Part shown: positions 1-64,000 of the stretch, piece after piece | Layout of the letters: each line of letters opens with the position of its first letter | How positions within the stretch are numbered: the first letter of the stretch is position 1 | The notes under the pieces: model-generated | What the model saw: the letters and a program-made list of their open reading frames with translations, nothing else | Databases searched by the model: none | Told to the model about the DNA's origin: nothing | Origin: Polyangiaceae bacterium | GTDB taxonomy: Bacteria > Myxococcota_A > Polyangia > Polyangiales > Polyangiaceae | DNA: 64,000 nt | Assembly (NCBI GenBank): GCA_020849655.1 | Contig: JADLFU010000044.1 | Coordinates: 1 to 64,000 of the forward strand | Reading direction: 5' to 3' | Program-made: the position numbers and the translations under genes

Positions 1-441
1 GCCGAAGTCTGTCCCCGCTTCGGTCTGCTTCTGCCCGCCTGCCCACGTTCCCCAGTACGTTCCGCCTGGAGGTTGATAGTAGTAGACATACTCCAGGATC
101 CCTGGGTTCCGGTGCGCGGGGTGCCTCAGCGGTTGATACCCGAGCGACACAAGCGTCCTCACCTCGGTGCACACCTTCGCCGGACCACCGGCGCTTCCCG
201 CCGCGCCGCCCTCTCCGGACTGCCCCCCGGCTCCGCTCTGGGTCGTCCCCGACGCTCCGCCACCCGGGCCACCTCCGCCTCCCGAGCCTCCCTGCACGGC
301 CCCAGCCGCCCCAGCCGCTGTGCCCACACGTCCGGCTCCGCCGCCCGCGCCGCCCGCCGGGTTGACGCTCTCGCCGCCACCCGAGCAGCCGGCTGCCACG
401 TGGCCCGCGGCCACCACCACACCAACCGCCACCCACCTCAC
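1..441 (-). CDS. Gly-rich lipoprotein, 3' end cut by window edge
   Basis: The frame reads from a GTG at 441 down to base 1 without a stop, so its C-terminus lies outside the window (147 codons seen). The N-terminus is a hydrophobic signal followed by the lipobox-like AAGC (Cys about residue 19), so the mature protein is probably a lipid-anchored envelope protein. About 90 residues of Gly/Ala/Ser-rich linker follow, then an ordered part with a Tyr cluster near residues 125-130. The same architecture (lipid anchor, flexible tether, small folded domain) recurs elsewhere in this window. The start overlaps the stop of the frame upstream as GTGA. Function of the folded part is not recognisable because it is incomplete. 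Confidence 0.6.
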   Translation of the reverse strand, partial: MRWVAVGVVVAAGHVAAGCSGGGESVNPAGGAGGGAGRVGTAAGAAGAVQGGSGGGGGPGGGASGTTQSGAGGQSGEGGAAGSAGGPAKVCTEVRTLVSLGYQPLRHPAHRNPGILEYVYYYQPPGGTYWGTWAGGQKQTEAGTDFG

Positions 442-641
442 AGCGGCCGCCCAGCTTCCGTGGCGATCCGCACCGCCTCGCGCTCGGCCTCGAGCGCCTC
501 CAGCAATCGTCGCTCGGCAGCCGAACGCTTGCGGGCGATGCCTGGCCCGTACCCGTGCTCGGTGCGGCAGACCTCGACCTTAGCGCGCAGCGGCGCGGCG
601 TGCGCCGCCGCCGGGAGTAGAAACGCGAGCCGCGCCCCCAC
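438..641 (-). CDS. Possible small secreted protein or gene remnant
   Basis: A 67-codon frame from a GTG at 641 ends with a TGA that overlaps the GTG of the lipoprotein at 441 (GTGA), the junction style used by real gene pairs in this window. The first 15 residues look like a short signal peptide ending in AHA. The rest is charged and helix-prone, with many Glu, Arg and Ala. No family is recognised. The frame stays open upstream to 1082 but its content there looks random, so this may be a real small gene or a decayed one. Confidence 0.3.
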   Translation of the reverse strand: MGARLAFLLPAAAHAAPLRAKVEVCRTEHGYGPGIARKRSAAERRLLEALEAEREAVRIATEAGRPL

Positions 642-887
642 GCGACGGCGGAATCGATCAGCGCGGGATCGATCTCGAGGGTCACGTCGGGTGTCCACCT
701 CGCCAGGCTCGCACGAGACGGACACGCGAGGCGATCCCTGTTCGCAGCACGTCGTCCGCCCAGGCGAGCGAGTCGCGGCTCGCCCTGTGCATCTGGGGCA
801 TGCAGCGGAGCGAGCACGCGTGCTGGACCCGCGCGCCAGCCATGTCGAGGTGCCATCAGGCAGCGCGACCGGCCCGCGCGCGCCCGA
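642..887. other. Disordered stretch, no convincing gene
   Basis: Between the minus-strand frames and the plus-strand fragment starting at 888 no frame on either strand shows protein-like composition over a useful length. Coding switches strand here and the plus-strand neighbour lacks its 5' part, so the stretch is best read as a rearrangement scar. Confidence 0.4.
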
Positions 888-1118
888 ATGGGTCAGCGCG
901 TCGCGGGCTCGCGCTCCTCCTCGGTCGCCGCTCGGAGCTCCACGTACCGCGTGAGGATTGAGCGCCGCGGCGGCCGCACGGTCGAGCTGTGGGTCGACGA
1001 CACGAAGATCCACGCCTATGAGGACGCCGCCCCGCTCGCTGGCCCCGACCATCACCTCGGGTTCGACGACCGGGGGGCCCACGTGTGCTTCGACAACCTC
1101 AAGGTCACCCCGCTGTGA
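888..1118 (+). pseudogene. C-terminal fragment of a concanavalin-like (DUF1080-type) domain protein
   Basis: From about 930 to the TGA at 1116-1118 the frame encodes a good beta-sandwich tail: alternating strands, VELWVDDTKI, an acidic turn, then HLGFDD and a terminal CFDNLKV. This resembles the last strands of DUF1080/DUF1961-like concanavalin domains, which end in FDNLKV-type motifs. Upstream of about 930 the frame is open but not domain-like, so only the last third of the domain remains. I see this as a 5'-truncated gene. Its stop overlaps the GTG of the next gene (GTGA at 1115-1118), showing that the old operon junction survived the truncation. Confidence 0.45.
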
Positions 1119-1906
1119 GGCGCGCGCTCGCCGCCGCGCTCGCGCTCGCGCTCGGCGCGTCGCTGCCCTCGTGCAAGCGCCAGCACTACGCCGCCGAGAC
1201 CCTGCCGGAGCTGCCGTACCCGACCTGCGAGGGACCGACCGAGGCGCTCTACGAGACGACGCTGATGAGCGGCGCGAACGACACGCGCATGCCGATCGTC
1301 GAGAGGTTCCGCTGGGAGCGCCGGGGCTGCTACTTCGCCGCCGTCGTGCGGCAGGAGTGGCCCGCGCAGATCGCCGACGTCGAGGTGGTCTACGACGGGG
1401 AGCTGCGCCCGCTGCGCGCGTGGCGGCGGCTCACGATGCCTCACTCGCCGCGCGCCGACGGCGGCGCCGACACGAAGAGCTACGAGCTGCGCACGACCCC
1501 GATCGGCGTCCGGCACAGGGCGCTCTCGGGCGCGGTCGATCTCGAGACGCTGCGGGCGCCGCGCGCGGCGGACGTCGTCGTCGCCGCTGGCCGCGGCGTC
1601 ATCGGCGTGTGGCTGGCGAAGGCGAAGCTGGGCGTCGGCGAAAAGACGCGCGCCGGCGTGCTCGACGTGCGCGGCGTCGAGAAGCTCGAGCAGGGCGCGC
1701 TCGAGCGTCTGCCCGACCGGCGCGTCGAGGCGCTCGGCCGCACCGTGCGCGTCTACACGTTCTTCGGCAAGGAGACCGTCTTCGCCGACGAGCACGACCG
1801 CGTGATCGGCGATCTCGCGGGCCTCGTCGACGCGCGCGCCGCGGGCCGCGCCGTGCCGCCGCCGATGCCGACGTACGCCCCGATCGATCCGGCGCGCACG
1901 CCGTGA
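1115..1906 (+). CDS. Hypothetical lipoprotein
   Basis: 263 residues from a GTG that overlaps the preceding stop by GTGA. The N-terminus is a classic signal (two Arg, then an Ala/Leu run) ending in LPSC, a lipobox, so the protein should be exported and lipid-anchored at about Cys20. The mature part is mixed alpha/beta with several Trp and Tyr and no low-complexity tether, unlike other lipoproteins here. I do not recognise a family. The next gene starts 18 bp downstream and appears to have its own short-leader promoter. Start choice rests on the signal peptide and the tetranucleotide overlap. Confidence 0.75.
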   Translation: MRRALAAALALALGASLPSCKRQHYAAETLPELPYPTCEGPTEALYETTLMSGANDTRMPIVERFRWERRGCYFAAVVRQEWPAQIADVEVVYDGELRPLRAWRRLTMPHSPRADGGADTKSYELRTTPIGVRHRALSGAVDLETLRAPRAADVVVAAGRGVIGVWLAKAKLGVGEKTRAGVLDVRGVEKLEQGALERLPDRRVEALGRTVRVYTFFGKETVFADEHDRVIGDLAGLVDARAAGRAVPPPMPTYAPIDPARTP

Positions 1907-1924
1907 TGCGCTACCGTCCCGCCG

Positions 1925-3325
1925 ATGGAACTCGAATTCGTCGGCGCCGCGCGGACGGTCACGGGCTCGATGCACCTCCTCCGCTCGAAGCACGCGACGG
2001 TGCTGCTCGACTGCGGCCTCTACCAGGGGCGCCGCAAGGAGTCTCGGGCGCGCAACGAGCAGCTCCCGCTGCCGGTGCGCGAGATCGACGCGGTCATCCT
2101 CTCCCACGCGCACATCGATCACTCGGGCGCGCTCCCCTTGCTCGTCAAGCGCGGCTTCTCCGGCACGATCTTCTGCACGCCGGCGACGCGCGATCTCGCG
2201 GCGGCGATGCTCGAGGACGCCGCGATGATCCAGGCGGCCGACGCGAAGTTCATCAACAAGCAGATTGATCGCGAGGGCTCCGACATGGACCCGGTGGAGC
2301 CGCTCTACGACCGGGCGGACGTCGTGCGGACGCTCTCGCAGATGGTGTCGCTGCCGTACGGGCGGAGGTTCCCCGTCGCGCCGGGCATGCACGTCACGTT
2401 CCTCGACGCGGGGCACGTCCTCGGCAGCGCGATCACGGTGCTCGACCTCGAGGAGAACAAGAAGCGCCTGGTCTTCACCGGCGATCTCGGGCGCGCCGGG
2501 ATGCCCATCCTGCGCGACCCGGACACGCCGGACGGCGCCGACGTGCTGATCACCGAGAGCACCTACGGAGACCGCCTGCACGCCCCGTACGAGCAGATGG
2601 ACGGCCAGCTCGCGGGGATCATCAAGCGCGTCACCGAGCGCGGCGGCAAGGTGATCATCCCCACGTTCGCGCTCGAGCGCGCGCAGGAGCTCATCTACTC
2701 GATCTCCAGGCTGCGCCGCGCCGGCGAGATCCCCGCGGTGGGCGTCTACGTCGACTCGCCGCTCACCGTGAAGATCACCGAGATCTTCAAGCTGCACCCC
2801 GAGTGCTACGACGACGAGACGCGCGATCGGCTGTTCTCGCGCGACTCGCCGTTCGAGTTCGCGGAGCTCGCGTACGTGGGCGACAAGGAGGAGTCGAAGC
2901 AGCTCGATCTCTCGTCGAAGCCGAGCGTGATCCTGTCGGCGAGCGGCATGTGCGAGGCGGGCCGCGTGCTGCACCACCTGAAGGCGACCGTCGAGGATCC
3001 GAAGAACGCCGTCGTCATCGTCGGCTACCAGGCCGAGCACACGCTCGGGAGGCGCATCGTCGAGCGCCGCCCGCGCGTGAAGATCTTCGGCGTCGAGCGC
3101 GAGCTGCGCGCGGAGGTGCAGGTGCTCAACGGCTTCTCGGCGCACGCCGATCAGGCCGATCTGCTCGCGTACGCCGACGGCCTGCGCGAGCGCGGCGGCA
3201 AGCTCGAGAAGATCCTGCTCGTGCACGGCGAGCCCGGCCCCCAGCGCGTGCTCGCCGACAAGCTCGCGAGGCGCGGCCACCGCGAGGTGCTGGCGCCCGC
3301 CGAGGGCGATCGCGTCTCGTTCTAG
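1925..3325 (+). CDS. MBL-fold beta-CASP RNA-processing nuclease family protein
   Basis: 466 residues. The metallo-beta-lactamase motif HAHIDH is at residues 61-66, followed by a metal-binding Asp in a TGD motif near 188 and the beta-CASP insert. Near the C-terminus GFSAHADQ (about residue 405) is the RNA-specificity (RMMBL) motif. This order matches the bacterial YSH1/CPSF73-like family of zinc-dependent ribonucleases, which act as endo- and/or exonucleases in the cytoplasm. Length is usual for the family. A TACCGT box ends 7 nt before the ATG and there is no clear Shine-Dalgarno sequence. Which RNAs are cut cannot be inferred. Confidence 0.9.
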   Translation: MELEFVGAARTVTGSMHLLRSKHATVLLDCGLYQGRRKESRARNEQLPLPVREIDAVILSHAHIDHSGALPLLVKRGFSGTIFCTPATRDLAAAMLEDAAMIQAADAKFINKQIDREGSDMDPVEPLYDRADVVRTLSQMVSLPYGRRFPVAPGMHVTFLDAGHVLGSAITVLDLEENKKRLVFTGDLGRAGMPILRDPDTPDGADVLITESTYGDRLHAPYEQMDGQLAGIIKRVTERGGKVIIPTFALERAQELIYSISRLRRAGEIPAVGVYVDSPLTVKITEIFKLHPECYDDETRDRLFSRDSPFEFAELAYVGDKEESKQLDLSSKPSVILSASGMCEAGRVLHHLKATVEDPKNAVVIVGYQAEHTLGRRIVERRPRVKIFGVERELRAEVQVLNGFSAHADQADLLAYADGLRERGGKLEKILLVHGEPGPQRVLADKLARRGHREVLAPAEGDRVSF

Positions 3326-3358
3326 GCCCGCGGTTCGCGTCACCTCCGCCTCCGCCCC

Positions 3359-4126
3359 GTGCTACGCGCGAGCGCCGTGGCCCCCGCGACGTCGACCCCG
3401 CACGAGCACCTGAAATACAAGCGCATCCTGCTGAAGCTCTCGGGCGAGGCGCTCTGCGGCCCGAGCACGTTCGGCATCGATCCCGAGACGATGCGCCTGA
3501 CGGCCGACGAGCTCGGCGAGGTCCACGCGCTCGGCGTGCAGATCGGCGTCGTGGTCGGCGGCGGCAACATCTTCCGCGGGTTGAAGGGCGCGGCGAGCGG
3601 CATGGACCGCGCGCAGAGCGACTACATGGGCATGCTCGCGACGGTCATCAACGCGCTCGCGCTGCAGGACGCGCTCGAGCAGCGCGGGGTGCCGACGCGC
3701 GTGATGACGGCGCTCGAGATCCGGCAGGTCGCGGAGCCGTACATCCGCCGCCGCGCGGTGCACCACCTGTCGAAGGGCCACCTGCTCATCTTCGCGGCCG
3801 GCACCGGGAACCCATACTTCTCGACCGACACCGCCGCGGCGCTCCGCGCGATGGAGATCAACGCGGGCGCGCTCTTCAAGGCGACGAAGGTCGACGGCAT
3901 CTACGACAAGGATCCCGTGAAGAACCCCGACGCGAAGATGTACGCGCGGGTCACCTACCAGCAGTTCATCGCCGATCGCCTGCAGGTGATGGACGCGACG
4001 GCCGTCACGCTCTGCCGCGACAACAGGATGCCGGTGCGCGTGTTCAAGCTCGGCACGCGCGGCAACGTCAAGCGCGCGTGCCTCGGCGAGGAGCTGGGGA
4101 CGCTCGTCAGCGATACGGTGTCGTGA
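3359..4126 (+). CDS. pyrH: UMP kinase
   Basis: 255 residues of the amino-acid-kinase fold. KLSGEAL (about 26-32) and [10 protein letters not shown] (about 62-71) are the phosphate-binding loops. [17 protein letters not shown] is the UMP-kinase-specific nucleotide motif. The enzyme phosphorylates UMP to UDP with ATP in pyrimidine nucleotide synthesis. Bacterial PyrH is usually near 240 residues, so the first 17 or so are an extension. A later start is possible but no better internal Met lies before KLSGEAL. The usual neighbours tsf and frr are absent here. The stop shares a base with the ATG of the next gene (TGATG). Confidence 0.95.
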
Positions 4127-5322
4127 TGCGCGCCCTCTCGCTCGTCCCGCTCGGTCTCTCGATCCTGATCGCCGCCGCTTGCGGGGGGAGCGAGTCGGCC
4201 GCGCCCTCCGCGCCGCCCGCGGGCACGGCCGGATCGTCGCAGGGCGGCGCGGGCGGCGCGGCGCAGGCCGGATCGTCGCAGGCCGGATCGTCGCAGGCCG
4301 GATCGTCGCAGGCCGGATCGTCGCAGGCCGGCGCGGCGGGCGCCGGGCCCGTCTCGACGACCGTGTTCGACGACGTGCGGATCACGAGCAATTCCGCCGG
4401 GCCCAACTTCCAGCGCGCCGACGCGTCGATCGACTTCGGCGCGGCGCCGCTCGCGAAGGCGACGTTCATCGTCGATCTGCGCTCGACGTGCTTCCCGTTC
4501 GAGCAGTGGAAGACGAGCCCGCCGCCCTCGTGGCAGAGCTGGCCCGCCGAGTGCGACGCGTTCGATCGCAACTTCGAGCTGACGCTCGACGAGCCCGCCG
4601 ACGCGGGCGGCCCCCCCGCCTTCGAGGTGATGCGCGCGATCACGCCGTTCGGCGGGCCGCTGCACCTCGAGATCGACGTGACGGATCTCGCCAACGCGCG
4701 CCCCGGCGTCCACGCCGCGCGCGTGCACATCTCGACCTGGTCGGACGGCGCGGGCAAGGTCTCGGGCTCCAACGGCGGCTGGAACGTGACCACCAAGCTC
4801 GTGCTCGAGCCCGGCGTGCCCCCGCGCCAGGTGATCGCCGCGATCCCGCTCGTGAACAAATCTCACGGCGCGGCCGACCCGTTCGGCGAGGTCGAGTTCG
4901 AGCTGCCCGCGGGCACGAAGAGCGCGCGCATCGACTACCGCGTGACGGGGCACGGCGGCCCCAACACCGACACCGGGTGCATCGGCCCCGCCGAGGAGTT
5001 CTGCAAGCGGACCCACAAGCTGTTCGCCGACGGCGTCGAGCGCGACAACGTGCAGCCCTGGCGCAGCGACTGCAAGACGCTGTGCACGAAGGCGTCCGAC
5101 CCGATGTTCCAGACCTACTGCGCCGAGAACCCCTGCGGCGCCGTGCAGAGCGTCGAGGCGCCCCGCGCCAACTGGTGCCCCGGCAGCCTGACGCCGCCCA
5201 TCTCGTTCGCGGCCGAGGAGCACCAGAAGCCCGGCAAGCACAGCTTCCGCTACGAGATCTCGCGCCTGAAGGACGGCGGCTCGTGGCGCACGAGCGCGGT
5301 GGTCTTCGCGTACGGGGGTTGA
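4126..5322 (+). CDS. Lipoprotein with a peptide-N-glycosidase F-like domain
   Basis: 398 residues. An N-terminal signal ends in IAAAC (lipobox), followed by a Gly/Ser/Gln/Ala tether with five AGSSQ units. From about residue 78 the chain has the two eight-stranded jelly-roll halves of the PNGase F fold. The C-terminal half shows GHGG, a GC-EEFC-RTH motif, PWR-DC, NP and NWCPG, the signature order of the PNGase F C-terminal domain with conserved disulfide Cys. PNGase F removes N-glycans from Asn. Here a surface-anchored glycan-processing or glycan-binding role is inferred. It overlaps pyrH by one base and abuts the amidase gene downstream. Whether all catalytic acids are kept needs an alignment. 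Confidence 0.85.
   Translation: MRALSLVPLGLSILIAAACGGSESAAPSAPPAGTAGSSQGGAGGAAQAGSSQAGSSQAGSSQAGSSQAGAAGAGPVSTTVFDDVRITSNSAGPNFQRADASIDFGAAPLAKATFIVDLRSTCFPFEQWKTSPPPSWQSWPAECDAFDRNFELTLDEPADAGGPPAFEVMRAITPFGGPLHLEIDVTDLANARPGVHAARVHISTWSDGAGKVSGSNGGWNVTTKLVLEPGVPPRQVIAAIPLVNKSHGAADPFGEVEFELPAGTKSARIDYRVTGHGGPNTDTGCIGPAEEFCKRTHKLFADGVERDNVQPWRSDCKTLCTKASDPMFQTYCAENPCGAVQSVEAPRANWCPGSLTPPISFAAEEHQKPGKHSFRYEISRLKDGGSWRTSAVVFAYGG
4267..4326 (+). repeat. 15-bp tandem repeat, four perfect copies (AGSSQ tether)
   Basis: The unit gccggatcgtcgcag occurs four times without change, with one more copy at 4228-4242. It is in frame and encodes AGSSQ in the flexible tether of the PNGase F-like lipoprotein. 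Perfect identity suggests recent copy-number change. Confidence 0.95.
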
Positions 5323-6141
5323 GTGGCGGAGCTCCGCATCGCCGCGGCGCAGCTGAACAGTCAAGACGACGTCGCGAAGAACCTCGCGGTCGTCGCCGGG
5401 GTGGTCGCGCGCGCGAAGGCCGAGGGCGCCGAGTGCGTGCTCTTGCCGGAGAACTTCGCCTTCATGGGCGGCACCGACGAGGAGCGCCGCCACGCGTCCG
5501 AGGCGCTCGACGGCGACGGCCCCATCCTGACGACGCTGCGGCGCCTCGCGCGCGAGCACGCGGTCACCCTCGTCGGGGGAGGCATGCCCGAGCGCACGGC
5601 CGACCCCGCGCGCCCGCACAACACCGCGGTCGTCGTCGCGCCCTCGGGCGAGGTGGTGGCCGCGTACCGCAAGATCCACCTGTTCGACGTCGACGTGGGC
5701 GACGGGCAGACGTACCGCGAGAGCGCCGCGGTCACGCCCGGTGACGCGCCGGTCGTGGTCGAGCTGGGGGGGCTGCGGGTGGGGCTGTCGATCTGCTACG
5801 ATCTGCGGTTCCCCGAGCTGTACCGGCGCCTCGTCGCCGACGGCGCGGTCGCGCTGCTCGTCCCCGCGGCCTTCACGCTGATGACTGGCAAGGATCACTG
5901 GCACACCCTGCTGCGCGCGCGCGCCATCGAGGATCAGTGCTGGGTGGTCGCCGCCGCGCAGTGGGGCAAGCACCCGAAGGGCCGGCAGACGTACGGCAAG
6001 AGCCTCGTCGTCGATCCGTGGGGCGACGTGGTCGCGCAGGCCGAGGAGGGCGCGCCGGTGCTGGTCCACGCGACCCTGCGAGACGAGCGCGTCCTGCAGG
6101 TGCGCCGCGCCCTCCCGTGCCTGACGCACCGGCGCTTGTGA
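5323..6141 (+). CDS. Nitrilase-superfamily carbon-nitrogen hydrolase (Nit1/omega-amidase type)
   Basis: 272 residues from a GTG directly after the previous stop. The Glu-Lys-Cys triad is visible: E43 in LPENFAF, K117 in YRKIHLFD and C158 in SICYDLRFPELYR. The CYDLRFPELYR form is typical of the Nit1/NitFhit and omega-amidase branch, whose members hydrolyse deaminated glutathione or alpha-keto-glutaramate-type amides in the cytoplasm. Length is usual. The substrate is inferred only from the branch-like motif. A metabolite-repair role would fit with glutathione synthase elsewhere in the window. Confidence 0.85.
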   Translation: MAELRIAAAQLNSQDDVAKNLAVVAGVVARAKAEGAECVLLPENFAFMGGTDEERRHASEALDGDGPILTTLRRLAREHAVTLVGGGMPERTADPARPHNTAVVVAPSGEVVAAYRKIHLFDVDVGDGQTYRESAAVTPGDAPVVVELGGLRVGLSICYDLRFPELYRRLVADGAVALLVPAAFTLMTGKDHWHTLLRARAIEDQCWVVAAAQWGKHPKGRQTYGKSLVVDPWGDVVAQAEEGAPVLVHATLRDERVLQVRRALPCLTHRRL

Positions 6142-6194
6142 GCGCGAATGAGGCGGCCCCTGCATTGGCCGTGTCGCGGGCGCGACGACTGATC

Positions 6195-6200
6195 TATGGT
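6195..6200 (+). promoter_or_regulatory. Putative -10 box TATGGT, short-leader promoter
   Basis: TATGGT lies 13 nt before the ATG at 6214. An in-frame ATG at 6196 sits inside this box, which argues against using that ATG as the start. It is one of about ten similar TAnnnT boxes close to start codons in this window. Confidence 0.4.
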
Positions 6201-6213
6201 CCGCGCCCCCCAC

Positions 6214-7272
6214 ATGCCCGGAAAAATCCTGGTCACTGGCGCGACGGGCTTCGTCGGCGCGCGCCTCGTCCGGCGGCTCGTCGACGACGGGCACCGCGTG
6301 AAGGCGATGGTGCGCGCGTCGTCGTCGCTGCGGATGCTGCGCGATCTGCCGCCCGAGCAGCTCGAGATCGTCGAGGGCGACGTGCTGATGGGCGCGACGG
6401 TGTTCCGCGCGCTCGCCGGGTGCGATCGCCTGTTCCACGTCGCGACGATGACGAAGTTCTGGGACCGCACCCCCGGCCTCATCGAGCAGACGGCCGCGCG
6501 CGGCACCGAGCTCGTCATGGAGATGGCCCGCCGCCGCGGCGTCTCGCGGGTCGTCTTCACGTCATCGGTCGCGACGCTCGGCGCGCTCGCGTCCGAGGGC
6601 GAGATGGATGAGACGCACGAGCTCAACCTCGCCGATCCCGACGAGTACGTCCGCGGCAAGCACCGCGCCGAGCAGATCGCGCTGTCGCACGCGTCCTCCG
6701 GGCTCGAGGTCGTCGCGGTGCTGCCCGGCGTGATCGTCGGCCCCGGCGACTGGAAGCCCGCGCCCGGCGGCAAGGGGATCCTCGCGTTCCTCGGCTGGAG
6801 CGCGCCGCTCGTCGACTTCCCGGTGCTCGGCGGCGGCATCAACGGCGTCGACGTCGACGACGTGGTCGGCGGCCACGTCCTCGCGATGGAGAAGGGCCGC
6901 TCGGGCGAGCGCTACATCCTCGGCGGCGAGAACGCGACGTTCGAGCAGTTCTTCAACATGCTCGCCGAGGTGAGCGGGCTGCCGAGCCCCGGCGGCCCCG
7001 TCTCGAAGGGCCTCGCGGAGCTGCTCGGGCGCCTCCTCGAGCTGCGCGCGCGGCTCACCGGCAAGGAGCCCGACTTCACCTACCGCGAGGCGCGCGACTT
7101 CGGCGCCGCGTACTCGTGGGTCACGTCGAAGAAGGCCGAGGACGAGCTCGGCTACACGCACCGGCCGCTGCGGCGCGCGCTCGCCCGCGCGGTGCAGTGG
7201 TACCTCGCGAACGGCTACGTGAAGCCCGCCGACGTCGCGCGCATCCGCGTCGATCTGCGCCTCCCCGCGTGA
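6214..7272 (+). CDS. NAD(P)-dependent epimerase/dehydratase (extended SDR)
   Basis: 352 residues. The Rossmann motif GATGFVG is at residues 9-15 and the catalytic YxxxK is Y145-K149 (YVRGK), with the SS motif before it (FTSSVATLG). This is the extended short-chain dehydrogenase fold. The overall pattern resembles HpnA-like/dihydroflavonol-reductase-like epimerases that act on sugars or sterol-like substrates. The ATG at 6214 is preferred because it starts directly with MPGKILVTG and because the upstream ATG at 6196 lies in a promoter-like box. It precedes purE with overlapping or near-overlapping ends, but no pathway link is evident. Confidence 0.85.
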
Positions 7273-7277
7273 GCACG

Positions 7278-7796
7278 ATGAAGCGGCGCGCGTCCTCTCC
7301 CGTCGTCGGCGTCATCATGGGCAGCGAGTCCGATCACCCGACGATGGCCGAGGCCGAGGCCGTGCTCACGCGGTTCGGCGTGCCGTTCGAGACGGCCGTG
7401 GTCTCGGCCCACCGCACGCCGGAGCGCATGTTCGAGTGGGCGAAGACAGCGGCGTCGCGCGGGCTGCGCGTCGTCATCGCGGGCGCGGGCGGCGCCGCGC
7501 ACCTGCCTGGCATGGTCGCGTCGTTGACGCCGCTGCCGGTGCTCGGCGTGCCGGTGCAGTCGAAGGCGCTCTCGGGGCTCGACAGCCTGCTGTCGATCGT
7601 CCAGATGCCCGCGGGCGTCCCCGCGGCGACGTTCGCGATCGGCCCGGCGGGCGCGGCGAACGCGGCGCTCTTCGCGGTGCGGATGCTGGCGACGTCCGAC
7701 CGGCGCCTCGCGGCGGCGCTCGCGCGGTTCCGCGACGAGAACGTGCAGAAGGTGCTGGACGGCGACGCGCGCGTGAAGAAGGGCGCGCGGCCGTGA
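7278..7796 (+). CDS. purE: N5-carboxyaminoimidazole ribonucleotide mutase
   Basis: 172 residues. The nucleotide-binding GSESD (15-19), catalytic-loop SAHRTP with H45 and [10 protein letters not shown] (69-78) are all intact, as in class I PurE. It moves the carboxyl group from N5-CAIR to CAIR in purine synthesis. A GTG at 7269 in the same frame overlaps the previous stop (GTGA) and would add three residues, so either start is possible. The stop overlaps the GTG of purK, the usual purEK pairing, so translation of the two is probably coupled. Confidence 0.95.
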
Positions 7797-9010
7797 TCGC
7801 GCGGCCGTCGTCGAGCGTGACCGCGCGGGTCGGCATCCTCGGCGGCGGTCAGCTCGGCATGATGCTCGCGGGATCGCTCTACAAGCTCGGCGCCGACGTC
7901 GCGCTCTACGATCCCGATCCGCACGCGCCCGCGCGGCGCCGCTACGCCCACGTCACGACCGCCGCGTGGACGGACAGGGCCGCGCTCGCGAGGTTCTTCT
8001 CCGAGGTCGACGTCGTCACCTACGAGTTCGAGAACGTCGACGCGACCGTCATCACCGAGCTCGCCGGCTCGATCCCGTTTCGCCCCGGCCTCTCGGTGCT
8101 GACGACGACCCAGGATCGCCTCGCCGAGAAGCGCCTGTGCAGGGCGCATGGCCTGCCGCACGCGCGCTTCGAGGCCGCGTCCTGTGCCGACGAGCTGCGC
8201 GAGGTCGGGCGCGCGTTCGGTCTCCCGTTCATCGTCAAGACGGCGCGCGGCGGCTACGACGGCAAGGGGCAGGCGCGCGTCGTCGACGAGGCGTCGCTCG
8301 ACCGCGCGGCGGCGCAGCTCTTCGCCGACGGCGCGGCCCGTCGCTCGCTCATCCTCGAGGAGATCGTGCCCTTCACGATGGAGGCGAGCTGCATCGTCGC
8401 GCGCGACGCGGCGGGGCGCGCCGAGGTGTTCCCCGTGTTCGAGAACCACCACGAGCGCCACGTGCTCGACTGGACCCTCGTCCCCGCGCGCCTGCCGCCC
8501 GCGGTCGCCGACGCAGCGCGCGAGATCGCGCTCGACGCGGCGCGCGCGATGGACGTCGTCGGGCTGCTGACGACCGAGCTGTTCGTCGCACAGGCGGGCG
8601 CGGGCGGCAGGACGGTCGGCGAGCACGCGATCTTCGTGAACGAGTTCGCGCCGCGCCCGCACAACTCGGGGCACGTGACGCGCACCGCGACGACGCTGAG
8701 CCAGTTCGACGCGCTCGCGCGCATCCTCTGTGAGCTGCCGCTCTCGTCGCCGCGCCTGCTGAACGACGGCGCGTTCGTGATGGGCAACCTGCTCGGCGAT
8801 CTGTGGCTCGAGCGCGGCGCGCCGCACCTCGCGTTCGAGGAGTGGGCGCGTCACCCCGAGGTGCTCGACGTCGTGCTCTACGGCAAGCACGAGGCGCGAC
8901 CCGGCCGGAAGATGGGCCATTTCGTCGCGCACGCGCCCGATCCCTCGCAGGCGATCGACGCCGTCGCCGCGTTCCGGCGCGCGCTCGGGCAGGCGCACCC
9001 CGCGGGCTGA
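7793..9010 (+). CDS. purK: N5-carboxyaminoimidazole ribonucleotide synthase
   Basis: 405 residues, ATP-grasp fold. The N-terminal [10 protein letters not shown] (about 15-24) and the central [12 protein letters not shown] loop are PurK hallmarks. [11 protein letters not shown] (about 283-293) is the metal- and substrate-binding segment. The enzyme makes N5-CAIR from AIR, ATP and bicarbonate, the step before PurE. The GTG start overlaps the purE stop as GTGA, an operon arrangement seen in many bacteria. Length is slightly above the usual 360-390 residues because of a short N-terminal lead. Confidence 0.95.
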
Positions 9011-9055
9011 GCTCGCCCCACCGACAGCGCACGGCCGACAGCCGCGTCGACGGCC

Positions 9056-10186
9056 TCAGCGCTCGGCGCGCTCCACCGCGGCCTTCGGCTGGACGACCCC
9101 CCAGCCCTGGCGCTCCACCGGCACGTGCGGCAGCCGCACCGCCGTCTCGATCAGGATGCGCTTGACCTCGTGCGGCAACAGCCGAGGGTTGGCCTCCAGC
9201 ATCGTCGCCACGATCGACGACACGATCGGCGCGGCGAACGACGTGCCGTCGACGTGCTTGTAGTGGCCGTCGATGACCTTCTGATCGTGCAGCTGCGCGG
9301 CGACGATCTGCCGCACGAGGTACGGCTCGCGGCCGCGGGCCTCGTCGAGCACGCGCATCGTGCCGGCGCGGCGCGCGAGGATGCCCTGCAGCTCGCCGTC
9401 CTCTGCCTCGTCGAGCTCGTGCAGCAGCTTCGCCTCCTCGCTCGTCGGCGTGCCAGGCAAGAGCGGCGCGGCGAGCCAGATGGCGGGCGCGATCACCTCG
9501 GGCTTCTGCAGGCCGTCGATGGTGGGTCCGTACGAGGAGTGGTACGGGCTGACCCGCCCGAGCCGGGGGTTGCCCTCGTCGTTGACGCCGCCGACCGTGA
9601 TGACGGCGGGGGCGCTGGCGGGCGGCACGACGGGGTGCGTCGGCTCGTGCCCAGCGTTGCCGGCGGCGCACACGAGCACGATGCCGGCGCGCACGCAGGC
9701 CTCCGCCATGCGTGACAAGTGATCCTTGAGGTACGTCGCCTCGTAGTCACCGCCGCAGGAGATGTTGAGCACGCGGATGTTGTGGCGCACCATGTTGGCG
9801 AGCACCCACTCCATCCCGAGCGCGATGTCGTCGTGGCGGATGCGCGAGAGGCTGCCGACCTTCACCAGCACCACCTCGGCCTCGCTCGCCAGGCCCTTGT
9901 AGCGGCCCTCCGACAGGCTGCCGTTGCCCGCGCAGACGACGCTGGTCATCATGCCGTGCCAGGCGGAGGGGTTCGGCGTGGTGAGGCGCTCGACGCCGCG
10001 GTCGCCGGAGAGCACGTCGAAGTACTCGCGCACGCGCGTGCGAGGCGTCATCAGGTCGGGGTGAGCGTAGAACCCGGCGTCGAGGAACGCGATCGTCACG
10101 CCGCGCCCCGCGTACCTGCCCGCGCCGCCGAGGCGGTCGGAGATCGGGAGGATGCGCTCCGCCTGCTTCGACTTTCCCTTCGCCAT
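9056..10186 (-). CDS. Subtilisin-like serine peptidase (S8), no signal peptide
   Basis: 376 residues from the ATG at 10186. The catalytic triad is D36 (FLDAGF), H77 (SAWHGMM) and S316 (DGTSFAAP), with the oxyanion Asn N177 in CAAGNAGH. Unlike secreted subtilases it has no signal peptide and no propeptide; the fold starts about residue 25. Between the last core strand and the Ser motif (about 245-310) there is an acidic, helical insert of about 65 residues. A cytoplasmic processing or degradative role is inferred. An ATG at 10204 would add six residues but would overlap an alternative start of the divergent RNase HI gene. Confidence 0.88.
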   Translation of the reverse strand: MAKGKSKQAERILPISDRLGGAGRYAGRGVTIAFLDAGFYAHPDLMTPRTRVREYFDVLSGDRGVERLTTPNPSAWHGMMTSVVCAGNGSLSEGRYKGLASEAEVVLVKVGSLSRIRHDDIALGMEWVLANMVRHNIRVLNISCGGDYEATYLKDHLSRMAEACVRAGIVLVCAAGNAGHEPTHPVVPPASAPAVITVGGVNDEGNPRLGRVSPYHSSYGPTIDGLQKPEVIAPAIWLAAPLLPGTPTSEEAKLLHELDEAEDGELQGILARRAGTMRVLDEARGREPYLVRQIVAAQLHDQKVIDGHYKHVDGTSFAAPIVSSIVATMLEANPRLLPHEVKRILIETAVRLPHVPVERQGWGVVQPKAAVERAER

Positions 10187-10241
10187 CTCCGCCGGCTGTA
10201 CCATGTTTGCGAGGCGCGTTCGCCTGGTGTACCGACCCTGG

Positions 10242-10919
10242 ATGCCCTGGGTCCGCGCGCAGCTTCGAGGCAACGTCGTGTTCGCGCGGGCCGACGACGC
10301 GGGCGGACTCGTGGCGGAGGGCGGCGCCGTGGAGGTTCGCTACAAACCCAACGACGGCCGCCGCTACCGCGCGCGCCGTGACAACCTCACCGTGCTGCCC
10401 GGCGAGGTGCTGCCCGACTCGCACTGCGGCCTTGCGGACGCGGTCACGAAGGATCAGCCCGCGCGGCGCGGCGCGCAGCCGGCCCCCGCCGTGAAACCCG
10501 GCGCGGTGCTCGCGTACACCGACGGCGCCTGCACGGGGAACCCCGGCCCCGCGGGGCTCGGCGTGGTCGTGCTCGGCGAGGGCGGCGTCGAGCTCTCCGA
10601 GTACCTCGGGCACGCCACCAACAACATCGCCGAGCTGACGGCCATCCTGCGCGCGCTCGAGCGCGTCCCGCGCGACAAGCCCGCGGTGGTGCACACCGAC
10701 AGCCAGTACGCGATCGGCGTGCTGCAGAAGGGCTGGAAGGCCAAGGCCAACCAGGAGCTCATCGCGACCATCAAGCGCGCGCTCTCGGGCCGCGACGTCA
10801 CCCTCGTGTACGTGCGCGGCCACGCCGGCGTGACGTGGAACGAGCGCTGCGATCAGCTCGCCCGCGAGGCCGTGTCCCTCCGTCGCTCCTCCGAGAAGGC
10901 CGTCAGCTACCGCGCGTGA
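10242..10919 (+). CDS. rnhA: Ribonuclease HI with extra N-terminal domain
   Basis: 225 residues from the ATG at 10242. The RNase HI domain spans about 88-213 with the four metal-binding acids D94 (YTDGACTGNPG), E131 (NNIAELTA), D153 (HTDSQY) and D204 (ERCDQLA), plus catalytic H194. It cleaves RNA in RNA-DNA hybrids. The first about 60 residues form a small, basic, beta-rich module (RYKPNDGRRYRARRDN) that is not the classical hybrid-binding domain of eukaryotic RNase H1 but could play a similar part. An upstream ATG at 10203 adds 13 poorly conserved residues. It is divergent from the peptidase gene, with 55 bp between starts. Confidence 0.92.
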   Translation: MPWVRAQLRGNVVFARADDAGGLVAEGGAVEVRYKPNDGRRYRARRDNLTVLPGEVLPDSHCGLADAVTKDQPARRGAQPAPAVKPGAVLAYTDGACTGNPGPAGLGVVVLGEGGVELSEYLGHATNNIAELTAILRALERVPRDKPAVVHTDSQYAIGVLQKGWKAKANQELIATIKRALSGRDVTLVYVRGHAGVTWNERCDQLAREAVSLRRSSEKAVSYRA

Positions 10920-10922
10920 CCG

Positions 10923-12758
10923 TCAGCGCGCGCGCCACGACACGCGCGTGGTGTCGCCGGCCATCAGCGTGACCGTGCGCTCCTCGAGCACGGCGCCCGC
11001 GTCGAACAGCGTGCAGCGGGCCGACTCCTCGCTCTTGCTCATCTCGACGCGGGCGCTCGATTTCCCGCCGATGAACACGTTGATCTGCGGGCAGCGCACC
11101 TGCGCCGAGGTCGGCCCGTCGCTGACGAGCATGGCCGCGCGGAACGGCAGCGACACGGTGAAGTCGACGTCGGCGTCGCCGTCGCCCCGCAGCTCGAGCG
11201 ACCGCGTGACCTTCTCGCAGCACGGGTTGCCCGCGCCGACCGAGCCCACGATCGTGTGCGCGCCGACCGCGAGGTTACGGCGCGCGCCGTCCCCGGGGAA
11301 GGGCGGGCCGCCGTCGATGGAGAGCATCACGCTCTTCGGAAACACGCGAAACCTCACGCCGCGCTCGTGCGTGACGGGCGGCGCGCCCCACGCGACGCCG
11401 CTGGTGGTCACCCTCGTGCGGTCGACGACGGCGATGGTCGCGGACGGCGCGGCGCTGCTCACCGCGACGACGTCCGCGCTCGCCGTGGACGTCGGCCGCG
11501 CCGGCGGCGTCGACGCGGCGGGCTCGGCGCTCACGGGCGGCGGCGCGGGCGGGCTCGAGACGGCGCGCGCGCGCACCCGCAGCGCTCCCGCGACCACGCC
11601 CGCGACGGCGAGGAGCGCGACCCCCGCCGCGCCGGCGCGCCTCGCCAGCACCTTGCGCGAGCGCCCGCGTGACAGCCGCGCGATGTGCGCGAGGATCGCG
11701 GCGTCGCCCGGCGCCTCCGCGAGCGCGCGGTTGTAGTGGTCGGCCGCCGCGACGACGTCCCCCGCGCGCTCCGCCGCCTGCCCCCGCGCGAACAGGCGAG
11801 GCGAGAGGCGGGCCGGCAGCTCTCGCCGGTACGCCGCCGGATCCGCGAAGAACGCCGCCAGCTCGGCCGCGCGATCGACGATCCCGAGCTCGCCGAGCTC
11901 CGCGACGAGCGCGTCGGCGACGACGGACATGCTCGCGGGTCGGGCCTCCGGGCGCTGCGCGAGCATCGCCGCCACGATCCGCGCGTACGTCGCGCCGATC
12001 TCGGGCACCTCGCGATCCGCGGGCGGGAACTGCCCCTCGAGCACGCGCCGGAGCACCTGGGCCGGGTTGCGCCCCTCGAACGGCGGGTGCCCGACCATCG
12101 CCTCGTAGAGCAGGACGCCGAGCCCGAACACGTCCGCGCGCGCGTCGACCTCGCCGCACTCGATCTGCTCCGGCGCCATGTACGCGGGCGAGCCGAGCAC
12201 CTGCCCCGTCGCCGTCACGCCCTGCTGGTCGAGCATCTTCGCGATGCCGAAGTCGGTGATCTTCACCTCGACCGCGCCGTCGACCTTGCCCGACTCGCCG
12301 CCGCGGCAGAACCCGAACAGGACGTTCTCGGGCTTGACGTCGCGGTGCACGACCTCGCGCTCGTGCGCGTGGGCGAGCGCGTGGGCGAGCTCGACGGCGA
12401 CGCACGCCGCGATCTCGGGCGGCAGCGCGCCCTCGTCCGTCAGCACCCGGCGCAGGCTCTTGCCGCGCACGAGCTCGGCGACGAGGTAGCGCTCGGCCTC
12501 GTCGTCGCCCGACACGTCGAAGATCTCGACGATGCCGGGGTGCCGGAGCTTCGCCACCGCGCGCGCCTCGTCGGAGAACCGCTTCGCGACCTCGGTGCTC
12601 TCGCGCAGGTGCCGGTGGATGATCTTCACCGCGACGTCGCGGCCGAGCCTGCGATCGCGCGCGCGGTACACGGTGGCCATCCCGCCGTGCCCGACCTCCT
12701 CGACGACCTCGTATTTCTCGAGGTGCGGGAGCGTCGCCGCGCGGGCGACCTGCGTCAT
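10923..12758 (-). CDS. Membrane-anchored Ser/Thr protein kinase
   Basis: 611 residues. The kinase domain (about 15-280) has the Gly-rich loop GHGGMATVY, K45, HRDVKPEN (138-145) and DFG (169-171), so it should be active. A helical linker and one membrane segment follow (an Ala/Val/Gly run at about 395-415 after a basic stretch). Beyond it lie an Ala/Pro/Ser-rich spacer and a Cys-containing beta-rich domain of about 180 residues that would face the envelope as a sensor. Its ATG overlaps the stop of the pyruvate kinase gene (ATGA), so the two are probably co-translated. Phosphorylation targets are unknown. Confidence 0.9.
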   Translation of the reverse strand: MTQVARAATLPHLEKYEVVEEVGHGGMATVYRARDRRLGRDVAVKIIHRHLRESTEVAKRFSDEARAVAKLRHPGIVEIFDVSGDDEAERYLVAELVRGKSLRRVLTDEGALPPEIAACVAVELAHALAHAHEREVVHRDVKPENVLFGFCRGGESGKVDGAVEVKITDFGIAKMLDQQGVTATGQVLGSPAYMAPEQIECGEVDARADVFGLGVLLYEAMVGHPPFEGRNPAQVLRRVLEGQFPPADREVPEIGATYARIVAAMLAQRPEARPASMSVVADALVAELGELGIVDRAAELAAFFADPAAYRRELPARLSPRLFARGQAAERAGDVVAAADHYNRALAEAPGDAAILAHIARLSRGRSRKVLARRAGAAGVALLAVAGVVAGALRVRARAVSSPPAPPPVSAEPAASTPPARPTSTASADVVAVSSAAPSATIAVVDRTRVTTSGVAWGAPPVTHERGVRFRVFPKSVMLSIDGGPPFPGDGARRNLAVGAHTIVGSVGAGNPCCEKVTRSLELRGDGDADVDFTVSLPFRAAMLVSDGPTSAQVRCPQINVFIGGKSSARVEMSKSEESARCTLFDAGAVLEERTVTLMAGDTTRVSWRAR

Positions 12759-14167
12759 CCGACGACCCTGACGCGGATGGTGTTCGTGCTGCCCGCCACG
12801 CCGAGCGGGGAGCCGAACACCGCGACGAACCGATCGCCGGGCGACGCGTAGCCCTTCGCGAGCACGTGGCCGTTCGCGCGGTCCATCAGATCGTCGACGT
12901 CGCGCGAGCCCTCGATCATGTGCGGCGAGACGCCCCAGAAGAGCGCCATCTTGCGCCGCGTCCGCTCGTTGGGCGAGAACGCGACGATCGGCATGCGCGC
13001 CCGCGCCGTCGAGACGAGCCGCGCGGTGTGCCCGCTCTCGGTGAACGCGACGACGAGCTTCGCCTCGAGCTCGCGCGCGATGTCGGCGGCGTTGCGCGCG
13101 ATCGACATCGCGACGCTCATGCCGCGCCCCGCGTCGCTGATCTGGGGCGAGTAGAAGCTCGAGCCCTCGGCCTCGGCGATGATGCGCGCCATCATCCCGC
13201 AGGCGAGGATCGGGTGCTTGCCGTTCGCCGTCTCGCCCGAGAGCATCAGGCAGTCGGCGCCGTCGAAGACCGCGTTGGCGACGTCGCTCGACTCGGCGCG
13301 CGTCGGGCGGTTCGACTCCACCATCGAGTGGAGCATCTCGGTCGCGACGATGACGGGCGCCTGCGCGCGCCGCGCCGCCGCGATGAGCTGCTTCTGGATG
13401 ACCGGCACGTGCTCCGGGGGGAACTCGACGCCGAGATCGCCGCGCGCGACCATGATGGCGTCGGTCGCGTCGAGGATCTCGTCGATGCGGTCGACCGCCT
13501 GCGGCGTCTCGATCTTCGCGACGATCGGCGTCGGGCGCCCCCACGCCTCGCAGATGTCCCGGACGAGCCGGACGTCATCGGGCGACCGCACGAACGAGAG
13601 CGCCACGTAGTCGACGCCGTTCGAGAGGCCGAACGAGAGATCGGCCTTGTCCTTGTCGGTGACCGCGGAGAGCCGCACGCGCGCCGCCGGCAGGTGCACG
13701 CCGCCGTTGTCGCGCAGGGTGCCGCCCTGCTCGACCCGCGCGACCAGCGCCGCGTCGCGGACGGCCTGCACGCGCAGCGTGATGCGGCCGTCGTCGAGCA
13801 GCACGCCGTCGCCGGGCTTCACGTCCGCGACCAGGCCCTCGTAGCGCACCGGGATCACGCCGCCGCCGCCGCCGTCCGCGCCCTCGACGAGCCGCACCTC
13901 GGCGCCCTGCTCGAGCGTCATCGAGCCGCCGACGCGCCCCGTGCGGATCTTCGGCCCGCAGAGATCCTGCAGGATGGCGATGGGCTTGCGGCAGCGCTCG
14001 GCCGCGCGCCGGATGCCCTCGATGCGCCGGCGGTGCTCCTCGTGCGTGCCGTGGCTGAAGTTCAGCCGGGCGACGTCCATGCCGGCGGCGATGAGCTGCT
14101 CGAGCAGCGAGTCCTCGTCGCACGCGGGGCCGATGGTGCAGACGATCTTGGCGCGCCTTCCTGACAT
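12755..14167 (-). CDS. pyk: Pyruvate kinase
   Basis: 470 residues, the family's usual length. KIVCTIGPA at the N-terminus, LNFSHG, the active-site KIETPQAVD and the ARGDLGVE loop, and the ATEMLHSM motif are all present. The enzyme converts phosphoenolpyruvate and ADP to pyruvate and ATP. The ATG at 14167 was chosen over one 12 codons upstream because conservation begins at GRRAKIVC. A TACGAT box lies 12 nt before it. The downstream Ser/Thr kinase gene overlaps by ATGA, an unusual pairing of glycolytic and signalling genes. Confidence 0.95.
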   Translation of the reverse strand: MSGRRAKIVCTIGPACDEDSLLEQLIAAGMDVARLNFSHGTHEEHRRRIEGIRRAAERCRKPIAILQDLCGPKIRTGRVGGSMTLEQGAEVRLVEGADGGGGGVIPVRYEGLVADVKPGDGVLLDDGRITLRVQAVRDAALVARVEQGGTLRDNGGVHLPAARVRLSAVTDKDKADLSFGLSNGVDYVALSFVRSPDDVRLVRDICEAWGRPTPIVAKIETPQAVDRIDEILDATDAIMVARGDLGVEFPPEHVPVIQKQLIAAARRAQAPVIVATEMLHSMVESNRPTRAESSDVANAVFDGADCLMLSGETANGKHPILACGMMARIIAEAEGSSFYSPQISDAGRGMSVAMSIARNAADIARELEAKLVVAFTESGHTARLVSTARARMPIVAFSPNERTRRKMALFWGVSPHMIEGSRDVDDLMDRANGHVLAKGYASPGDRFVAVFGSPLGVAGSTNTIRVRVVG

Positions 14168-14179
14168 GTCGGGGCGCGC

Positions 14180-14185
14180 ATCGTA
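14180..14185 (-). promoter_or_regulatory. Putative -10 box TACGAT before pyk
   Basis: On the minus strand GCTACGAT ends 12 nt before the pyk ATG. It fits the TAnnnT short-leader pattern found at several operon starts in this window. No -35 match is obvious. Confidence 0.35.
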
Positions 14186-14246
14186 GCCCCGCTCGCGCCG
14201 CACGGCAGGCGAGAGCGCGCCGCCGCGGCGCGTCGGACGGGTGGGG

Positions 14247-14275
14247 TTGCCACGACGCGCGTCCTCGACTACAGC
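14247..14275 (+). promoter_or_regulatory. Sigma-70-like promoter for the 42-residue protein gene
   Basis: TTGCCA at 14247-14252 and TACAGC at 14270-14275 are separated by exactly 17 bp. The ATG of the small basic protein lies 26 nt downstream of the -10 box, preceded by a purine-rich GAGAGAG ribosome binding site. Confidence 0.5.
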
Positions 14276-14301
14276 CCGCGTCCCTTTCCAGAGAGAGCCC
14301 C

Positions 14302-14430
14302 ATGTTCCTGTTCCTGAAGAGCTCGAAGCCCCGCAAGACCGACCGCAACCGCAGCGCCCGCCACCGCGCGAAGCTGAAGGCCAAGAACCGGGGCCGCCGC
14401 GCGCGCATCAACAACGCGCACCGCGCCTGA
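14302..14430 (+). CDS. Small highly basic protein (42 residues)
   Basis: The frame MFLFLKSSKPRKT... continues to a TGA at 14428-14430. It contains about 17 Arg or Lys in 42 residues, a KLKAKNRGRR core and almost no acidic residue. Support for a real gene is a sigma-70-like promoter 26 nt upstream, a GAGAGAG ribosome binding site 5-11 nt before the ATG, and protein-like codon use. Composition resembles small ribosomal or RNA-binding proteins, so an RNA- or ribosome-associated role is inferred, but no named family is recognised. It is divergent from pyk. Confidence 0.7.
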   Translation: MFLFLKSSKPRKTDRNRSARHRAKLKAKNRGRRARINNAHRA

Positions 14431-14448
14431 CCCGGCCAGGGTCGGGGT

Positions 14449-15480
14449 TCACCCCGGGAGCGCGCGGGCGAGCACGTCGGCGAGCGCGCGCATGTCAGGC
14501 TCGTGCAGGAGCCGCGCGAGGCTCGCGCGCACCTTGTCGATCGTCGGCTCGACGAACTGCAGGAAGGCGGGGTTGCCCTTCTCGCGGTCGATGAAGACGA
14601 AGCGCCCCGCGTCCTTCAGCTTGCGCTGCACGGTCACGAGGTCGAACTCGCGCACCACCTCGTCGACGTCGCGCCCGGCGTCGCGTGCGTACTCCGCGAG
14701 GCGCGCCTCGACGAACGCCCGATCGAAGCTCTGGTAGCTGTCGTTGAGCAGCGCGACGAGATCGTAGACGCCGGGGCCGAGCAGGGCGTCCTGGAAATCG
14801 ATCCACACGAGCGCGGGCGCGCCGGCCTCGTCGCGCACCATCAGGTTGCGGCTCTGGTAGTCGCGGTGGACGAACCCCCGCGGCCAGCTGGCGATGCGGC
14901 GCGCGAGGCGCTCCGCGACGGCGTCGAAGATCGCGCGGTCCGCGGCCGGGAGCGTGACGCCGCGCGCCTCGAGCGCCCACTCGCGAAAATGGTGGATCTC
15001 CCAGCGGAGCAGATCCTCGTCGAACGCGCGCTGCCCGACGACCGATCCCTCCGGCAGCTCGGCGAGCGCGCGCTGCGCGGCGGCGAGATCGCGCACCGCG
15101 ACCTGGTAGCAGCGCTCGCGCGCGTCGGGGCGCGCCGCCAGGTACTGCGCGAGCGTGTCGTCGCCGAGATCCTCGACGAGCAGCCAGCCGTCGCGCGAGC
15201 CGTCGGCGAGGATGCGCGGCACGGCGATCCCGCGCGACGCGAGCAGCGCCTGCACCTCGAGGAACGGCCAGCGCGCGCGCGCGCCGTCGGTCTTGTCGAT
15301 CTCGTCCGAGCGCGTCGCGTCGGGCACGAAGAACGCGACCGCCGCGCGCCCGCTCGCCGTCGTCGCGCGGAAGAACTTGCGGGTCGACGCGCCGCCGGGC
15401 ATCGGGGTGATGGCGGCCTCCTCGCCGCCGAAGGCCTCGTGGAGGAGCGCGCGGAGCGGGGCGAGATCGAGGTCGGCCAA
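14449..15480 (-). CDS. Aminoglycoside-phosphotransferase-fold sugar kinase (AmgK-like)
   Basis: 343 residues. The APH-fold catalytic loop FVHRDYQSRNLM (about 203-214, D207) and the metal-binding DFQDALLGPGVYD (D228) match AmgK and related cell-wall sugar kinases, which phosphorylate the anomeric position of N-acetylmuramate/N-acetylglucosamine during peptidoglycan recycling. Length is right for AmgK (about 340). The usual partner MurU is not in the window. The gene ends 18 bp from the small basic protein gene, tail to tail. Substrate is inferred from the motif pattern alone. Confidence 0.8.
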   Translation of the reverse strand: MADLDLAPLRALLHEAFGGEEAAITPMPGGASTRKFFRATTASGRAAVAFFVPDATRSDEIDKTDGARARWPFLEVQALLASRGIAVPRILADGSRDGWLLVEDLGDDTLAQYLAARPDARERCYQVAVRDLAAAQRALAELPEGSVVGQRAFDEDLLRWEIHHFREWALEARGVTLPAADRAIFDAVAERLARRIASWPRGFVHRDYQSRNLMVRDEAGAPALVWIDFQDALLGPGVYDLVALLNDSYQSFDRAFVEARLAEYARDAGRDVDEVVREFDLVTVQRKLKDAGRFVFIDREKGNPAFLQFVEPTIDKVRASLARLLHEPDMRALADVLARALPG

Positions 15481-15520
15481 GCGCCGACCGGATACCGGCG
15501 CCCGGCGCGCGTGACAACCG

Positions 15521-16462
15521 TCAGCGCTTCACGCGGCGCTCTTCGACCCAGCGGATGACGCGGGCCGCGGGCTGCCCGCCCGACAGGCGCGCCAGCTCCT
15601 GGATGCCGGTGGGGCTCGTGACGTTCACCTCGGTCAGGTGCTCGCCGATGAGATCGAGGCCGACGAAGAAGAGGCCGTCGGCGCGCAGCCGGGGCGCGAG
15701 ATCGTCGACGATCTCGCGCTCGCGCGTCGAGAGCTCGGTCGCGACGACGCTGCCGCCCACGTGGATGTTCGCGCGAAAATCGTCGCCGCGCGGCACGCGC
15801 AGGATGGCGCCGAGCGGCTCGCCGTCGAGCAGCAGCACGCGCTTGTCGCCCTCGGTCACCTGGTCGAGGAACGCCTGCACCATCGCCGGGCGCTTGCCCT
15901 CGTGCGTGACGACGTCGACGATCGCGCGCGCGTTCCGGTCGCCCGCGGAGAGCGTCATCACGCCGACCCCGCCCGCGCCGTCGAGCGGCTTGATGACGGC
16001 CCGCCCGCCGGCGTCGCGGGCGAAATCGAGGATCTCCTCGAGGTTCGCCGACACGATCGTGCGCGCCATCCACTTCGAGAAATTCAGCGCGTACAGCTTC
16101 TCGTTCGCCTCGCGCAGGCCGCGCGGATCGTTGGCGATGAGCACCTTGCCGCGCGCGTGCTCGAGCACCTGGGTCGCGAGCAGGTACGCGGTGTCGAACG
16201 GCGGATCCTTGCGCACGAGCACCGCGTCGAGCTCGTCGAGGGCGACCACCTCGCGGCGCCCGTACGCGTGGTGCGGGGCCTCGTCGCTGATGATCGCCTG
16301 GCGCGCGTGCGCGAACACGCGGCCGTCGCGGTGCGAGAGCTGCGCGGGCAGGCAGTGCAGGCTCTCGTGGCCCCGCTCGGCCGTCGCGCGCATCAGCGCG
16401 AACGTCGTGTCCTTCAGCGGGTGCATGGTCTCGAGCGGGTCCATCACGTAGAGCAGGCGCAT
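15521..16462 (-). CDS. gshB: Glutathione synthase
   Basis: 313 residues from the ATG at 16462, the point where the conserved MRLLYVMDPLE begins. The ATP-grasp features PLDGAGGVGV (about 172-181), the N-terminal DP-E motif and the C-terminal NVTSPTGIQEL match GshB, which joins gamma-glutamylcysteine and glycine with ATP. The NVTSPTG motif is diagnostic. The glutathione-gated antiporter genes kefF-kefC and a cystathionine beta-synthase gene are elsewhere in the window, so a glutathione economy is consistent. It ends 40 bp from the AmgK-like gene and may be co-transcribed with it. Confidence 0.93.
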   Translation of the reverse strand: MRLLYVMDPLETMHPLKDTTFALMRATAERGHESLHCLPAQLSHRDGRVFAHARQAIISDEAPHHAYGRREVVALDELDAVLVRKDPPFDTAYLLATQVLEHARGKVLIANDPRGLREANEKLYALNFSKWMARTIVSANLEEILDFARDAGGRAVIKPLDGAGGVGVMTLSAGDRNARAIVDVVTHEGKRPAMVQAFLDQVTEGDKRVLLLDGEPLGAILRVPRGDDFRANIHVGGSVVATELSTREREIVDDLAPRLRADGLFFVGLDLIGEHLTEVNVTSPTGIQELARLSGGQPAARVIRWVEERRVKR

Positions 16463-16547
16463 GGCGCGCCGATGGAAGGCCGCCCGCGCCCCCGCGGTCA
16501 AGCGCGGCTTGCCCTCGCGGGGGGTTCCGATTCAAGGTGGCCGCCGC

Positions 16548-17012
16548 GTGGACCCGAACCTCTTCCGCTCCTACCTGTCGACCGTCTACGAGCTGCCGTC
16601 GCCCGCGGGCGTGCTGCGCGCGTCGCTCGACGGAGACGCGAAGCAGACGGGAGAGCTCCCCGAGCTCCTGACGCGCACGTTCGCGGTGCTGACGGCGTAC
16701 AACCCGCGCAGCATGCTCTTGCCGCGGCGGGTGAACGACGCGCGCCACGTCGTGCTGCGCGATCTGTTGATCCTCGGGTGCTACCGCGTCGAGCCGTGCG
16801 TCGGCTACGAGGAGGAGCCCGACGGGCTGTGGCGCGAGCCCGCGTGGCTGGTGCACGGGATGGACCGCGAGGAGGCCGTGCACTTCGGGCGCGTGTACCG
16901 GCAGAACACGATCGTGTTCAACCGCGGCGGCAAGCCCGAGCTCATCGTCACCGATCCGACGTGCGACGACGTGGGCCGGACGTACGCGGGGCACTGGCGC
17001 GTGAAGGGCTGA
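16548..17012 (+). CDS. DUF3293-type protein
   Basis: 154 residues from a GTG that follows AAGGTGG, one of the few good Shine-Dalgarno sequences here. The frame is open further upstream but with poor composition. The protein is a small alpha/beta fold with LTAYNPRS near residue 48 and Cys, Trp and His in the second half, matching the general pattern of DUF3293. No catalytic role is known. Its stop shares a base with the ATG of the yfiH-like gene (TGATG), so the two are likely co-translated. The start is divergent from gshB. Confidence 0.75.
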   Translation: MDPNLFRSYLSTVYELPSPAGVLRASLDGDAKQTGELPELLTRTFAVLTAYNPRSMLLPRRVNDARHVVLRDLLILGCYRVEPCVGYEEEPDGLWREPAWLVHGMDREEAVHFGRVYRQNTIVFNRGGKPELIVTDPTCDDVGRTYAGHWRVKG

Positions 17013-17752
17013 TGGCGGGCGCGCTCTCGTCCCCGCTGCTCGAGGCGCACGGCTTCCGTCACGCCTTCTTCACGCGCGAGGGCGGGGTCAGCGAGGGCGC
17101 GTACGCGAGCCTGAATTTCTCGGTGGGCGCGGGCGACCGGCCCGAGCGCGTCGCCGAGAACCTCGCCCGCGCGCGCTCGGCGCTCGGCGTCGACGCGCTG
17201 TACTTCCTCTCGCAGGTCCACGGGCGCGTGGTCGTCGAGGTCGATCCGTCGGAGCCGCCCGACGCGTTCGTGCGCCGCGAGGGCGACGCGGTGATCTCGC
17301 GCGCGCGCGGCGCGGCGGCGTGCGTGCGCGTGGCCGACTGCGCGCCTGTGCTCATCGCGGGCCGCAGCTCGGGCGCGGTCGCGGCGGTGCACGCGGGGTG
17401 GCGCGGGGCCGTGGCGGGCGTCGTCACGCGCGCGGTCGAGCGGCTGCGCGCGGCGGTCGGCGAGGAGCCGCTCGTCGCCGCGATCGGGCCGCACATCGGC
17501 GTCGGCGCGTTCGAGCTCGGCGAGGAGGTCGCCGCCGAGATCGCCCGCGCCGCGCGCGTCGAGGTGATCGACCGCTCGCGCGCGCGCCCGCACGCGGACT
17601 TGCGCGCGATGCTCGCCGCCGAGCTCGCGGCGCTGGGCGCCGAGGTCGATCACGTCGAGGGCTGCACGTACTCGGACGCAGCGAGGTTCTTCTCGTACCG
17701 CAGGGACGGCCGCGCGAGCGGCCGGCACCTCGCCGCCATCGCGCCGCGGTAG
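17012..17752 (+). CDS. YfiH/LACC1-type multicopper-fold protein
   Basis: 246 residues. SQVHG, VADCAPVLI and VHAGWRGAVAG carry the His-Cys-His metal site of the DUF152/YfiH family, and GPHIGVGAFELGEEV follows. Family members have purine nucleoside phosphorylase/adenosine deaminase activity, and the E. coli relative edits peptidoglycan precursors. Length is usual. It overlaps the upstream DUF3293 gene by one base. The last 58 bp of the coding region (17691-17748) have an 88% identical copy at 19892-19949, described separately. Confidence 0.9.
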   Translation: MAGALSSPLLEAHGFRHAFFTREGGVSEGAYASLNFSVGAGDRPERVAENLARARSALGVDALYFLSQVHGRVVVEVDPSEPPDAFVRREGDAVISRARGAAACVRVADCAPVLIAGRSSGAVAAVHAGWRGAVAGVVTRAVERLRAAVGEEPLVAAIGPHIGVGAFELGEEVAAEIARAARVEVIDRSRARPHADLRAMLAAELAALGAEVDHVEGCTYSDAARFFSYRRDGRASGRHLAAIAPR

Positions 17753-17900
17753 CGGAGCATGCTCGGGCTCGGGCGTCGGCGCAGGACCTACGCCGGAGAG
17801 CTGGTCGAGAGTCCTGCTCGCCGCCGTCGGAGCGGGCGAGGGGGTCGTCGCGCTCGCGATCATCGGATCGAAGCCCGCGCCGCCGTGAGGGCGCCCATGG

Positions 17901-18956
17901 CTACTCGGGCGCCAGCGGGACGACGCGCGCCCCTTCGCCGTGCAGACCGTCGTCGCCGATCGACTCGACCCGCATCTGCTCGAGCCCCACATGGCTCCCG
18001 ACGCGCACGGGGACGGAGCGCGAGAACGCCGTGCGGCCGTGGCGCGAGCGAACGAGCGCGAGGCGCCGTTCACCGGCGCCACCGATCGCCGTGACCTCGA
18101 GCTCGGCGATGGGAAAACAGGGGAGCGCCGCGGCCGTGAGCGGGGGGCCCTCGTCGGGGCAGCTCGGCGCGTCCGGCTCGCCGCGCGACGGGAGGTGCCC
18201 CCCGTCGACGGCGAGCTTCTTCCCCTTCACTCGGAGGCGACCCCCTCCGAGCTCGATGGCGTGGCTCAAGAGGAGGCAGAGGTCGACCCCCCGCCCGACG
18301 ACGGTCATGTCGCCGACCTCGACGAGCGACTCGGGCGCGTCGACCGTCAGGCGGTTGAGATCTGCGTTCAGCCGGAGGAGGCCTCGAACCACCTTGGCCC
18401 GCACGAAGCTGACGTCGATCTTCTCGGCGCAGCCGGGGACGCCCGTCGACTTCGGGGAGGGCCGTTCGCGCGTGATGCTCCACGGGGCGAGCCACTCCGC
18501 GCCGTCGAGGGCGAAGTGATCGACGAGGACCTTGCGGTCGTTGGCGGCGTCGACCAGCGAGTCGAACGCCTTCTTCGCGCTGTCGCCGCCGATCGCCCCG
18601 GTCAGCCGCACGGGGTGGACGCCGAGGATGACGATCGGCCTCTCGTGGAGACGCGACAGGAGCAGCGCGGCGTCCTCGAGCTGCGCGCCGCGAAGGCACG
18701 CGGTGGTCCCGGAGGGCGTGCACGACGGGGGAGGGGAGACGGCGCGCGCCGACGCCGAAGCGCTCGCGACGGGCGCGCTCGGCGGGGGAGGTGCGCTCGC
18801 GGCAGCGCTCACGAGGGGGCTCGGCGCGGGCGGCGCGCCCGAAGCGGGCGCCGGGGCCGAAGGCTCGCGGGCGCACGCCGAGACGAGCGACGCGAGGACC
18901 GCGGCGATGCCGAGGGCGCGCGCGCGGCTCGAAGGGCGCGGCTCCGATCCCCTCAC
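17901..18956 (-). CDS. Hypothetical lipoprotein
   Basis: 351 residues from the GTG at 18956. The N-terminus has several Arg, a hydrophobic run and the lipobox VSAC (about residue 28), followed by a roughly 55-residue Ala/Pro/Ser tether. The rest (from about 80) has two Cys pairs, a DLCLLL segment and a beta-rich C-terminal part. I do not recognise a family. The gene stands alone between yfiH and a region of dead transposases and is bracketed by the 58-bp direct repeat that copies the yfiH end, so it may have arrived with that rearrangement. Confidence 0.7.
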   Translation of the reverse strand: MRGSEPRPSSRARALGIAAVLASLVSACAREPSAPAPASGAPPAPSPLVSAAASAPPPPSAPVASASASARAVSPPPSCTPSGTTACLRGAQLEDAALLLSRLHERPIVILGVHPVRLTGAIGGDSAKKAFDSLVDAANDRKVLVDHFALDGAEWLAPWSITRERPSPKSTGVPGCAEKIDVSFVRAKVVRGLLRLNADLNRLTVDAPESLVEVGDMTVVGRGVDLCLLLSHAIELGGGRLRVKGKKLAVDGGHLPSRGEPDAPSCPDEGPPLTAAALPCFPIAELEVTAIGGAGERRLALVRSRHGRTAFSRSVPVRVGSHVGLEQMRVESIGDDGLHGEGARVVPLAPE

Positions 18957-19119
18957 CGCCCCGCCCCGTCCTTCACCCGGATCACGCAGCGGAGGCCCGA
19001 CCGGACCTCGTCGACTGCGCACACCTCGTTGGTGCACCGGAAAATCAAACGCCCTCCGCGGCGTGGCCGAGGCGGGGCGAGCCCGCGAAGAACGGCGTCA
19101 ATTTCGTCGATTTGCAGAC
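18957..19119. other. Intergenic, no gene seen
   Basis: Sequence between the lipoprotein start and the first transposase remnant. Base composition is less GC-biased than genes nearby (AT-rich patches near 19040-19130). No convincing frame or RNA gene. Confidence 0.4.
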
Positions 19120-19379
19120 GGTATCACACATCCGCCCCACGACCACCGCCGCCGCCGCGCCTTGCGGCGCAGGACGGTGCTTCGCCAGTACGGCGGCCCG
19201 CGGCTCGGGCTGCGCTCGGGCACGTCGCCAGCTCGCTCGCAGGTACGCGCGCACGCTCTTCGGATCGGTGACCATCGCGACGAGCTACATGCGGCCGCTG
19301 CACTTGGGGCACCTGAGCACGTCGATGGACGGGCATCTCGGCACTTCGGCTTCTCGCCCTTCTCGGCCTGCGTGTGCAT
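19120..19379 (-). pseudogene. Remnant of an IS91/Y2-type transposase C-terminus
   Basis: Read on the minus strand, one frame gives LRCPKCSGRM, then an in-frame TAG, then LVAMVTDPKSVRAYLRAS. A second frame then continues with PERSPSRGPPYWRSTVLRRK. Joined, these match the conserved tail of transposases with a CPxC...RM...VTDPKSV...RGPPYW...LRRK pattern, common in myxobacterial genomes and close to the Y2/IS91 group. One stop and one frameshift within 90 codons show that it is dead. Family assignment is from motif memory and moderate. Confidence 0.6.
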
Positions 19380-19433
19380 TCCGGCGATAGTGAACGGACC
19401 GGCGCATTGTCAACACCGACGTCGGAGCGAAGC

Positions 19434-19735
19434 GACGTGCTCTCTCACCTGGCCGACGCGCGCCACCTGCTGCTCGAGAACCGCGAAAACCTGGACGAGC
19501 GACAGTCCTCCAGGCTGGGGGTCACCTGCTGAATATCAACATCGCCACGGTGAAGCCGTACCTGCTGAAGGAGCAGCTGCGCAGCTCTGGTCCTACACGA
19601 CCCCACAGTGGGCCGGTCGGCTCCTGAACCAGTGGACCGCCACCGTCATGCGCACCCGGCTCGAGCCGTTCCGCGCGGCGGCCCGATCGGTCCGAGCCGG
19701 CCGGCCCACCATCCTCGACCGGTTCGTACGCGACC
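19434..19735 (+). pseudogene. Remnant of an ISL3-type transposase
   Basis: Three short frame pieces join into the C-terminal part of an ISL3/IS204-like DDE transposase: LADARHLLLENRENLDERQ (stop follows), LNINIATVKPYLLKEQLR, and after a frame change LWSYTTPQWAGRLLNQW with a following RLEPF. In the family this segment reads as a Leu-rich helix, AYxLKExLR, then LxxWxxxA. At least two frameshifts are present. It lies on the strand opposite to the neighbouring Y2-type remnant, so two separate insertions decayed here. Confidence 0.55.
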
Positions 19736-19891
19736 CAGTGCGCCACGGCGCGCGCCAGCTCTCGTCGGACATCCAACGTGGACAATCGGAGGTCCGTCGG
19801 ACACCTTCAGTGCGTGCGCCAGCGCATCGAGAACCACCGACCCTGGCGCATCGAGAACACCGAGAAGCACGCTCCGTGGGCACCCCTCCCC

Positions 19892-19949
19892 TCTCGGTCC
19901 GCAGGGACGGCCGCGCGCGCGGCGGGCCCCTCGCCGCCACCTCGCCGCG
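19892..19949 (+). repeat. Copied 3' fragment of the yfiH-like gene
   Basis: 58 bp match 17691-17748 (end of the yfiH-like gene) at 51 of 58 positions in the same orientation. The encoded VRRDGRARGGPLAA parallels YRRDGRASGRHLAA. The two copies bracket about 2.1 kb holding a lipoprotein gene and two dead transposases. Confidence 0.75.
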
Positions 19950-20026
19950 CAGGGCTTGCGACGATGCACCGCGGCATCCGAGCGCGGTGGAGACTTCGCG
20001 CGAGCCGTCGTAAGAGCGCGGGCGCC

Positions 20027-21394
20027 ATGCCCCGCAACGTCCACGACGACATCCTCGGCACCATCGGAGACACCCCGCTCGTGCGGCTCAACCGCGTCGT
20101 CGGCGACGTCGCGGCGACCGTCTACGCGAAGGTCGAGACGTTCAACCCCGGCCACAGCATCAAGGACCGGATGGCGAAGAAGATGATCGAGGACGCCGAG
20201 GCGCGCGGCCTGCTGAAGCCCGGCTCGACGATCATCGAGGGCACGAGCGGCAACACCGGCATGGGCCTCGCGATCGCGGCGATCGTGAAGGGCTACCGCT
20301 GCATCTTCACGACGACCGACAAGCAGTCGCGAGAGAAGGTCGACGCGCTGCGCGCCTTCGGCGCCGAGGTCATCGTCTGCCCGACCGACGTCGATCCGGA
20401 GGACCCACGCTCGTACTACTCGGTGTCGTCGCGCCTCGAGAAGGAGACCCCCAACTCGTGGAAGGCCAACCAGTACGACAACCGGAGCAACGCCCAGGCG
20501 CACTACGAGACGACGGGCCCGGAGCTGTGGGAGCAGACGGGCGGCAAGATCGACCACCTCGTCGCGGGCGTCGGCACCGGCGGCACGCTGTGCGGCACCG
20601 GGCGGTTCCTGAAGGAGAAGAACCCCCACCTCAAGGTGTGGGGCATCGACACCTACGGATCGGTGTTCAAGAAGTACAAGGAGACGGGCGTCTTCGACAA
20701 GCACGAGATCTACCCGTACGTCACCGAGGGCATCGGCGAGGATTTCCTCCCCGAGAACGTCGACTTCTCCGTCGTCGATCACTTCGAGAAGGTGACCGAC
20801 CGCGACGCCGCCCTCTACACCCGCGAGATCGTGCGGCAGGAGGGCATCTGGGTGGGCTACTCGGCCGGCTCGGCGATCGGCGGGATCCTCCAGCTGAAGG
20901 ACAGGTTCAAGGCGGGCGAGACGGTGGTCGTCATCTTCCACGATCACGGCACGCGCTACGTCGGCAAGATGTTCAACCCCGAGTGGATGCGCATGATGGG
21001 CTACGAGTCCGTCCCCGGCCCGACCGCGCGCGACCTCGTGAAGAACAAGAAGGTCGCGGACGTCGTCGGCGTCGAGGAGACGGACACCGTCGCCGCCGCC
21101 GTCGAGCGGATGAGCGCCCATGACTTCTCGCAGATCCTGGTCGTGCGCGAGCAGCGCATCGTCGGCTCGCTGAGCGAGGCGCACGTCTACGCGCGCATCG
21201 TCGACGATCCGGCCATCCGCGGCGAGAAGGTGCACAAGATCATGCAGAAGGCGTTCCGCTACGTCGACATCGAGACGCCGGTCTCCCTGCTCGCGCGGAT
21301 GATCACGCCCGAGAGCCCCGCGGTGCTCGTGCGCGATTTCCCGGCCGACAAGACGTACATCCTCACGGGCTACGACATCCTCGCCGCCATCTGA
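20027..21394 (+). CDS. Cystathionine beta-synthase (PLP domain plus CBS pair)
   Basis: 455 residues. The fold-type II PLP domain has the Schiff-base lysine K46 in GHSIKDRM, the phosphate loop EGTSGNTGMG and GVGTGGTLCGTG. From about 340 to the end are two CBS domains (VVGVEETDTVAAAVERM... and the final segment). This is the layout of eukaryote-like cystathionine beta-synthases, which condense homocysteine with serine (or O-acetylserine) and are tuned by ligand binding to the CBS pair. The ATG at 20027 was chosen because the conserved domain starts at once. Cysteine synthase activity is an alternative. Confidence 0.9.
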   Translation: MPRNVHDDILGTIGDTPLVRLNRVVGDVAATVYAKVETFNPGHSIKDRMAKKMIEDAEARGLLKPGSTIIEGTSGNTGMGLAIAAIVKGYRCIFTTTDKQSREKVDALRAFGAEVIVCPTDVDPEDPRSYYSVSSRLEKETPNSWKANQYDNRSNAQAHYETTGPELWEQTGGKIDHLVAGVGTGGTLCGTGRFLKEKNPHLKVWGIDTYGSVFKKYKETGVFDKHEIYPYVTEGIGEDFLPENVDFSVVDHFEKVTDRDAALYTREIVRQEGIWVGYSAGSAIGGILQLKDRFKAGETVVVIFHDHGTRYVGKMFNPEWMRMMGYESVPGPTARDLVKNKKVADVVGVEETDTVAAAVERMSAHDFSQILVVREQRIVGSLSEAHVYARIVDDPAIRGEKVHKIMQKAFRYVDIETPVSLLARMITPESPAVLVRDFPADKTYILTGYDILAAI

Positions 21395-21459
21395 CCGCAC
21401 GCTCCTGGCGAAAAGTTCCGCCGCGATCGAACGCGTCGCGGGCGCCGCCGCACCGCGAG

Positions 21460-21465
21460 TAGGGT
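21460..21465 (+). promoter_or_regulatory. Putative -10 box TAGGGT before the OPT gene
   Basis: AGTAGGGT ends 9 nt before the ATG of the transporter gene, and no Shine-Dalgarno sequence lies between. A transcript begun from this box would start within a few bases of the start codon. Confidence 0.45.
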
Positions 21466-21474
21466 CGGCCGCGC

Positions 21475-23355
21475 ATGTCGACCGCGCCAAAGACCCCGCT
21501 CCTGCCCCGCCTGCTGCCGATCGACAGCGTCGGCTACTACGTGTTCCTGGGCGCGGTCGCGGTGTTCGTGCTCGGGCCGCTCGGCGGCGTGACGGCGGCG
21601 TACATGAACTTCTCGCTGGGGTTCTTCGTCGGCGGGCAGGTGCTCGCGGGCATCCTCGGCTCGGTCATCACGTACTTCTACGGGCCCGAGGGCAAGCACG
21701 GCGCCAACTACATGCAGACGGCGGCGGCGTCGGTCGCGTCGATGGCGGCGATGGGCGTGCTCATCCAGGCGATGGTGTGGCTCGGGCTGCCCGAGCCCGC
21801 GACGTGGAAGCTCATCCTCTACTACCTCTGCGTCGGCCTGTTCGGCATCGGCGTCGGGATGCTGTACACGCCCATCCTCGTCGACAAGCTGCAGCTGACG
21901 TACCCGTCGGGCCTCGCGGTCGCCAACATCCTCCGGGCGCTCACCGACGTGCGGCTGCTGAAGCGGAGCGTCGGGCAGCTGTTCACTGGCATCGGCGTCG
22001 GCGCGGCGCTGCCGCTCCTGGTCGAGAAGGGCGCGGGCCTGCCCGGCGTCGCCGTCATCGCCGCGTCCGGCCTCAGCACGTCGACCATCGGCGCCGCGAT
22101 GATCGTGGGCGCGCGCATCACCCTGCCCGCGACGCTGTACGCGTACGGGCTTCACTTGTTGACGCCGTGGTTCGTCTCGCAGGGGTGGCTGGGCCCGAAG
22201 GATCCCGCGCGCAAGTTCGCGTTCCTCATCGCGCTCGGGATGATCATGGGCGCCGCGCTCGTCGACATCTCGCTCATCCTCCGCCAGGCGGTGGCGCAGC
22301 TGCGCGGGGCGGGCGCCGCCCCGAAGGAGCCCGTCCCCGGCGAAGCGTGGAAGCAGACGAACACCCGGCGCCTGATCGCCTTCGTCGCGGCGGCAGGGAT
22401 CGCCGTCATCGTCGTGTCGCACGCGCTGCTCGGCGTGCCGCTCGGGTGGGTCTTGTTCGCGGTCGCCTTCAGCTTCCTGATGATGCTGGTGAACGGCATC
22501 AGCCTCGGCATCACCGACTCCAACCCCATCTCGACGGCGTTCGTGCTCAGCATCGTCTCGATGGCGGCGCTCGGGCTGATGGACCCCATCGCGGGGCTGC
22601 TCGCGGGCAGCATCGTGTTCATCGTCTGCAGCATCGGCGGTGACATGCAGCAAGACCGCTCGACGGGCTGGCGCCTCGGCACCAACCGCACGATCCAGTT
22701 TCGCTACCAGGTGGTCGGCGTGCTGCTCGGCGCGGTGCTCGCGGTCTTCATGGCGAAGCTGTTCATGGAGGCGTACCCCGTGCTCAAGATCGACGTGCAC
22801 TCGAAGCCCGAGGCCAAGGTCGATCAGTGGCAGAGCGCGATGACGTACAAGTTCGTCGGCGCCCTGCGCGGCATCACCTCGCCGAAGAGCTACCAGGTGC
22901 CCGCCATCCTCGTGGGCGTCGCCATCGGCGTCGTCACCGAGGCCGCGCGCAAGCTCATCAAGGGCAACGCGCGCTACAAGGCTTGGGCGGCGGAGCGGGG
23001 CTTCGCGTTCGACTTCGCCCTCGACGCCGCGCTCCTTCCGTCGCCGTACGCGTCGTCGTTCGCCGGGTTCGTCGAGCTGACCACGTGCGTGTGGTGGGGC
23101 GCGGGCGGGCTGCTCTCCTCCGCGTGGAACACGATCGCGAAGAAGCAGGCGCGGCCGGCCGAGGGCGCGGAGGATCTCCCCGAGGACATGTCGACGACGT
23201 CGCTCGTCGGCGGCGGCCTCATCGCGGGCGACTCGATCGCGGCGCTGGTGCTCGGCGTGCTGGGGCTCATCCACAGCGGCGCGCTCGGGAAGATCTTCCT
23301 CGGGCAGGCGCCCCCCGCGCCGCCCGCCGGATCGGTCACGCCGCCCGCGCCCTGA
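21475..23355 (+). CDS. OPT-family oligopeptide transporter
   Basis: 626 residues with about 14 hydrophobic segments spread over the chain. Motifs fit the OPT family: an N-terminal GGxxAAYMNFSLGFFVGGQ segment, TYPSGLAVANILRAL (about 142-156, the substrate-motif region), GITDSNPIS and GDMQQDRSTGWRLGTN. OPT carriers move small peptides or metal-chelate complexes across the inner membrane with protons. Length is usual for prokaryotic OPTs. It has its own short-leader promoter box and no associated peptidase. Substrate is unknown. Confidence 0.9.
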   Translation: MSTAPKTPLLPRLLPIDSVGYYVFLGAVAVFVLGPLGGVTAAYMNFSLGFFVGGQVLAGILGSVITYFYGPEGKHGANYMQTAAASVASMAAMGVLIQAMVWLGLPEPATWKLILYYLCVGLFGIGVGMLYTPILVDKLQLTYPSGLAVANILRALTDVRLLKRSVGQLFTGIGVGAALPLLVEKGAGLPGVAVIAASGLSTSTIGAAMIVGARITLPATLYAYGLHLLTPWFVSQGWLGPKDPARKFAFLIALGMIMGAALVDISLILRQAVAQLRGAGAAPKEPVPGEAWKQTNTRRLIAFVAAAGIAVIVVSHALLGVPLGWVLFAVAFSFLMMLVNGISLGITDSNPISTAFVLSIVSMAALGLMDPIAGLLAGSIVFIVCSIGGDMQQDRSTGWRLGTNRTIQFRYQVVGVLLGAVLAVFMAKLFMEAYPVLKIDVHSKPEAKVDQWQSAMTYKFVGALRGITSPKSYQVPAILVGVAIGVVTEAARKLIKGNARYKAWAAERGFAFDFALDAALLPSPYASSFAGFVELTTCVWWGAGGLLSSAWNTIAKKQARPAEGAEDLPEDMSTTSLVGGGLIAGDSIAALVLGVLGLIHSGALGKIFLGQAPPAPPAGSVTPPAP

Positions 23356-23388
23356 GGCTCGCAGGGCGTCGGCCGGCCACGTGGCTCG

Positions 23389-24615
23389 TCACGGGGCGGC
23401 GATGCGGATGAGCACCACGGTGACGTTGTCGCGGCCGCCGTGATCGTTCGCGGTCTCGACGAGCCGCCGCGCGCACCTGTCGAGGTCGCGCTCCTCGTTG
23501 AGGATGTCGAGCGCCTCGTCGTCGGCGAGCATCTTCGTCAGGCCGTCGGAGCAGAGCAGGTACGTGTCGCCCACCTGCGGATCGTCGGCGCCGAACTCCA
23601 CCTCGATCAGGCTCGCGATGCCGACGGCGCGCGTCAGCCGCGCGGCGAGCGGGCCGGTGACGCCGGTGGCCTCGCCGATCGTGTGGTCGCGCGTCAGCTG
23701 CTCCATCACCCCGCCGCGCACGCGGTAGAGGCGGCTGTCTCCGACGTGGGCGTAGTACGCGCGCTGCTTGTTCGGCGAGAAGCGGATGGCCACGATCGTC
23801 GTGCCCATGCCCTCGAGCTTCCGGTCGCCCTGCGCGACGTTGAAGATCGCGCGGTTGGCCATCGCGATCGAGCGGGCGAGCTCGTCGCCGCGCCGCGGGC
23901 GGCCGTGCACCGCCTCGCCCTCGAACCTGTCGGCGCGGAACGCGCGCTCCACCGTCTCGCACGCGAGCTGGCTCGCGAGCTCGCCGCCCGCGTAGCCGCC
24001 CATCCCGTCGGCGACGACGTACAGCGAGAAGTCGTCGAGCGAGAGGTAGCTGTCTTCGTTCTGGGCGCGCCGCCGGCCGGTGTCCGTGTGGGCGACGGCG
24101 GTGACGAGGATGCGCGCCTGCGGGCCCGTCGGATCGGACGGCGGCGGGCCGTCGACGTCGACGTCCATGTCGTCGGACATCGGCGGCGGCCGGGCGGTGT
24201 CCTTGTCCTCCGGGCGGACGGCCTTGCCGAGCAGCGCGGCCGGGACGGCGCCGACGAGCGTCATGTCGTCGTCGGCGTGCGCGTCGGCGCCGGCCTTCGG
24301 GTTCTCGCCGGAGCGCGACAGCGCCACGAGCGCGGCGGGCACCCTGCCCACCATCGTGATGTCGTCGTCGTGCGCGGCGGCGGCAGCGGGCTTGCCCTTC
24401 GCGACGAAGGTGATCTCGTCCTCGTCCGGCCTCGTCCTCGCCTCGCCCGGCTGGGACACCGGGGGGTTGAGCGCGCTCGGCGCGAGATCGGCGGGCACGG
24501 GCGGGGGCGGCGGCATGTCGCCGCGACGCGCGGGGCGCTGCTTGCGCCAGGGCTCCGCCCAGACCAGGTAGAGCGCCACGACCGTCAGCACTACGATCAG
24601 CGCGACGAGGTGCAT
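23389..24615 (-). CDS. PP2C-type Ser/Thr protein phosphatase, membrane-anchored
   Basis: 408 residues. Residues 2-19 are a membrane segment, so the enzyme is anchored with its bulk in the cytoplasm. A long acidic, low-complexity stretch follows with three copies of a DD(D/E)xTxVG-like element (DEDEITFVAKG, DDDITMVGRVP, DDDMTLVGAVP). The PP2C domain starts about residue 165 with the family acids: RRAQNEDS, VADGMGG, AHVGDSRLYR and GGRDNVTVVL. It should reverse the Ser/Thr kinases found here. The Thr in each repeated element may itself be a phosphosite (inference). The upstream yebC frame runs through the whole gene in another frame. Confidence 0.9.
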   Translation of the reverse strand: MHLVALIVVLTVVALYLVWAEPWRKQRPARRGDMPPPPPVPADLAPSALNPPVSQPGEARTRPDEDEITFVAKGKPAAAAAHDDDITMVGRVPAALVALSRSGENPKAGADAHADDDMTLVGAVPAALLGKAVRPEDKDTARPPPMSDDMDVDVDGPPPSDPTGPQARILVTAVAHTDTGRRRAQNEDSYLSLDDFSLYVVADGMGGYAGGELASQLACETVERAFRADRFEGEAVHGRPRRGDELARSIAMANRAIFNVAQGDRKLEGMGTTIVAIRFSPNKQRAYYAHVGDSRLYRVRGGVMEQLTRDHTIGEATGVTGPLAARLTRAVGIASLIEVEFGADDPQVGDTYLLCSDGLTKMLADDEALDILNEERDLDRCARRLVETANDHGGRDNVTVVLIRIAAP

Positions 24616-24658
24616 TCGACCGCGGTTTTACCATCGTTCCCGCGCGAGCGGGGGATAA

Positions 24659-25405
24659 GCCGCCCGCGAGGCGCGCGAGCTCGTCGTCCGGGACGTCGAA
24701 GTCCGCGTAGACGCTCTGCACGTCGTCGTGGTCGTCGAGCATCTCGGCGAGCTGCAGGCAGAGCTCCGCGTCGCGGCCGGTCACCGGCTTCTTGATCTTC
24801 GGGACGAGATCGAAGCTCTGCGACCTAGGCGTGATGCCGGCGGACTCGACCGCCTTCGCGACCGCGTCGAGCGCGTCGACGGACGTGTAGACCTGCCACG
24901 CGTCGTCGCCGCGCGCGTAGTCGTCGGCGCCGGCGCCGACCGCGACGTCCATCAGCTGGTCCTCGGTGACGTCGAGCGGGAGCACCAGCAGGCCCTTCTT
25001 GTCGAACGCCCAGCCCGCGGTGCCGCTCTGCCCGAGCGCGCCGTTGTTGCGCTCGAAGATCTTGCGCAGCTCGGCGACGGTGCGGTTGCGGTTGTCGGTC
25101 ATCCCGTCGACGACGAACAGCGTGCCGCCGGGGCCCGTGCCCTCGTACGTGAGCTCCTCGTAGTTGACGCCGTCGAGCTCGCCGGTGCCGCGCTTGATGG
25201 CGTTGGCGATGGTGTCCTTCGGCATCTGCTGCGCCTTCGCGTCGCCGACGGCGCGGCGCAGGCGCGGGTTGCCGTTGATGTCGCCGCCGCCCATGCGGGC
25301 CGCGACCGTCAGCTCCTTGATCAGCTTCGTGAAGAGCTTGCCGCGCTTCGCGTCGGCGGCGCCCTTTCGGTGCTTGATCGTGGCCCATTTCGAGTGGCCG
25401 CTCAT
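24659..25405 (-). CDS. yebC: YebC/PmpR-family (TACO1) protein, stop codon missing
   Basis: 249 codons of clear homology from MSGHSKWATIKHRK to VPDDELARLAGG, the full usual length. A Shine-Dalgarno sequence (GAGGGAG) lies 6 nt before the ATG. The family acts as a translation-activating factor or DNA-binding regulator. No in-frame stop follows the homologous part: the frame stays open to 23336, giving a nominal 689 codons overlapping the whole phosphatase gene. The extra part is Arg-rich shadow sequence. TAA occurs in another frame 26 bases on. Either a short indel or sequencing error removed the stop, or the protein has a long odd tail. The coordinates given mark the homologous part only. Confidence 0.85.
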
Positions 25406-25552
25406 CGCGTTCTCCCTCTTCGGTTGGCTTGGCCGCCTGCGACGGCGGCGTGGACATCGTGCGCTCAGGCGCGCGGGCCCGCGGCGCGAGGCCGGGCGGG
25501 GAGCGGAGAGCTAGTACAGCTGTTGCGCAGGTTCGAGCGCGAAATCCGTGGG

Positions 25553-26491
25553 TCAGCGCTCCGCGCCCGGCGGGACGCGCGGCAGGACCAGCGTGAAAGT
25601 CGACCCGCGCCCCGGCGCGCTCTCGAGCTCGACGTGCCCGTCGTGGGCGCGCACGACGTGCTGCACGATCGCGAGGCCGAGCCCCGAGCCCTCCCGCTCG
25701 CGCGCGAGCCGATCGTCGATGCGGTAGAACTTCTGGAAGATGCGCTTGTGCTCGGCCTCCTCGATGCCGGGGCCCTCGTCGCGCACGGAGATGCGCACCT
25801 CGTCGTCGTCGGCGCGCGCCGAGACGCGGATGTGGGGCGGCTCGCCGCCGTACTTGAACGCGTTCGACAGGAGGTTCACGACCGCGTCCTGCACGGCGCC
25901 TCTGTCCCACACCACCTCGGGGAGCGCGTCGGGCAGCTCCACCTCGAGCGCGAAGCCGCGCTGCTCGCGGAGCGGCTCGAACGCGCCGACGGCGTCCTGG
26001 ACGAGGGCGGCGAGCGGCACCGGGGCCATCTCGTACACGCGCCGCCCGCTCTCCATGCGGCCCCAGTCGAGCAGGCGGTCGATGAGGTCCTGGAGGCGCT
26101 TCGACTCCTTCGTCAGCGCCTCGATGCTCCGGCGCTCGATCTCCTCGTTGCCGCGCCGGAGCGACAGCGTCTCGGTGTACAGGCGGATGCTCGTCAACGG
26201 CGTGCGCAGCTCGTGGCTCACCTTCGACACGAAGTCCGCCTGCAGCTCGCCGAGCCGCGCGTCGCGCCGCACGAACACCCAGATCAGGACGACGCCGGTG
26301 ATGACCGCGCTCGTGAACGACAGGACGAGGATGCCGAGCATGAGGTTCGCGCGGGCGTCGCCGAGCACGAGCAGCGCGACGCCGACGGAGGACAGGAGGA
26401 CGCTAGGTACGATGACCAAGGCGACCAGCAGGAGGACGATGCGGCGGTAGCCGTACGACCAGTACGAGCGGCGGGGTTTCGACGTCGGCAC
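25553..26491 (-). CDS. Membrane sensor histidine kinase, orphan
   Basis: 312 residues. Two membrane segments (about 18-44 and 50-75) are separated by only about six residues, so there is almost no periplasmic sensor. The HisKA box has the phospho-acceptor H93 (SKVSHELRTPLTS). The ATPase domain has the N box (NLLSNAFKY), the G1 box (DEGPGIEE) and the G2 box (GSGLGLAIV). No response regulator is adjacent, so its partner is elsewhere. It lies between aroE and yebC in the same direction, with only 7 bp to aroE and 147 bp to yebC. Sensing within the membrane is inferred from the minimal loop. Confidence 0.9.
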   Translation of the reverse strand: MPTSKPRRSYWSYGYRRIVLLLVALVIVPSVLLSSVGVALLVLGDARANLMLGILVLSFTSAVITGVVLIWVFVRRDARLGELQADFVSKVSHELRTPLTSIRLYTETLSLRRGNEEIERRSIEALTKESKRLQDLIDRLLDWGRMESGRRVYEMAPVPLAALVQDAVGAFEPLREQRGFALEVELPDALPEVVWDRGAVQDAVVNLLSNAFKYGGEPPHIRVSARADDDEVRISVRDEGPGIEEAEHKRIFQKFYRIDDRLAREREGSGLGLAIVQHVVRAHDGHVELESAPGRGSTFTLVLPRVPPGAER

Positions 26492-26498
26492 GCCGCGG

Positions 26499-27389
26499 TC
26501 AGCCCCTCGCGAGGTGCCGCAGCACCGCGTCGCGCATGACGTCGAGATCGGGCGCCACGCCGAGCCAGCGCTCGAAGGCGATCGCGCCCTGCCGGACGAG
26601 CATCCCGACGCCGTCGTCGGCGCGGAGCCCTCGCGCGCGCGCCGCGGCGAGGAACGGGGTCTCCTTCGGCCCGTAGCCGAGCTCGAGCGCGACGGCGCCG
26701 GGCTTCACGCGGGACCACGGGACGGCGCGGGCCGGGCCGTCGTCGCGCGCGCTCGTCGCCTGCACGAGGATGTCGGCGCCGGCGACGAGATCGTCCCACT
26801 GCAGCCGCAGCGCCATCGAGGCGTTCGAGGTCTCGGGCGGGGCGTCGGTGGGCCAGAGCACGGTGAGCGCGCCGGCGCGGCGGAGCGACTCGGCCGTCTC
26901 GCTCTCGTGGAGCGCCTCCGAGCTCGAGAACGAGCGGGTCGTCATCGCGACCACGCGCACGCCGAGCTGCCGGCACGCGGCGAGCGCCGCCGCCGCCGCG
27001 CCGCCGCTCCCGAGGATCGCGGCCGTGCCGCGCAGGGCGGGATCGAGCCGCGAGATCTCTGACACGAGCGCCGGGACGTCGGTGTTGTGCGCGACGACGC
27101 GGTCGCCCTCGCGCGCCAGGGTGTTGGCCGCGCCGACGGCCGCGGTGGACGCGTCGAGCGAGTCGGCGTGCGCGAGCACCGCGCGCTTCCACGGGGCGGT
27201 GACGTTGATGCCCGCGAGCGTGCCGTTGCGCAGCAGCCCGACGGCGGCCTTCACGGCGTGCTCGTCGCGACACTCGGCGGCCTCGTAGCCGTGGGGTAGG
27301 CCGAGCGCGGCGTACGCGGCGCGGTGCATCGCCGGCGACGCGGAGCGCGCGACGGGGCTGCCGATCACGGCGAAGCGCAGCGGTGACAC
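26499..27389 (-). CDS. aroE: Shikimate dehydrogenase
   Basis: 296 residues from the GTG at 27389. The shikimate site is visible: SASPAMHR near the N-terminus, NVTAPWK with K68, AANT (87-90) and NTD with D104. The NADP motif GSGGAAAAAL follows. The reaction is reduction of 3-dehydroshikimate to shikimate for aromatic amino acid synthesis. The common NVTxPxK form is slightly altered to NVTAPWK. AAGGGGG lies just before the GTG, perhaps too close for an ideal ribosome site. Start is divergent from the gene at 27488. Confidence 0.88.
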   Translation of the reverse strand: MSPLRFAVIGSPVARSASPAMHRAAYAALGLPHGYEAAECRDEHAVKAAVGLLRNGTLAGINVTAPWKRAVLAHADSLDASTAAVGAANTLAREGDRVVAHNTDVPALVSEISRLDPALRGTAAILGSGGAAAAALAACRQLGVRVVAMTTRSFSSSEALHESETAESLRRAGALTVLWPTDAPPETSNASMALRLQWDDLVAGADILVQATSARDDGPARAVPWSRVKPGAVALELGYGPKETPFLAAARARGLRADDGVGMLVRQGAIAFERWLGVAPDLDVMRDAVLRHLARG

Positions 27390-27487
27390 CCCCTTACTTG
27401 TCGAGCACCGCGGGCCCGGCCGCAACCGGGATCGACGGGTCGATTGTGTTTGGGCCCGGCGCGAGCGCGTGGTGCCATCTCTGGCCG

Positions 27488-28084
27488 ATGTCACCGAGGC
27501 CGGGTCGACGGGTCGCGACGCTGCGCGCTCGGCTGCTCGCGGCCGCTGGCGTCGCGCTCTCGCTGCCCGAGCCGACGGCGCGCGCCGAGGGCGGCTACGT
27601 GTCGGGCGGCGTCCTCGCAGGCGGAGCGCTCGCCACCGGGCGCGACGCCAGCGCCGGATCGATCGGCGCCGAGCTGTCGTGGAGCCACTACCGCGCGAGG
27701 TGCTGCTGGGACGGCGGCCTCGGGGGCTTCCTGCAGGCGCAGCGCTACTACGGAGACGGCGCGTCCTACCGCTTCGCCGCGGGGTATCAGTACCCTGGCG
27801 CGCTCGGCTTCGAGGCGGGGGCGGGCGTGCGCGTGGGGGAGCGCGGCACGTCGCCGCAGCTCCACCTCGCGCCGTTCTTCTCGATCGGCCTCGCGCACGT
27901 CGCGCTGCGCGCGTCGCCCGCGATCGGGCCCTACGGGTCGGAGCTGGGGCTGTTCATCGGCCTGAAGCTGCCGGTGCCGTACGGCGATCCCCCGCCGCAG
28001 GGGTTCTCGTCCGGGCGGCCTCTCCGCGTCGGCGACGAGGCCCGCGTGGCGCCGCTGGTGTCCGGCCGCGTCACCGGCTGGTGA
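27488..28084 (+). CDS. Hypothetical exported protein, beta-barrel-like
   Basis: 198 residues. An N-terminal signal (Arg-rich, then Leu/Ala, cleavage near ARAEG at about 34) is followed by alternating polar/aromatic strands (SAELSWSHYRARC, QAQRYYGDG, RFAAGYQY, HLAPFFSIGLAHVAL) typical of small outer-membrane beta-barrels. Gly is frequent at turns. No family is recognised. It starts 98 bp from the divergent aroE gene. A longer upstream frame exists but lacks a signal, so the ATG at 27488 is preferred. Confidence 0.7.
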   Translation: MSPRPGRRVATLRARLLAAAGVALSLPEPTARAEGGYVSGGVLAGGALATGRDASAGSIGAELSWSHYRARCCWDGGLGGFLQAQRYYGDGASYRFAAGYQYPGALGFEAGAGVRVGERGTSPQLHLAPFFSIGLAHVALRASPAIGPYGSELGLFIGLKLPVPYGDPPPQGFSSGRPLRVGDEARVAPLVSGRVTGW

Positions 28085-28169
28085 GCGCGCTCGCCCTCGT
28101 TCCGCACGCTCTGGGCGGCAGGTGTGGCCGCGATCGAGAGCCCCTGCCTCTCGCCATGGCTGCCCGCGA

Positions 28170-28361
28170 TCAGCGCTCGGGCGCGGGCGGCTCGAAGCGG
28201 CCCCACGGGTCGCGCGGCTTCGGCAGCGCGCCCGCGTCCCAGGCGATTCGCGCCATCTCCTCCAGCCACGCGACGCGCTCGTCGGGCGTGCTGTCCGCGC
28301 CGAGCGTCAGCTTGCGACGGCGGTCTTCGTCCCAGCTGCCCCAGTCGGGCGCGTCGCTCAC
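28170..28361 (-). CDS. Small Trp-rich protein paired with a nucleotidyltransferase
   Basis: 63 residues from a GTG overlapping the stop of the nucleotidyltransferase gene (GTGA). The chain has WGSWDEDRRRKLTLG, then TPDERVAWLEEM and a terminal GALPKPR. I recall similar small proteins beside nucleotidyltransferase genes in other genomes. The helical WLEEM segment and the fixed pairing suggest a partner or antidote for the enzyme. No enzymatic motif is seen. Together the two genes look like a small transferable unit, perhaps toxin-antitoxin-like. Confidence 0.65.
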   Translation of the reverse strand: MSDAPDWGSWDEDRRRKLTLGADSTPDERVAWLEEMARIAWDAGALPKPRDPWGRFEPPAPER

Positions 28362-28852
28362 GTCGCCCTCGCCGCGAGCGCCGTCAGCGCTGCGATGTCT
28401 TCGAGATCCTTCGGGCGCCCGGCGAGCCGCTTCATCGCGATGAGATCGGACAGCGACGCGACGCGCACGCGACGCCCGGCCAGCGTGACCTCGACCGACC
28501 GCGCCCACAAGTCCTCGAAGGGGATCGGCGGCTCGACGAACAGGTCGACCTCGCGGAGCGGCGCGCGGGGATCCCACAGCGAGAACACCTTCATCCCCTC
28601 CTCCTCCGACCACCGGCGTCGGGCCTCCGGGTCGGCGAAGTCGCGCGCCGCGACCGGAGCGCGCGGGACCATCCCGAGGCGGGTCAGCGCGGCGACGGGC
28701 TTGATGGCTTCGCCGGGCGAGAGGTCGACCACGAGGTCGACGTCGGCCGTCAAGCGCGCGTGGCCGTGCAGCACGACGGCCAGTCCTCCGACGACGACGA
28801 AGCGGGCGCCGCTCTCGTCGAGCGCGCTCACGATCGATGCGAGCGAGGACAC
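28358..28852 (-). CDS. Nucleotidyltransferase-fold protein (AbiEii/MNT-like)
   Basis: 164 residues. The minimal nucleotidyltransferase signature is complete: GG at 22-23 (VVVGGLAVVLHGH), then TADVDLVVD with D37 and D39. A third acidic position could be the D in REVDLFV (about 103). The C-terminal RPKDLEDIAAL is typical of this group (related to AbiEii and DUF6036-like proteins). Such proteins transfer nucleotides to proteins, tRNA or small molecules, and many belong to toxin-antitoxin or phage-defence modules. Its gene overlaps the small partner gene. A decayed relative lies 1.3 kb upstream at 30149-30470. Confidence 0.8.
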   Translation of the reverse strand: MSSLASIVSALDESGARFVVVGGLAVVLHGHARLTADVDLVVDLSPGEAIKPVAALTRLGMVPRAPVAARDFADPEARRRWSEEEGMKVFSLWDPRAPLREVDLFVEPPIPFEDLWARSVEVTLAGRRVRVASLSDLIAMKRLAGRPKDLEDIAALTALAARAT

Positions 28853-28885
28853 CCCGCCATCGTAGCTCGGGCCGCGCGCGGGCCG

Positions 28886-30067
28886 TCATCGCGCGTGCTC
28901 TGCGCCCGGCTCCGCGCCGCCTGGGCGCGTGAAGTGTCGCGCCGCGGCCTCGGTTGGTTTCTGCGCTGGCCCTAAGCCCACGAGGGACGACAGCATCGGC
29001 AGCCACGGGACATGCTTCGGCGCGGCGCCGCTCTCCGGCGGCGGGGGCTCGCTCTCGCCCGGCGCGTCGCTCCTCGCCATCGCCACGCGCAGGCGACGCT
29101 GGCGGTCGGCGAGGCGCTCGCCGACCAGCTCCTCGACGAACGCGGCGACCTCCGCGGACGTCGCGACCTCGCCCGCGAGCGCGCGCGACAGCTCGTCGCC
29201 GAGCTCCGCGGCGCTCGACGGGCGACCGCCGGGCTCGCGCGCCATCGCGCGCGCGACGACGGCGTCGAGATCGTCCGGCAGGCTCGGGCAGAGCGACCGC
29301 GGCGTCGGCAGCGCCGCCGTCAGCAGGCGCTGCAGGGTCGCCATCGTGTTGTGCGCGCGGAACGGGTGCTTGCCCGTGAGGAGCTGGAACATCATCACCC
29401 CCACGGGGAACAGATCCGCCCGCCGGTCGAGCTGCTCGCCGAGCGCCTGCTCCGGCGCCATGAAGCCGAGCTTGCCCTTGGTGTGGCCGGGCTGCGTGCG
29501 CTCCCCCGCGAGCAGCGTGGCCTTCGCGAGGCCGAAGTCGAGCAGCTTCACGTGGCCGTCGCGCGACACCATCACGGTCTGCGGCGACACGTCGCGGTGC
29601 ACGAGCCCGACCGACGCGCCGTCGTCGCCCGTGAGCGCGTGCGCGGCCTCGAGCCCCGCGCACACGTCGAGCATGAGCCGCCCGATGATCGGCAGCGGGA
29701 ACCCGCGACCGCGCGCGTGGGCCTCGCGCATCAGCCCGCTCAGCGGCTCGCCGTCCACCCACTCCATCACCAGGTAGAGCAGGTCGCCGATCTCGCCGAG
29801 ATCGAGCACCGAGACCACGTTCGGGTGGCGGATGCGCGACGCGAAGTGCGCCTCGTCGAGGAACATCGCGCTGAACGCCGGGTCCTCCGCGAGCGCCGCC
29901 GAGATCGTCTTGACCGCGACGAGCCGCTCGAACCCGCGCGCGCCGTGCAGCCGCGCGGCCCAGACGGTGGCCATCCCGCCCTCGGCGAGCGGCACCAGAC
30001 ACTCGTAGCGCCCGAGCTTGACGGAGGGGCCCGGGACGACGCGACGCGGGGGATCGGTGGGGGTCAT
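28886..30067 (-). CDS. Ser/Thr protein kinase with Asn-to-Thr change in the catalytic loop
   Basis: 393 residues. The kinase domain (about 17-285) has the Gly loop AEGGMATVW, K53, HRD (157-159) and DFG (177-179), and a good MAPEQ. In the catalytic loop HRDVSPQ is followed by T164, where active kinases have Asn that binds the second metal. The codon is ACC at 29578-29576 instead of AAC. Activity may be reduced or lost. There is no membrane segment, and the C-terminal 110 residues are Pro/Ala-rich. Close relatives with HRDVSPQN are frequent in myxobacteria. It stands next to the nucleotidyltransferase unit without overlap. Confidence 0.88.
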   Translation of the reverse strand: MTPTDPPRRVVPGPSVKLGRYECLVPLAEGGMATVWAARLHGARGFERLVAVKTISAALAEDPAFSAMFLDEAHFASRIRHPNVVSVLDLGEIGDLLYLVMEWVDGEPLSGLMREAHARGRGFPLPIIGRLMLDVCAGLEAAHALTGDDGASVGLVHRDVSPQTVMVSRDGHVKLLDFGLAKATLLAGERTQPGHTKGKLGFMAPEQALGEQLDRRADLFPVGVMMFQLLTGKHPFRAHNTMATLQRLLTAALPTPRSLCPSLPDDLDAVVARAMAREPGGRPSSAAELGDELSRALAGEVATSAEVAAFVEELVGERLADRQRRLRVAMARSDAPGESEPPPPESGAAPKHVPWLPMLSSLVGLGPAQKPTEAAARHFTRPGGAEPGAEHAR

Positions 30068-30148
30068 GCCCAGGGCTCAGCAACCCTCGGGCCAGGCAAA
30101 TTTTGGCGAATTTCCAGGCTCTCGTGCCTCGCAGGGCGAACGGTGTGA

Positions 30149-30470
30149 TCAGGGGGTGAAGGGATCGATCCCGCCCGCAAGGAGCAGCGCCGCGTCGACG
30201 AGGTCCTGCGGTCGGCCGCTCGCGCGCTTCAGCGCGATCAGCTTCGCGCGGCCGACCACCTGCACGACGGTGGCGTCGATGGAGCTCACGCGTGCCCCAG
30301 GCGCGCGCGAAATCGCCGCCGGGGACGGCCTTCATGAGATCGATGCGCGCGGGCGGCGCGCCCATCCACACGACGTCGAGCCGCACCCACAGATCGGCGT
30401 CCTTGGTGAAGCGAGGGCAGCCGTGCAGCGCGAGCCGCCGCCACGGTACCACGCTACCGCCCACGCCACT
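30149..30470 (-). pseudogene. Decayed nucleotidyltransferase gene
   Basis: One frame reads HGCPRFTKDADLWVRLD then directly WMGAPPARIDLMKAVPGGDF. After a frame change near 30300 another frame reads VVQVVGRAKLIALKRASGRPQDLVDAALL to a TGA at 30149-30151. In intact relatives about 35 residues separate the xDxD strand from the GxPPxRIDLL strand, so an internal deletion and a frameshift are both present. The start is also lost in the end of kefC. It belongs to the same broad family as the intact gene at 28358 but is not a simple copy. Confidence 0.65.
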
Positions 30471-32268
30471 CGGCGCCGGGGTGGCGGTCGAGCTCCTGGC
30501 GGTCTGCCTCGAACTGGCGCTCGAGCTGATCGCGCGCGGCGCGGGCGCGGGCCGTGCGCTCGGTCTGCTCGAGCTCCGCGCGCTGCAGCTCCTCCAGCAT
30601 CGCGACGTTGTGTCTGCGGAACTTCGCGGCCCGCTCGAACGCCTCGTGCGCGCCGACGCCGAGCGCCTCGAGCGCGCGCCGCCCCGCCGTGAGGGCGGAG
30701 TCGAACGTCTCGCGCTCGACGATCACGACGCCGCGCCGCCGCAGCTCGAGCCAGTGGGTCACGTTGCGCGCGCGCGCGACGATCGTCAGGTGAGGAAAAT
30801 GATGTTGCGCCAGATCCACGAGCGCGAGGCTCGCGGTCACGTCGTCGATGGCGTCGACGAGCACCTTCGCGCGCCCGGCCCCCGCGCTCTCGAGCAGATC
30901 GAGCCGGGTCGCGTCGCCGTAGAACACCTTGAACCCGAACCGGCGCAGCAGCTCGATGGAGTCGGGATCGACGTCGAGCACCGTCGCGCGCAGCCCGCTC
31001 GCGAACAGCAGGCGCCCCACGATCTGCCCGAACCGCCCGAACCCCGCGAGGATCACCTCGGCGTCGTCGCCCTCGATCGCGTCGGCCTCGCGGGGGGGAG
31101 GGGCGGCGCGGCGCTGCCACCGCTCGGCGGCGATCACGAGCAGCGGCGTGAGCGCCATCGACAGCGCCACCGTCAGCGTGAGGCGCTTGTCCCAGTCGCC
31201 TGGCAACAGGCGCGCCTCGCGCGCGACCCCGAACACGACGAACGCGAACTCGCCGCCCTGCGCGAGGAGCGCCGCGAACATCGCGCCCGAGGGGGCCGGC
31301 CCGCCCGACAGGCCGAGGCGCCGCGCGACGAGCCCGAGCGCGCCCGCCTTCAGCAGCGTGAAGCCCGCGACCAGCGCAGCGATGAGGGCGGGGTGGCTCG
31401 CGACCAGCGCGAAGTCGATCGACATGCCCACCGCGATGAAGAAGAGGCCCATCAGCAGGCCCTTGAACGGCTCGATGTCCGTCTCGAGCGCGTGCCGGTA
31501 CTCGGAGCTCGCGAGCAGCACCCCCGCGAGGAAGGCGCCGAGCCCCATCGAGACGCCGACGCGGCTCATCAGCGCGGCGATGCCGATGACCAGCAACAGC
31601 GCGAACGCCGTCGAGACCTCGCGCAGCCCCGTCTTCGCGATGACGCGCAGCGCGGGGCGCGTCGCGAAGCGACCGAGCACGACGACGCCGAGGATGGCCG
31701 CGGCGACCTTCGCGGCGCCCACCCAGCGCGGCTCCGCGCTCGGGACCGCCGCGTCCGAGAGGAGCGGCACGACGCCGACGAGCGGGATCGCCGCGATGTC
31801 CTGGAACAGCAGGATGGCGAACGACGCGCGCCCGACCGGCTGCGCGAGCAGCCCGCGCTCCTTCATCGTCTGCACCGCGATCGCCGTCGACGAGAGCGCG
31901 AGCGCGAGGCCCGCGATGAGCGCGCCCTTCAGCGGCAGGCCCGCGGCGACCCCCGCGACCATGAGCGCGCCGCCGCACGCGATCAGCTGCGCCGCGCCGC
32001 CGCCGAACACCGGGCCGCGCAGCTGCCAGAGGCGGCTCGGCTCGAGCTCGAGCCCGATGAGGAACAGCATCAAGACGACGCCGAGCTCCGAGAAGTGCAG
32101 GATGCTCTCGACGTTCGACACGAGCCCGAGGCCGGACGGGCCGATCGCGGCGCCCGCGGCGAGGTACCCGAGCACCGAGCCGAGCCGGAGGCGCGCGGCG
32201 AGCGGGACGCACACGACCGCGGCGCCCAGGTAGGCGATCGCGTCCTCGAGGAGGCTGTGCTCACTCAT
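30454..32268 (-). CDS. kefC: Glutathione-regulated potassium-efflux antiporter (KefB/KefC type)
   Basis: 604 residues. About 12 membrane segments cover residues 8-385 (CPA2 fold, with GLELEPSRLW and QDIAAIPLV). A cytosolic TrkA-N/RCK domain follows with the nucleotide motif AGFGRFGQ (about 405-412), then a basic, helical tail. KefC exchanges K+ for H+ and is opened by glutathione adducts of electrophiles, acidifying the cell for protection. The upstream gene encodes the flavoprotein partner KefF, overlapping by 8 bp, and gshB is in the same window, which supports true KefC function rather than a generic antiporter. Confidence 0.9.
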   Translation of the reverse strand: MSEHSLLEDAIAYLGAAVVCVPLAARLRLGSVLGYLAAGAAIGPSGLGLVSNVESILHFSELGVVLMLFLIGLELEPSRLWQLRGPVFGGGAAQLIACGGALMVAGVAAGLPLKGALIAGLALALSSTAIAVQTMKERGLLAQPVGRASFAILLFQDIAAIPLVGVVPLLSDAAVPSAEPRWVGAAKVAAAILGVVVLGRFATRPALRVIAKTGLREVSTAFALLLVIGIAALMSRVGVSMGLGAFLAGVLLASSEYRHALETDIEPFKGLLMGLFFIAVGMSIDFALVASHPALIAALVAGFTLLKAGALGLVARRLGLSGGPAPSGAMFAALLAQGGEFAFVVFGVAREARLLPGDWDKRLTLTVALSMALTPLLVIAAERWQRRAAPPPREADAIEGDDAEVILAGFGRFGQIVGRLLFASGLRATVLDVDPDSIELLRRFGFKVFYGDATRLDLLESAGAGRAKVLVDAIDDVTASLALVDLAQHHFPHLTIVARARNVTHWLELRRRGVVIVERETFDSALTAGRRALEALGVGAHEAFERAAKFRRHNVAMLEELQRAELEQTERTARARAARDQLERQFEADRQELDRHPGAEWRGR

Positions 32269-32803
32269 CGAGCGAGCCCTCGCGCGCGCCGAGGGACACG
32301 AGCCGTGCGCGGTACTCGGCGCCGCGCGCGGCGAGCTCGGCCGACGAGAGCTGGTGCGCGCCGTGCACGATCATCGGCTCCAGCCACCGCATGCCGCAGA
32401 ACCGCGCCGTCTGCCGCACCGGCGGCTCGAACTCGTCGAACGGCTCGCCGTGCGGGCGGTCGCTCGCGTACGCGTCGAGCTCGCCGCCCGTCGTCGCCAC
32501 CCAGAGGCACGCCTTGCCCGCGAGCGCGCGCGCCGATCCGTACGCCCAGCCGCGCGCGAGCACCTTCTCGAACCAGAGCTTCAGCAGCGCCGGCACCGAG
32601 TACCAGTAGAGCGGGTGCTGCCAGACCACGGTGTGTGCCTCGACGAGCGCGCGCTGCTCGGCCTCCGCGTCGACGCACAGATCGGGGTACAGCTCGTACA
32701 GCGAGCGCCGCTCGACCCCGCCGAGATCCGCGATCGCCGAAGAGAGCGCGCGGTTCGCGATCGACCTATCGGGGTAGGGGTGCGCCGAGACGACGAGGAT
32801 CAC
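32261..32803 (-). CDS. kefF: NAD(P)H oxidoreductase, KefF-like ancillary flavoprotein
   Basis: 180 residues from the GTG at 32803, where the flavodoxin-like fold starts (ILVVSAHPYPDRS). WQHPLYWYSVPALLKLWFEKVL and WVATTGG are the FMN- and quinone-site motifs of the KefF/MdaB/YwrO family. KefF binds KefC and is needed for full channel activity; it also reduces quinones. Its stop overlaps the kefC start, so equal production of the two subunits is likely. The gene is divergent from pirin with 81 bp between starts. Confidence 0.9.
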   Translation of the reverse strand: MILVVSAHPYPDRSIANRALSSAIADLGGVERRSLYELYPDLCVDAEAEQRALVEAHTVVWQHPLYWYSVPALLKLWFEKVLARGWAYGSARALAGKACLWVATTGGELDAYASDRPHGEPFDEFEPPVRQTARFCGMRWLEPMIVHGAHQLSSAELAARGAEYRARLVSLGAREGSLDE

Positions 32804-32884
32804 GCCCGCGGCGCTATCGCGCCTGCCCGGTCGCGGCAACGCCGGCACGTTGCCTCGTGTCCGGTTCGTGCGCACCATGGCCCG

Positions 32885-33856
32885 ATGACGACGCGGCGAG
32901 CTGGTGAGAGATCGATCGAGGGCGTCCACGCGAGCCCGGGGCTGCACTGGGTCGGCGACGGCTTCCGCGTGGCGGGCTACTTCTCGGCCATCCCCGGGGC
33001 GATGCGGCGCCTCAGCCCGTTCTTGCTGCTCGACTATCACCCGCCGTACGTCTACTCGCCGAGCGACCGGCCGCGGGGGGTCGGCGTGCACCCGCACCGC
33101 GGGTTCGAGACGGTGACGCTCGCGTGGGAGGGCTCGGTCGCGCACCACGACAGCACGGGCGCGGGCGGCGTCATCGGGCCCGGCGACGCGCAGTGGATGA
33201 CCGCCGCGTCGGGGATCCTCCACAAGGAGTACCACGAGCGCGAGTGGGCGCGCGGCGGCGGGAGGTTCCACATGGCGCAGCTCTGGGTGAACCTCCCCCG
33301 CGCGCACAAGATGGGCCCGCCGCGCTACCAGGGGCTGACGGCGGCCGAGATGGGGCGCGTGGAGCTCGCGGACGGCGCCGTCCGCGTGCGCGTCATCGCG
33401 GGGGAGCACGCGGGCGTGCGCGGCCCCGCCCTGACCTTCAGCGACGTCACGCTGCTCGACGCGCGGGTGCGCGCCGGGGGTGAGCTCACGCTCGCCGTGC
33501 CCGCGTCGCACAACCTCTGCTTGCTGCTGATGAGCGGCGAGGCGGTGATCGGTGGTGAGCGCGCGTCCGAGGGCGATCTCCTCGTCACGCGCAACGACGG
33601 CGACCAGCTGGTGGTGCGCGCGACCGAGGACGCGCACGCGCTCGTGATGGGCGGCGCCCCGATCGACGAGCCCATCGCGGCGATGGGGCCGTTCGTGATG
33701 AGCACCGAGCGCGAGCTGCGCGAGGCCGTCGCCGACTACGAGGCGGGGCGGTTCGGCCACCTCGACTTACGCCGCGCTACCCCTCGCGACGGGCGGCGAG
33801 GCCGACGGCGCGCGCGTAGACCTCGCGCTTCGGCCAGCCCGAGCGCGCCGCGATGA
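32885..33856 (+). CDS. Pirin-family bicupin protein
   Basis: 323 residues. The N-terminal cupin has the pirin metal set: HPHRG (H69, H71) and HKE (H113, E115), with GGVGVHPHRGFETVT-like context. The second cupin lacks metal ligands, as usual. Pirins have quercetin dioxygenase activity or act as redox-sensing cofactors. The homologous part ends near GHLDLR (about residue 296). A further 27 Arg-rich residues run antisense into rsmI because no stop follows, giving an 80-bp tail-to-tail overlap. That tail is probably accidental. Confidence 0.85.
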   Translation: MTTRRAGERSIEGVHASPGLHWVGDGFRVAGYFSAIPGAMRRLSPFLLLDYHPPYVYSPSDRPRGVGVHPHRGFETVTLAWEGSVAHHDSTGAGGVIGPGDAQWMTAASGILHKEYHEREWARGGGRFHMAQLWVNLPRAHKMGPPRYQGLTAAEMGRVELADGAVRVRVIAGEHAGVRGPALTFSDVTLLDARVRAGGELTLAVPASHNLCLLLMSGEAVIGGERASEGDLLVTRNDGDQLVVRATEDAHALVMGGAPIDEPIAAMGPFVMSTERELREAVADYEAGRFGHLDLRRATPRDGRRGRRRARRPRASASPSAPR

Positions 33857-34619
33857 CGCGCGCCGCCTCGCGCACCGTCGCGCCGAGCGCGAGCTGCTCG
33901 CCCAGCCACCGATCGATCGTCGCCGCGTCCACGTCGTCCGACACGGGCGCCTCCCACGGGCCGAGCGCGATCGTCAGCTCTCCGAGCCACTCGCGCGGAT
34001 CGGCCGCGAGCTCGGCGACGGAGCCGCGTACCAGCTCCTCGTGCAGCTTCGTCAGCTCGCGCGCGACCATCGCCTCGCGCGTCGGGCAGAGGCGCGCGAG
34101 CTCCGCGAGCGTGCCGGCGACGCGCCTCGGCGACTCGAAGAACACGACGACGTCCGGATCGGCCGCGGCGCGGGAGAGCGCGTCGTCCCGGGCGCTGCCG
34201 TCCCTCGGCAAGAACCCAACAAATCTGAATGATGCGCGACCGAAGCCGCTCGCCGCGACGGCCGCGACGACCGCCGACGCGCCCGGGATGGGCGAGACCC
34301 GCACGCCCGCGGAGGCGGCGCGGGCGACGAGCGAGGCGCCGGGATCCGAGACGCCCGGCGTGCCCGCGTCGGTCACGAGGGCGAGCGTCTCGCCCGCGAG
34401 CAGGCGCGCGAGCGCGCGCTGGTGATCGGCCTCGGTCGCGTGCGCGTCGTGCCGCACCAGCTCCTTCTTCTCCACCCCGAGGTGCGCGAGCAGCTGGCGC
34501 GCGCGGCGGGTGTCCTCCGCGAGGACGGCGTCGCACTCGGCGAGGGCGCGCGCGGCGCGCGGCGACAGATCTTCGAGGTTCCCGATCGGCGTCCCGACGA
34601 CGAGGAGCGCGCCGCTCAC
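33777..34619 (-). CDS. rsmI: 16S rRNA (cytidine(1402)-2'-O)-methyltransferase
   Basis: 280 residues from the GTG at 34619. LLVVGTPIGNLEDLSPRA at the start, EDTRR, VTDAGTPGVSDPG and PIPGASA are the tetrapyrrole-methylase-fold motifs of RsmI. FVGFLPRDG is also conserved. The enzyme adds the 2'-O-methyl of m4Cm1402 in the 16S decoding centre with SAM. Length is typical. The start overlaps the stop of the sigma-factor gene (GTGA), so the two are translationally coupled, an uncommon pairing. Confidence 0.93.
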   Translation of the reverse strand: MSGALLVVGTPIGNLEDLSPRAARALAECDAVLAEDTRRARQLLAHLGVEKKELVRHDAHATEADHQRALARLLAGETLALVTDAGTPGVSDPGASLVARAASAGVRVSPIPGASAVVAAVAASGFGRASFRFVGFLPRDGSARDDALSRAAADPDVVVFFESPRRVAGTLAELARLCPTREAMVARELTKLHEELVRGSVAELAADPREWLGELTIALGPWEAPVSDDVDAATIDRWLGEQLALGATVREAARVIAARSGWPKREVYARAVGLAARREG

Positions 34620-35692
34620 GAGACGCTGACGGCGTCCCCGAGGGCGTCCTTCAGGAACACGCGGAGGTTCGACGTCAGGCGCGCCTCCAGCTGCCGCACG
34701 CGCTCGCGCGACACGCCGAACTCGTCGCCGAGCTCCTGCAGCGTGAGCGGCTCCTCCGCGACGAGGCGCTTGTCGAAGATGATGAGCTCCTTGCCCTTCA
34801 GCGTCTTCCTGAACTCCCCGAGCCTGTCGCGCACGATGTCGCCGATCTCGGCGCCCTCGACGGTGGCGTCCGGGCCGGGCCCGGCGCCGGGCAACAGCTC
34901 GACCCTCGCGACGGCGCGCCCCTCGTTGTCGCCGACCGGCGCGTCGAGGCTGGCCTCGGCCGACGAGAGGCGTCGCTCCATCTCGAGCGCCTCCTCGGGC
35001 GCGACGCCGAGCCGCTTCGCGACCTCCTCGGCCGTCGGATCGATGCCCATCGCGAGCAGCCTGGCCTTCTCCTTGTTGAGGTTGAAGAAGAGCTTGCGCT
35101 GCGCCTGCGTCGTGCCGAGCTTCACGAGCCGCCAGTTGTTGACGATGAACCTGAGGATGTACGCGCGGATCCACCAGGCCGAGTACGACGAGAGCTTCAC
35201 GCCGCGGTAGGGATCGTACTTCTTCACGGCCTGCATCAGGCCGATGTTCCCCTCCTGGATGAGGTCCATGATGTTCTTGTAGGCGCGGCGGTACTCGTAC
35301 GCGATCTTCACGACGAGGCGGAGGTTCGTCGTGACGAGCTTGCGCGCGGCGTCGACGTCGGCCGTCTCGAGGTACTTGACGGCGAGCGCGTGCTGCTCGT
35401 CCGCGCTGAGCACGCGGTGGCGCTGCACCTCGCGAAGGTAGGCCTGCAGCGGATCGTGGCGGCTGAGCGCGACCTCGCTCCCGACGTCCTTCACGTCCCC
35501 GTCGGTGTCCTGATCCTCGGCGTCGTCGTCTCCCTCGCGCGCGTCGTCGTCGCCCTCGACCAGCTCGGCGGCGGCGTCGATGACGGTCTCTCCCTCCGCG
35601 TCGTCCTCGCGCGCGTCGTCCGCGTCGTCGTCGTCTGGGTCGCGAGGCCGAGGCTTGGCCTCGACCACCACTGGCTTCTTCTTCTTCGGCAC
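34616..35692 (-). CDS. RpoH-like sigma-70 family factor with acidic N-terminal extension
   Basis: 358 residues from the GTG at 35692. Region 2 (LRLVVKIAYEYR..IMDLIQEGNIGLMQAVKKYDP..SSYSAWWIRAYIL) and the RpoH-type segment AQRKLFFNL are clear, and region 4 has GDEFGVSRERVRQLE. It is thus a heat-shock-type (sigma-32-like) factor or a myxobacterial relative such as SigB/SigC. Before the conserved part lies about 75 residues very rich in Asp and Glu. The GTG is preferred to an ATG at 35743 because a good promoter (-35/-10 at 35760-35733) places transcription start between them. Confidence 0.88.
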   Translation of the reverse strand: MPKKKKPVVVEAKPRPRDPDDDDADDAREDDAEGETVIDAAAELVEGDDDAREGDDDAEDQDTDGDVKDVGSEVALSRHDPLQAYLREVQRHRVLSADEQHALAVKYLETADVDAARKLVTTNLRLVVKIAYEYRRAYKNIMDLIQEGNIGLMQAVKKYDPYRGVKLSSYSAWWIRAYILRFIVNNWRLVKLGTTQAQRKLFFNLNKEKARLLAMGIDPTAEEVAKRLGVAPEEALEMERRLSSAEASLDAPVGDNEGRAVARVELLPGAGPGPDATVEGAEIGDIVRDRLGEFRKTLKGKELIIFDKRLVAEEPLTLQELGDEFGVSRERVRQLEARLTSNLRVFLKDALGDAVSVS

Positions 35693-35732
35693 GGCGGTCA
35701 GGCTCTCCTCGGCGCGCGGGCCGAGAGCGCAG

Positions 35733-35760
35733 TCTCTAGCCATCGCGCGCGCGCGGTCAA
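35733..35760 (-). promoter_or_regulatory. Sigma-70-like promoter of the sigma factor-rsmI pair
   Basis: On the minus strand TTGACC (35760-35755) and TAGAGA (35738-35733) are 16 bp apart, the best match to a housekeeping promoter in the window. The -10 box is 40 nt upstream of the GTG at 35692. The alternative ATG at 35743 would lie inside the promoter spacer. Confidence 0.6.
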
Positions 35761-35773
35761 GGAGGGCGCAGGG

Positions 35774-37693
35774 TCAGAGCAGCGCGGAGAGCGCCGCCTC
35801 GAGCTCGTCGACCTTCACCGGCTTCGTGAGGTACCGGAAGAACCCCGCCTGCCTGCCGCGGCGCTGGTCGCGCTCGGACGCCGCCGCGGTCAGCGCGATG
35901 ACCGGGATGTGCGTCGTCTCGGGCCAGCGGCGCAGCTCGTCGAGCGCGTCGAAGCCGCTGATCCCCGGGAGGTTGATGTCCATCAGGATGGCCTTCGGCC
36001 GGAGCCGCCGCGCGAGCTCGATGCCCTGCTCCGCCGTCGGCGCCGTGACGAGCTCGACCCCGTCGAACGTGCAGACGAGATCGGTCATGAACGCGACGTT
36101 GGCCTGGTTGTCCTCGATGTACAGCACGAGGCGCTGGTCGGCGCCGAGCGACTGCTCTCGCCGCTCTCTCGGCTCGCCGCCGGCGGGGGCCGCGCGCCTC
36201 GGGCCGTGGTGCGCGGGCAGATCCACCCAGAACTCCGATCCGCGGCCGCGCTCGCTCCGGAACCCGTGGCGTCCGCCCATCAGCGCGGCGAGGCGCTTCG
36301 TGATGACGAGGCCGATGCCCGTCCCCTCGATGGCGCCCGTCTCCTGCCCCGCGCGCTGGAAGGGCTGGAACAGCGACGCGTGCTGCGCCTCGTCGATCCC
36401 GAGCCCGTCGTCGTGCACCGAGATCCTGACGAAGCCGGCGTCGAGCCCGTCGGCGCCGGGCCCCGCGACCGCCGCCAGCGTGACGTGCCCGCCCGGCCGG
36501 TTGTACTTGATGGCGTTCGACCCGAAGTTCATCACGATCTGCACGACGCGCGTGCGGTCGGCGAGGACCATCGGCAGCTCGCCCGCGCGGTCGCGCGCGA
36601 TCGTGACGCCGACCCGCGCGGCCATCGGCTCGAGCAGCTCGCGCACGGCGTCGAACACGTCGTCGACGTCCACCGGCTCGGTCGACACCGAGACGCCGCC
36701 CGCCTCGATGCGCGCGAGATCGAGGACGTCATCGATGAGGCGCAGGAGGTGCTCGCCGCCCTTCATGATCTGCGCGAGGCGCTCCTGCTGCCGCGCGGAG
36801 AGGGGCTCCTTCTTGTCGCGCTGCAGGAGCTGGGCGAACCCGAGGATCGCGTTCATCGGCGTGCGCAGCTCGTGGCTCATCGACGAGAGGAACTCGCTCT
36901 TGGCCGCGCTGCCGGCCTCCGCCGCGACGCGCGCGGCGCGCAGCTCCTCGGCCTTCAGCATGTCGTCGGTGAGATCCCACACCGTCTCGACGAGGCCGCC
37001 CTCGGGGGTCGCGCGGCGCGCGAGGCGGAGCGTGCGACCGTCGCGCGTGCGCAGCTCCGTCGACGTCGGCGCGCGGCCCGACGCGACCCACGCGGCGCGG
37101 AAGGTGTCGGCGTCGTCGCCCGGCGCGTGGCGGTCGAGCCAGCACGCGCACACCTCCTCGTAGGCGACGCCCGCCGCGGGCCCGTGGAGGGTGCCGGCGA
37201 GCGCGACGCGGTAGACGCCGTTGCAGAGCACGAGGCGCCCGTCGGGGCCGAACATCGCGACGCCGTCCTGCATCCCCTCGACCGCGCTCGCGAGCAGCTC
37301 GGCGTTCAGGCGCAGCGCGGCCTCGGCGCGCTTGCGCTGCGTGATGTCGCGGATGGCCGCGGACACCCACGCCTCGCCGCTCGGGGACACGACCGGGCTC
37401 AGGCTCACCTCGATCGGCAGGTCCGTGCCGTCGCGCCGCTGCCCGTGCAGCTCGAGGCCGGAGCCCATCCGTCGCACCGTCGGGTGCGCGAAGAAGCGCG
37501 CGACGTGGCCTTCGTGCGCGCCGCGGAGGTGCGGCGGCAGGATCGCGTCGAGCGGCTGGCCGATGAGCTCGTCGCGGCCGAACCCGAACATCGCCTCGGT
37601 CTGCGCGTTCACGAACACGATCCGCGCGTCCGCGCCGAGGACGAGCATCGCGTCCGGCGCGGTCTCGAGCAGCAAGAAGTGGGCGGGCGTCAC
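35774..37693 (-). CDS. Hybrid histidine kinase (PAS-PAS-HisKA-HATPase-REC)
   Basis: 639 residues, no membrane segment. A first PAS domain (about 5-115) has the FGFGRDELIGQPL and GRRDGTDLPIEVSL-type motifs. A second PAS-like domain lies at about 130-250. The HisKA box is SSMSHELRTPMNAILGF. The ATPase has NFGSNAIKY, DDGLGI and GTGIGL. A C-terminal receiver (about 515-639) has the phospho-Asp in AILMDINLPGISGF and the Lys in TKPVK. Phosphorelay from the kinase core to the attached receiver is expected. Its GTG overlaps the stop of the preceding REC-kinase gene (GTGA), so the two likely form one signalling unit. Confidence 0.92.
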   Translation of the reverse strand: MTPAHFLLLETAPDAMLVLGADARIVFVNAQTEAMFGFGRDELIGQPLDAILPPHLRGAHEGHVARFFAHPTVRRMGSGLELHGQRRDGTDLPIEVSLSPVVSPSGEAWVSAAIRDITQRKRAEAALRLNAELLASAVEGMQDGVAMFGPDGRLVLCNGVYRVALAGTLHGPAAGVAYEEVCACWLDRHAPGDDADTFRAAWVASGRAPTSTELRTRDGRTLRLARRATPEGGLVETVWDLTDDMLKAEELRAARVAAEAGSAAKSEFLSSMSHELRTPMNAILGFAQLLQRDKKEPLSARQQERLAQIMKGGEHLLRLIDDVLDLARIEAGGVSVSTEPVDVDDVFDAVRELLEPMAARVGVTIARDRAGELPMVLADRTRVVQIVMNFGSNAIKYNRPGGHVTLAAVAGPGADGLDAGFVRISVHDDGLGIDEAQHASLFQPFQRAGQETGAIEGTGIGLVITKRLAALMGGRHGFRSERGRGSEFWVDLPAHHGPRRAAPAGGEPRERREQSLGADQRLVLYIEDNQANVAFMTDLVCTFDGVELVTAPTAEQGIELARRLRPKAILMDINLPGISGFDALDELRRWPETTHIPVIALTAAASERDQRRGRQAGFFRYLTKPVKVDELEAALSALL

Positions 37694-38814
37694 GGCAAGC
37701 TCACGCAGAAGCACGCGCCGCGCCCGGACGGCTCGAGCCACGCCCTCCCACCGTGCGCGACGGCCGCCGCACGGCAGAACGCGAGCCCGAGCCCGTGTCC
37801 CGCGCGCGCGCCCTTGCGATCGACGGCGTCGACCTGGACGAACGGATCGAAGATGCGCTCGGCGAGCTCGGCCGGCACGCCGCCGCCGTCGTCCTCGACG
37901 CGGATCGTCACGCCCTCGGCGTCGTCGCGGGACGCCGACACCCGGACCGAGGTGCCGGCGGGCGCGTGGCGGATCGCGTTGTCGACGAGGTTCGAGAGGA
38001 TCCGGTGTAGGAGCGCCTCGTCGGCGTCGACCGTGAGCGGCTCGAGCGCCGCCGCGATCGACACCTCGCGCGCCTTCGCCTGCGCGTCGAGCTCGACCGC
38101 CACGCGCGCCGCGAGCGCGGACAGCTCGACCGCCGCGCGCCGGGGCGCGAGCAGCCCCTCGTCGGCGCGGCTGACGTCGAGGAGGTTCGAGATCATGCGC
38201 AGGAGCTGGGCCGCGTCCGCGCGGATCTGCGCCGCCGCCTCGCGCGCAGGCTCCGGCAGCCCGCGCTCGCGCAGCAGGAACTGCGCGTGCAGATCCATCG
38301 AGCTCACCGGGTTCTTCAGATCGTGGACGATGAAGGCCGTCAGCCGCTCCTTCTGCAGCTGGAGCCGCTGGAGCGCGTCGCGCTGTCGCTTCAGCTCCTC
38401 GTAGTGATCGCGCAGCTCGGCGCTCAGGCGGCGCAGCTTCAGCATCGCCTGCACGCGCAGCACGAGCTCGGCGGGCTGCACCGGCTTCGTCAGAAAATCG
38501 GCGCCGCCGAGGCGCGCGGCGCGATCGAACGTCTCGACGTCGCGCAGCGCCGTGAGGAACGCGATCGGCACCTCGACGCCGCCCGGCAGCGCGCGCAGGC
38601 GCTCGAACGTCGCGAACCCGTCGAGGCCGTGCATCCGCACGTCGAGCAGCACGCAGTCGGGCGGCTCGCGCTCGAACGCGGCGATCGCGGCCGCGCCGTC
38701 CGCCGCGACGACCACGCGGTACCCCTCGTCCTCGAGCGTGTGGCGCGCGAGGGCGCGGTTGGCCTCGTTGTCGTCGACGACGAGGATGGTGGTGGCTTCG
38801 GGCTCTTGGGTCAT
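37690..38814 (-). CDS. Response regulator-histidine kinase fusion (REC-HisKA-HATPase)
   Basis: 374 residues. A receiver domain comes first (about 8-125), with ILVVDDNEANR, the phospho-Asp in CVLLDVRMHGLDGF and Lys in LTKPV. A coiled-coil linker (about 130-160) leads to HisKA with IVHDLKNPVSSMDL (the His is in VHDLK) and an ATPase with NLVDNAIRH, DDGGGVP and GHGLGLAF. Such REC-first kinases take phosphate from another kinase to control their own output. The partner is probably the hybrid kinase overlapping downstream. The ATG at 38814 begins just before the receiver. Confidence 0.92.
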   Translation of the reverse strand: MTQEPEATTILVVDDNEANRALARHTLEDEGYRVVVAADGAAAIAAFEREPPDCVLLDVRMHGLDGFATFERLRALPGGVEVPIAFLTALRDVETFDRAARLGGADFLTKPVQPAELVLRVQAMLKLRRLSAELRDHYEELKRQRDALQRLQLQKERLTAFIVHDLKNPVSSMDLHAQFLLRERGLPEPAREAAAQIRADAAQLLRMISNLLDVSRADEGLLAPRRAAVELSALAARVAVELDAQAKAREVSIAAALEPLTVDADEALLHRILSNLVDNAIRHAPAGTSVRVSASRDDAEGVTIRVEDDGGGVPAELAERIFDPFVQVDAVDRKGARAGHGLGLAFCRAAAVAHGGRAWLEPSGRGACFCVSLP

Positions 38815-38873
38815 CACGCGCGGTGGGAGAGCGTGGCGCGAGCCTGCACGAGCGCCACCGCCGCGCCAAGCCG

Positions 38874-38903
38874 TTGCCGGCGCCCGCGCGTCGTGGCTAG
38901 AGC
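38874..38903 (+). promoter_or_regulatory. Promoter of the FGE-like lipoprotein gene, near-leaderless
   Basis: TTGCCG (38874-38879) and TAGAGC (38898-38903) are 18 bp apart. The GTG start lies only 5 nt after the -10 box, so a transcript would start at or just inside the start codon. Confidence 0.5.
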
Positions 38904-38908
38904 GGCGC

Positions 38909-39865
38909 GTGCGCCTCGGAGTCCTCCTCGCCGCGGTCGCCGCGACCACGGCGTCGTGTGGTCGCGGGCAGGCGACGACGACGGGGGTCGCCAGCGCGTC
39001 CTCGAGCGCGTCCGCGCCCGTCACCTCAGCGGCGTCGACCCCGAGCGCGTCCGCCGGATCGTCGCGGCCGCCGCTGCGCTCGCCGCTCGAGGACCCCAGG
39101 TCGACGACGCTGTGCCCTGCGGGGATGGTGCTCGTCGACGGAGGGTTCGTCCCGTCGATGGGCCACGCGTGCCGCCGCTGGATCAACGAGGAGCGCGACC
39201 GCTGCCAGTCCTACGCGGCGCCGCCGCTGAAGGCGGGGAAGCCCGTGCCGATGCGGTTCTGCGTCGACAGGTTCGAGTACCCCAACCTCGAGGGCGTGCG
39301 CCCCGCGGTGATGCCCGACTGGTTCGACGCGCAGGAGGCGTGCGAGATCGAGGGCAAGCGCCTCTGCAACGCGTCCGAGTGGACGCTCGCGTGCGAGGGG
39401 CCCGAGGGGCTGCCGTACCCGTACGGCTGGGAGCGCGATCCGTCCGCGTGCAACATCGATCGACCGCGCCCGGCGCCGGAGCCCGACTTCGACGCCTTCT
39501 CCCGCCCGCGCGACATCAGCGCCGAGGTGCACCGCCTCGATCTGCGCGTCGCGAGCGGGGAGAGGTCGCGCTGCGCGAGCCCGTACGGCGTGTTCGACAT
39601 GACCGGCAACGTCGACGAGTGGACGGTGAACGACGCGCATTTCGCCGCGCTTCCCCCCGGCAAGGAGGAGAAGGATCGCCCGCACGTGAGCGGGTTGAAG
39701 GGCGGCTACTGGGGCCCCATCCGCGCGCGGTGCCGGCCCATCACCTCGTCGCACAACGAGTGGTTCAGGTTCTACCAGGTCGGGTTCCGCTGCTGCGCGG
39801 ACCCGCTCGACGGATCGTTCGAGGGTCGGCGCTTCCGCGGGCTGCCGCGGCGCCGCGCGAAGTGA
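38909..39865 (+). CDS. Formylglycine-generating-enzyme-like (SUMF1 fold) lipoprotein
   Basis: 318 residues from the GTG at 38909. The N-terminal signal ends in TTASC (lipobox), followed by a Ser/Ala/Thr tether to about residue 60. The FGE-sulfatase fold then shows FCVDRFEYPN, GKRLCNASEWTLACEG, YPYGW, DMTGNVDEW and VGFRCC. True FGEs oxidise a sulfatase Cys using a Cys pair; here a single Cys in RARCRPIT occupies the active-site region, so enzyme activity is doubtful. Many myxobacterial relatives are surface lipoproteins of unknown role. A second, unlinked relative is at 55804. Confidence 0.8.
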   Translation: MRLGVLLAAVAATTASCGRGQATTTGVASASSSASAPVTSAASTPSASAGSSRPPLRSPLEDPRSTTLCPAGMVLVDGGFVPSMGHACRRWINEERDRCQSYAAPPLKAGKPVPMRFCVDRFEYPNLEGVRPAVMPDWFDAQEACEIEGKRLCNASEWTLACEGPEGLPYPYGWERDPSACNIDRPRPAPEPDFDAFSRPRDISAEVHRLDLRVASGERSRCASPYGVFDMTGNVDEWTVNDAHFAALPPGKEEKDRPHVSGLKGGYWGPIRARCRPITSSHNEWFRFYQVGFRCCADPLDGSFEGRRFRGLPRRRAK

Positions 39866-39987
39866 GCATGTGTTCAGCGTTCCCACCCGTCGCCCGCTTG
39901 GGCTAGGGTGCGCGCGTGTCGCCAGGCGCCGCCAGCCGCGCTCTCCCTCCGAGCACGGCCGGGTCACGCCCCGCACCCGCTCCTTAC

Positions 39988-40061
39988 GGGCCCATAGCTC
40001 AATCGGTCAGAGCTCCCGGCTCATAACCGGGCGCGTCCTGGTTCGAACCCAGGTGGGCCCA
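39988..40061 (+). tRNA. tRNA with CAT anticodon (Ile2-like or elongator Met)
   Basis: A 74-nt cloverleaf. The acceptor stem pairs GGGCCCA with TGGGCCC, the D-arm is GCTC/GAGC, the anticodon stem CCCGG/CCGGG encloses CTCATAA (anticodon at 40022-40024), and the T-arm is CCTGG/CCAGG around TTCGAAC. CCA is not encoded. The GGGCCC acceptor and GGCTCATAACC anticodon arm resemble tRNA-Ile2, whose wobble C is modified to lysidine by TilS, more than elongator tRNA-Met. The assignment cannot be settled from sequence alone. Confidence 0.93.
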
Positions 40062-40083
40062 CGCTCCTCTCGAACTTCTCCGC

Positions 40084-40836
40084 ATGACCCCTACGCAACA
40101 GAAGCACGCCGACCAGATCCGGGCGCTCGAGGCCCTCGCCGAGCACGACGCCGAGCTCCGACGCATCGAGGCGCGCATCGCCGAAGGCGAGACGCAGCTG
40201 CAGACCCTGACCCGCGAGCTGTCCTCGCTCGACGCGCGGCTCTCGTCCGAGAAGGCGAGCCTCGTGGAGATGCACAAGACCATGGGCGATCTCACCCAGG
40301 AGGGGCGCCAGATGTCGACGCAGATCGACCGCTCGCGCGAGAAGCTCTCCCGCGCGCGCAACGAGCGCGAGAACATCGCGGTCGAGCGCGAGCTCGACGA
40401 GCTGCGCCGCCTCGTGCGCGACCGCGACGACGAGCTGAAGAAGCTCGCGCCGCTCTCGGAGGCCGCGAAGAAGAGCGTCGCCGACCTCGAGGTGCGCCGC
40501 GAGAAGGTCGCCGCCGAGCTCGAGTCGAGCGAGTCCGGCTCGCAGGCGGGCATCCGCGACGCGAAGGCCGAGGCCGAGGTCGCCCGCGCGGCGCGCGCCG
40601 AGCTGACGAAGAAGGTGCCGGCGATGCTGCTGAAGCGCTACGAGCAGACGCTGAGCCGCAAGGGATCGGGCCTCGCGAAGCTGCACAAGGGGCTCTGCCT
40701 CGCGTGCAACATCTCGCTGCAGCCGCAGCTCTACCAGCGCATCATGCGCTACGACGTCGTCGACCAGTGCCCGAACTGCTACCGGGTGCTCGCGCCGCCG
40801 CCGCTCGTCGAGGGACCGGAGTCGGAGGCGACGTGA
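40084..40836 (+). CDS. Coiled-coil zinc-ribbon protein (CT398-like)
   Basis: 250 residues. Residues about 8-190 form a long antiparallel coiled coil rich in Glu, Arg, Lys and Leu. The C-terminal part has a four-Cys zinc ribbon (CLACN and CPNC). This is the layout of the bacterial zf-RING_7/CT398 family, proteins linked to RNA or secretion systems but with no fixed role. It follows the tRNA gene by 22 bp and its stop overlaps the GTG of the kinase gene (GTGA). Because the kinase also starts with a zinc ribbon, the two may act together. Confidence 0.85.
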   Translation: MTPTQQKHADQIRALEALAEHDAELRRIEARIAEGETQLQTLTRELSSLDARLSSEKASLVEMHKTMGDLTQEGRQMSTQIDRSREKLSRARNERENIAVERELDELRRLVRDRDDELKKLAPLSEAAKKSVADLEVRREKVAAELESSESGSQAGIRDAKAEAEVARAARAELTKKVPAMLLKRYEQTLSRKGSGLAKLHKGLCLACNISLQPQLYQRIMRYDVVDQCPNCYRVLAPPPLVEGPESEAT

Positions 40837-42104
40837 AAGCCTGCCCCGCCTGCGGGCGGCTGTACCCCGACGAGGCGGGGTTCTGCCCCGCGGACGGGCA
40901 GGGGCTGCGCAGCGCGACGCAGGTGCCCATCCAGGCGTCCGACGACGAGCGCGTCGGGACGCTGGTCGCGATGCGCTACCAGGTCCGGCGCGTGGTCGCC
41001 GACGGCGGCATGGGGCGCGTCTACGAGGCGCTCGACACGCACGAGGGGCGCCGCGTCGCCGTGAAGATGCTGCACTCCGACGTCGCGGCCGACCAGGTGA
41101 GCGTCGAGCGCTTCAAGCGCGAGTTCGAGGTGTCGCGCTCGCTGCCCCACGACCACATCATCGACGTGCTCGACTTCCAGCGAGACGGCAGCACGTACGC
41201 GCTGGTGATGGAGTTCCTCGAGGGGGAGGAGCTGCGCAACGTCCTCTTGCGCGAGAAGAGCGTCACGCCGGGCCGGGTCGTCCGCATGGTGTCGCAGATC
41301 GCGGTCGGGCTCGATCCGGCGCACCAGGCGAAGTTCGTCCACCGGGATCTCAAGCCTGACAATATCTTCCTCTGCGGCACGCGCGAGGGTGACACTGTCA
41401 AGATCCTCGATTTCGGCAGCGCGAAGGACAAGTCAGCCGGCGCGAAGAAGCTGACGATGCTGGGCACCACCATCGGCTCGCCGTACTACATGGCGCCCGA
41501 GCAGGCGCAGGGGCTCGACAGCCTCGACCACCGCGCCGACGTGTGGGCGGTGGCGGCCATCGCGTACGAGGCGCTGACGTCGACGGTGCCGTTCGGTGGC
41601 AACAACGGCCCCACCATCCTCTTGTCCATCATGACGAAGGAGCCGACGCCGCCCAGCCAGGCGTCGGCGAAGGCCGTGATGCCGATCCCGCCGACGCTCG
41701 ATCCGGTCGTCGAGCACGCGTTCTACAAGAACCCTCAGGGCCGCATCGCCAGCGTCGGCGAGCTCGCCAACCGGATCGGCGCGGCCTACGGGCTGCAGGG
41801 TGACTTTCGTCAGTGGGCCCAGACGCCCCAGCACGTCCTCGATGAGACCATCAAGGCCAACCTGCCGACGCTGCTGCAAGGCGGGGCGGCCGTGGCGACG
41901 GTGGGCGATCCGTTCGCGGCGCCGCCCGCGTCGGCGGCCGCCGCGATGGACAAGGCGTTCGAGGCGCCGCCGCAGCCCCAGCCGCAGGACGACGTCGTCG
42001 TCGCGGGCGTGCCGCAGAAGGGCGTGCCCATCGTGGCGCTCGTCGCGGTGGGCGTCCTCGCGCTGGTGGTGGGGATCGTGGGCGTCGTGCTGCTGATGAG
42101 GTGA
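40833..42104 (+). CDS. Ser/Thr protein kinase with N-terminal zinc ribbon
   Basis: 423 residues. Residues 4-22 hold a zinc ribbon (CPACGRLYPDEAGFCPADG). The kinase domain (about 47-315) has GGMGRVYEA, the catalytic Lys in VAVKML, HRDLKPDN and DFG, and GSPYYMAPEQ, so it should be active. An Ala/Pro-rich linker leads to a single C-terminal membrane segment (about 397-421), making it a tail-anchored cytoplasmic kinase. The GTG start overlaps the zinc-ribbon coiled-coil gene. Zinc-ribbon kinases of this form are common in myxobacteria. Confidence 0.92.
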   Translation: MKACPACGRLYPDEAGFCPADGQGLRSATQVPIQASDDERVGTLVAMRYQVRRVVADGGMGRVYEALDTHEGRRVAVKMLHSDVAADQVSVERFKREFEVSRSLPHDHIIDVLDFQRDGSTYALVMEFLEGEELRNVLLREKSVTPGRVVRMVSQIAVGLDPAHQAKFVHRDLKPDNIFLCGTREGDTVKILDFGSAKDKSAGAKKLTMLGTTIGSPYYMAPEQAQGLDSLDHRADVWAVAAIAYEALTSTVPFGGNNGPTILLSIMTKEPTPPSQASAKAVMPIPPTLDPVVEHAFYKNPQGRIASVGELANRIGAAYGLQGDFRQWAQTPQHVLDETIKANLPTLLQGGAAVATVGDPFAAPPASAAAAMDKAFEAPPQPQPQDDVVVAGVPQKGVPIVALVAVGVLALVVGIVGVVLLMR

Positions 42105-42119
42105 GCGAGCCCGCCAGGA

Positions 42120-42704
42120 TCAGGCCTGGCCGCGCACCGTCGACGTGAACGCCATCGGCGTCGTGCCGAGCGACACCTGGTAGGCCGAGTCCCACAGCGC
42201 GTCGGGCGGCGTGTCGAACAGCAGCGTCGGGTCGACCTGTGTCGGCAGCCACGCGCCCTCACGGATCTCGCCCTCGAGCTGCCCCGCGCCCCAGCCTGCG
42301 TAGCCGAGTATCAGCCGGAACCGCGCCGGGGCCGTGCCGCGCGCCAGCGCCTCGACGGCCTCGCGCGCGCCGGTGACCGCGTGCCCGTCGCGTAGATCGT
42401 GCTCGGGATCCCACGGGGTGTGGCCGTCGGGCCTCTCGAAGAGGATCCACGCGGAGCCCGGCATCACCGGGCCGCCGACGCGCACGATGCCGGCGTACGA
42501 CGTCGACTCCGGCAGCGACGTCCCTGGCGGCACGAGGTCGGCGTCGGTGAGCAGGCGCGACACGGGGCCGAGCGCCTTGCCGTTCAGCACCCAGCCGAGC
42601 GCGCCCTCCTCGTCGTGGTGCCCGAGCAGCACGACCGATTTGACGAAGTTCGGATCGCCGAGGCGCGGCGCCGCCAGCAACAGCCCCGGGGCCAGGACGG
42701 ACAT
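42120..42704 (-). CDS. YqgE/AlgH-family protein
   Basis: 194 residues. LAPGLLLAAPRLGDPNFVKSVVLL at the start, HHDEEGALGWVLN, and the C-terminal GYAGWGAGQLEGEIREGAW are the YqgE/AlgH motifs in the right order. The function of the family is uncertain; links to redox control, alginate regulation and ribosome-associated genes have been proposed. Length is standard. It is convergent with the upstream kinase gene (15 bp apart) and divergent from the M16 protease operon. Confidence 0.92.
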   Translation of the reverse strand: MSVLAPGLLLAAPRLGDPNFVKSVVLLGHHDEEGALGWVLNGKALGPVSRLLTDADLVPPGTSLPESTSYAGIVRVGGPVMPGSAWILFERPDGHTPWDPEHDLRDGHAVTGAREAVEALARGTAPARFRLILGYAGWGAGQLEGEIREGAWLPTQVDPTLLFDTPPDALWDSAYQVSLGTTPMAFTSTVRGQA

Positions 42705-42779
42705 GCGCGGCCACCATAGCACCCAGGGGCGCGCGGCGGCGCGACACCTCCGCCTCGGCGCGTGCGATGCTGCGCGGCC

Positions 42780-44144
42780 ATGCGACGCACGCTCGCCGCC
42801 ACGCTCGCCCTCGCCGCCACGCTCGCCGCGGGAGGCGCGGCGGCGGGGCCGCCCGTCTCGCAGTTCAAGCTCGGCAACGGCCTCGAGGTCGTCGTGCAGA
42901 CCGACCACCGCACCCCCGTCGTCGCGGTGAACCTCTGGTACCACGTCGGGTCGAAGGACGAGCCCGCCGGCAAGAACGGCTTCGCGCACCTGTTCGAGCA
43001 CCTGATGTTCCAGGGGTCGCGGCACGTCCCGGAGGACAGCTTCTTCCAGCTGCTCGAGCGCGCGGGCGGCAGCGACATGAACGGCACGACCAACACCGAT
43101 CGCACGAACTACTACGAGGTCGTCCCGTCGCGACAGCTCGAGCTCGCGCTGTGGCTCGAGAGCGATCGGATGGCCTTCTTGCTCGACCACGTCGACGACA
43201 AGACCCTCTCGTCGCAGCGCGACGTCGTGAAGAACGAGCGCCGCCAGAACTACGAGGACGCGCCGTACGGGCTCGTGCGGCAGTTCGTGCGCGCCGCGCT
43301 CTTCCCGGAGGGGCACCCGTACCACCGCCTCACGATCGGCACGCCGCAGGATCTCGACGCCGCGTCGCTCGCGGACGTGCGCGCGTTCTTCAAGCGCTAC
43401 TACGTGCCCAACAACGCGACGCTCGTGCTCGCGGGCGACGTCGACGAGGCGCGCGCGCGGGCGCTCACGGAGAAGTGGTTCGGCCCGATCGTCGCGGGGC
43501 CGGCGGCGCAGAGCCTCCGCGCGCCCGCGCCCGTGCCGCGCGACAAGGAGCAGACGCTCTCGATCGAGGCCGGGGTCGAGCTCGCGCGCGTGTCGGTGAG
43601 CTGGGTGACGCCGCCCGGGTTCGCGCCGGGTGACGGCGAGCTCGACGGGCTCTCGCAGGTGCTCTCGACCGGGAAATCCAGCCGCCTCTACAAGCGCCTC
43701 GTGCACGACGCGCAGGTCGCGCAGGACGTGAGCGCGTACCAGGCGTCGAGCCTGCTCGCGAGCCAGTTCGAGATCTCCGCCACCGTCCAGCGCGGCAAGC
43801 AGCCGAGCGAGGTGCTCGCGATGATCGACGAGGAGCTCGACAAGATCTCGCGCGAGGGGCCGACCGACGACGAGCTCGCCCGCGCGAAGGCGCGCCTCGT
43901 CGCCGATCTGATGTTCTCGGTCGAGCGCGTCGGCTCCCGCGCGAACCAGATCAACGCGTACGCAGAGGGCGCGGGCGACCCGGCGTACTTCGACAAGGAC
44001 GTCGCGCGCTACCGCGCGCTCTCGCGTGAGTCGATGCAGCGCGCGGCGGCGACGCACCTCCGCCGATCGGCGCGCGTCGTCGCGATCGTGACGCCGACGC
44101 CCGGCGCGCCGAAGGCAGGGCGCCTCGCGGGAGGTGCGCCGTGA
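42780..44144 (+). CDS. M16-family zinc metallopeptidase, catalytic partner
   Basis: 454 residues from the ATG at 42780 with a signal peptide (Ala/Leu run, cleavage near AAAGPP). The inverted zinc motif HLFEH (H70, E73, H74) is intact and a distal Glu is present in the ERRQNYED region. The two M16 half-domains fill the length. Members degrade peptides in the periplasm. The next gene encodes a second M16 chain lacking the zinc motif, overlapping by GTGA, so the pair should assemble as catalytic plus substrate-binding subunits, as in other two-chain M16 enzymes. Confidence 0.92.
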   Translation: MRRTLAATLALAATLAAGGAAAGPPVSQFKLGNGLEVVVQTDHRTPVVAVNLWYHVGSKDEPAGKNGFAHLFEHLMFQGSRHVPEDSFFQLLERAGGSDMNGTTNTDRTNYYEVVPSRQLELALWLESDRMAFLLDHVDDKTLSSQRDVVKNERRQNYEDAPYGLVRQFVRAALFPEGHPYHRLTIGTPQDLDAASLADVRAFFKRYYVPNNATLVLAGDVDEARARALTEKWFGPIVAGPAAQSLRAPAPVPRDKEQTLSIEAGVELARVSVSWVTPPGFAPGDGELDGLSQVLSTGKSSRLYKRLVHDAQVAQDVSAYQASSLLASQFEISATVQRGKQPSEVLAMIDEELDKISREGPTDDELARAKARLVADLMFSVERVGSRANQINAYAEGAGDPAYFDKDVARYRALSRESMQRAAATHLRRSARVVAIVTPTPGAPKAGRLAGGAP

Positions 44145-45634
44145 GGGCGCTCGTCGTCGGCGCCGCGCTGCTGCTCGCGGGCTGCGCGGCGACGCCGGAG
44201 CCCGTGGTGCCCGACGCGCCCGACCCTCCGCCCCCGCCCGCCTCCTTCGTCGCGCCCGTCGCGCCGGAGCCCGTCACGCCCGACGCGAAGTTCCGCGAGG
44301 GCCCGCCCGCGCCCGGCCCCGCCGCGCCGTTCGTCGCGCCGAAGGTCACCGAGGCGCGGCTGAAGAACGGCGTGCGGGTGCTGCTCGTCGAGCGCCACGA
44401 GCTGCCGCTCGTCTCGGTGCGGCTCGTGGCCGCCGGCGGCGCGAGCGACGCCGCGCCGGGCGTCGCCGACCTCGCGAGCTCGCTGGTCCTGTCGGGGACG
44501 AAGCGCCGCTCCGCCGTCGAGATCAGCGACGCGCTCGGCGCGCTCGGCGCGCGGCACGCGGTGTTCGCCGACGACGACGCGTGCGGCGTCTCGCTCGACG
44601 TGCTCGCCGAGAAGCTCCCGGCCGCGCTCGACGTGGTCGGCGAGTCGATCGTCGCGCCGACCTTCCCGAAGGACGAGCTCGAGCGACAGCGAACGCGCAC
44701 GCTCACATTTCTCACACAGGCGAAGGACAGCGCGGGCCGTCAGCTCTGGTACGAGACGCTCTCGACGCTGTACCCCGCGGGGCACCCGTACGCGACGCCG
44801 GTGGTCGGCACCGAGGCCGGCGTGCGCGCGGCGAAGGCCGGCGATCTCGCGAGGTTCCACGCGCGCTCGTGGACGCCCGATCGGGTGACGGTCGGCGTCG
44901 TCGGCGACGTCGATCGGGCGACGCTCCTGCCGCTGCTCGAGCGGGCGCTCGGCGGCCTCGCGGGGCGGAGCGGCGCGCCGAGGCCGCCCGTCACGCCGCC
45001 GGCGTTCGGCGACAAGGACGCGCGCGTGGTCATCGTCGATCGCCCCGGCGCCTCGCAGACGAACCTCCAGGTCGCCGGCCGGGGGATCGCGCGCGGGACG
45101 CCCGACTTCGAGGCGCTGCTCGTGATGAACACCATCCTCGGCGGCAGCTTCTCCAGCCGCCTCAACATGAACCTCCGCGAGAAGCACGCGTACACGTACG
45201 GCGCGAGCTCCCGGTTCGACGCGCGGCGCGGCGTCGGGCCCTTCGTCGCGGGCGGCGCCATCGTGCGCGACGCGACCGGCAAGGCGCTGAAGGAGATCTT
45301 CGCGGAGCTCGATCGCATCCGCGACGAGCCGGTGACCGCCGACGAGCTCGAGCTCGCGAAGAGCGCGATCATCGAGCGGCTGCCGGCGCAGATCGAGACG
45401 AACGCCGCGACCGCGAGCTTCCTCGCGTCGCTGCCGCTGTACGGGCTGCCGCTCGACGAGCTCGATCGGCGCGTCGCCAGGGTGCGCGCGGTCACGCGCG
45501 AGGACGTCCAGCGCGTCGCGCGCCGCGCGCTCGATCCGAGGACGATGCGCGTCGTGATGGTCGGCGATCACGACAAGATCGCGGCCGACGTCGCCGCGCT
45601 CGGCCTCGGGGCCACGCGGCGGGTCGGCAAGTAG
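44141..45634 (+). CDS. M16-family peptidase, non-catalytic lipoprotein partner
   Basis: 497 residues from a GTG overlapping the previous gene. The signal ends in LLAGC (lipobox), with a Pro-rich tether to about residue 60. The M16 fold is clear (LKNGVRVLLVERHELPLVSV, then GGSFSSRLNMNLREKHAYTYG), but where HxxEH should be the chain has ADLASSLVLSGT, so no zinc can bind. The RLNMNLREK-AYTYG segment of the second half is well kept. It is presumably the membrane-anchored partner that holds the zinc-bearing chain at the envelope. Confidence 0.9.
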   Translation: MRALVVGAALLLAGCAATPEPVVPDAPDPPPPPASFVAPVAPEPVTPDAKFREGPPAPGPAAPFVAPKVTEARLKNGVRVLLVERHELPLVSVRLVAAGGASDAAPGVADLASSLVLSGTKRRSAVEISDALGALGARHAVFADDDACGVSLDVLAEKLPAALDVVGESIVAPTFPKDELERQRTRTLTFLTQAKDSAGRQLWYETLSTLYPAGHPYATPVVGTEAGVRAAKAGDLARFHARSWTPDRVTVGVVGDVDRATLLPLLERALGGLAGRSGAPRPPVTPPAFGDKDARVVIVDRPGASQTNLQVAGRGIARGTPDFEALLVMNTILGGSFSSRLNMNLREKHAYTYGASSRFDARRGVGPFVAGGAIVRDATGKALKEIFAELDRIRDEPVTADELELAKSAIIERLPAQIETNAATASFLASLPLYGLPLDELDRRVARVRAVTREDVQRVARRALDPRTMRVVMVGDHDKIAADVAALGLGATRRVGK

Positions 45635-45644
45635 CGCGAGGTGG

Positions 45645-45650
45645 TAGCGT
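45645..45650 (+). promoter_or_regulatory. Putative -10 box TAGCGT before the GH25 gene
   Basis: GGTAGCGT ends 9 nt before the GTG of the lysozyme-like gene with no Shine-Dalgarno sequence between. It is another member of the TAnnnT short-leader set. Confidence 0.4.
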
Positions 45651-45659
45651 CGCCTCCGC

Positions 45660-47942
45660 GTGCGACGCCGATCCGTGCTTCCTCTGCTCGCGCTCCTCGC
45701 CTCGTCCTGCGGCGGGGGAGCCCCACCCGCCCCGCCAGCCGACACCAGCTCCGTGCAGCTGGCGGTGAAGACCGTCTGCGGCGCGTCGTCGTCCGGCGGC
45801 ATCCAGGGCAGGGACGTGTCCGTCTGGCAGGGAGACTTCGACTGGAACGCGCAGAAGGTCGCCGGGGTGGTGTTCGGCTTCGCGCGCGTGGGAGACGGCG
45901 TCGGCTACGCCGACAGTCAGTTCCAGTCGAACTGGGCGAAGATGAAGGCGGCCGGCATCCTCCGCGGCGCCTACCAGTACTTCGAGCCCGACGAGGACGA
46001 GGTCGCGCAGGCCAACCTGATGATCGCCGCGGTCGGGGCGCTCGGCGAGGGGGATCTGCCGTGCGTGATCGACGTCGAGTCGGCCGCCGGGCAGTCGGGC
46101 GCCGTGATCGCCGCCAAGATCGCGACCTGGCTGAAGCTCGTCGAGGCCGGGACGGGGAAGCCGCCGATCATCTACACGGGGCCCTACTTCTGGCAGGACA
46201 ACGTCGGGTCGACCGCCTTCGCGCAGACGCCGCTCTGGGTCGCCCACTACGACGTCAGCTGCCCGCTCATCCCGCCGGGGTGGGCGACCTGGAGGTTCTG
46301 GCAGTACAGCGACGGCGGCGGCTCGCTCGACCACAACGTGTTCAACGGCACGCTCGAGGAGCTGCAGGCGCTCGCGGCGGCGCCGGGCCCGACGTATCCC
46401 GTCCTCGTCCGCCGCGGCGCCACGGATCTCAACGGCGACGGCCGGAGCGACATCTGCGCGCGCGCCTCGAGCGGCATCGTCTGCAGGGTAGGCGCGAAGC
46501 AGGTGGAGGGGCCGGCGTGGAGCGACGCGAGCGGCTGGGGCGCGCCGCGCTTCTACTGGACGATCCGGTCCGCTGACATCGACGGCGACGGCAAGAGCGA
46601 TCTGTGCGCCCGCGACGCCAAGGGCATCGTGTGCGAGCGCTCCACGGGCGAGGGGTTCGGCGGCGGGGAGGTGCGAGGCCCTGCGTGGAGCGACGCGAAC
46701 GGCTGGACGAAGCCCGAGCACTACACGACGATTCAGTTTGGTGACATCAACGGTGACGGCAAGGCGGACGTCTGCGCGCGCGCCATCGCGGGGATGACCT
46801 GCGCGCTCTCGAACGGGACCAGCTTCGGCCCGTCGTTCGACGGCCCGGCCTGGGGAGACGCGGGCAACTGGAACCACCCACAGTACTATCACTCCATCCA
46901 GTTCGCGGACGTGAACGGCGACGGCAAGGATGACTTGTGTGCGCGCGCCGCGTCCGGGATTGTGTGTGCTCGCTCGGAGGGAAGCTCGTTCGGAGCAGAG
47001 ATCGCGGGGCCCGCGTGGAGCGACGCGAACGGCTGGGCGGCGCCACAGTACATGGAGACGATCCGCTTCGCGGACCTCGACGGAGACGGGAAGGCCGACG
47101 TGTGCGGCCGGTCGTCCGCGGGGGTCTCGTGCGCCCTCTCGGACGGGGCCGGCTTCCCGACGCCGATAGAGGGCCCGGCGTGGAGCGACGCGAGCGGCTG
47201 GAGTGATGCACAGTACTGGTCGACGCTGCAGACGGCGGACGTCAACGGCGACGGCCGCGCCGATCTATGCGCGCGCGCGGGCATGGGTGTCATCTGCGTG
47301 CTCTTCGATGGCAGCTCGTTCTCGAAGCAGATCGCCGGGCCCGCGTGGTCGACCTCGAACGGCTGGGGCGCCCCGCGATACGGATCGACGATCGGGTTCG
47401 CCGATCTCGACGGCGACGGCCGAGACGACATCTGTGCGCGCGACTCGAGCGGGGTCCAGTGCGCCCTGTCGACCGGCGACGGGTTCGGCGCGCCGAGTCC
47501 CCAGGAGGCCTGGTCCGACGCGAACGGCTGGGGCGCCGAGCCGTACTACGCGACGCTGCGCTACGTGGGCGTCAAGGCGACCCCGCCCGTGATACCGGAC
47601 GGCGGGACGACTCCAGACGCGAGCGCGAACCCCGACGCGAGCGCGAACCCCGACGCGAGCGCGAACCCGGACGCGGCCTCGTGGCCGGACGCCGGCGCGA
47701 GCCCGGACGACGCGGGGGCAGGCGGCGCCGCGCCAGGGCGCGACGGCTCGGTCACCCCGCCGAAGGACGCCCCGGCGGCGAGCGAGACGACGGTCGGAGA
47801 CGGCGCGGCAGGCGAGAGCGAGGGGTGTGCGTGCGCGGTCGGCGCGCGTCGCGAGTCTCCCTTCGGCTGGCTCGCGCTCGGGGCGCTCGCGCTCCGGCGA
47901 CGTGGCAGCGGCTCGATACTCACCCGGCGCGGCGCGCCCTAG
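45660..47942 (+). CDS. GH25 lysozyme-like surface protein with VCBS/FG-GAP repeats and MYXO-CTERM tail
   Basis: 760 residues from the GTG at 45660. The signal ends in ASSC (lipobox-like, C17). The GH25 muramidase domain (about 48-235) has GRDVSVWQG, the acid pair in IDVES and WRFWQYS. From about 255 to 630 come seven repeats of about 50 residues, each with a D(L/I/V)(N/D)GDG calcium loop followed by a Cys pair, as in FG-GAP/VCBS propellers. A DASANP tether follows. The tail has GCACAVG, a short hydrophobic stretch and ALALRRR, the layout of a MYXO-CTERM sorting signal. Cleavage of peptidoglycan, own or prey, is the likely role. Confidence 0.88.
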   Translation: MRRRSVLPLLALLASSCGGGAPPAPPADTSSVQLAVKTVCGASSSGGIQGRDVSVWQGDFDWNAQKVAGVVFGFARVGDGVGYADSQFQSNWAKMKAAGILRGAYQYFEPDEDEVAQANLMIAAVGALGEGDLPCVIDVESAAGQSGAVIAAKIATWLKLVEAGTGKPPIIYTGPYFWQDNVGSTAFAQTPLWVAHYDVSCPLIPPGWATWRFWQYSDGGGSLDHNVFNGTLEELQALAAAPGPTYPVLVRRGATDLNGDGRSDICARASSGIVCRVGAKQVEGPAWSDASGWGAPRFYWTIRSADIDGDGKSDLCARDAKGIVCERSTGEGFGGGEVRGPAWSDANGWTKPEHYTTIQFGDINGDGKADVCARAIAGMTCALSNGTSFGPSFDGPAWGDAGNWNHPQYYHSIQFADVNGDGKDDLCARAASGIVCARSEGSSFGAEIAGPAWSDANGWAAPQYMETIRFADLDGDGKADVCGRSSAGVSCALSDGAGFPTPIEGPAWSDASGWSDAQYWSTLQTADVNGDGRADLCARAGMGVICVLFDGSSFSKQIAGPAWSTSNGWGAPRYGSTIGFADLDGDGRDDICARDSSGVQCALSTGDGFGAPSPQEAWSDANGWGAEPYYATLRYVGVKATPPVIPDGGTTPDASANPDASANPDASANPDAASWPDAGASPDDAGAGGAAPGRDGSVTPPKDAPAASETTVGDGAAGESEGCACAVGARRESPFGWLALGALALRRRGSGSILTRRGAP
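47616..47669 (+). repeat. 18-bp tandem repeat, three copies (DASANP tether)
   Basis: The unit gacgcgagcgcgaacccc occurs three times, the last with one change. It encodes DASANP in the spacer between the propeller and the sorting tail. Confidence 0.9.
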
Positions 47943-47964
47943 GCCGCCGCGCCAGGCGGCGCCC

Positions 47965-48696
47965 TCACTGCTTCGTGAAGACCTGGAGCGACTGATCCTG
48001 CGGGTCGAAGAGCATCAGCGTCGTCGCCGTCGCGGTGTAGGTGAGCGCGATCGCCTTCGACGCGGGGCACGACATCGCGAGCGTGAGGTTCGACCCGGCG
48101 AACGTGGCCTTCCCGGTGAACGTGACCTCCGGATCCGCGTCGGTGCGGGACACCACCTGCACGACGTCGCCCGTGATCTGCAGCTTCTGGCGCGTGTTGC
48201 AGCCGCACGAGCCCATCCAGTCCTTGCGCTCGGTGAGCACGTACGTGCCGTCGGCGACGGTGCCGCCGGTCATCGCGGGCGGCGTGCCCGTCTCGGCGAC
48301 TTCGGGGACCGATGGGCCGTCGTTGACGAGCTGGTTGCACGCGCCCGCGGAGGCCCCGCCAGCGCCCGCGGCCGTCGAGCCGCCAGCGCCTGCGGCGGTC
48401 GAGCCGCCAGCGCCCGCGGTGGTCGAGCCGCCCGCGCCCGCGGCCGTCGAGCCGCCAGCGCCTGCGGCGGTCGAGCCGCCAGCGCCCGCGGTGGTCGAGC
48501 CGCCCGCGCCCGCGGCCGTCGAGCCGCCAGCGCCCGCGGTGGTCGAGCCGCCAGCGCCCGCGCTCGTCGAGCCGCCGGAGGCCGTCGAGCCGCCGGCCGC
48601 GGGGGAGCCGCTGGCGGGGGAGTCGCTGTCACCTCCGCAGGCGGCGGCGACGGAGAGGAGCGAGAGGGCGAGCAGCAGATGGAGCTTCGAGATCAT
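47965..48696 (-). CDS. Hypothetical lipoprotein with Gly/Ala/Ser/Thr repeat tether
   Basis: 243 residues from the ATG at 48696. A signal ending in VAAAC (lipobox) is followed by about 90 residues of GAGGSTT/GAGGSTA repeats. A compact Cys-containing beta-rich domain of about 110 residues ends the chain (WMGSCGCN, SCPAS). I do not recognise the folded domain. A Shine-Dalgarno-like GGAGG lies about 13 nt upstream. The gene is convergent with the GH25 gene. It fits the lipid anchor-tether-domain design repeated in this window. Confidence 0.75.
   Translation of the reverse strand: MISKLHLLLALSLLSVAAACGGDSDSPASGSPAAGGSTASGGSTSAGAGGSTTAGAGGSTAAGAGGSTTAGAGGSTAAGAGGSTAAGAGGSTTAGAGGSTAAGAGGSTAAGAGGASAGACNQLVNDGPSVPEVAETGTPPAMTGGTVADGTYVLTERKDWMGSCGCNTRQKLQITGDVVQVVSRTDADPEVTFTGKATFAGSNLTLAMSCPASKAIALTYTATATTLMLFDPQDQSLQVFTKQ
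48361..48576 (-). repeat. 24-bp tandem repeat, nine copies, with a 72-bp higher-order copy
   Basis: Nine 24-bp units encode GGSTTAGA/GGSTAAGA. Units 2-4 (48385-48456) and 5-7 (48457-48528) are identical to each other as a 72-bp block, a sign of recent block duplication or gene conversion. Confidence 0.95.
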
Positions 48697-48760
48697 GGGC
48701 GCACCATCCCCCTCCGAAGCGGCTCGGTCCAGACAACTTTTCTTCACCCGCGCTGCGGCG

Positions 48761-49363
48761 TCAGGCCCGCTCGAGCTCGAAGAGCAGGAGGCCGCTCCGC
48801 TTCGCGGCGAACAGGCCCGCGCCCACCGTCACGAAGTCGCGCGCGAGCGCGCGCCGGTAGAAGGTGCCAGCCCGCACGTGCACCGCGGTGTCGGTGCGGT
48901 CGGCGTCGATGACCTCCTCGACGTCGCGCTTCGTCAGCGCCTCGAGGTACAGGAGGCCGCCGCACATCGCGCCGAGGTTCGCGAGGGTCCGCGCCGCCTG
49001 CGCGTCGTCGAGGTACTGCAGCACGCCCTGGCAGATGACCAGATCGTACGTCTCGTCGGTGACGAAGCGCGAGATGTCGGCCTGCTCGTGGCCGTAGGTC
49101 GCGCACGCGTACGCCGAGACGTCGACGCCGCGGTACGCGAGCTTCGGCGCGTGCCTCGCGAGCGCGCGCTTCCAGTGCCCGACGCCGGCGCCGAGATCGA
49201 GCGCCGTCTCGAGCGGCGCGTCCCAGTAGCGAGCGAGGCCGACGACGGCGCGGACGAGCTCGGAGGTCTTGTCCGCCGTGGTCACGCGGGTCTTGTGATC
49301 CTCGTAGTGGCGGCGGAAGTACCCCTCATCGAAGCGCTCGCGCGGCGTCGTCTTCACAGCCAT
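48761..49363 (-). CDS. Class I SAM-dependent methyltransferase
   Basis: 200 residues from the ATG at 49363. Motif I is ALDLGAGVGHWKR, with the acidic motif II in YRGVDVSAYA and the post-motif segment YDLVICQGVLQYLDD. This is a complete small-molecule methyltransferase core with no added domains. Substrate cannot be inferred. It is divergent from the GH15 gene (143 bp) and follows the repeat lipoprotein by 64 bp. Confidence 0.85.
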   Translation of the reverse strand: MAVKTTPRERFDEGYFRRHYEDHKTRVTTADKTSELVRAVVGLARYWDAPLETALDLGAGVGHWKRALARHAPKLAYRGVDVSAYACATYGHEQADISRFVTDETYDLVICQGVLQYLDDAQAARTLANLGAMCGGLLYLEALTKRDVEEVIDADRTDTAVHVRAGTFYRRALARDFVTVGAGLFAAKRSGLLLFELERA

Positions 49364-49470
49364 CCGGTAGCAACGTGGCGGCGCGCGGTCGAGGCGAAGG
49401 CGAGGGAGCGTCGAGACAACGTCGCGCTCGTCTGAGGGCGTCCACGTGCGCGTCACCGCGCGCCCGCCGG

Positions 49471-49500
49471 TTTGGCCCGCGCGGGCGCAGCTGCTACATC
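49471..49500 (+). promoter_or_regulatory. Putative promoter of the GH15 gene, near-leaderless
   Basis: TTTGGC (49471-49476) and TACATC (49495-49500) are 18 bp apart. The GTG start is 6 nt downstream of the -10 box and no ribosome binding site is seen. Confidence 0.45.
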
Positions 49501-49506
49501 GCGCCG

Positions 49507-51276
49507 GTGACGCTCGCCGATCTCGGCCTCATCGGGAACTGCCAGCTCGCCGCGCACGTGCGCAACGACGGCGCCATCGTCTGGGCCTGCATGCCGCGGT
49601 TCGACTCGCCCCCCGTGTTCGCGAGGTTGCTCGACGAGCGCGGAGGCGGCTCGTTCGTCATCGGCGCGGCGGACGGGCGCCCCGGCGCGCAGCGGTACCT
49701 CCCCAACACCAACGTCCTCGAGACGCGGTTCGACGGCGCGGACGGCGCGTTCCGCGTGCTCGATTTCGCGCCGAGGTTCGTGCAGTTCGATCGCACGTTC
49801 CGGCCGACCAAGCTGCTGCGCATCGTCGAGCCGCTCTCTGGCACGCCGCGCGTCCGCGTCTCGTGCGACCCCGTGCTCGGGTGGGGGAGAGGCCGCCCGC
49901 GGCGTGAGCAGGGCTCGCACCACATCGCGTACCAGGGCTACGACGTCGAGCTGCGGCTCACCACCGACGCGCCGCTGTCCTACCTCGACGGCGAGCCCTT
50001 CGCGCTCTCGGAGCGGCGGCACTTCGTCCTCGCGTGGGGCGCGCCCGTCGAGGAGCCGCTCGCGCCGCTGTGTGACAGGTTCCTCCGCGAGACGACCCGG
50101 TACTGGCAACAGTGGGTCAAGCACTGTGACATCCCCCCTTTGTACCAGGAGGAGGTCATCCGCTCCGCGCTGACGCTGAAGCTCCACTGCTTCGAGGACA
50201 CGGGCGCGATCGTGGCGGCGCTGACGACCTCGCTGCCGGAGGCGCCCGGCTCCGGGCGGACGTGGGACTACCGGTACTGCTGGCTGCGTGACGCCTACTA
50301 CACGCTCGGCGCGTTCCGGCTGCTCGGGCACTTCGAGGAGCGCGAACAGTTTCTTCACTTCTTGCTCAACGTCGCCGGCTCGTCGCCCGACCTCGATCTC
50401 GCCCCGCTCTACCGGATCGACGGCAAGTCCGACCTCGACGAGCGGGTGGAGGAGGCGTGGCCCGGCTACCGCGGCGAGCGCCCGGTGCGCGTCGGCAACG
50501 GCGCGGCCGTCCACAAGCAGTACGACGTGTTCGGCGAGATGGTCCTGGCGCTGACGCCGATGTTCCTCGACGCACGCTTTCGCGATCGCGTGACGCCGTC
50601 GCTGCTCGATCTCGTGACGCGGCTCGCGCAGAAGGCCGTCTCCGTCGCGGGCCAGCCCGACGCCGGCATCTGGGAGATCCGCGCAGAGTGGCGCCCGCAG
50701 ACCTTCAGCTCGTTGATGTGCTGGGCCGCGGCCGACCGCATGGCGCGCATCGCCCGGCGGCACCGGCCCGAGCGCGCCGCGGAGTTCGAGGGGGCGGCGG
50801 CGCGCATCCGCGACGAGATCCTCGCGCGCGCCGTCGACCCCGCCCGAGGCGGCCTGGTGGCGGACTACGGCGGCAGGGAGGTGGACGCGGCGCTGCTGCA
50901 GGCCGTCAGCCTGCGCGTGCTGCCTCCCGACGATCCGCGCCTCCTCGCGACGGTCGACGCCGTCCAGGCCGATCTCACCCATGACGGCTGGCTCCGGCGC
51001 TACCGCACCAACGACGGCCTCGGCGTCCCCTCGGTCGCCTTCATGCTGTGCACGTTCTGGCAGGTCGAGGCGCTCGCGCGGATCGGGCGCACGGCAGAGG
51101 CGCGCGCGCTGATGGACCGGGTGCGCGACGTGCGCTCGCCCCTCGGGCTGCTCGCGGAGGATCTCGACCCGACGACCGGCGAGATGTGGGGCAATTTCCC
51201 CCAGGCGTACTCGCACGTCGGGATGATCCACGGCGCGTTCGCGGCGTCCCCGCGGTGGTCGGATCACGGCTCGTGA
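49507..51276 (+). CDS. Glycoside hydrolase family 15 enzyme (glucoamylase/trehalase-like)
   Basis: 589 residues from the GTG at 49507. The N-terminal super-beta-sandwich part (IGNCQLAAHVRNDGAIVWACMPRFDSPPVFARLL) and the (alpha/alpha)6 barrel (RTWDYRYCWLRDAYYTLGAF, GNGAAVHKQYDVFGEMVLAL, GIWEIR, GEMWGNFPQAYSHVG) are in the order of bacterial GH15 proteins. Catalytic Glu candidates are those in GIWEIR and TGEMWGNF. Related enzymes hydrolyse trehalose or alpha-glucans in the cytoplasm. No signal peptide is seen. The gene stands alone, followed by 1.5 kb of decayed mobile DNA. Confidence 0.9.
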   Translation: MTLADLGLIGNCQLAAHVRNDGAIVWACMPRFDSPPVFARLLDERGGGSFVIGAADGRPGAQRYLPNTNVLETRFDGADGAFRVLDFAPRFVQFDRTFRPTKLLRIVEPLSGTPRVRVSCDPVLGWGRGRPRREQGSHHIAYQGYDVELRLTTDAPLSYLDGEPFALSERRHFVLAWGAPVEEPLAPLCDRFLRETTRYWQQWVKHCDIPPLYQEEVIRSALTLKLHCFEDTGAIVAALTTSLPEAPGSGRTWDYRYCWLRDAYYTLGAFRLLGHFEEREQFLHFLLNVAGSSPDLDLAPLYRIDGKSDLDERVEEAWPGYRGERPVRVGNGAAVHKQYDVFGEMVLALTPMFLDARFRDRVTPSLLDLVTRLAQKAVSVAGQPDAGIWEIRAEWRPQTFSSLMCWAAADRMARIARRHRPERAAEFEGAAARIRDEILARAVDPARGGLVADYGGREVDAALLQAVSLRVLPPDDPRLLATVDAVQADLTHDGWLRRYRTNDGLGVPSVAFMLCTFWQVEALARIGRTAEARALMDRVRDVRSPLGLLAEDLDPTTGEMWGNFPQAYSHVGMIHGAFAASPRWSDHGS

Positions 51277-51465
51277 GGGAGGACAGCGGGAGCTGGCAGT
51301 TGCCGGGCGCTGCCGCGGGGTCCGCCAGGGTCGCCAGGGAGAACGACCCCACCTGACGGCAGTCTTCGACTCTGCGGCTCTTGTTGGCTTCGTCCGCCTG
51401 AGGCAAGCCGGGCCGGTGCCGAGGAGCGATCCTCGCCGAGCGGAGCCAGCCTGATGACGGCACCC
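51277..51465. other. Intergenic, no gene seen
   Basis: Sequence between the GH15 stop and the first mobile-element remnant. No frame, RNA gene or hairpin-plus-T-run terminator is recognised. GC is lower than in neighbouring genes. Confidence 0.4.
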
Positions 51466-51733
51466 AATCGCGCCCCTACGGTTGGTAACGTGGTGCGCGC
51501 GTTCAAGGCGCGCGTGTCCATTGCGATCACCGGTACCGCGGCACACCTGGGGGCGCCGTCTGGCAGCGCAACTATGACGAACACATCATTCGCGACGAAG
51601 ACTCACTCGTCCGCGTCCGCCAGTACATCCGTGACAACACTGTGCAGTGGCAGTTCGACCGTGAGAACCCCGTCCACGTGGCGCCGAGTTCAACGATGGC
51701 GAATCTCCCAGGAATGGAAACGACGCTGGCCTA
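51466..51733 (+). pseudogene. Remnant of a Y1/REP-associated (RAYT-like) transposase
   Basis: One frame gives PTVGNVVRAFKARVS. After a frame change near 51540 the second gives WQRNYDEHIIRDEDSLVRVRQYI followed by WQFDREN. In intact RAYT/IS200-like (Y1_Tnp) proteins this reads as GxxVGxYKSxVS...WQRxYYEHIIRxExxLxxIRxYI..NP..W. Tyr-His-Glu of the C-terminal motif remain but the N-terminal HUH region is missing. It is a dead C-terminal piece. Such transposases spread REP-like repeats, of which I see none here. Confidence 0.7.
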
Positions 51734-51770
51734 GACGCCTCTTCGCTCCGCGTCAGCGAGGGGAAGAAGC

Positions 51771-51935
51771 GATGACGCGGGCGATGAGGCCGAGCGGTGT
51801 CGCTGTCATCGGCGAAGTCCCGGCGTACTGGAAGGTGACGCCGATCCGTCAGCCCGGGCGGCTGCTGAAGGGCGCAGGCGGGTCGAAGGAAGACATCGTG
51901 GATGAGGGCATTCCGTGCGTTCGCTACGCGCCAGC
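51771..51935 (+). pseudogene. N-terminal fragment of a type I restriction HsdS subunit
   Basis: The frame from the ATG at 51771 reads RPSGVAVIGEVPAYWKVTPI, then LLKGAGGSKEDIVDEGIPCVRYA, before homology stops at about 51930. This closely follows the first target-recognition domain of HsdS proteins (SGxxWLGEVPxHWxV...KGxGGTKEDxxxxGxPCVRYGDLYT). Only about 50 residues remain and no hsdM or hsdR is present. It is a residue of a lost restriction-modification locus. Confidence 0.65.
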
Positions 51936-51957
51936 TCCTCGCGTGTGCGCCACGTCG

Positions 51958-52515
51958 TCATGCGCGCTGCTCCGGCGCCGGCTCGTCAGTCGCTGCGGAC
52001 AGCGTCGCCCGCAGCCCATCGAGCACCGCACACAGCTCGCGCAGGCTGCCGTGGAGCAGCTCCGCTGCGTCCGGCGGGTACATGCCAAGAGGTGTCGTGC
52101 CCAGGTGGCCATGCAGCGCGCTCGCCGCGCGCCGGAGCGTGGTGATCGTGACGACCAGCGCCTGGGCAGCGCCGCGCGCCGGGCCCGCCTTCTTGACGCC
52201 TCCGCCTCCCGTGCCGCCGCGCCCGGGCGGCCCAGACGACCAGCGCGTCAGGATCTCGGCCCGTCGGCTCGGTGGGGCCTCCGTCAGCTCGTCCACCATC
52301 AGCTCGGCCTGTCGCACCGTGAGCCCCCGTTGCGCCACGAGCCGGGCTGCCGCTTGTTGCTCGTTGCCACGTGGCAACGCCGACACGACCAGCGCCGCGC
52401 GAGGGGCGATGAGGCCGAGGCGCACGTCGGCTTGCACCCCGGGGTCCAGCGCCTCGACCAGCATCAGACGCCGCCACACCCACGTCTTGTCGCGTCGTAC
52501 CCTATCCGCCGCCGC
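51958..52515 (-). pseudogene. Truncated ParB-like/KorB-type protein, N-terminus missing
   Basis: The minus-strand frame reads WVWRRLMLVEALDPGVQADVRLG, then APRAALVVSALPRGNEQQAAARLV and LTVRQAELMVDEL. This is the helix-turn-helix half of ParB-like proteins that accompany certain myxobacterial insertion elements. The ParB N-terminal nuclease/CTPase-type motifs are missing: the frame runs into the ISKra4-like remnant at about 52515. The C-terminal 110 residues look intact and end with a stop at 51958-51960. Confidence 0.5.
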
Positions 52516-52517
52516 TT

Positions 52518-52707
52518 GGGCATCGGCGGTGCTCGGTGGAGCGTCGAGGGCGCCGAGGCAATCCTGCTGCTGCGCGCCGCCGTCCTGTCGGGCGACTTCG
52601 ACGACTACTGGAAGTTCCACGCGGCCCAGGTGTACGCGCGCACCCACGCGAAGAAGTACAGGGGCAGGGTGCCGAGCGCCCGCCCCGCGCTGAAAGTGGT
52701 GGAATGA
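52518..52707 (+). pseudogene. C-terminal remnant of an ISKra4-type transposase
   Basis: The frame reads RWSVEGAEAILLLRAAVLSG, then DFDDYWKFHAAQVYARTHAKKY and a stop at 52705-52707. The RWSxxGAEAxLxLRAxxxSGDxDxYWxFH pattern is the conserved end of ISKra4-family transposases. Everything upstream, including the DDE acids, is gone. Confidence 0.6.
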
Positions 52708-52810
52708 GGGGGGGTTCGGTCCGTCACAGAAGAGCGGCTCCCATGCCCCGATGCTACGGCAGCGGCGCGCGGCAGGCTCGCGCGGCCGTGGCCGTGACCC
52801 CGAGGGATGC

Positions 52811-52816
52811 TAGAAA
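52811..52816 (+). promoter_or_regulatory. Putative -10 box TAGAAA before the AGPS-like gene
   Basis: GCTAGAAA ends 8 nt before the ATG at 52825. An ATG at 52807 in the same frame lies directly before this box and is therefore unlikely to be the start. Confidence 0.35.
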
Positions 52817-52824
52817 CGCGGGTC

Positions 52825-54810
52825 ATGGATCTCACGAGAGCGCTCGCGCGGGCGGCGCCGGGCGTACCGTCGAGCGAGCAGCTGGTCGACACGGTGCCGT
52901 ACGCGCGGGATCTCTGGCCGCGGCATCACCTCGAGGTGCGGGCGGGCGACAGCACCGCGAAGACCGCGCCGCGCGCCGTCGTCTGGCCGCGCACGACGGC
53001 CGAGGTCGCCGCGATCGTCCGGCTCGCCGCGAGCCTCGGCGTGCCCGTCGTGCCGTTCGGCGCGGGCTCCGGCGTGTGCGCGGGCGTGCTGCCCGGCCCC
53101 GAGGCGATCGTGATCGATCTGAAGCTGATGACGGCGTGGCGCGCGTTCGATCGCGACGCGCCGCTGCTCGACGTGGAGGCGGGCGCGCTCGGCGTCACGC
53201 TCGAGGAGCGCCTGCAGCGGCGCGGGTTCACCGCGGGGCACTTCCCGTCGAGCATCCTCTGCTCGACCGTCGGCGGCTGGCTCGCGGCGCGCGGGGCGGG
53301 CCAGTGCTCGGGCAAGTACGGCAAGATAGAGGACATGGTCGCCGAGCTCGAGCTCGTCGACGGGCGCGGCGACGTCGTCACGCTCCGGCGGCGCGACGGC
53401 GGCGTCGATCTGACCCCGCTCGTCATCGGCAGCGAGGGCACGCTCGGCGTGATCACGAGCGCCACGCTGCGCCTCCACGCGAACCCCACGTCGCGCGTGT
53501 TCGTCGCGTACTCGTTCCCCGGGGTGGAGGCGGGGTGGACGGCGATGCGCAGGATGTTCCAGGCGGGGCTCCGGCCGGCGGTCTCGCGCCTGTACGATCC
53601 GTTCGACAGCTTCCTCGCGAACCAGGGCGGCGTCCGCGCGAAGAAGCACGGCCCGCCGCGACCTGGCGGCGGCACGCGGGCGCTCGCGAAGATCCTCCGC
53701 GCGCCGCGCCTGCTGAACGGCCTCATCGACGGCATCGGCGATCGCGTGCTCGGCGACGCGAACCTCGTGCTCATCTTCGAGGGGCACGGCGACGAGCCTT
53801 ACGACGACGCCGCGCGCGCCGACGCCATCGCGCGCGAGCTCGGCGCGACCTCGCTCGGCGACGGCCCCGCGAAGAAGTGGCTGCAGCACCGCTACAGCGT
53901 CAGCTACCGCCAGGCGCCGGTGTTCATGGGCGGCGCGTTCAGCGACACGATGGAGGTCGCCGCGCCGTGGTCGCGCCTCGCGGGGCTGTACCGCGGCGTC
54001 CGCCGGGCGCTCGGCAGGCACGTGTTCGTGATGGCGCACCTCTCGCACGCGTACCCGGACGGCTGCAGCATCTACTTCACGTTCGCGGGCGCGGCGGGCT
54101 CGGACGCCGAGTGCCTCGCCCGCTACGATCGTGCGTGGCGCGACGCGATGACGGCGTGCCTCGAGGCGGGCGGCGCGCTGTCGCACCACCACGGCGTCGG
54201 GCGCAGCAAGGCGCCGCGGGTGCCGTCCGAGCTCGGCGAGGCGGGCCTCGGGCTGCTCCGCGCGACGATGCGCGCGTTCGATCCCTCCGGCATCCTGAAC
54301 CCCGGCGCGCTCGTGCCGGCCGACACGGGCCAGGCGACGTCCCGACCGCCGATGCCGGGCGACGCGCTCGCGCTCGACGAGCTCTCGCAGGTGGCGACGC
54401 TGCCGGGGGACATGACGCTCGAGGCGTGCGCGGCGTGGCTCGGTGAGCGTGGGTACGAGCTCGGCGGCGCGCCGGATCTCTCGCGATCGGTCGACGCGTG
54501 GATCGCCGCCGGCGCCCCCGGGGCCCCGGATCGCTGGGAGGATCCGGTCGATCACCTCATCGTCGGGCTACGCGCCGACACGCCTCGCGGCGCGCTCGCG
54601 CTCGCGCCTTCTCCGCGGCGCGCGGTCGGGCCGGATCTGTTCGCGCTGTTCGTGGGCGGCGGCGGACGCGCGGGGCGCGTGCGCGCGGCGGACGTGCGCG
54701 TGACGCCCAAGGGCGCGCCGCGCGCTCGCGCCTTGCCCTTCACGCGGGACCGCTCCCCGTCGCTCGGCGCGGACGAGCAGAGGCTGTTCGATGCGATCGT
54801 CTCGGCGTGA
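52825..54810 (+). CDS. FAD-binding oxidase, alkyl-DHAP synthase-like, with extra C-terminal segment
   Basis: 661 residues. The PCMH-type FAD domain has VVPFGAGSGVCAG, then HFPSSILCSTVGGWLAARGAGQCSGKYGKIEDMV and VIGSEGTLGVITSATLRL. The cap domain ends with SHHHGVGRSKAP and a ...DPSGILNPG close, as in alkyldihydroxyacetonephosphate synthase (ether-lipid synthesis) and D-lactate dehydrogenase-like oxidases. Typical proteins end near residue 500. Here about 150 residues follow, with a weak internal echo of the FAD domain (see findings). Myxobacteria make ether lipids as developmental signals, so an AGPS-type role is plausible. Confidence 0.85.
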   Translation: MDLTRALARAAPGVPSSEQLVDTVPYARDLWPRHHLEVRAGDSTAKTAPRAVVWPRTTAEVAAIVRLAASLGVPVVPFGAGSGVCAGVLPGPEAIVIDLKLMTAWRAFDRDAPLLDVEAGALGVTLEERLQRRGFTAGHFPSSILCSTVGGWLAARGAGQCSGKYGKIEDMVAELELVDGRGDVVTLRRRDGGVDLTPLVIGSEGTLGVITSATLRLHANPTSRVFVAYSFPGVEAGWTAMRRMFQAGLRPAVSRLYDPFDSFLANQGGVRAKKHGPPRPGGGTRALAKILRAPRLLNGLIDGIGDRVLGDANLVLIFEGHGDEPYDDAARADAIARELGATSLGDGPAKKWLQHRYSVSYRQAPVFMGGAFSDTMEVAAPWSRLAGLYRGVRRALGRHVFVMAHLSHAYPDGCSIYFTFAGAAGSDAECLARYDRAWRDAMTACLEAGGALSHHHGVGRSKAPRVPSELGEAGLGLLRATMRAFDPSGILNPGALVPADTGQATSRPPMPGDALALDELSQVATLPGDMTLEACAAWLGERGYELGGAPDLSRSVDAWIAAGAPGAPDRWEDPVDHLIVGLRADTPRGALALAPSPRRAVGPDLFALFVGGGGRAGRVRAADVRVTPKGAPRARALPFTRDRSPSLGADEQRLFDAIVSA

Positions 54811-55804
54811 GCTGCTCGCGTTCGCGTTGGTCGCCTCGGTGGCTGCTTCGCTGTCGGCGGCGCCGATCGTCGCGGCGGAGCCGACCCCGGACGAGCGTGC
54901 GCGCGCGACGGCGCTGTTCGAGCGGGGCAGGGACGAGCTCGCCCGCGGCGCGCTCGAGCAGGCGTGCGCGTCGTTCGCGGAGAGCCAGCGCCTCGATCCG
55001 GCGGGCGGCACGCTCCTGAACCTCGCGCTCTGCCACGAGCGCCGGGGCAGGCTCGCGACGGCCTCACGTGAGTTTCGTGAGGCTCTCGCGCTCGCGCGTC
55101 GGGACGACAAGAAGAGCCGCGTGGAGGCCGCGGAGGCGCACCTGGCGGCGCTCGCGCCTCGCATCCCGCGCCTCGTCGTGCGCGTGCGGGACGACGCGCG
55201 CGCCGCGGGCCTCGCGCTCACCCTCGATGGCGCCGCGATCCCGCCGTCGACCTGGGGAGCGCCGGTGGAGGTCGATCCGGGCGATCACACGCTGCGCGCC
55301 ACGGCGCCGTCCCGGCGCACGCGGGAGATCCCCGTCACGCTCGCGGAGGGCAGCGGCGTGACCACGGTGGAGCTCGCGCCGCTCGAGCCGGACGTCGCGC
55401 CCGCGCCCGCGGCGTCTCCTGCGCCCGCCGCGCCCTCGCCGCCGCCCGCCGGTCCTGCGCCGGCGGCCACAGGGCGCGCGCCCGCGGTCGGGTGGGCGTC
55501 GCTGGGGATCGGCGCGGCGTCGCTCGCGGTCGGCGGCGTCCTCGGGGCGCGCGCGATCTCCGCGCGCGGCGACGTCGAGCGGGGCTGCCCCGATCTGTCG
55601 CGCTGCACGCCAGCGCTCGCCCAGAAGAACGACCGCGCGGTGCGCGACGCCGATCTGTCGACCGCGGCCTTCGCGCTCGGCGCCGTCGCGGGGACGTTCG
55701 GCGCGCTCTGGCTCTGGGGCCCGGGGAGCTCGCGCGGAGGTCACGCGTGGGTCGCGCCCGTCGTCGCCGCGTCGCCGGGCGTCGCGGCCGGAGGCGCCTT
55801 CTGA
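54791..55804 (+). CDS. Exported TPR protein with PEGA-like domain and membrane segments
   Basis: 337 residues; the ATG lies 20 bp inside the end of the previous gene. A signal peptide (cleavage near VAAEP, about 29) is followed by TPR-like helices (about 35-115, ARATALFERGRDELARG..ACASFAESQRLDP.GGTLLNLALCHERRG). A PEGA-like beta-sandwich (about 125-205, LTLDGAAIP..VDPGDHTLRATAP) comes next, then a Pro/Ala spacer and two hydrophobic segments near 235-255 and 285-310. This arrangement is frequent in myxobacteria but of unknown function. It overlaps by one base with the following FGE-like gene, suggesting an operon. Confidence 0.8.
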   Translation: MRSSRRELLAFALVASVAASLSAAPIVAAEPTPDERARATALFERGRDELARGALEQACASFAESQRLDPAGGTLLNLALCHERRGRLATASREFREALALARRDDKKSRVEAAEAHLAALAPRIPRLVVRVRDDARAAGLALTLDGAAIPPSTWGAPVEVDPGDHTLRATAPSRRTREIPVTLAEGSGVTTVELAPLEPDVAPAPAASPAPAAPSPPPAGPAPAATGRAPAVGWASLGIGAASLAVGGVLGARAISARGDVERGCPDLSRCTPALAQKNDRAVRDADLSTAAFALGAVAGTFGALWLWGPGSSRGGHAWVAPVVAASPGVAAGGAF

Positions 55805-57129
55805 TGCCGCGCGCGTGGTGGGCCCTCCTCGCGCTCGCGGCCTGTCGCCAGGTGGGCGGCGTGTACGACGACGTGCAGCCCGCGGCGCCTGGAGCGGAGG
55901 CCGGGGCCGGAGGCGGATCGTCGCCCGCCGCGGGCGCGAGCGGCCGCGCCGGGGCCGCGGCGTCCGGCGGCGCCTCGGGGAGCGCGGGGACCGGCGGCGC
56001 GGGAGCCGCGGGCGCGAGCGGGGGCCTCGCTGGGATCGGAGGCGCGGGGGCCGGCGGTGCCTCGGGCACCGGCGGGGCGGGCGCCGGCAACAGCGGCGCC
56101 GCGGGGATCGCGGGCGCGAGCGGTGCGGGCGCTGGCGGAGCCGCAGGCAACGGCGGGGGCGGGATGAGCGGCGGAGCTGCCGGCAACGCTGGCGCAGGGA
56201 TGAGTGGCGGAGCCGCCGGCGACGCTGGCGCAGGGATGAGTGGCGGAGCCGCCGGCAACGCTGGCGCAGGGATGAGTGGCGGAGCCGCCGGCAACGCTGG
56301 CGCAGGGATGAGTGGCGGAGCCGCCGGCAACGCTGGCGCAGGGATGAGTGGCGGAGCCGCCGGCAGCGCTGGCGCAGGGATGAGTGGCGGAGCGGCTGGC
56401 AACGCTGGCGGGGGCGGCTCGCTGTCGTGCCCCGTCGCCAAGCGCGGCGCGGCGCTCGTGTGGGTCGCGGGCACCTGCGTCGACCGGACGGAGGTCACGC
56501 TCGAGGAGTTCCAGGCCTTCGTCGCTGACGGCACCTACACACCGCCTCCCGGCCTCACGTACGGCTCGTGCGCGTCGAGCCCGGCGCTGCGGTTCCAGCA
56601 TGTCTCGGGGGATCCACCCGGGATGCCCGCCCGCGGCGTCACCCACTGCGGCGCGCGCTCGTACTGTGACTGGGCGGGCAAGCGACTGTGCGGAGCGCCC
56701 GGCGGCGGCGTCGCGCAGCCGACGACCACCTCGTCGCCCGTCGACGACGAATGGACCCGGGCGTGCATGGGCGGCACGGCGCCGCGCTCGTACCCCTACG
56801 GAACGGGCTTCACGGCGACGCCCCAGGTCTGTGACGACGACGTGCGCTTCACCTGGCCGGTGAGCTGCAAGGACGCAGGGGGCTGCGCGCTGGAGGCCGC
56901 CGCCGGGCCGACGATGTGCGAGAGCCCGCAGGGGGTCCTGCACCTCCTCGGGAACGTGTACGAGTGGACGGACGCGTGCGACGAGGGCGCGTCGCCCATC
57001 ACTTGCGCGCTCCGCGGCGGCAGCTTCACGGAGTTTCACAGCGACGTGAACTGCTACCTCACCCGGCAGCAGCCCGTCGCCGAGACGAACCCGGACGTCG
57101 GCCTGCGCTGCTGCGCGACGCCGCTGTGA
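55804..57129 (+). CDS. FGE-like (SUMF1 fold) lipoprotein with long Gly-rich tether
   Basis: 441 residues from an ATG sharing one base with the previous stop. The signal is short and ends in LAAC (lipobox). Then about 190 residues of Gly/Ala/Ser follow, including seven GMSGGAAGNAGA units. The FGE fold (about 205-441) has FCVDxTE-like CVDRTEVTLEEF, GKRLCGAP, DDEWTRACMGG, YPYG, LLGNVYEWTDAC, ALRGGSF and VGLRCC. The catalytic Cys pair of true FGEs is not evident, so it is probably a non-enzymatic or altered member. It shares this fold with the gene at 38909. Confidence 0.82.
   Translation: MPRAWWALLALAACRQVGGVYDDVQPAAPGAEAGAGGGSSPAAGASGRAGAAASGGASGSAGTGGAGAAGASGGLAGIGGAGAGGASGTGGAGAGNSGAAGIAGASGAGAGGAAGNGGGGMSGGAAGNAGAGMSGGAAGDAGAGMSGGAAGNAGAGMSGGAAGNAGAGMSGGAAGNAGAGMSGGAAGSAGAGMSGGAAGNAGGGGSLSCPVAKRGAALVWVAGTCVDRTEVTLEEFQAFVADGTYTPPPGLTYGSCASSPALRFQHVSGDPPGMPARGVTHCGARSYCDWAGKRLCGAPGGGVAQPTTTSSPVDDEWTRACMGGTAPRSYPYGTGFTATPQVCDDDVRFTWPVSCKDAGGCALEAAAGPTMCESPQGVLHLLGNVYEWTDACDEGASPITCALRGGSFTEFHSDVNCYLTRQQPVAETNPDVGLRCCATPL
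56161..56412 (+). repeat. 36-bp tandem repeat, seven copies (GMSGGAAGNAGA tether)
   Basis: Seven 36-bp units in frame. Units 3, 4 and 5 (56233-56340) are identical at every base, and the outer units carry single changes. This suggests growth or homogenisation from the middle. Confidence 0.95.
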
Positions 57130-57146
57130 CGGGCGGCCACCGCGGG

Positions 57147-57152
57147 TACCTT
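57147..57152 (+). promoter_or_regulatory. Putative -10 box TACCTT before the DUF2277 gene
   Basis: GGTACCTT ends 9 nt before the ATG at 57162, in the short gap after the FGE-like gene. It is part of the TAnnnT set. Confidence 0.3.
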
Positions 57153-57161
57153 CCTGGCCCC

Positions 57162-57437
57162 ATGTGCCGCAACATCCGCACGCTCTCGAACTTCGAGCCG
57201 CCCGCCACCGACGAGGAGGTGCGCGCCGCCGCGCTCCAGTACGTCCGCAAGATCAGCGGGACGGCGCGGCCGTCGGCGGCCAACGCCGCCTGCTTCGCGC
57301 GGGCCGTCGACGAGGTGACGCTCGCGACCGAGCGCCTGGTCTCGACGCTCCGCGGCGGTGCGAAGAAGCGCGACCGCGAGGTCGAGGCGGCCCGCGCCCG
57401 CGCCCGCAGCCAGCGACGGTTCGGCGGCGGCGCCTGA
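57162..57437 (+). CDS. DUF2277-family small protein
   Basis: 91 residues. MCRNIRTLSNFEPPATDEEVRAAALQYVRKISG is the diagnostic start of DUF2277, and the middle RPSAANxxxFxxAVDEVTxAT is also conserved. The tail is Arg/Lys-rich. The family is small, cytoplasmic and of unknown function. Its start codon context (MCRNI) is invariant in relatives as far as I recall. It ends 34 bp from the convergent cusA gene. Confidence 0.9.
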   Translation: MCRNIRTLSNFEPPATDEEVRAAALQYVRKISGTARPSAANAACFARAVDEVTLATERLVSTLRGGAKKRDREVEAARARARSQRRFGGGA

Positions 57438-57471
57438 ACAGGCCGACACGCCGATCCTCGGGTCTCGTGCG

Positions 57472-60400
57472 TCACGCGTCCGGCGCGCGCCTCCGCCAGC
57501 GCTCGAGCAGCGTGTACATGGCTGGCAGCACGAGCAGCGTCAGCAACGTCGCCGTCAGGATGCCGCCGATGACGACGGTCGCGAGCGGGCGCTGCACCTC
57601 GGCGCCCGCGCCGCGCGACAGCGCCATCGGCAAGAACCCGATCGACGCGACGAGCGCCGTCGTCAGGACGGCGCGCAGCCGCCCCTCGGCCCCCTGCCGC
57701 ACCGCCTCGTCGACGCCGAGCCCGTCCGCGCGCAGCCGCTCGATCGAGGTGACGAGCACCAGGCCGTTCAGCACCGCGACGCCGAACAGCGCGATGAACC
57801 CGACCCCCGCGGAGATGCTGAACTCCAGGCCTCGCGCCCAGAGCGCGAGCACCCCGCCCGTCGCCGCGACCGGGATGTTGAGAAAAATGAGGATGGCTGG
57901 ACGCACCTTCCCGAAGCTCGCGACGAGCAGGACGAGGATGAGCAGGAGCGTCACGGGCACCACCATCTTCAGGCGCGCCTCGGCCGACTGCAGCCGCTGG
58001 AACTCCCCGACCCACTCGTAGGAGTAGCCCGTGGGCAGCGGCACGCCCTCTGTCACCGCGCGCTCGGCGGCGCCCATGAACGACGCGAGATCGCGGCCTC
58101 GCACGTTCGCCTGCACCGTCACGCGGCGCTGCAGGCGCTCGCGGCTGATCGACGACGGGCCGGGGTTCTCGCTCAGGGTCGCGAGCTGCGAGAGCGGCAG
58201 CATCGCCCCGCCCGGCGCTCGCACCGGCAAGGCGGCGATCAGCTCGCGCTCGGCGCGCGCCTCGGGCGCGAAGCGCACCTGCAAGGGCACGCGCCGCTGC
58301 CCCTCGTAGACGACGCCGACCTGCTTGCCGCCGATGGCCTCGACGGCCGTCATCACGCTCGCCGCGTCGACGCCGTAGCGGGCGACGGCGGCGCGGTCGA
58401 CGCGGACGTCGAGGCTGTTGAGCCCCGCGATCGCCTCGGCCTGGACGTCCGCCGCGCCGGGGATGGGCGCGAGCACGTCGTGCACCTTGTCGGCGAGCAC
58501 CTTCAGCTGCGACAGATCGTCGCCGTAGATGTTCACCGCGACGTCCGCGGAGATGCCCGCGAGCAGGTCGGAGGTGTTCATCTCGATGGGCTGCGTGTAC
58601 GCGAACGACGCCCCCGGGATGCGCTTCGTCAGCGCGTCGTCGAAGACCTTGACCAGCCCCTCGCTGTCGCGCGCCGACGTCCACTGCTCCTTCGGCTTCA
58701 GCATCACGTAGACGTCCGTCATGTTGATGCCCATCGGATCGACGGCGATCTCGGCGCGCCCCGTGCGAGAGATGACCGAGGTGACCTCGGGGAAGGTCCG
58801 CAGGAGCCTCTCGACCTCCATCGTCGTCCGCGTCGCCTCCGGCAGAGACACAGACGGCAGCCTCACCATCGCGAGCACGAACGTGCCCTCGTCGAGCCGG
58901 GGCATGAACTCGCGCCCGAGCCGCGCGCCCGCGAAGCCGCTCGCCACGAGCCCCGCCGCCGCGATCGACGCCGTGAGCACGGGGCGGCGCAGCGCCGCGG
59001 AGAGCGACGGGAGGTACGCCCTGCGCGCCGCGCGGATGAGCAGGCTCTCCTTCGTGTGGGCTCGCAAGGAGAGCGCGACGGAGGCGAGCGCGGGCACGAC
59101 GGTGAGCGACAGCACGAAGGCCCCGGCGAGCGCGAAGAGCACCGTCAGCGCCATCGGGCGGAACATCCGCCCCTCGACGCCCTCGAGCGTCAGGATGGGC
59201 AGGTAGACGAGCGCGATGATCCCCTCGCCGAACGCCGTCGCCGTCCTCACCTCGCACGCCGCCGCGAGCACCGCCTCGCCGCGCTCCTTGCCCGTGAGCG
59301 GCCGGCCGAGCGCGGTCGCGCGCTCCGTGATGTGCCGCTCGGCGTTCTCGACGATGATGATCGCGCCGTCGACGACCAGGCCGAAGTCGATCGCGCCGAG
59401 GCTCATCAGGTTGCCTGGCACGCCGGCCGCCCACATCCCGAGGAACGCCGCGAGCAGCGCGAGCGGGATGGCGATCGCGACGACGCCGCCCGCGCGCAGG
59501 CTCCCGAGCAGGACGAGCAGCAGCACGGCGACGAGCGCGCTCGCCTCGAGCAGGTTCGTCGCGACCGTGTGCACGGTGCGCGCGACCAGATCCGTGCGCT
59601 TGTAGTACGGCTCGATGGTCACGCCCTTCGGCAGGCTGCGCGAGACGTCGGCGAGCGACTCCTCGATGCGCTTGACGGTCTCGTACGAGTTCGCCCCCTG
59701 CAGCAGCACGGCGACCCCGACGACGGCCTCGCGCTCGCCGTCGCGCGTCACCGCGCCGTGCCGGGGGATGGGCGCGATCGCGGCCCGGCCGACGTCCCGC
59801 ACGTAGACGGGCGTCCTGTCGCTGCGGTACGCGACGATGACGTGCTCGAGGTCGGACAGCGAGCGCACGCGCGCGTCGCCGCGGACGAGCACGCGCTCGC
59901 GATCGTCGTCGTAGTACGCGCCGCCGGCGGCCGAGTGGTTCTGCGAGAGCGCGCGCACGACGTCCGACGCGTCGACGCGCGTCGCCACCATCCGCGCGGG
60001 GTCGAGCTGCACCTCGTAGGCGCGCGCCTCGCCGCCGAACGCGTTGACCTCGGTGACGCCCTCCAGCATCCGCAGGCGCGGCGCGATCTGCCAGTCGAGC
60101 ACCGCGCGCCTGTCCATGAGCGACGTGTCGTCGCCGCGCACCTCGAAGTGGAACACCTCGCCCAGGCCCGTCGAGATCGGCCCGAGCTGCGGCCGCCCGA
60201 CCTCCTCGGGGATGTCGGCCGCCACCTGCTCCACCCGCTGCGCGACGAGCTGCCGCGCCTGGTGCAGCTCCGTGCCCTCGCGGAACACGACGGTCACCAC
60301 CGAGATCCCGGTGCGCGACACGCTCCTCACCTGCTCGAGCCCCGGCAGGCCGCCCATCGCGAGCTCGACCGGCAGGGTCACGTTGCTCTCGACGTCGAGC

Positions 60401-60573
60401 GGGCCGAGCGCGGGGCACGAGGTCTGCACCTGCACCTGCACGTTCGTCACGTCGGGCACGGCGTCGATCGGCAGCGCGCGCGCGGCGGCGAGGCCCACCA
60501 GCGCGAACACGAGCGTGAGCAAGAAGACGAGCGCGCGGTTCTCGATCGAGGCTGCGACGAGGCGCGCGATCAA
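57472..60573 (-). CDS. Heavy-metal RND efflux pump inner-membrane subunit (CusA/CzcA type)
   Basis: 1033 residues from a TTG at 60573 whose TTGA overlaps the stop of the adaptor gene. The RND layout is complete: an N-terminal membrane helix, a periplasmic domain (IDAVPDVTNVQVQVQT), a group of six helices with the proton-relay segment GAIDFGLVVDGAIIIVENAE, a second periplasmic domain and the last helices. The DFGLVVDGAI-ENAER motif is typical of the HME (metal) subfamily. It would expel Cu/Ag- or Co/Zn/Cd-type ions by proton exchange. Metal choice cannot be read here. No outer-membrane CusC-type gene is adjacent. Confidence 0.92.
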   Translation of the reverse strand: MIARLVAASIENRALVFLLTLVFALVGLAAARALPIDAVPDVTNVQVQVQTSCPALGPLDVESNVTLPVELAMGGLPGLEQVRSVSRTGISVVTVVFREGTELHQARQLVAQRVEQVAADIPEEVGRPQLGPISTGLGEVFHFEVRGDDTSLMDRRAVLDWQIAPRLRMLEGVTEVNAFGGEARAYEVQLDPARMVATRVDASDVVRALSQNHSAAGGAYYDDDRERVLVRGDARVRSLSDLEHVIVAYRSDRTPVYVRDVGRAAIAPIPRHGAVTRDGEREAVVGVAVLLQGANSYETVKRIEESLADVSRSLPKGVTIEPYYKRTDLVARTVHTVATNLLEASALVAVLLLVLLGSLRAGGVVAIAIPLALLAAFLGMWAAGVPGNLMSLGAIDFGLVVDGAIIIVENAERHITERATALGRPLTGKERGEAVLAAACEVRTATAFGEGIIALVYLPILTLEGVEGRMFRPMALTVLFALAGAFVLSLTVVPALASVALSLRAHTKESLLIRAARRAYLPSLSAALRRPVLTASIAAAGLVASGFAGARLGREFMPRLDEGTFVLAMVRLPSVSLPEATRTTMEVERLLRTFPEVTSVISRTGRAEIAVDPMGINMTDVYVMLKPKEQWTSARDSEGLVKVFDDALTKRIPGASFAYTQPIEMNTSDLLAGISADVAVNIYGDDLSQLKVLADKVHDVLAPIPGAADVQAEAIAGLNSLDVRVDRAAVARYGVDAASVMTAVEAIGGKQVGVVYEGQRRVPLQVRFAPEARAERELIAALPVRAPGGAMLPLSQLATLSENPGPSSISRERLQRRVTVQANVRGRDLASFMGAAERAVTEGVPLPTGYSYEWVGEFQRLQSAEARLKMVVPVTLLLILVLLVASFGKVRPAILIFLNIPVAATGGVLALWARGLEFSISAGVGFIALFGVAVLNGLVLVTSIERLRADGLGVDEAVRQGAEGRLRAVLTTALVASIGFLPMALSRGAGAEVQRPLATVVIGGILTATLLTLLVLPAMYTLLERWRRRAPDA

Positions 60574-61754
60574 TCGTTCTTACCCATCTGATCGCGGAGC
60601 AGCTCGCTCTTCAGGAGGAAGCTGCCCTCGGTGACCACCGGCTCGCCGCTCCGCACGCCCCGCACGATCTCGGCGCGCCCGTGCGTCACCGCGCCCACCT
60701 CGACGGGGCGCATCGCGAAGCGACCGCGCGACAGCTCGACGAACACGAACGGCAGGCCGTCGACGCGCTGGACGGCCGTCCGCGCGACGGTGACCACGGG
60801 CTCCGACGCGGCGCCGTCCCGCGCGAGGACCGCCGTCGCGCTCATGCCCGGCTTCAGCGCGCGGTCGGGGTTCGCGAGCACGATCCGAGCGCGCAGCGAC
60901 TTCGTCGTCGGATCCACCATCGCGCCGAGCTGCTCGACCTTCCCCTCGAAGGTGCGGCCGGGCGCGGCCAGCACGGACACCTCCGCGCGATCGCCCTCGG
61001 CCACCCTCGGGACGAGCCGCTCGTGGACGTCGACGAGCAGCCACACCTCGTCGAGATCGGCGACGACGAACAGCGTGTCCGTCGGGCCCACCGTCTGCCC
61101 CACGCGCGCCGTCGCCTCGAGCACCGCGCCCGCGATCGGCGTCGTCAGGGTGACGTGGCTGCCGCCCGTGGACGAGGTCTTCGGATCGGGGACGCCGGCG
61201 CCGAACGCGCGCAGGCGCTCCTCGGTCGCGCGCAGCTGGATCTTCGCGACGCGCGCGTCGGTGCGCGCCGCGACCACCTCGCGCTCGGTCGTCGCGCGAG
61301 CCTCGACGAGCTTCAGCTCGCGCTCGACCTCGGTGTCGGCGCGTTGCTGCCGCGCGAGCGCCTCGAGGTAGTCGGCGCGCGCCTGGCCCACCTCGACGCT
61401 CTCGACCGACGCGAGCGCCGCGCCCGCCGCGACGCGCGCGCCGATCCGCGCCTGCACGCGCGTGATGCGCCCCGACGCCCTCGGGCCCACCCGCGCGACC
61501 CGGCCCGGCGCGACCTCGATCATGCCCGCGAGCGAGGTGGTCGACGTCGCGCGGGCCTCCACCGCGGGCTCGATCTTCAGCGCCGCCGCCGCGAGCTTCT
61601 CGTCGGCGAGCGAGATGATGTGCTCGCCTGGCCCTGGCGACGCGGGCGAGGACGCGGCAGGGGCGCTCGCGCGCTCGCCTGGCGGCGTCGGGGCGGCCTT
61701 GCAGCTCGCCGCCCCCGCCCCCAAGAGAGAGAGGAAGAGCCAGACTCCGCGCAC
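60570..61754 (-). CDS. RND efflux periplasmic adaptor (CusB/CzcB type), lipoprotein
   Basis: 394 residues from the GTG at 61754. The signal ends in GAASC (lipobox, C18). Barrel and lipoyl halves flank a long helical hairpin: GRVARVGPRASGRITRV, then ARADYLEALARQQRADTEVE as hairpin, TLTTPIAGAVLEATARVGQTV, and the beta-barrel LVDVHERLVPRVAEGDRAEV. It links the CusA-type pump to an outer-membrane channel. The lipid anchor is common in this family. Its start is divergent from the ion-channel gene, with 88 bp between. Confidence 0.9.
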   Translation of the reverse strand: MRGVWLFLSLLGAGAASCKAAPTPPGERASAPAASSPASPGPGEHIISLADEKLAAAALKIEPAVEARATSTTSLAGMIEVAPGRVARVGPRASGRITRVQARIGARVAAGAALASVESVEVGQARADYLEALARQQRADTEVERELKLVEARATTEREVVAARTDARVAKIQLRATEERLRAFGAGVPDPKTSSTGGSHVTLTTPIAGAVLEATARVGQTVGPTDTLFVVADLDEVWLLVDVHERLVPRVAEGDRAEVSVLAAPGRTFEGKVEQLGAMVDPTTKSLRARIVLANPDRALKPGMSATAVLARDGAASEPVVTVARTAVQRVDGLPFVFVELSRGRFAMRPVEVGAVTHGRAEIVRGVRSGEPVVTEGSFLLKSELLRDQMGKND

Positions 61755-61829
61755 GTCCGCCCCTCGTACCACGGCCGGCGCGGAGGCGTTCGATCCTTCC
61801 ACATTCCACACCCGACGATGGGTTCGAGG

Positions 61830-61835
61830 TAACCT
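61830..61835 (+). promoter_or_regulatory. Putative -10 box TAACCT before the ion-channel gene
   Basis: GGTAACCT ends 7 nt before the ATG at 61843, without a ribosome binding site between. The 88-bp divergent interval with the adaptor gene probably holds both promoters. Confidence 0.35.
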
Positions 61836-61842
61836 GGCGCCG

Positions 61843-63102
61843 ATGCGACGCTCGCGCTCGCCGTCCGACAGGCGGCGCTTCCTCTCGCCGCTGCACGCGC
61901 TGTGCGTCGTCGTGGCCGTCGTGCTCGGCGTCGCGATCTTCGCGTCGAAGGGCCGCGCGGCGCCGGCCGGGCCGCCCCTCGGCGTCGCGAGCGGTCGCCC
62001 GATGCCCGTCGCCGCGAGCGGTCGCCCGCCGATCACCTCGGCCAGCGCCGCGCCGCGGCCATCGGCCGCCCCCGCCGCGTCCGGCTCGGCCGCGCCCGCG
62101 GGCTCGGCCGCGTACGTCGAGCCGCTCAGCTACGCCGTCGAGCGCACAGCCGCGGACCTGCCGGCCGATCTCTCGGAGGAGCAGAAGCGCGCCCTCGGCG
62201 TCGGCATGCCGGGCGTGATGATCCAGCGCGAGGGCAAGTTCCGCTCGCCGTTCGCGCACCCGAGGTTCGGCGGCCCCGCGCACGTGCGCGTCGCGATGAC
62301 GCTGGCGGCCGTGCACGACTACGACATCCAGAAGGGCACCTACACCGCCGATTTCTACCTCACGCTGCTCAGCGACAAGGACATGCCCCCGCTCTCGCTC
62401 ATGTTCACGAACGGCAAGGAGGAGAGCAGCGTGAAGCTCGCCGACCTGCCGACGTTCAAGATGTACCGCTTCGTCGGCACGTTCTTTCATCCGGTCGATC
62501 TGCGCGGGTTCCCCGCCGACGCGCAGACGCTCTCGATCCAGATCGAGGCCCAGAACATGGGCATCGATCAGATCGTCTTCGAGGACGACGCCGACCACAC
62601 CTCGCTCGACGCGGGGTTCAGCGTGCCGGGCTGGGACATCGCGTCGCTGAGCGCGACGACCCGCAACCACTACTACCCGTCGAGGTTCCCGCACGACGAT
62701 CTCTACTACTCGCGGTACACGTTCGAGCTGGGGCTGGAGCGGTTCGGCACGTCGGCGATCTTCTCGGTGTTCGTGCCCGCGATCGTCATCGTGCTCATCT
62801 CGCTGCTCGGCATGTGGGTGCCGCCGACCGAGATGGAGGTGCGCAGCAACGCGGGCGCGCCGATGCTGGTCGGCGCCGTCCTGTTCCACTTCTCGCTGAT
62901 GCAGGCGCTGCCCGCCACGGGGTACCTGACGCGCGCCGACAAGCTGATGATCGCGGTCTACGCGTCGCTCGTGATGAACATGGTCTCGACGTGGTTCTTC
63001 TTCCTCGTCGACGAGGAGCGCTGGGATCTCGTGTTCCGAGTCGCGCGCACGCTGGTGCCCATCCTCACGGTGATCGCGATGGTGTCAGGCGTGGTACTTT
63101 GA
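61843..63102 (+). CDS. Pentameric ligand-gated ion channel (Cys-loop fold) homologue
   Basis: 419 residues. An N-terminal membrane signal (about 17-35) and a Pro/Ala/Ser linker (to about 90) precede a beta-rich extracellular domain (about 145-300): MTLAAVHDYDIQKGTYTADFYLTL, a PVDLRGFPADAQTLSIQIE strand pair and the last strand YTFELGLER. Four membrane helices follow: M1 303-325 with the conserved Pro (VFVPAIVIVL), M2 337-356, M3 364-388 (LTRADKLMIAVYASL) and M4 399-418. This is the fold of GLIC/ELIC-type bacterial channels. There is no Cys pair in the loop region, as usual in bacteria. Ligand and ion selectivity are unknown. Confidence 0.85.
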   Translation: MRRSRSPSDRRRFLSPLHALCVVVAVVLGVAIFASKGRAAPAGPPLGVASGRPMPVAASGRPPITSASAAPRPSAAPAASGSAAPAGSAAYVEPLSYAVERTAADLPADLSEEQKRALGVGMPGVMIQREGKFRSPFAHPRFGGPAHVRVAMTLAAVHDYDIQKGTYTADFYLTLLSDKDMPPLSLMFTNGKEESSVKLADLPTFKMYRFVGTFFHPVDLRGFPADAQTLSIQIEAQNMGIDQIVFEDDADHTSLDAGFSVPGWDIASLSATTRNHYYPSRFPHDDLYYSRYTFELGLERFGTSAIFSVFVPAIVIVLISLLGMWVPPTEMEVRSNAGAPMLVGAVLFHFSLMQALPATGYLTRADKLMIAVYASLVMNMVSTWFFFLVDEERWDLVFRVARTLVPILTVIAMVSGVVL

Positions 63103-63110
63103 GCGCCCCG

Positions 63111-63752
63111 ATGGATTCGTCGATCCTCGACCCCGCGCCGGCCGTGGCGCCTGCGCCGACGCTGCCCGAGGCCCGCGCCCCCCGCGCGCCCTGGATCGCG
63201 CTCGGCCTGGGCGTCGGCGTCGCGGCGGGCTTCGCGGCCGGCTACTACGCTGGCGCCGAGCGCATCCGCGAAGATCTCCGTCACCCCTTCAAGCCGGCGC
63301 CGGTCGTCAGCGCGACGCCCTCCGCGACGCCGTCGGGCAAGGCGCCGAGCCCGTCGCCGAAGCCGGGCGCGCTCGTGATGGCCCCGCTGCCGCTCGCCGC
63401 GTCGCGGCGCCTGCTCGCGAAGCAGACGACCGACGACAAGGTGGTGGTCGTGGTCGCCGCCGTCGGCCGCGGCGACGCCGGGCCCGAGCTGCACCTCAGC
63501 GTGAAGAACCGCGGCGACTGCGTCGTCACCGCCGTCGAGGGCGTGGCCTATGGGTTCGACCCTGACGGCGACTCCACCGCGATGAACCTCGGCGGCAAGC
63601 ACTACCTCGCGTTCTCGCACGCGGAGCTGGCGCTGAAGCCGGGGGCCGGCACCGTGCTCAGCTCGCCCGCGCCGCACGCCGAGATCGCGAACATGGCCCT
63701 CGCGCAGATCGACCGCGTCGTGTGCCAGGACGGCCGCACGTTCCAGCGTTGA
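63111..63752 (+). CDS. Single-pass membrane protein, possible partner of the ion-channel homologue
   Basis: 213 residues, starting 8 bp after the channel gene stop, so co-transcription is likely. A Pro/Ala-rich cytosolic start leads to one membrane segment (about 28-48, IALGLGVGVAAGFAAGYYAG), a Ser/Pro/Lys spacer and a beta-rich domain (about 95-213) with two Cys (RGDCVVTAV and VVCQDGRTF) that may form a disulfide. The domain resembles small immunoglobulin-like or DUF4352-like beta-sandwich domains, but I do not recognise it. Topology puts it on the same side as the channel's sensor domain. Confidence 0.7.
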   Translation: MDSSILDPAPAVAPAPTLPEARAPRAPWIALGLGVGVAAGFAAGYYAGAERIREDLRHPFKPAPVVSATPSATPSGKAPSPSPKPGALVMAPLPLAASRRLLAKQTTDDKVVVVVAAVGRGDAGPELHLSVKNRGDCVVTAVEGVAYGFDPDGDSTAMNLGGKHYLAFSHAELALKPGAGTVLSSPAPHAEIANMALAQIDRVVCQDGRTFQR

Positions 63753-63768
63753 GCGGCTCGCCGGGTCT

Positions 63769-64000
63769 TCAGTCGCGGCGCATCCAGGGACAGATCTTGA
63801 TGAGGTCCGCGTAGGGCTTGCGCAGGCAGCGGTAGCCGGCCTTCTGGCCGTGCAGGGTGACGTCGCCGCACTCCTGGATCTTCTCGAACGACGCCGTGTC
63901 GCCGGCCTGCGGGGGGCGGTCGCAGTCCGCGACCTTCGTGATGTCCCAGCGATAGAACCCGCGCGCGTCCCACGCGGTGCGCACCTCGGCGACGAGCATC
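63769..64000 (-). CDS. Hypothetical protein, 5' end cut by window edge
   Basis: 77 codons are visible, ending with a TGA at 63769-63771. The frame is open to the right edge, so the true start is probably outside. Four Cys (in VADCDRPP, IQECGDV, GYRCLRK and IKICPWM) are spaced along the segment, suggesting disulfides and an exported protein. Family not recognised. It is convergent with the membrane-protein gene. Confidence 0.6.
   Translation of the reverse strand, partial: MLVAEVRTAWDARGFYRWDITKVADCDRPPQAGDTASFEKIQECGDVTLHGQKAGYRCLRKPYADLIKICPWMRRD

Follow-up and report, generated by a model that had tools for sequence, protein, structure and literature searches.

According to Jaiteh et al. 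(2016; PMC4795631), no biological role is known for any of the pentameric ligand-gated ion channels (pLGICs) of unicellular organisms. GLIC of Gloeobacter is proton-gated (PDB 3eam and others), and ELIC and DeCLIC both respond to divalent cations (PMC3502511, PMC9897478), and the first of these papers places the inhibition of ELIC by divalent cations at a specific extracellular site. Operons that combine a bacterial pLGIC with PBP-II, Cache or Na+/H+ symporter genes were described in 2004 (Tasneem et al., PMC549065), in a text that does not mention metal. No description of an RND neighbour of ELIC or DeCLIC was found, and no paper treating pentameric ligand-gated channels together with CzcA was found in the non-subscription literature searched.

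The locus considered here lies at the end of the window, i.e. the whole stretch of 64,000 nucleotides from a Polyangiaceae bacterium that was analysed, and places a pLGIC homologue between genes for an RND metal pump and genes for two further proteins, here called PARTNER and LIPO. Its features are as follows.

57472..60573, minus strand: CzcA/CusA family heavy-metal RND permease with the divalent-type motif DFGLVVDGAIIIVEN (TIGR00914, ZneA)
60570..61754, minus strand: CzcB/NccB-type periplasmic adaptor of RND metal efflux (TIGR00999, E 7.8e-44; TIGR01730 above cutoff)
61755..61842, no strand: divergent intergenic region of 88 bp between the starts of czcB and the channel gene
61843..63102, plus strand: pLGIC homologue of 419 aa (open reading frame, hydropathy, GLIC alignment, family profile)
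Channel residues about 1-40: probable signal peptide (cleavage sites of relatives)
Channel residues about 41-95: Pro/Ala/Ser linker
Channel residues about 98-130: clade-specific segment
Channel residues about 131-303: beta-rich extracellular domain
Channel residues 306-418: predicted M1-M4
63111..63752, plus strand: PARTNER, 213 aa, with an N-terminal membrane helix, a linker and an Ig-like beta-sandwich (predicted) and invariant C137 and C205
63769..64000, continuing to contig position 64257, minus strand: LIPO, a 162-aa lipoprotein with a lipobox Cys and six invariant Cys, convergent with PARTNER

By alignment and profile comparison, the 419-residue protein is a pLGIC homologue. Its residues 207-413 align without a break to GLIC (phmmer against the PDB, E 6.6e-13 to 3e-12), from the extracellular domain, of which the lower half is covered, and the Pro-loop to M1, M2, M3 and M4, and a profile of the 21-member channel family finds GLIC at E 1.3e-16. 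GLIC is the closest solved relative of the window channel, at the distance of a 51-bit match. In the hydropathy profile, residues 17-35 form an N-terminal hydrophobic segment and M1-M4 fall at about 306-324, 338-356, 370-388 and 400-418, a pattern repeated in most relatives, and the predicted four-helix pore layout follows from this pattern together with the homology. The pLGIC homology proposed in the preliminary description is borne out. What it called an "unusual N-terminal membrane signal" is probably a cleavable signal peptide of the ordinary kind, since relatives show typical signal-peptidase sites after the hydrophobic N-terminus (KVSA|Q, KVGA|Q, KVAA|Q). P224, D226, Q228, P312 and P357 are invariant in the family alignment. 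All 21 family members have matches to NCBIfam LIC and LGIC_1, those of the window channel lying below both curated cut-offs; Pfam gave no match for the window channel, and one relative matches Neur_chan_LBD (E 0.0024). With profile and PDB homology this clear, the missing Pfam match reflects a recognition threshold rather than a defining property of the channel. A search of the window's genome assembly gave no second clear pLGIC, the other matches having E > 0.03 and lying mainly on the linker part.

The M2 helix of the subfamily aligns to GLIC without a gap and carries E-2' (20/21), R0' (21/21), N2' (19/21), P6' (21/21), A or V at 9', L13' (21/21) and H15' (21/21). By analogy to GLIC, E-2' argues for cation selectivity, and its near invariance at the pore mouth makes the channel probably cation-selective. 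The invariant Pro at the pore-facing 6' position is, on this alignment, unusual compared with GLIC. No obvious conserved His/Cys transition-metal site is present in the extracellular domain. Channels of the clade that carries PARTNER contain some 20 additional residues in one segment (about 100-125 in the window channel) that is absent from all other channels; it is a candidate docking element, a hint only, as it marks a single clade and is confounded with phylogeny.

The start codon of PARTNER lies 8 bp behind the channel stop codon, and this spacing together with the conserved gene order suggests that the two genes are co-transcribed. The open reading frame, one predicted membrane helix, a beta domain and two invariant Cys agree with the 213-residue membrane protein of the preliminary description. 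The AlphaFold2 model (mean pLDDT 83.9) begins with a helix at 27-57, continues through a linker of low confidence and a short helix, and ends in a beta-sandwich with pLDDT > 90, the best fold match of which is a Clostridioides hypothetical protein (5tta_A, Z 10.1, rmsd 2.8 over 108 residues). Homologues with 30-38% identity to the window PARTNER follow the channel in seven other loci, and the PARTNER alignment has 19 invariant columns, C137 and C205 among them. Pfam and PDB searches give no clear family: the window protein has no Pfam family match, and weak DUF5780 matches (best E 0.0022) occur in four of eight PARTNER relatives and not in the window protein. Neither PARTNER nor LIPO matches any solute-binding family. 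Seven of eight PARTNER relatives are predicted to be membrane-anchored, and the eighth (L044) starts with an apparent lipoprotein signal instead of the helix, so that the conserved feature would be a membrane-anchored periplasmic domain.

On the other side of the channel, CzcA scores 1125 bits against the CusA/CzcA heavy-metal model TIGR00914 (cutoff 701) and contains the motif DFGxxxDGAxxxxEN, which we take to mark divalent-metal RND pumps. Its closest solved structure is ZneA (E 3.5e-196), ahead of CusA. Judged from the motif and this nearest structure, the substrate would be a divalent metal; an identity as the Cu/Ag pump CusA was rejected, given the motif and the higher score of ZneA. The 88 bp between czcB and the channel gene presumably form a shared promoter region. 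Elsewhere in the window, at about 55900-56450, a long Gly/Ala/Ser/Met repeat (GAGMSGGAAGNA units) lies inside one protein, the C-terminal part of which resembles a formylglycine-generating-enzyme/sulfatase-modifying domain.

Scanning the genome collections with the single channel sequence gave no match, and a six-member channel alignment as query found 28 loci in them and none in viral contigs. The same contigs were counted once (L045 = L038, L052 = L037, L055 = L035, L059 = L036, L062 = L039), and flanking genes were found by iterated profiles. Close homologues from other loci number 20, with 44-55% identity over the alignment, and come nearly all from Polyangiales and other Myxococcota MAGs; the complete Minicystis rosea DSM 24000 genome contributes two, and a MAG labelled Leptospirales contributes one. 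More distant homologues with long N-terminal extensions resembling periplasmic ligand-binding domains were seen at L068-L071, and channel homologues are also present among archaea, in two Woesearchaeota genomes, and as a tandem pair in Paenibacillus cremeus (L065, L066, L067).

PARTNER stands directly 3' of the channel in eight loci (window, L038, L044, L047, L049, L050, L053, L056), all from Polyangiales, and czcB and czcA lie directly upstream and divergent in each of them; the same holds for L037, whose contig breaks off within the channel gene. The divergent czcB/channel orientation is therefore kept in nine loci, and RND genes adjoin the channel in ten, the tenth being L035, where czcB, channel and LIPO share one strand and czcA lies on the other. 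The divergent metal-efflux operon noted in the preliminary description is thus part of a conserved arrangement. Its "dedicated" partner holds as a conserved neighbour, the pair being kept in eight loci, so that the refuting result named there, a partner gene missing beside the channel in all relatives, did not occur, but not as a companion of the channel in general, because PARTNER is confined to the CzcBA-linked clade and the other channel relatives lack it. The window's genome and G012 apart, a search of 12 further genomes gave no PARTNER. Within the flanks read, czcBA is absent from L036, L039, L046, L048, L051, L057, L058, L060 and L061, which keep channel and LIPO; the metal link is thus not universal, about half of the close relatives having no nearby czcBA.

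Six-frame clustering of the neighbours, noisy and then filtered, gave no other broadly shared neighbour, which argues that the association of czc and channel genes is not leftover synteny. What remained was a synteny block shared by three loci that are closely related, a match next to LIPO in three loci and, at a distance from the channel, a weak kinase cluster in four. An apparent OmpR-type response regulator and histidine kinase lie about 0.1-2.3 kb upstream of the channel in the closely related L046, L051 and L064. Channel-bearing genomes that were examined hold 5 to 15 RND relatives each, so that one such adjacency could arise by chance, but chance is not a plausible source of an adjacency that is conserved and repeated.

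The trees of the two proteins match. A clade of ten channels, in which the window protein is basal, takes in nine of the ten that are czc-linked; its remaining member is the second Minicystis copy, which is without those genes. Eight usable channel-linked CzcA proteins (L035 aside) likewise group in a single clade with full support, the window again being basal, and the grouping of L044 with L056 is repeated in both trees. This agreement indicates that the pair has been kept together. The L035 channel sits on another branch and its CzcA belongs to a different CzcA clade, and the link between a pLGIC and an RND pump therefore probably arose twice.

LIPO is the more widespread companion, that of the whole channel subfamily. 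Its stop codon at 63769 lies 17 bp past the end of PARTNER and the gene runs off the window end. It adjoins most channels, convergent in the window and overlapping the channel 3' end in L035 and L036. Among the 35 genomes scored for both, it occurs in 7/7 with a close channel homologue and in 0/28 without, even where more distant pLGICs exist; an exact match of this kind is one arrangement in about 6.7 million (C(35,7)) if phylogeny is ignored, and relatedness weakens the true figure. The co-occurrence is more than adjacency, since in G009 and G012 LIPO lies on a different contig from the channel. In G012 it is within 2 kb of a second czcBA: on contig C91 (L111, 1-6972) the gene lies about 1.9 kb from this pair, with no channel on the contig. 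Structure prediction gives LIPO a small OB/SH3-like barrel to which a further C-terminal part is added; the fold search returned only small OB/SH3-like barrels (Z < 8) that name no family, and Pfam and PDB searches gave no clear family either. Two loci hold more than one copy. In L035, one LIPO gene (7178-7663) overlaps the channel stop codon and another (8674-9150) follows it, the two enclosing an unrelated 306-aa protein (7642-8559) immediately behind the channel. In L053 (6740-10688), two tandem channels of different subclades are arranged as czc/PARTNER-type channel, PARTNER, LIPO-type channel and two convergent LIPO genes.

Based on these comparisons, the reading that we favour, at about even odds (roughly 0.5), is that of an inner-membrane, periplasm-facing pLGIC cation channel serving a module for divalent-metal homeostasis of the envelope together with a CzcBA-type RND pump. 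The channel would be a cation-selective homopentamer that opens or closes on a periplasmic signal tied to metal or proton load. PARTNER, anchored in the membrane on the same periplasmic side, would tune the channel or sense for it, perhaps via the clade-specific N-terminal segment, and LIPO would act as a further accessory, older than PARTNER and common to the whole subfamily. Cation flux could then adjust the membrane potential or the proton supply that drives the RND antiporter, or could signal metal load. Several lines of evidence point to this reading: the order of czcBA, channel and PARTNER kept in eight loci, with RND genes beside the channel in ten; the agreement of the channel and CzcA trees in the basal window and in L044 with L056; the second association, which uses a CzcA of another clade; the divalent-metal type of the pump by motif and ZneA match; the distribution of LIPO (7/7 versus 0/28) and its place beside the second czcBA of G012; and the GLIC homology through M1-M4 with E-2', R0' and N2' in M2. 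The inhibition of ELIC by divalent cations (PMC3502511) is in line with it. The close relatives without czcBA in the flanks read and the extracellular domain without an obvious transition-metal site speak against it. A stronger version, in which the channel would gate cation flux on periplasmic metal or proton load as one functional unit with the divalent-metal exporter through PARTNER as auxiliary subunit, is tentative and rather doubtful; if true, it would give a prokaryotic pLGIC its first biological role and a separate auxiliary subunit.

The main rival is a chemoreceptor that senses a small organic solute, a function put forward for bacterial pLGICs at large; PARTNER or LIPO would then bind the ligand as its accessory, and czcBA would be nearby only through a shared promoter region or stress regulon. 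Fusions and operons of bacterial pLGICs with PBP and Cache solute-binding domains (Tasneem et al., PMC549065) give this a precedent, and the many relatives without czcBA fit it. It explains less well why czcBA stays next to the channel in divergent genera when no other neighbour is broadly conserved, why an RND adjacency was apparently gained a second time with another RND, and why neither companion belongs to a solute-binding family, and we regard it as somewhat unlikely. Alternatively, PARTNER and LIPO could be assembly or stability factors, chaperones or anchors with no part in gating. Animal pLGICs need dedicated assembly factors, and both companions appear periplasmic and membrane-anchored, with no recognised catalytic or ligand-binding family. 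Still, they are unrelated proteins that differ in distribution, some genomes carry LIPO outside the channel operon, and a chaperone would be expected in every clade while PARTNER occurs in one, all of which makes this role improbable. That the channel-PARTNER pair is a chance adjacency or annotation artefact could be suspected from the 30-38% identity of the window PARTNER to its homologues and from the preponderance of MAGs; the same order in eight loci, including the complete Minicystis rosea genome, and the 19 invariant columns with two Cys leave this next to no probability and rule it out.

The repeated, conserved link of a bacterial pLGIC to a divalent-metal efflux pump and two companions makes its role directly testable, and a host whose genome is complete is at hand in the named strain Minicystis rosea DSM 24000. 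If a bacterial pLGIC did bear separate auxiliary proteins, it would moreover be a simple model of how such proteins and assembly factors act on animal receptors.

Compared with the described systems, the pump resembles CzcBA/ZneA systems in its CzcA and CzcB families and its DFGxxxDGA....EN motif, and differs in that no gene for an outer-membrane component was recognised next to czcBA, while channel and PARTNER are divergently encoded. The channel shares with GLIC the lower extracellular domain, the Cys-free Pro-loop, the M1 Pro, an M2 of identical length with E-2', and M3 and M4. However, the subfamily has P6', R0' and A/V9' where GLIC has S6', N0' and I9', it lacks the H11' of GLIC and has an invariant His at 15', and the window channel has in addition a long linker of Pro/Ala, with conserved partner genes and an RND pump encoded beside it. 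ELIC and DeCLIC belong to the same superfamily, but the accessory domain of DeCLIC is its own and fused N-terminally, whereas here the putative accessories are separate membrane-anchored proteins. As in the operons of Tasneem et al., a pLGIC gene is accompanied by a conserved neighbour encoding a periplasmic or membrane protein, but at this locus the neighbours encode a predicted Ig-like anchored protein, a six-Cys lipoprotein and a putative divalent-metal RND pump.
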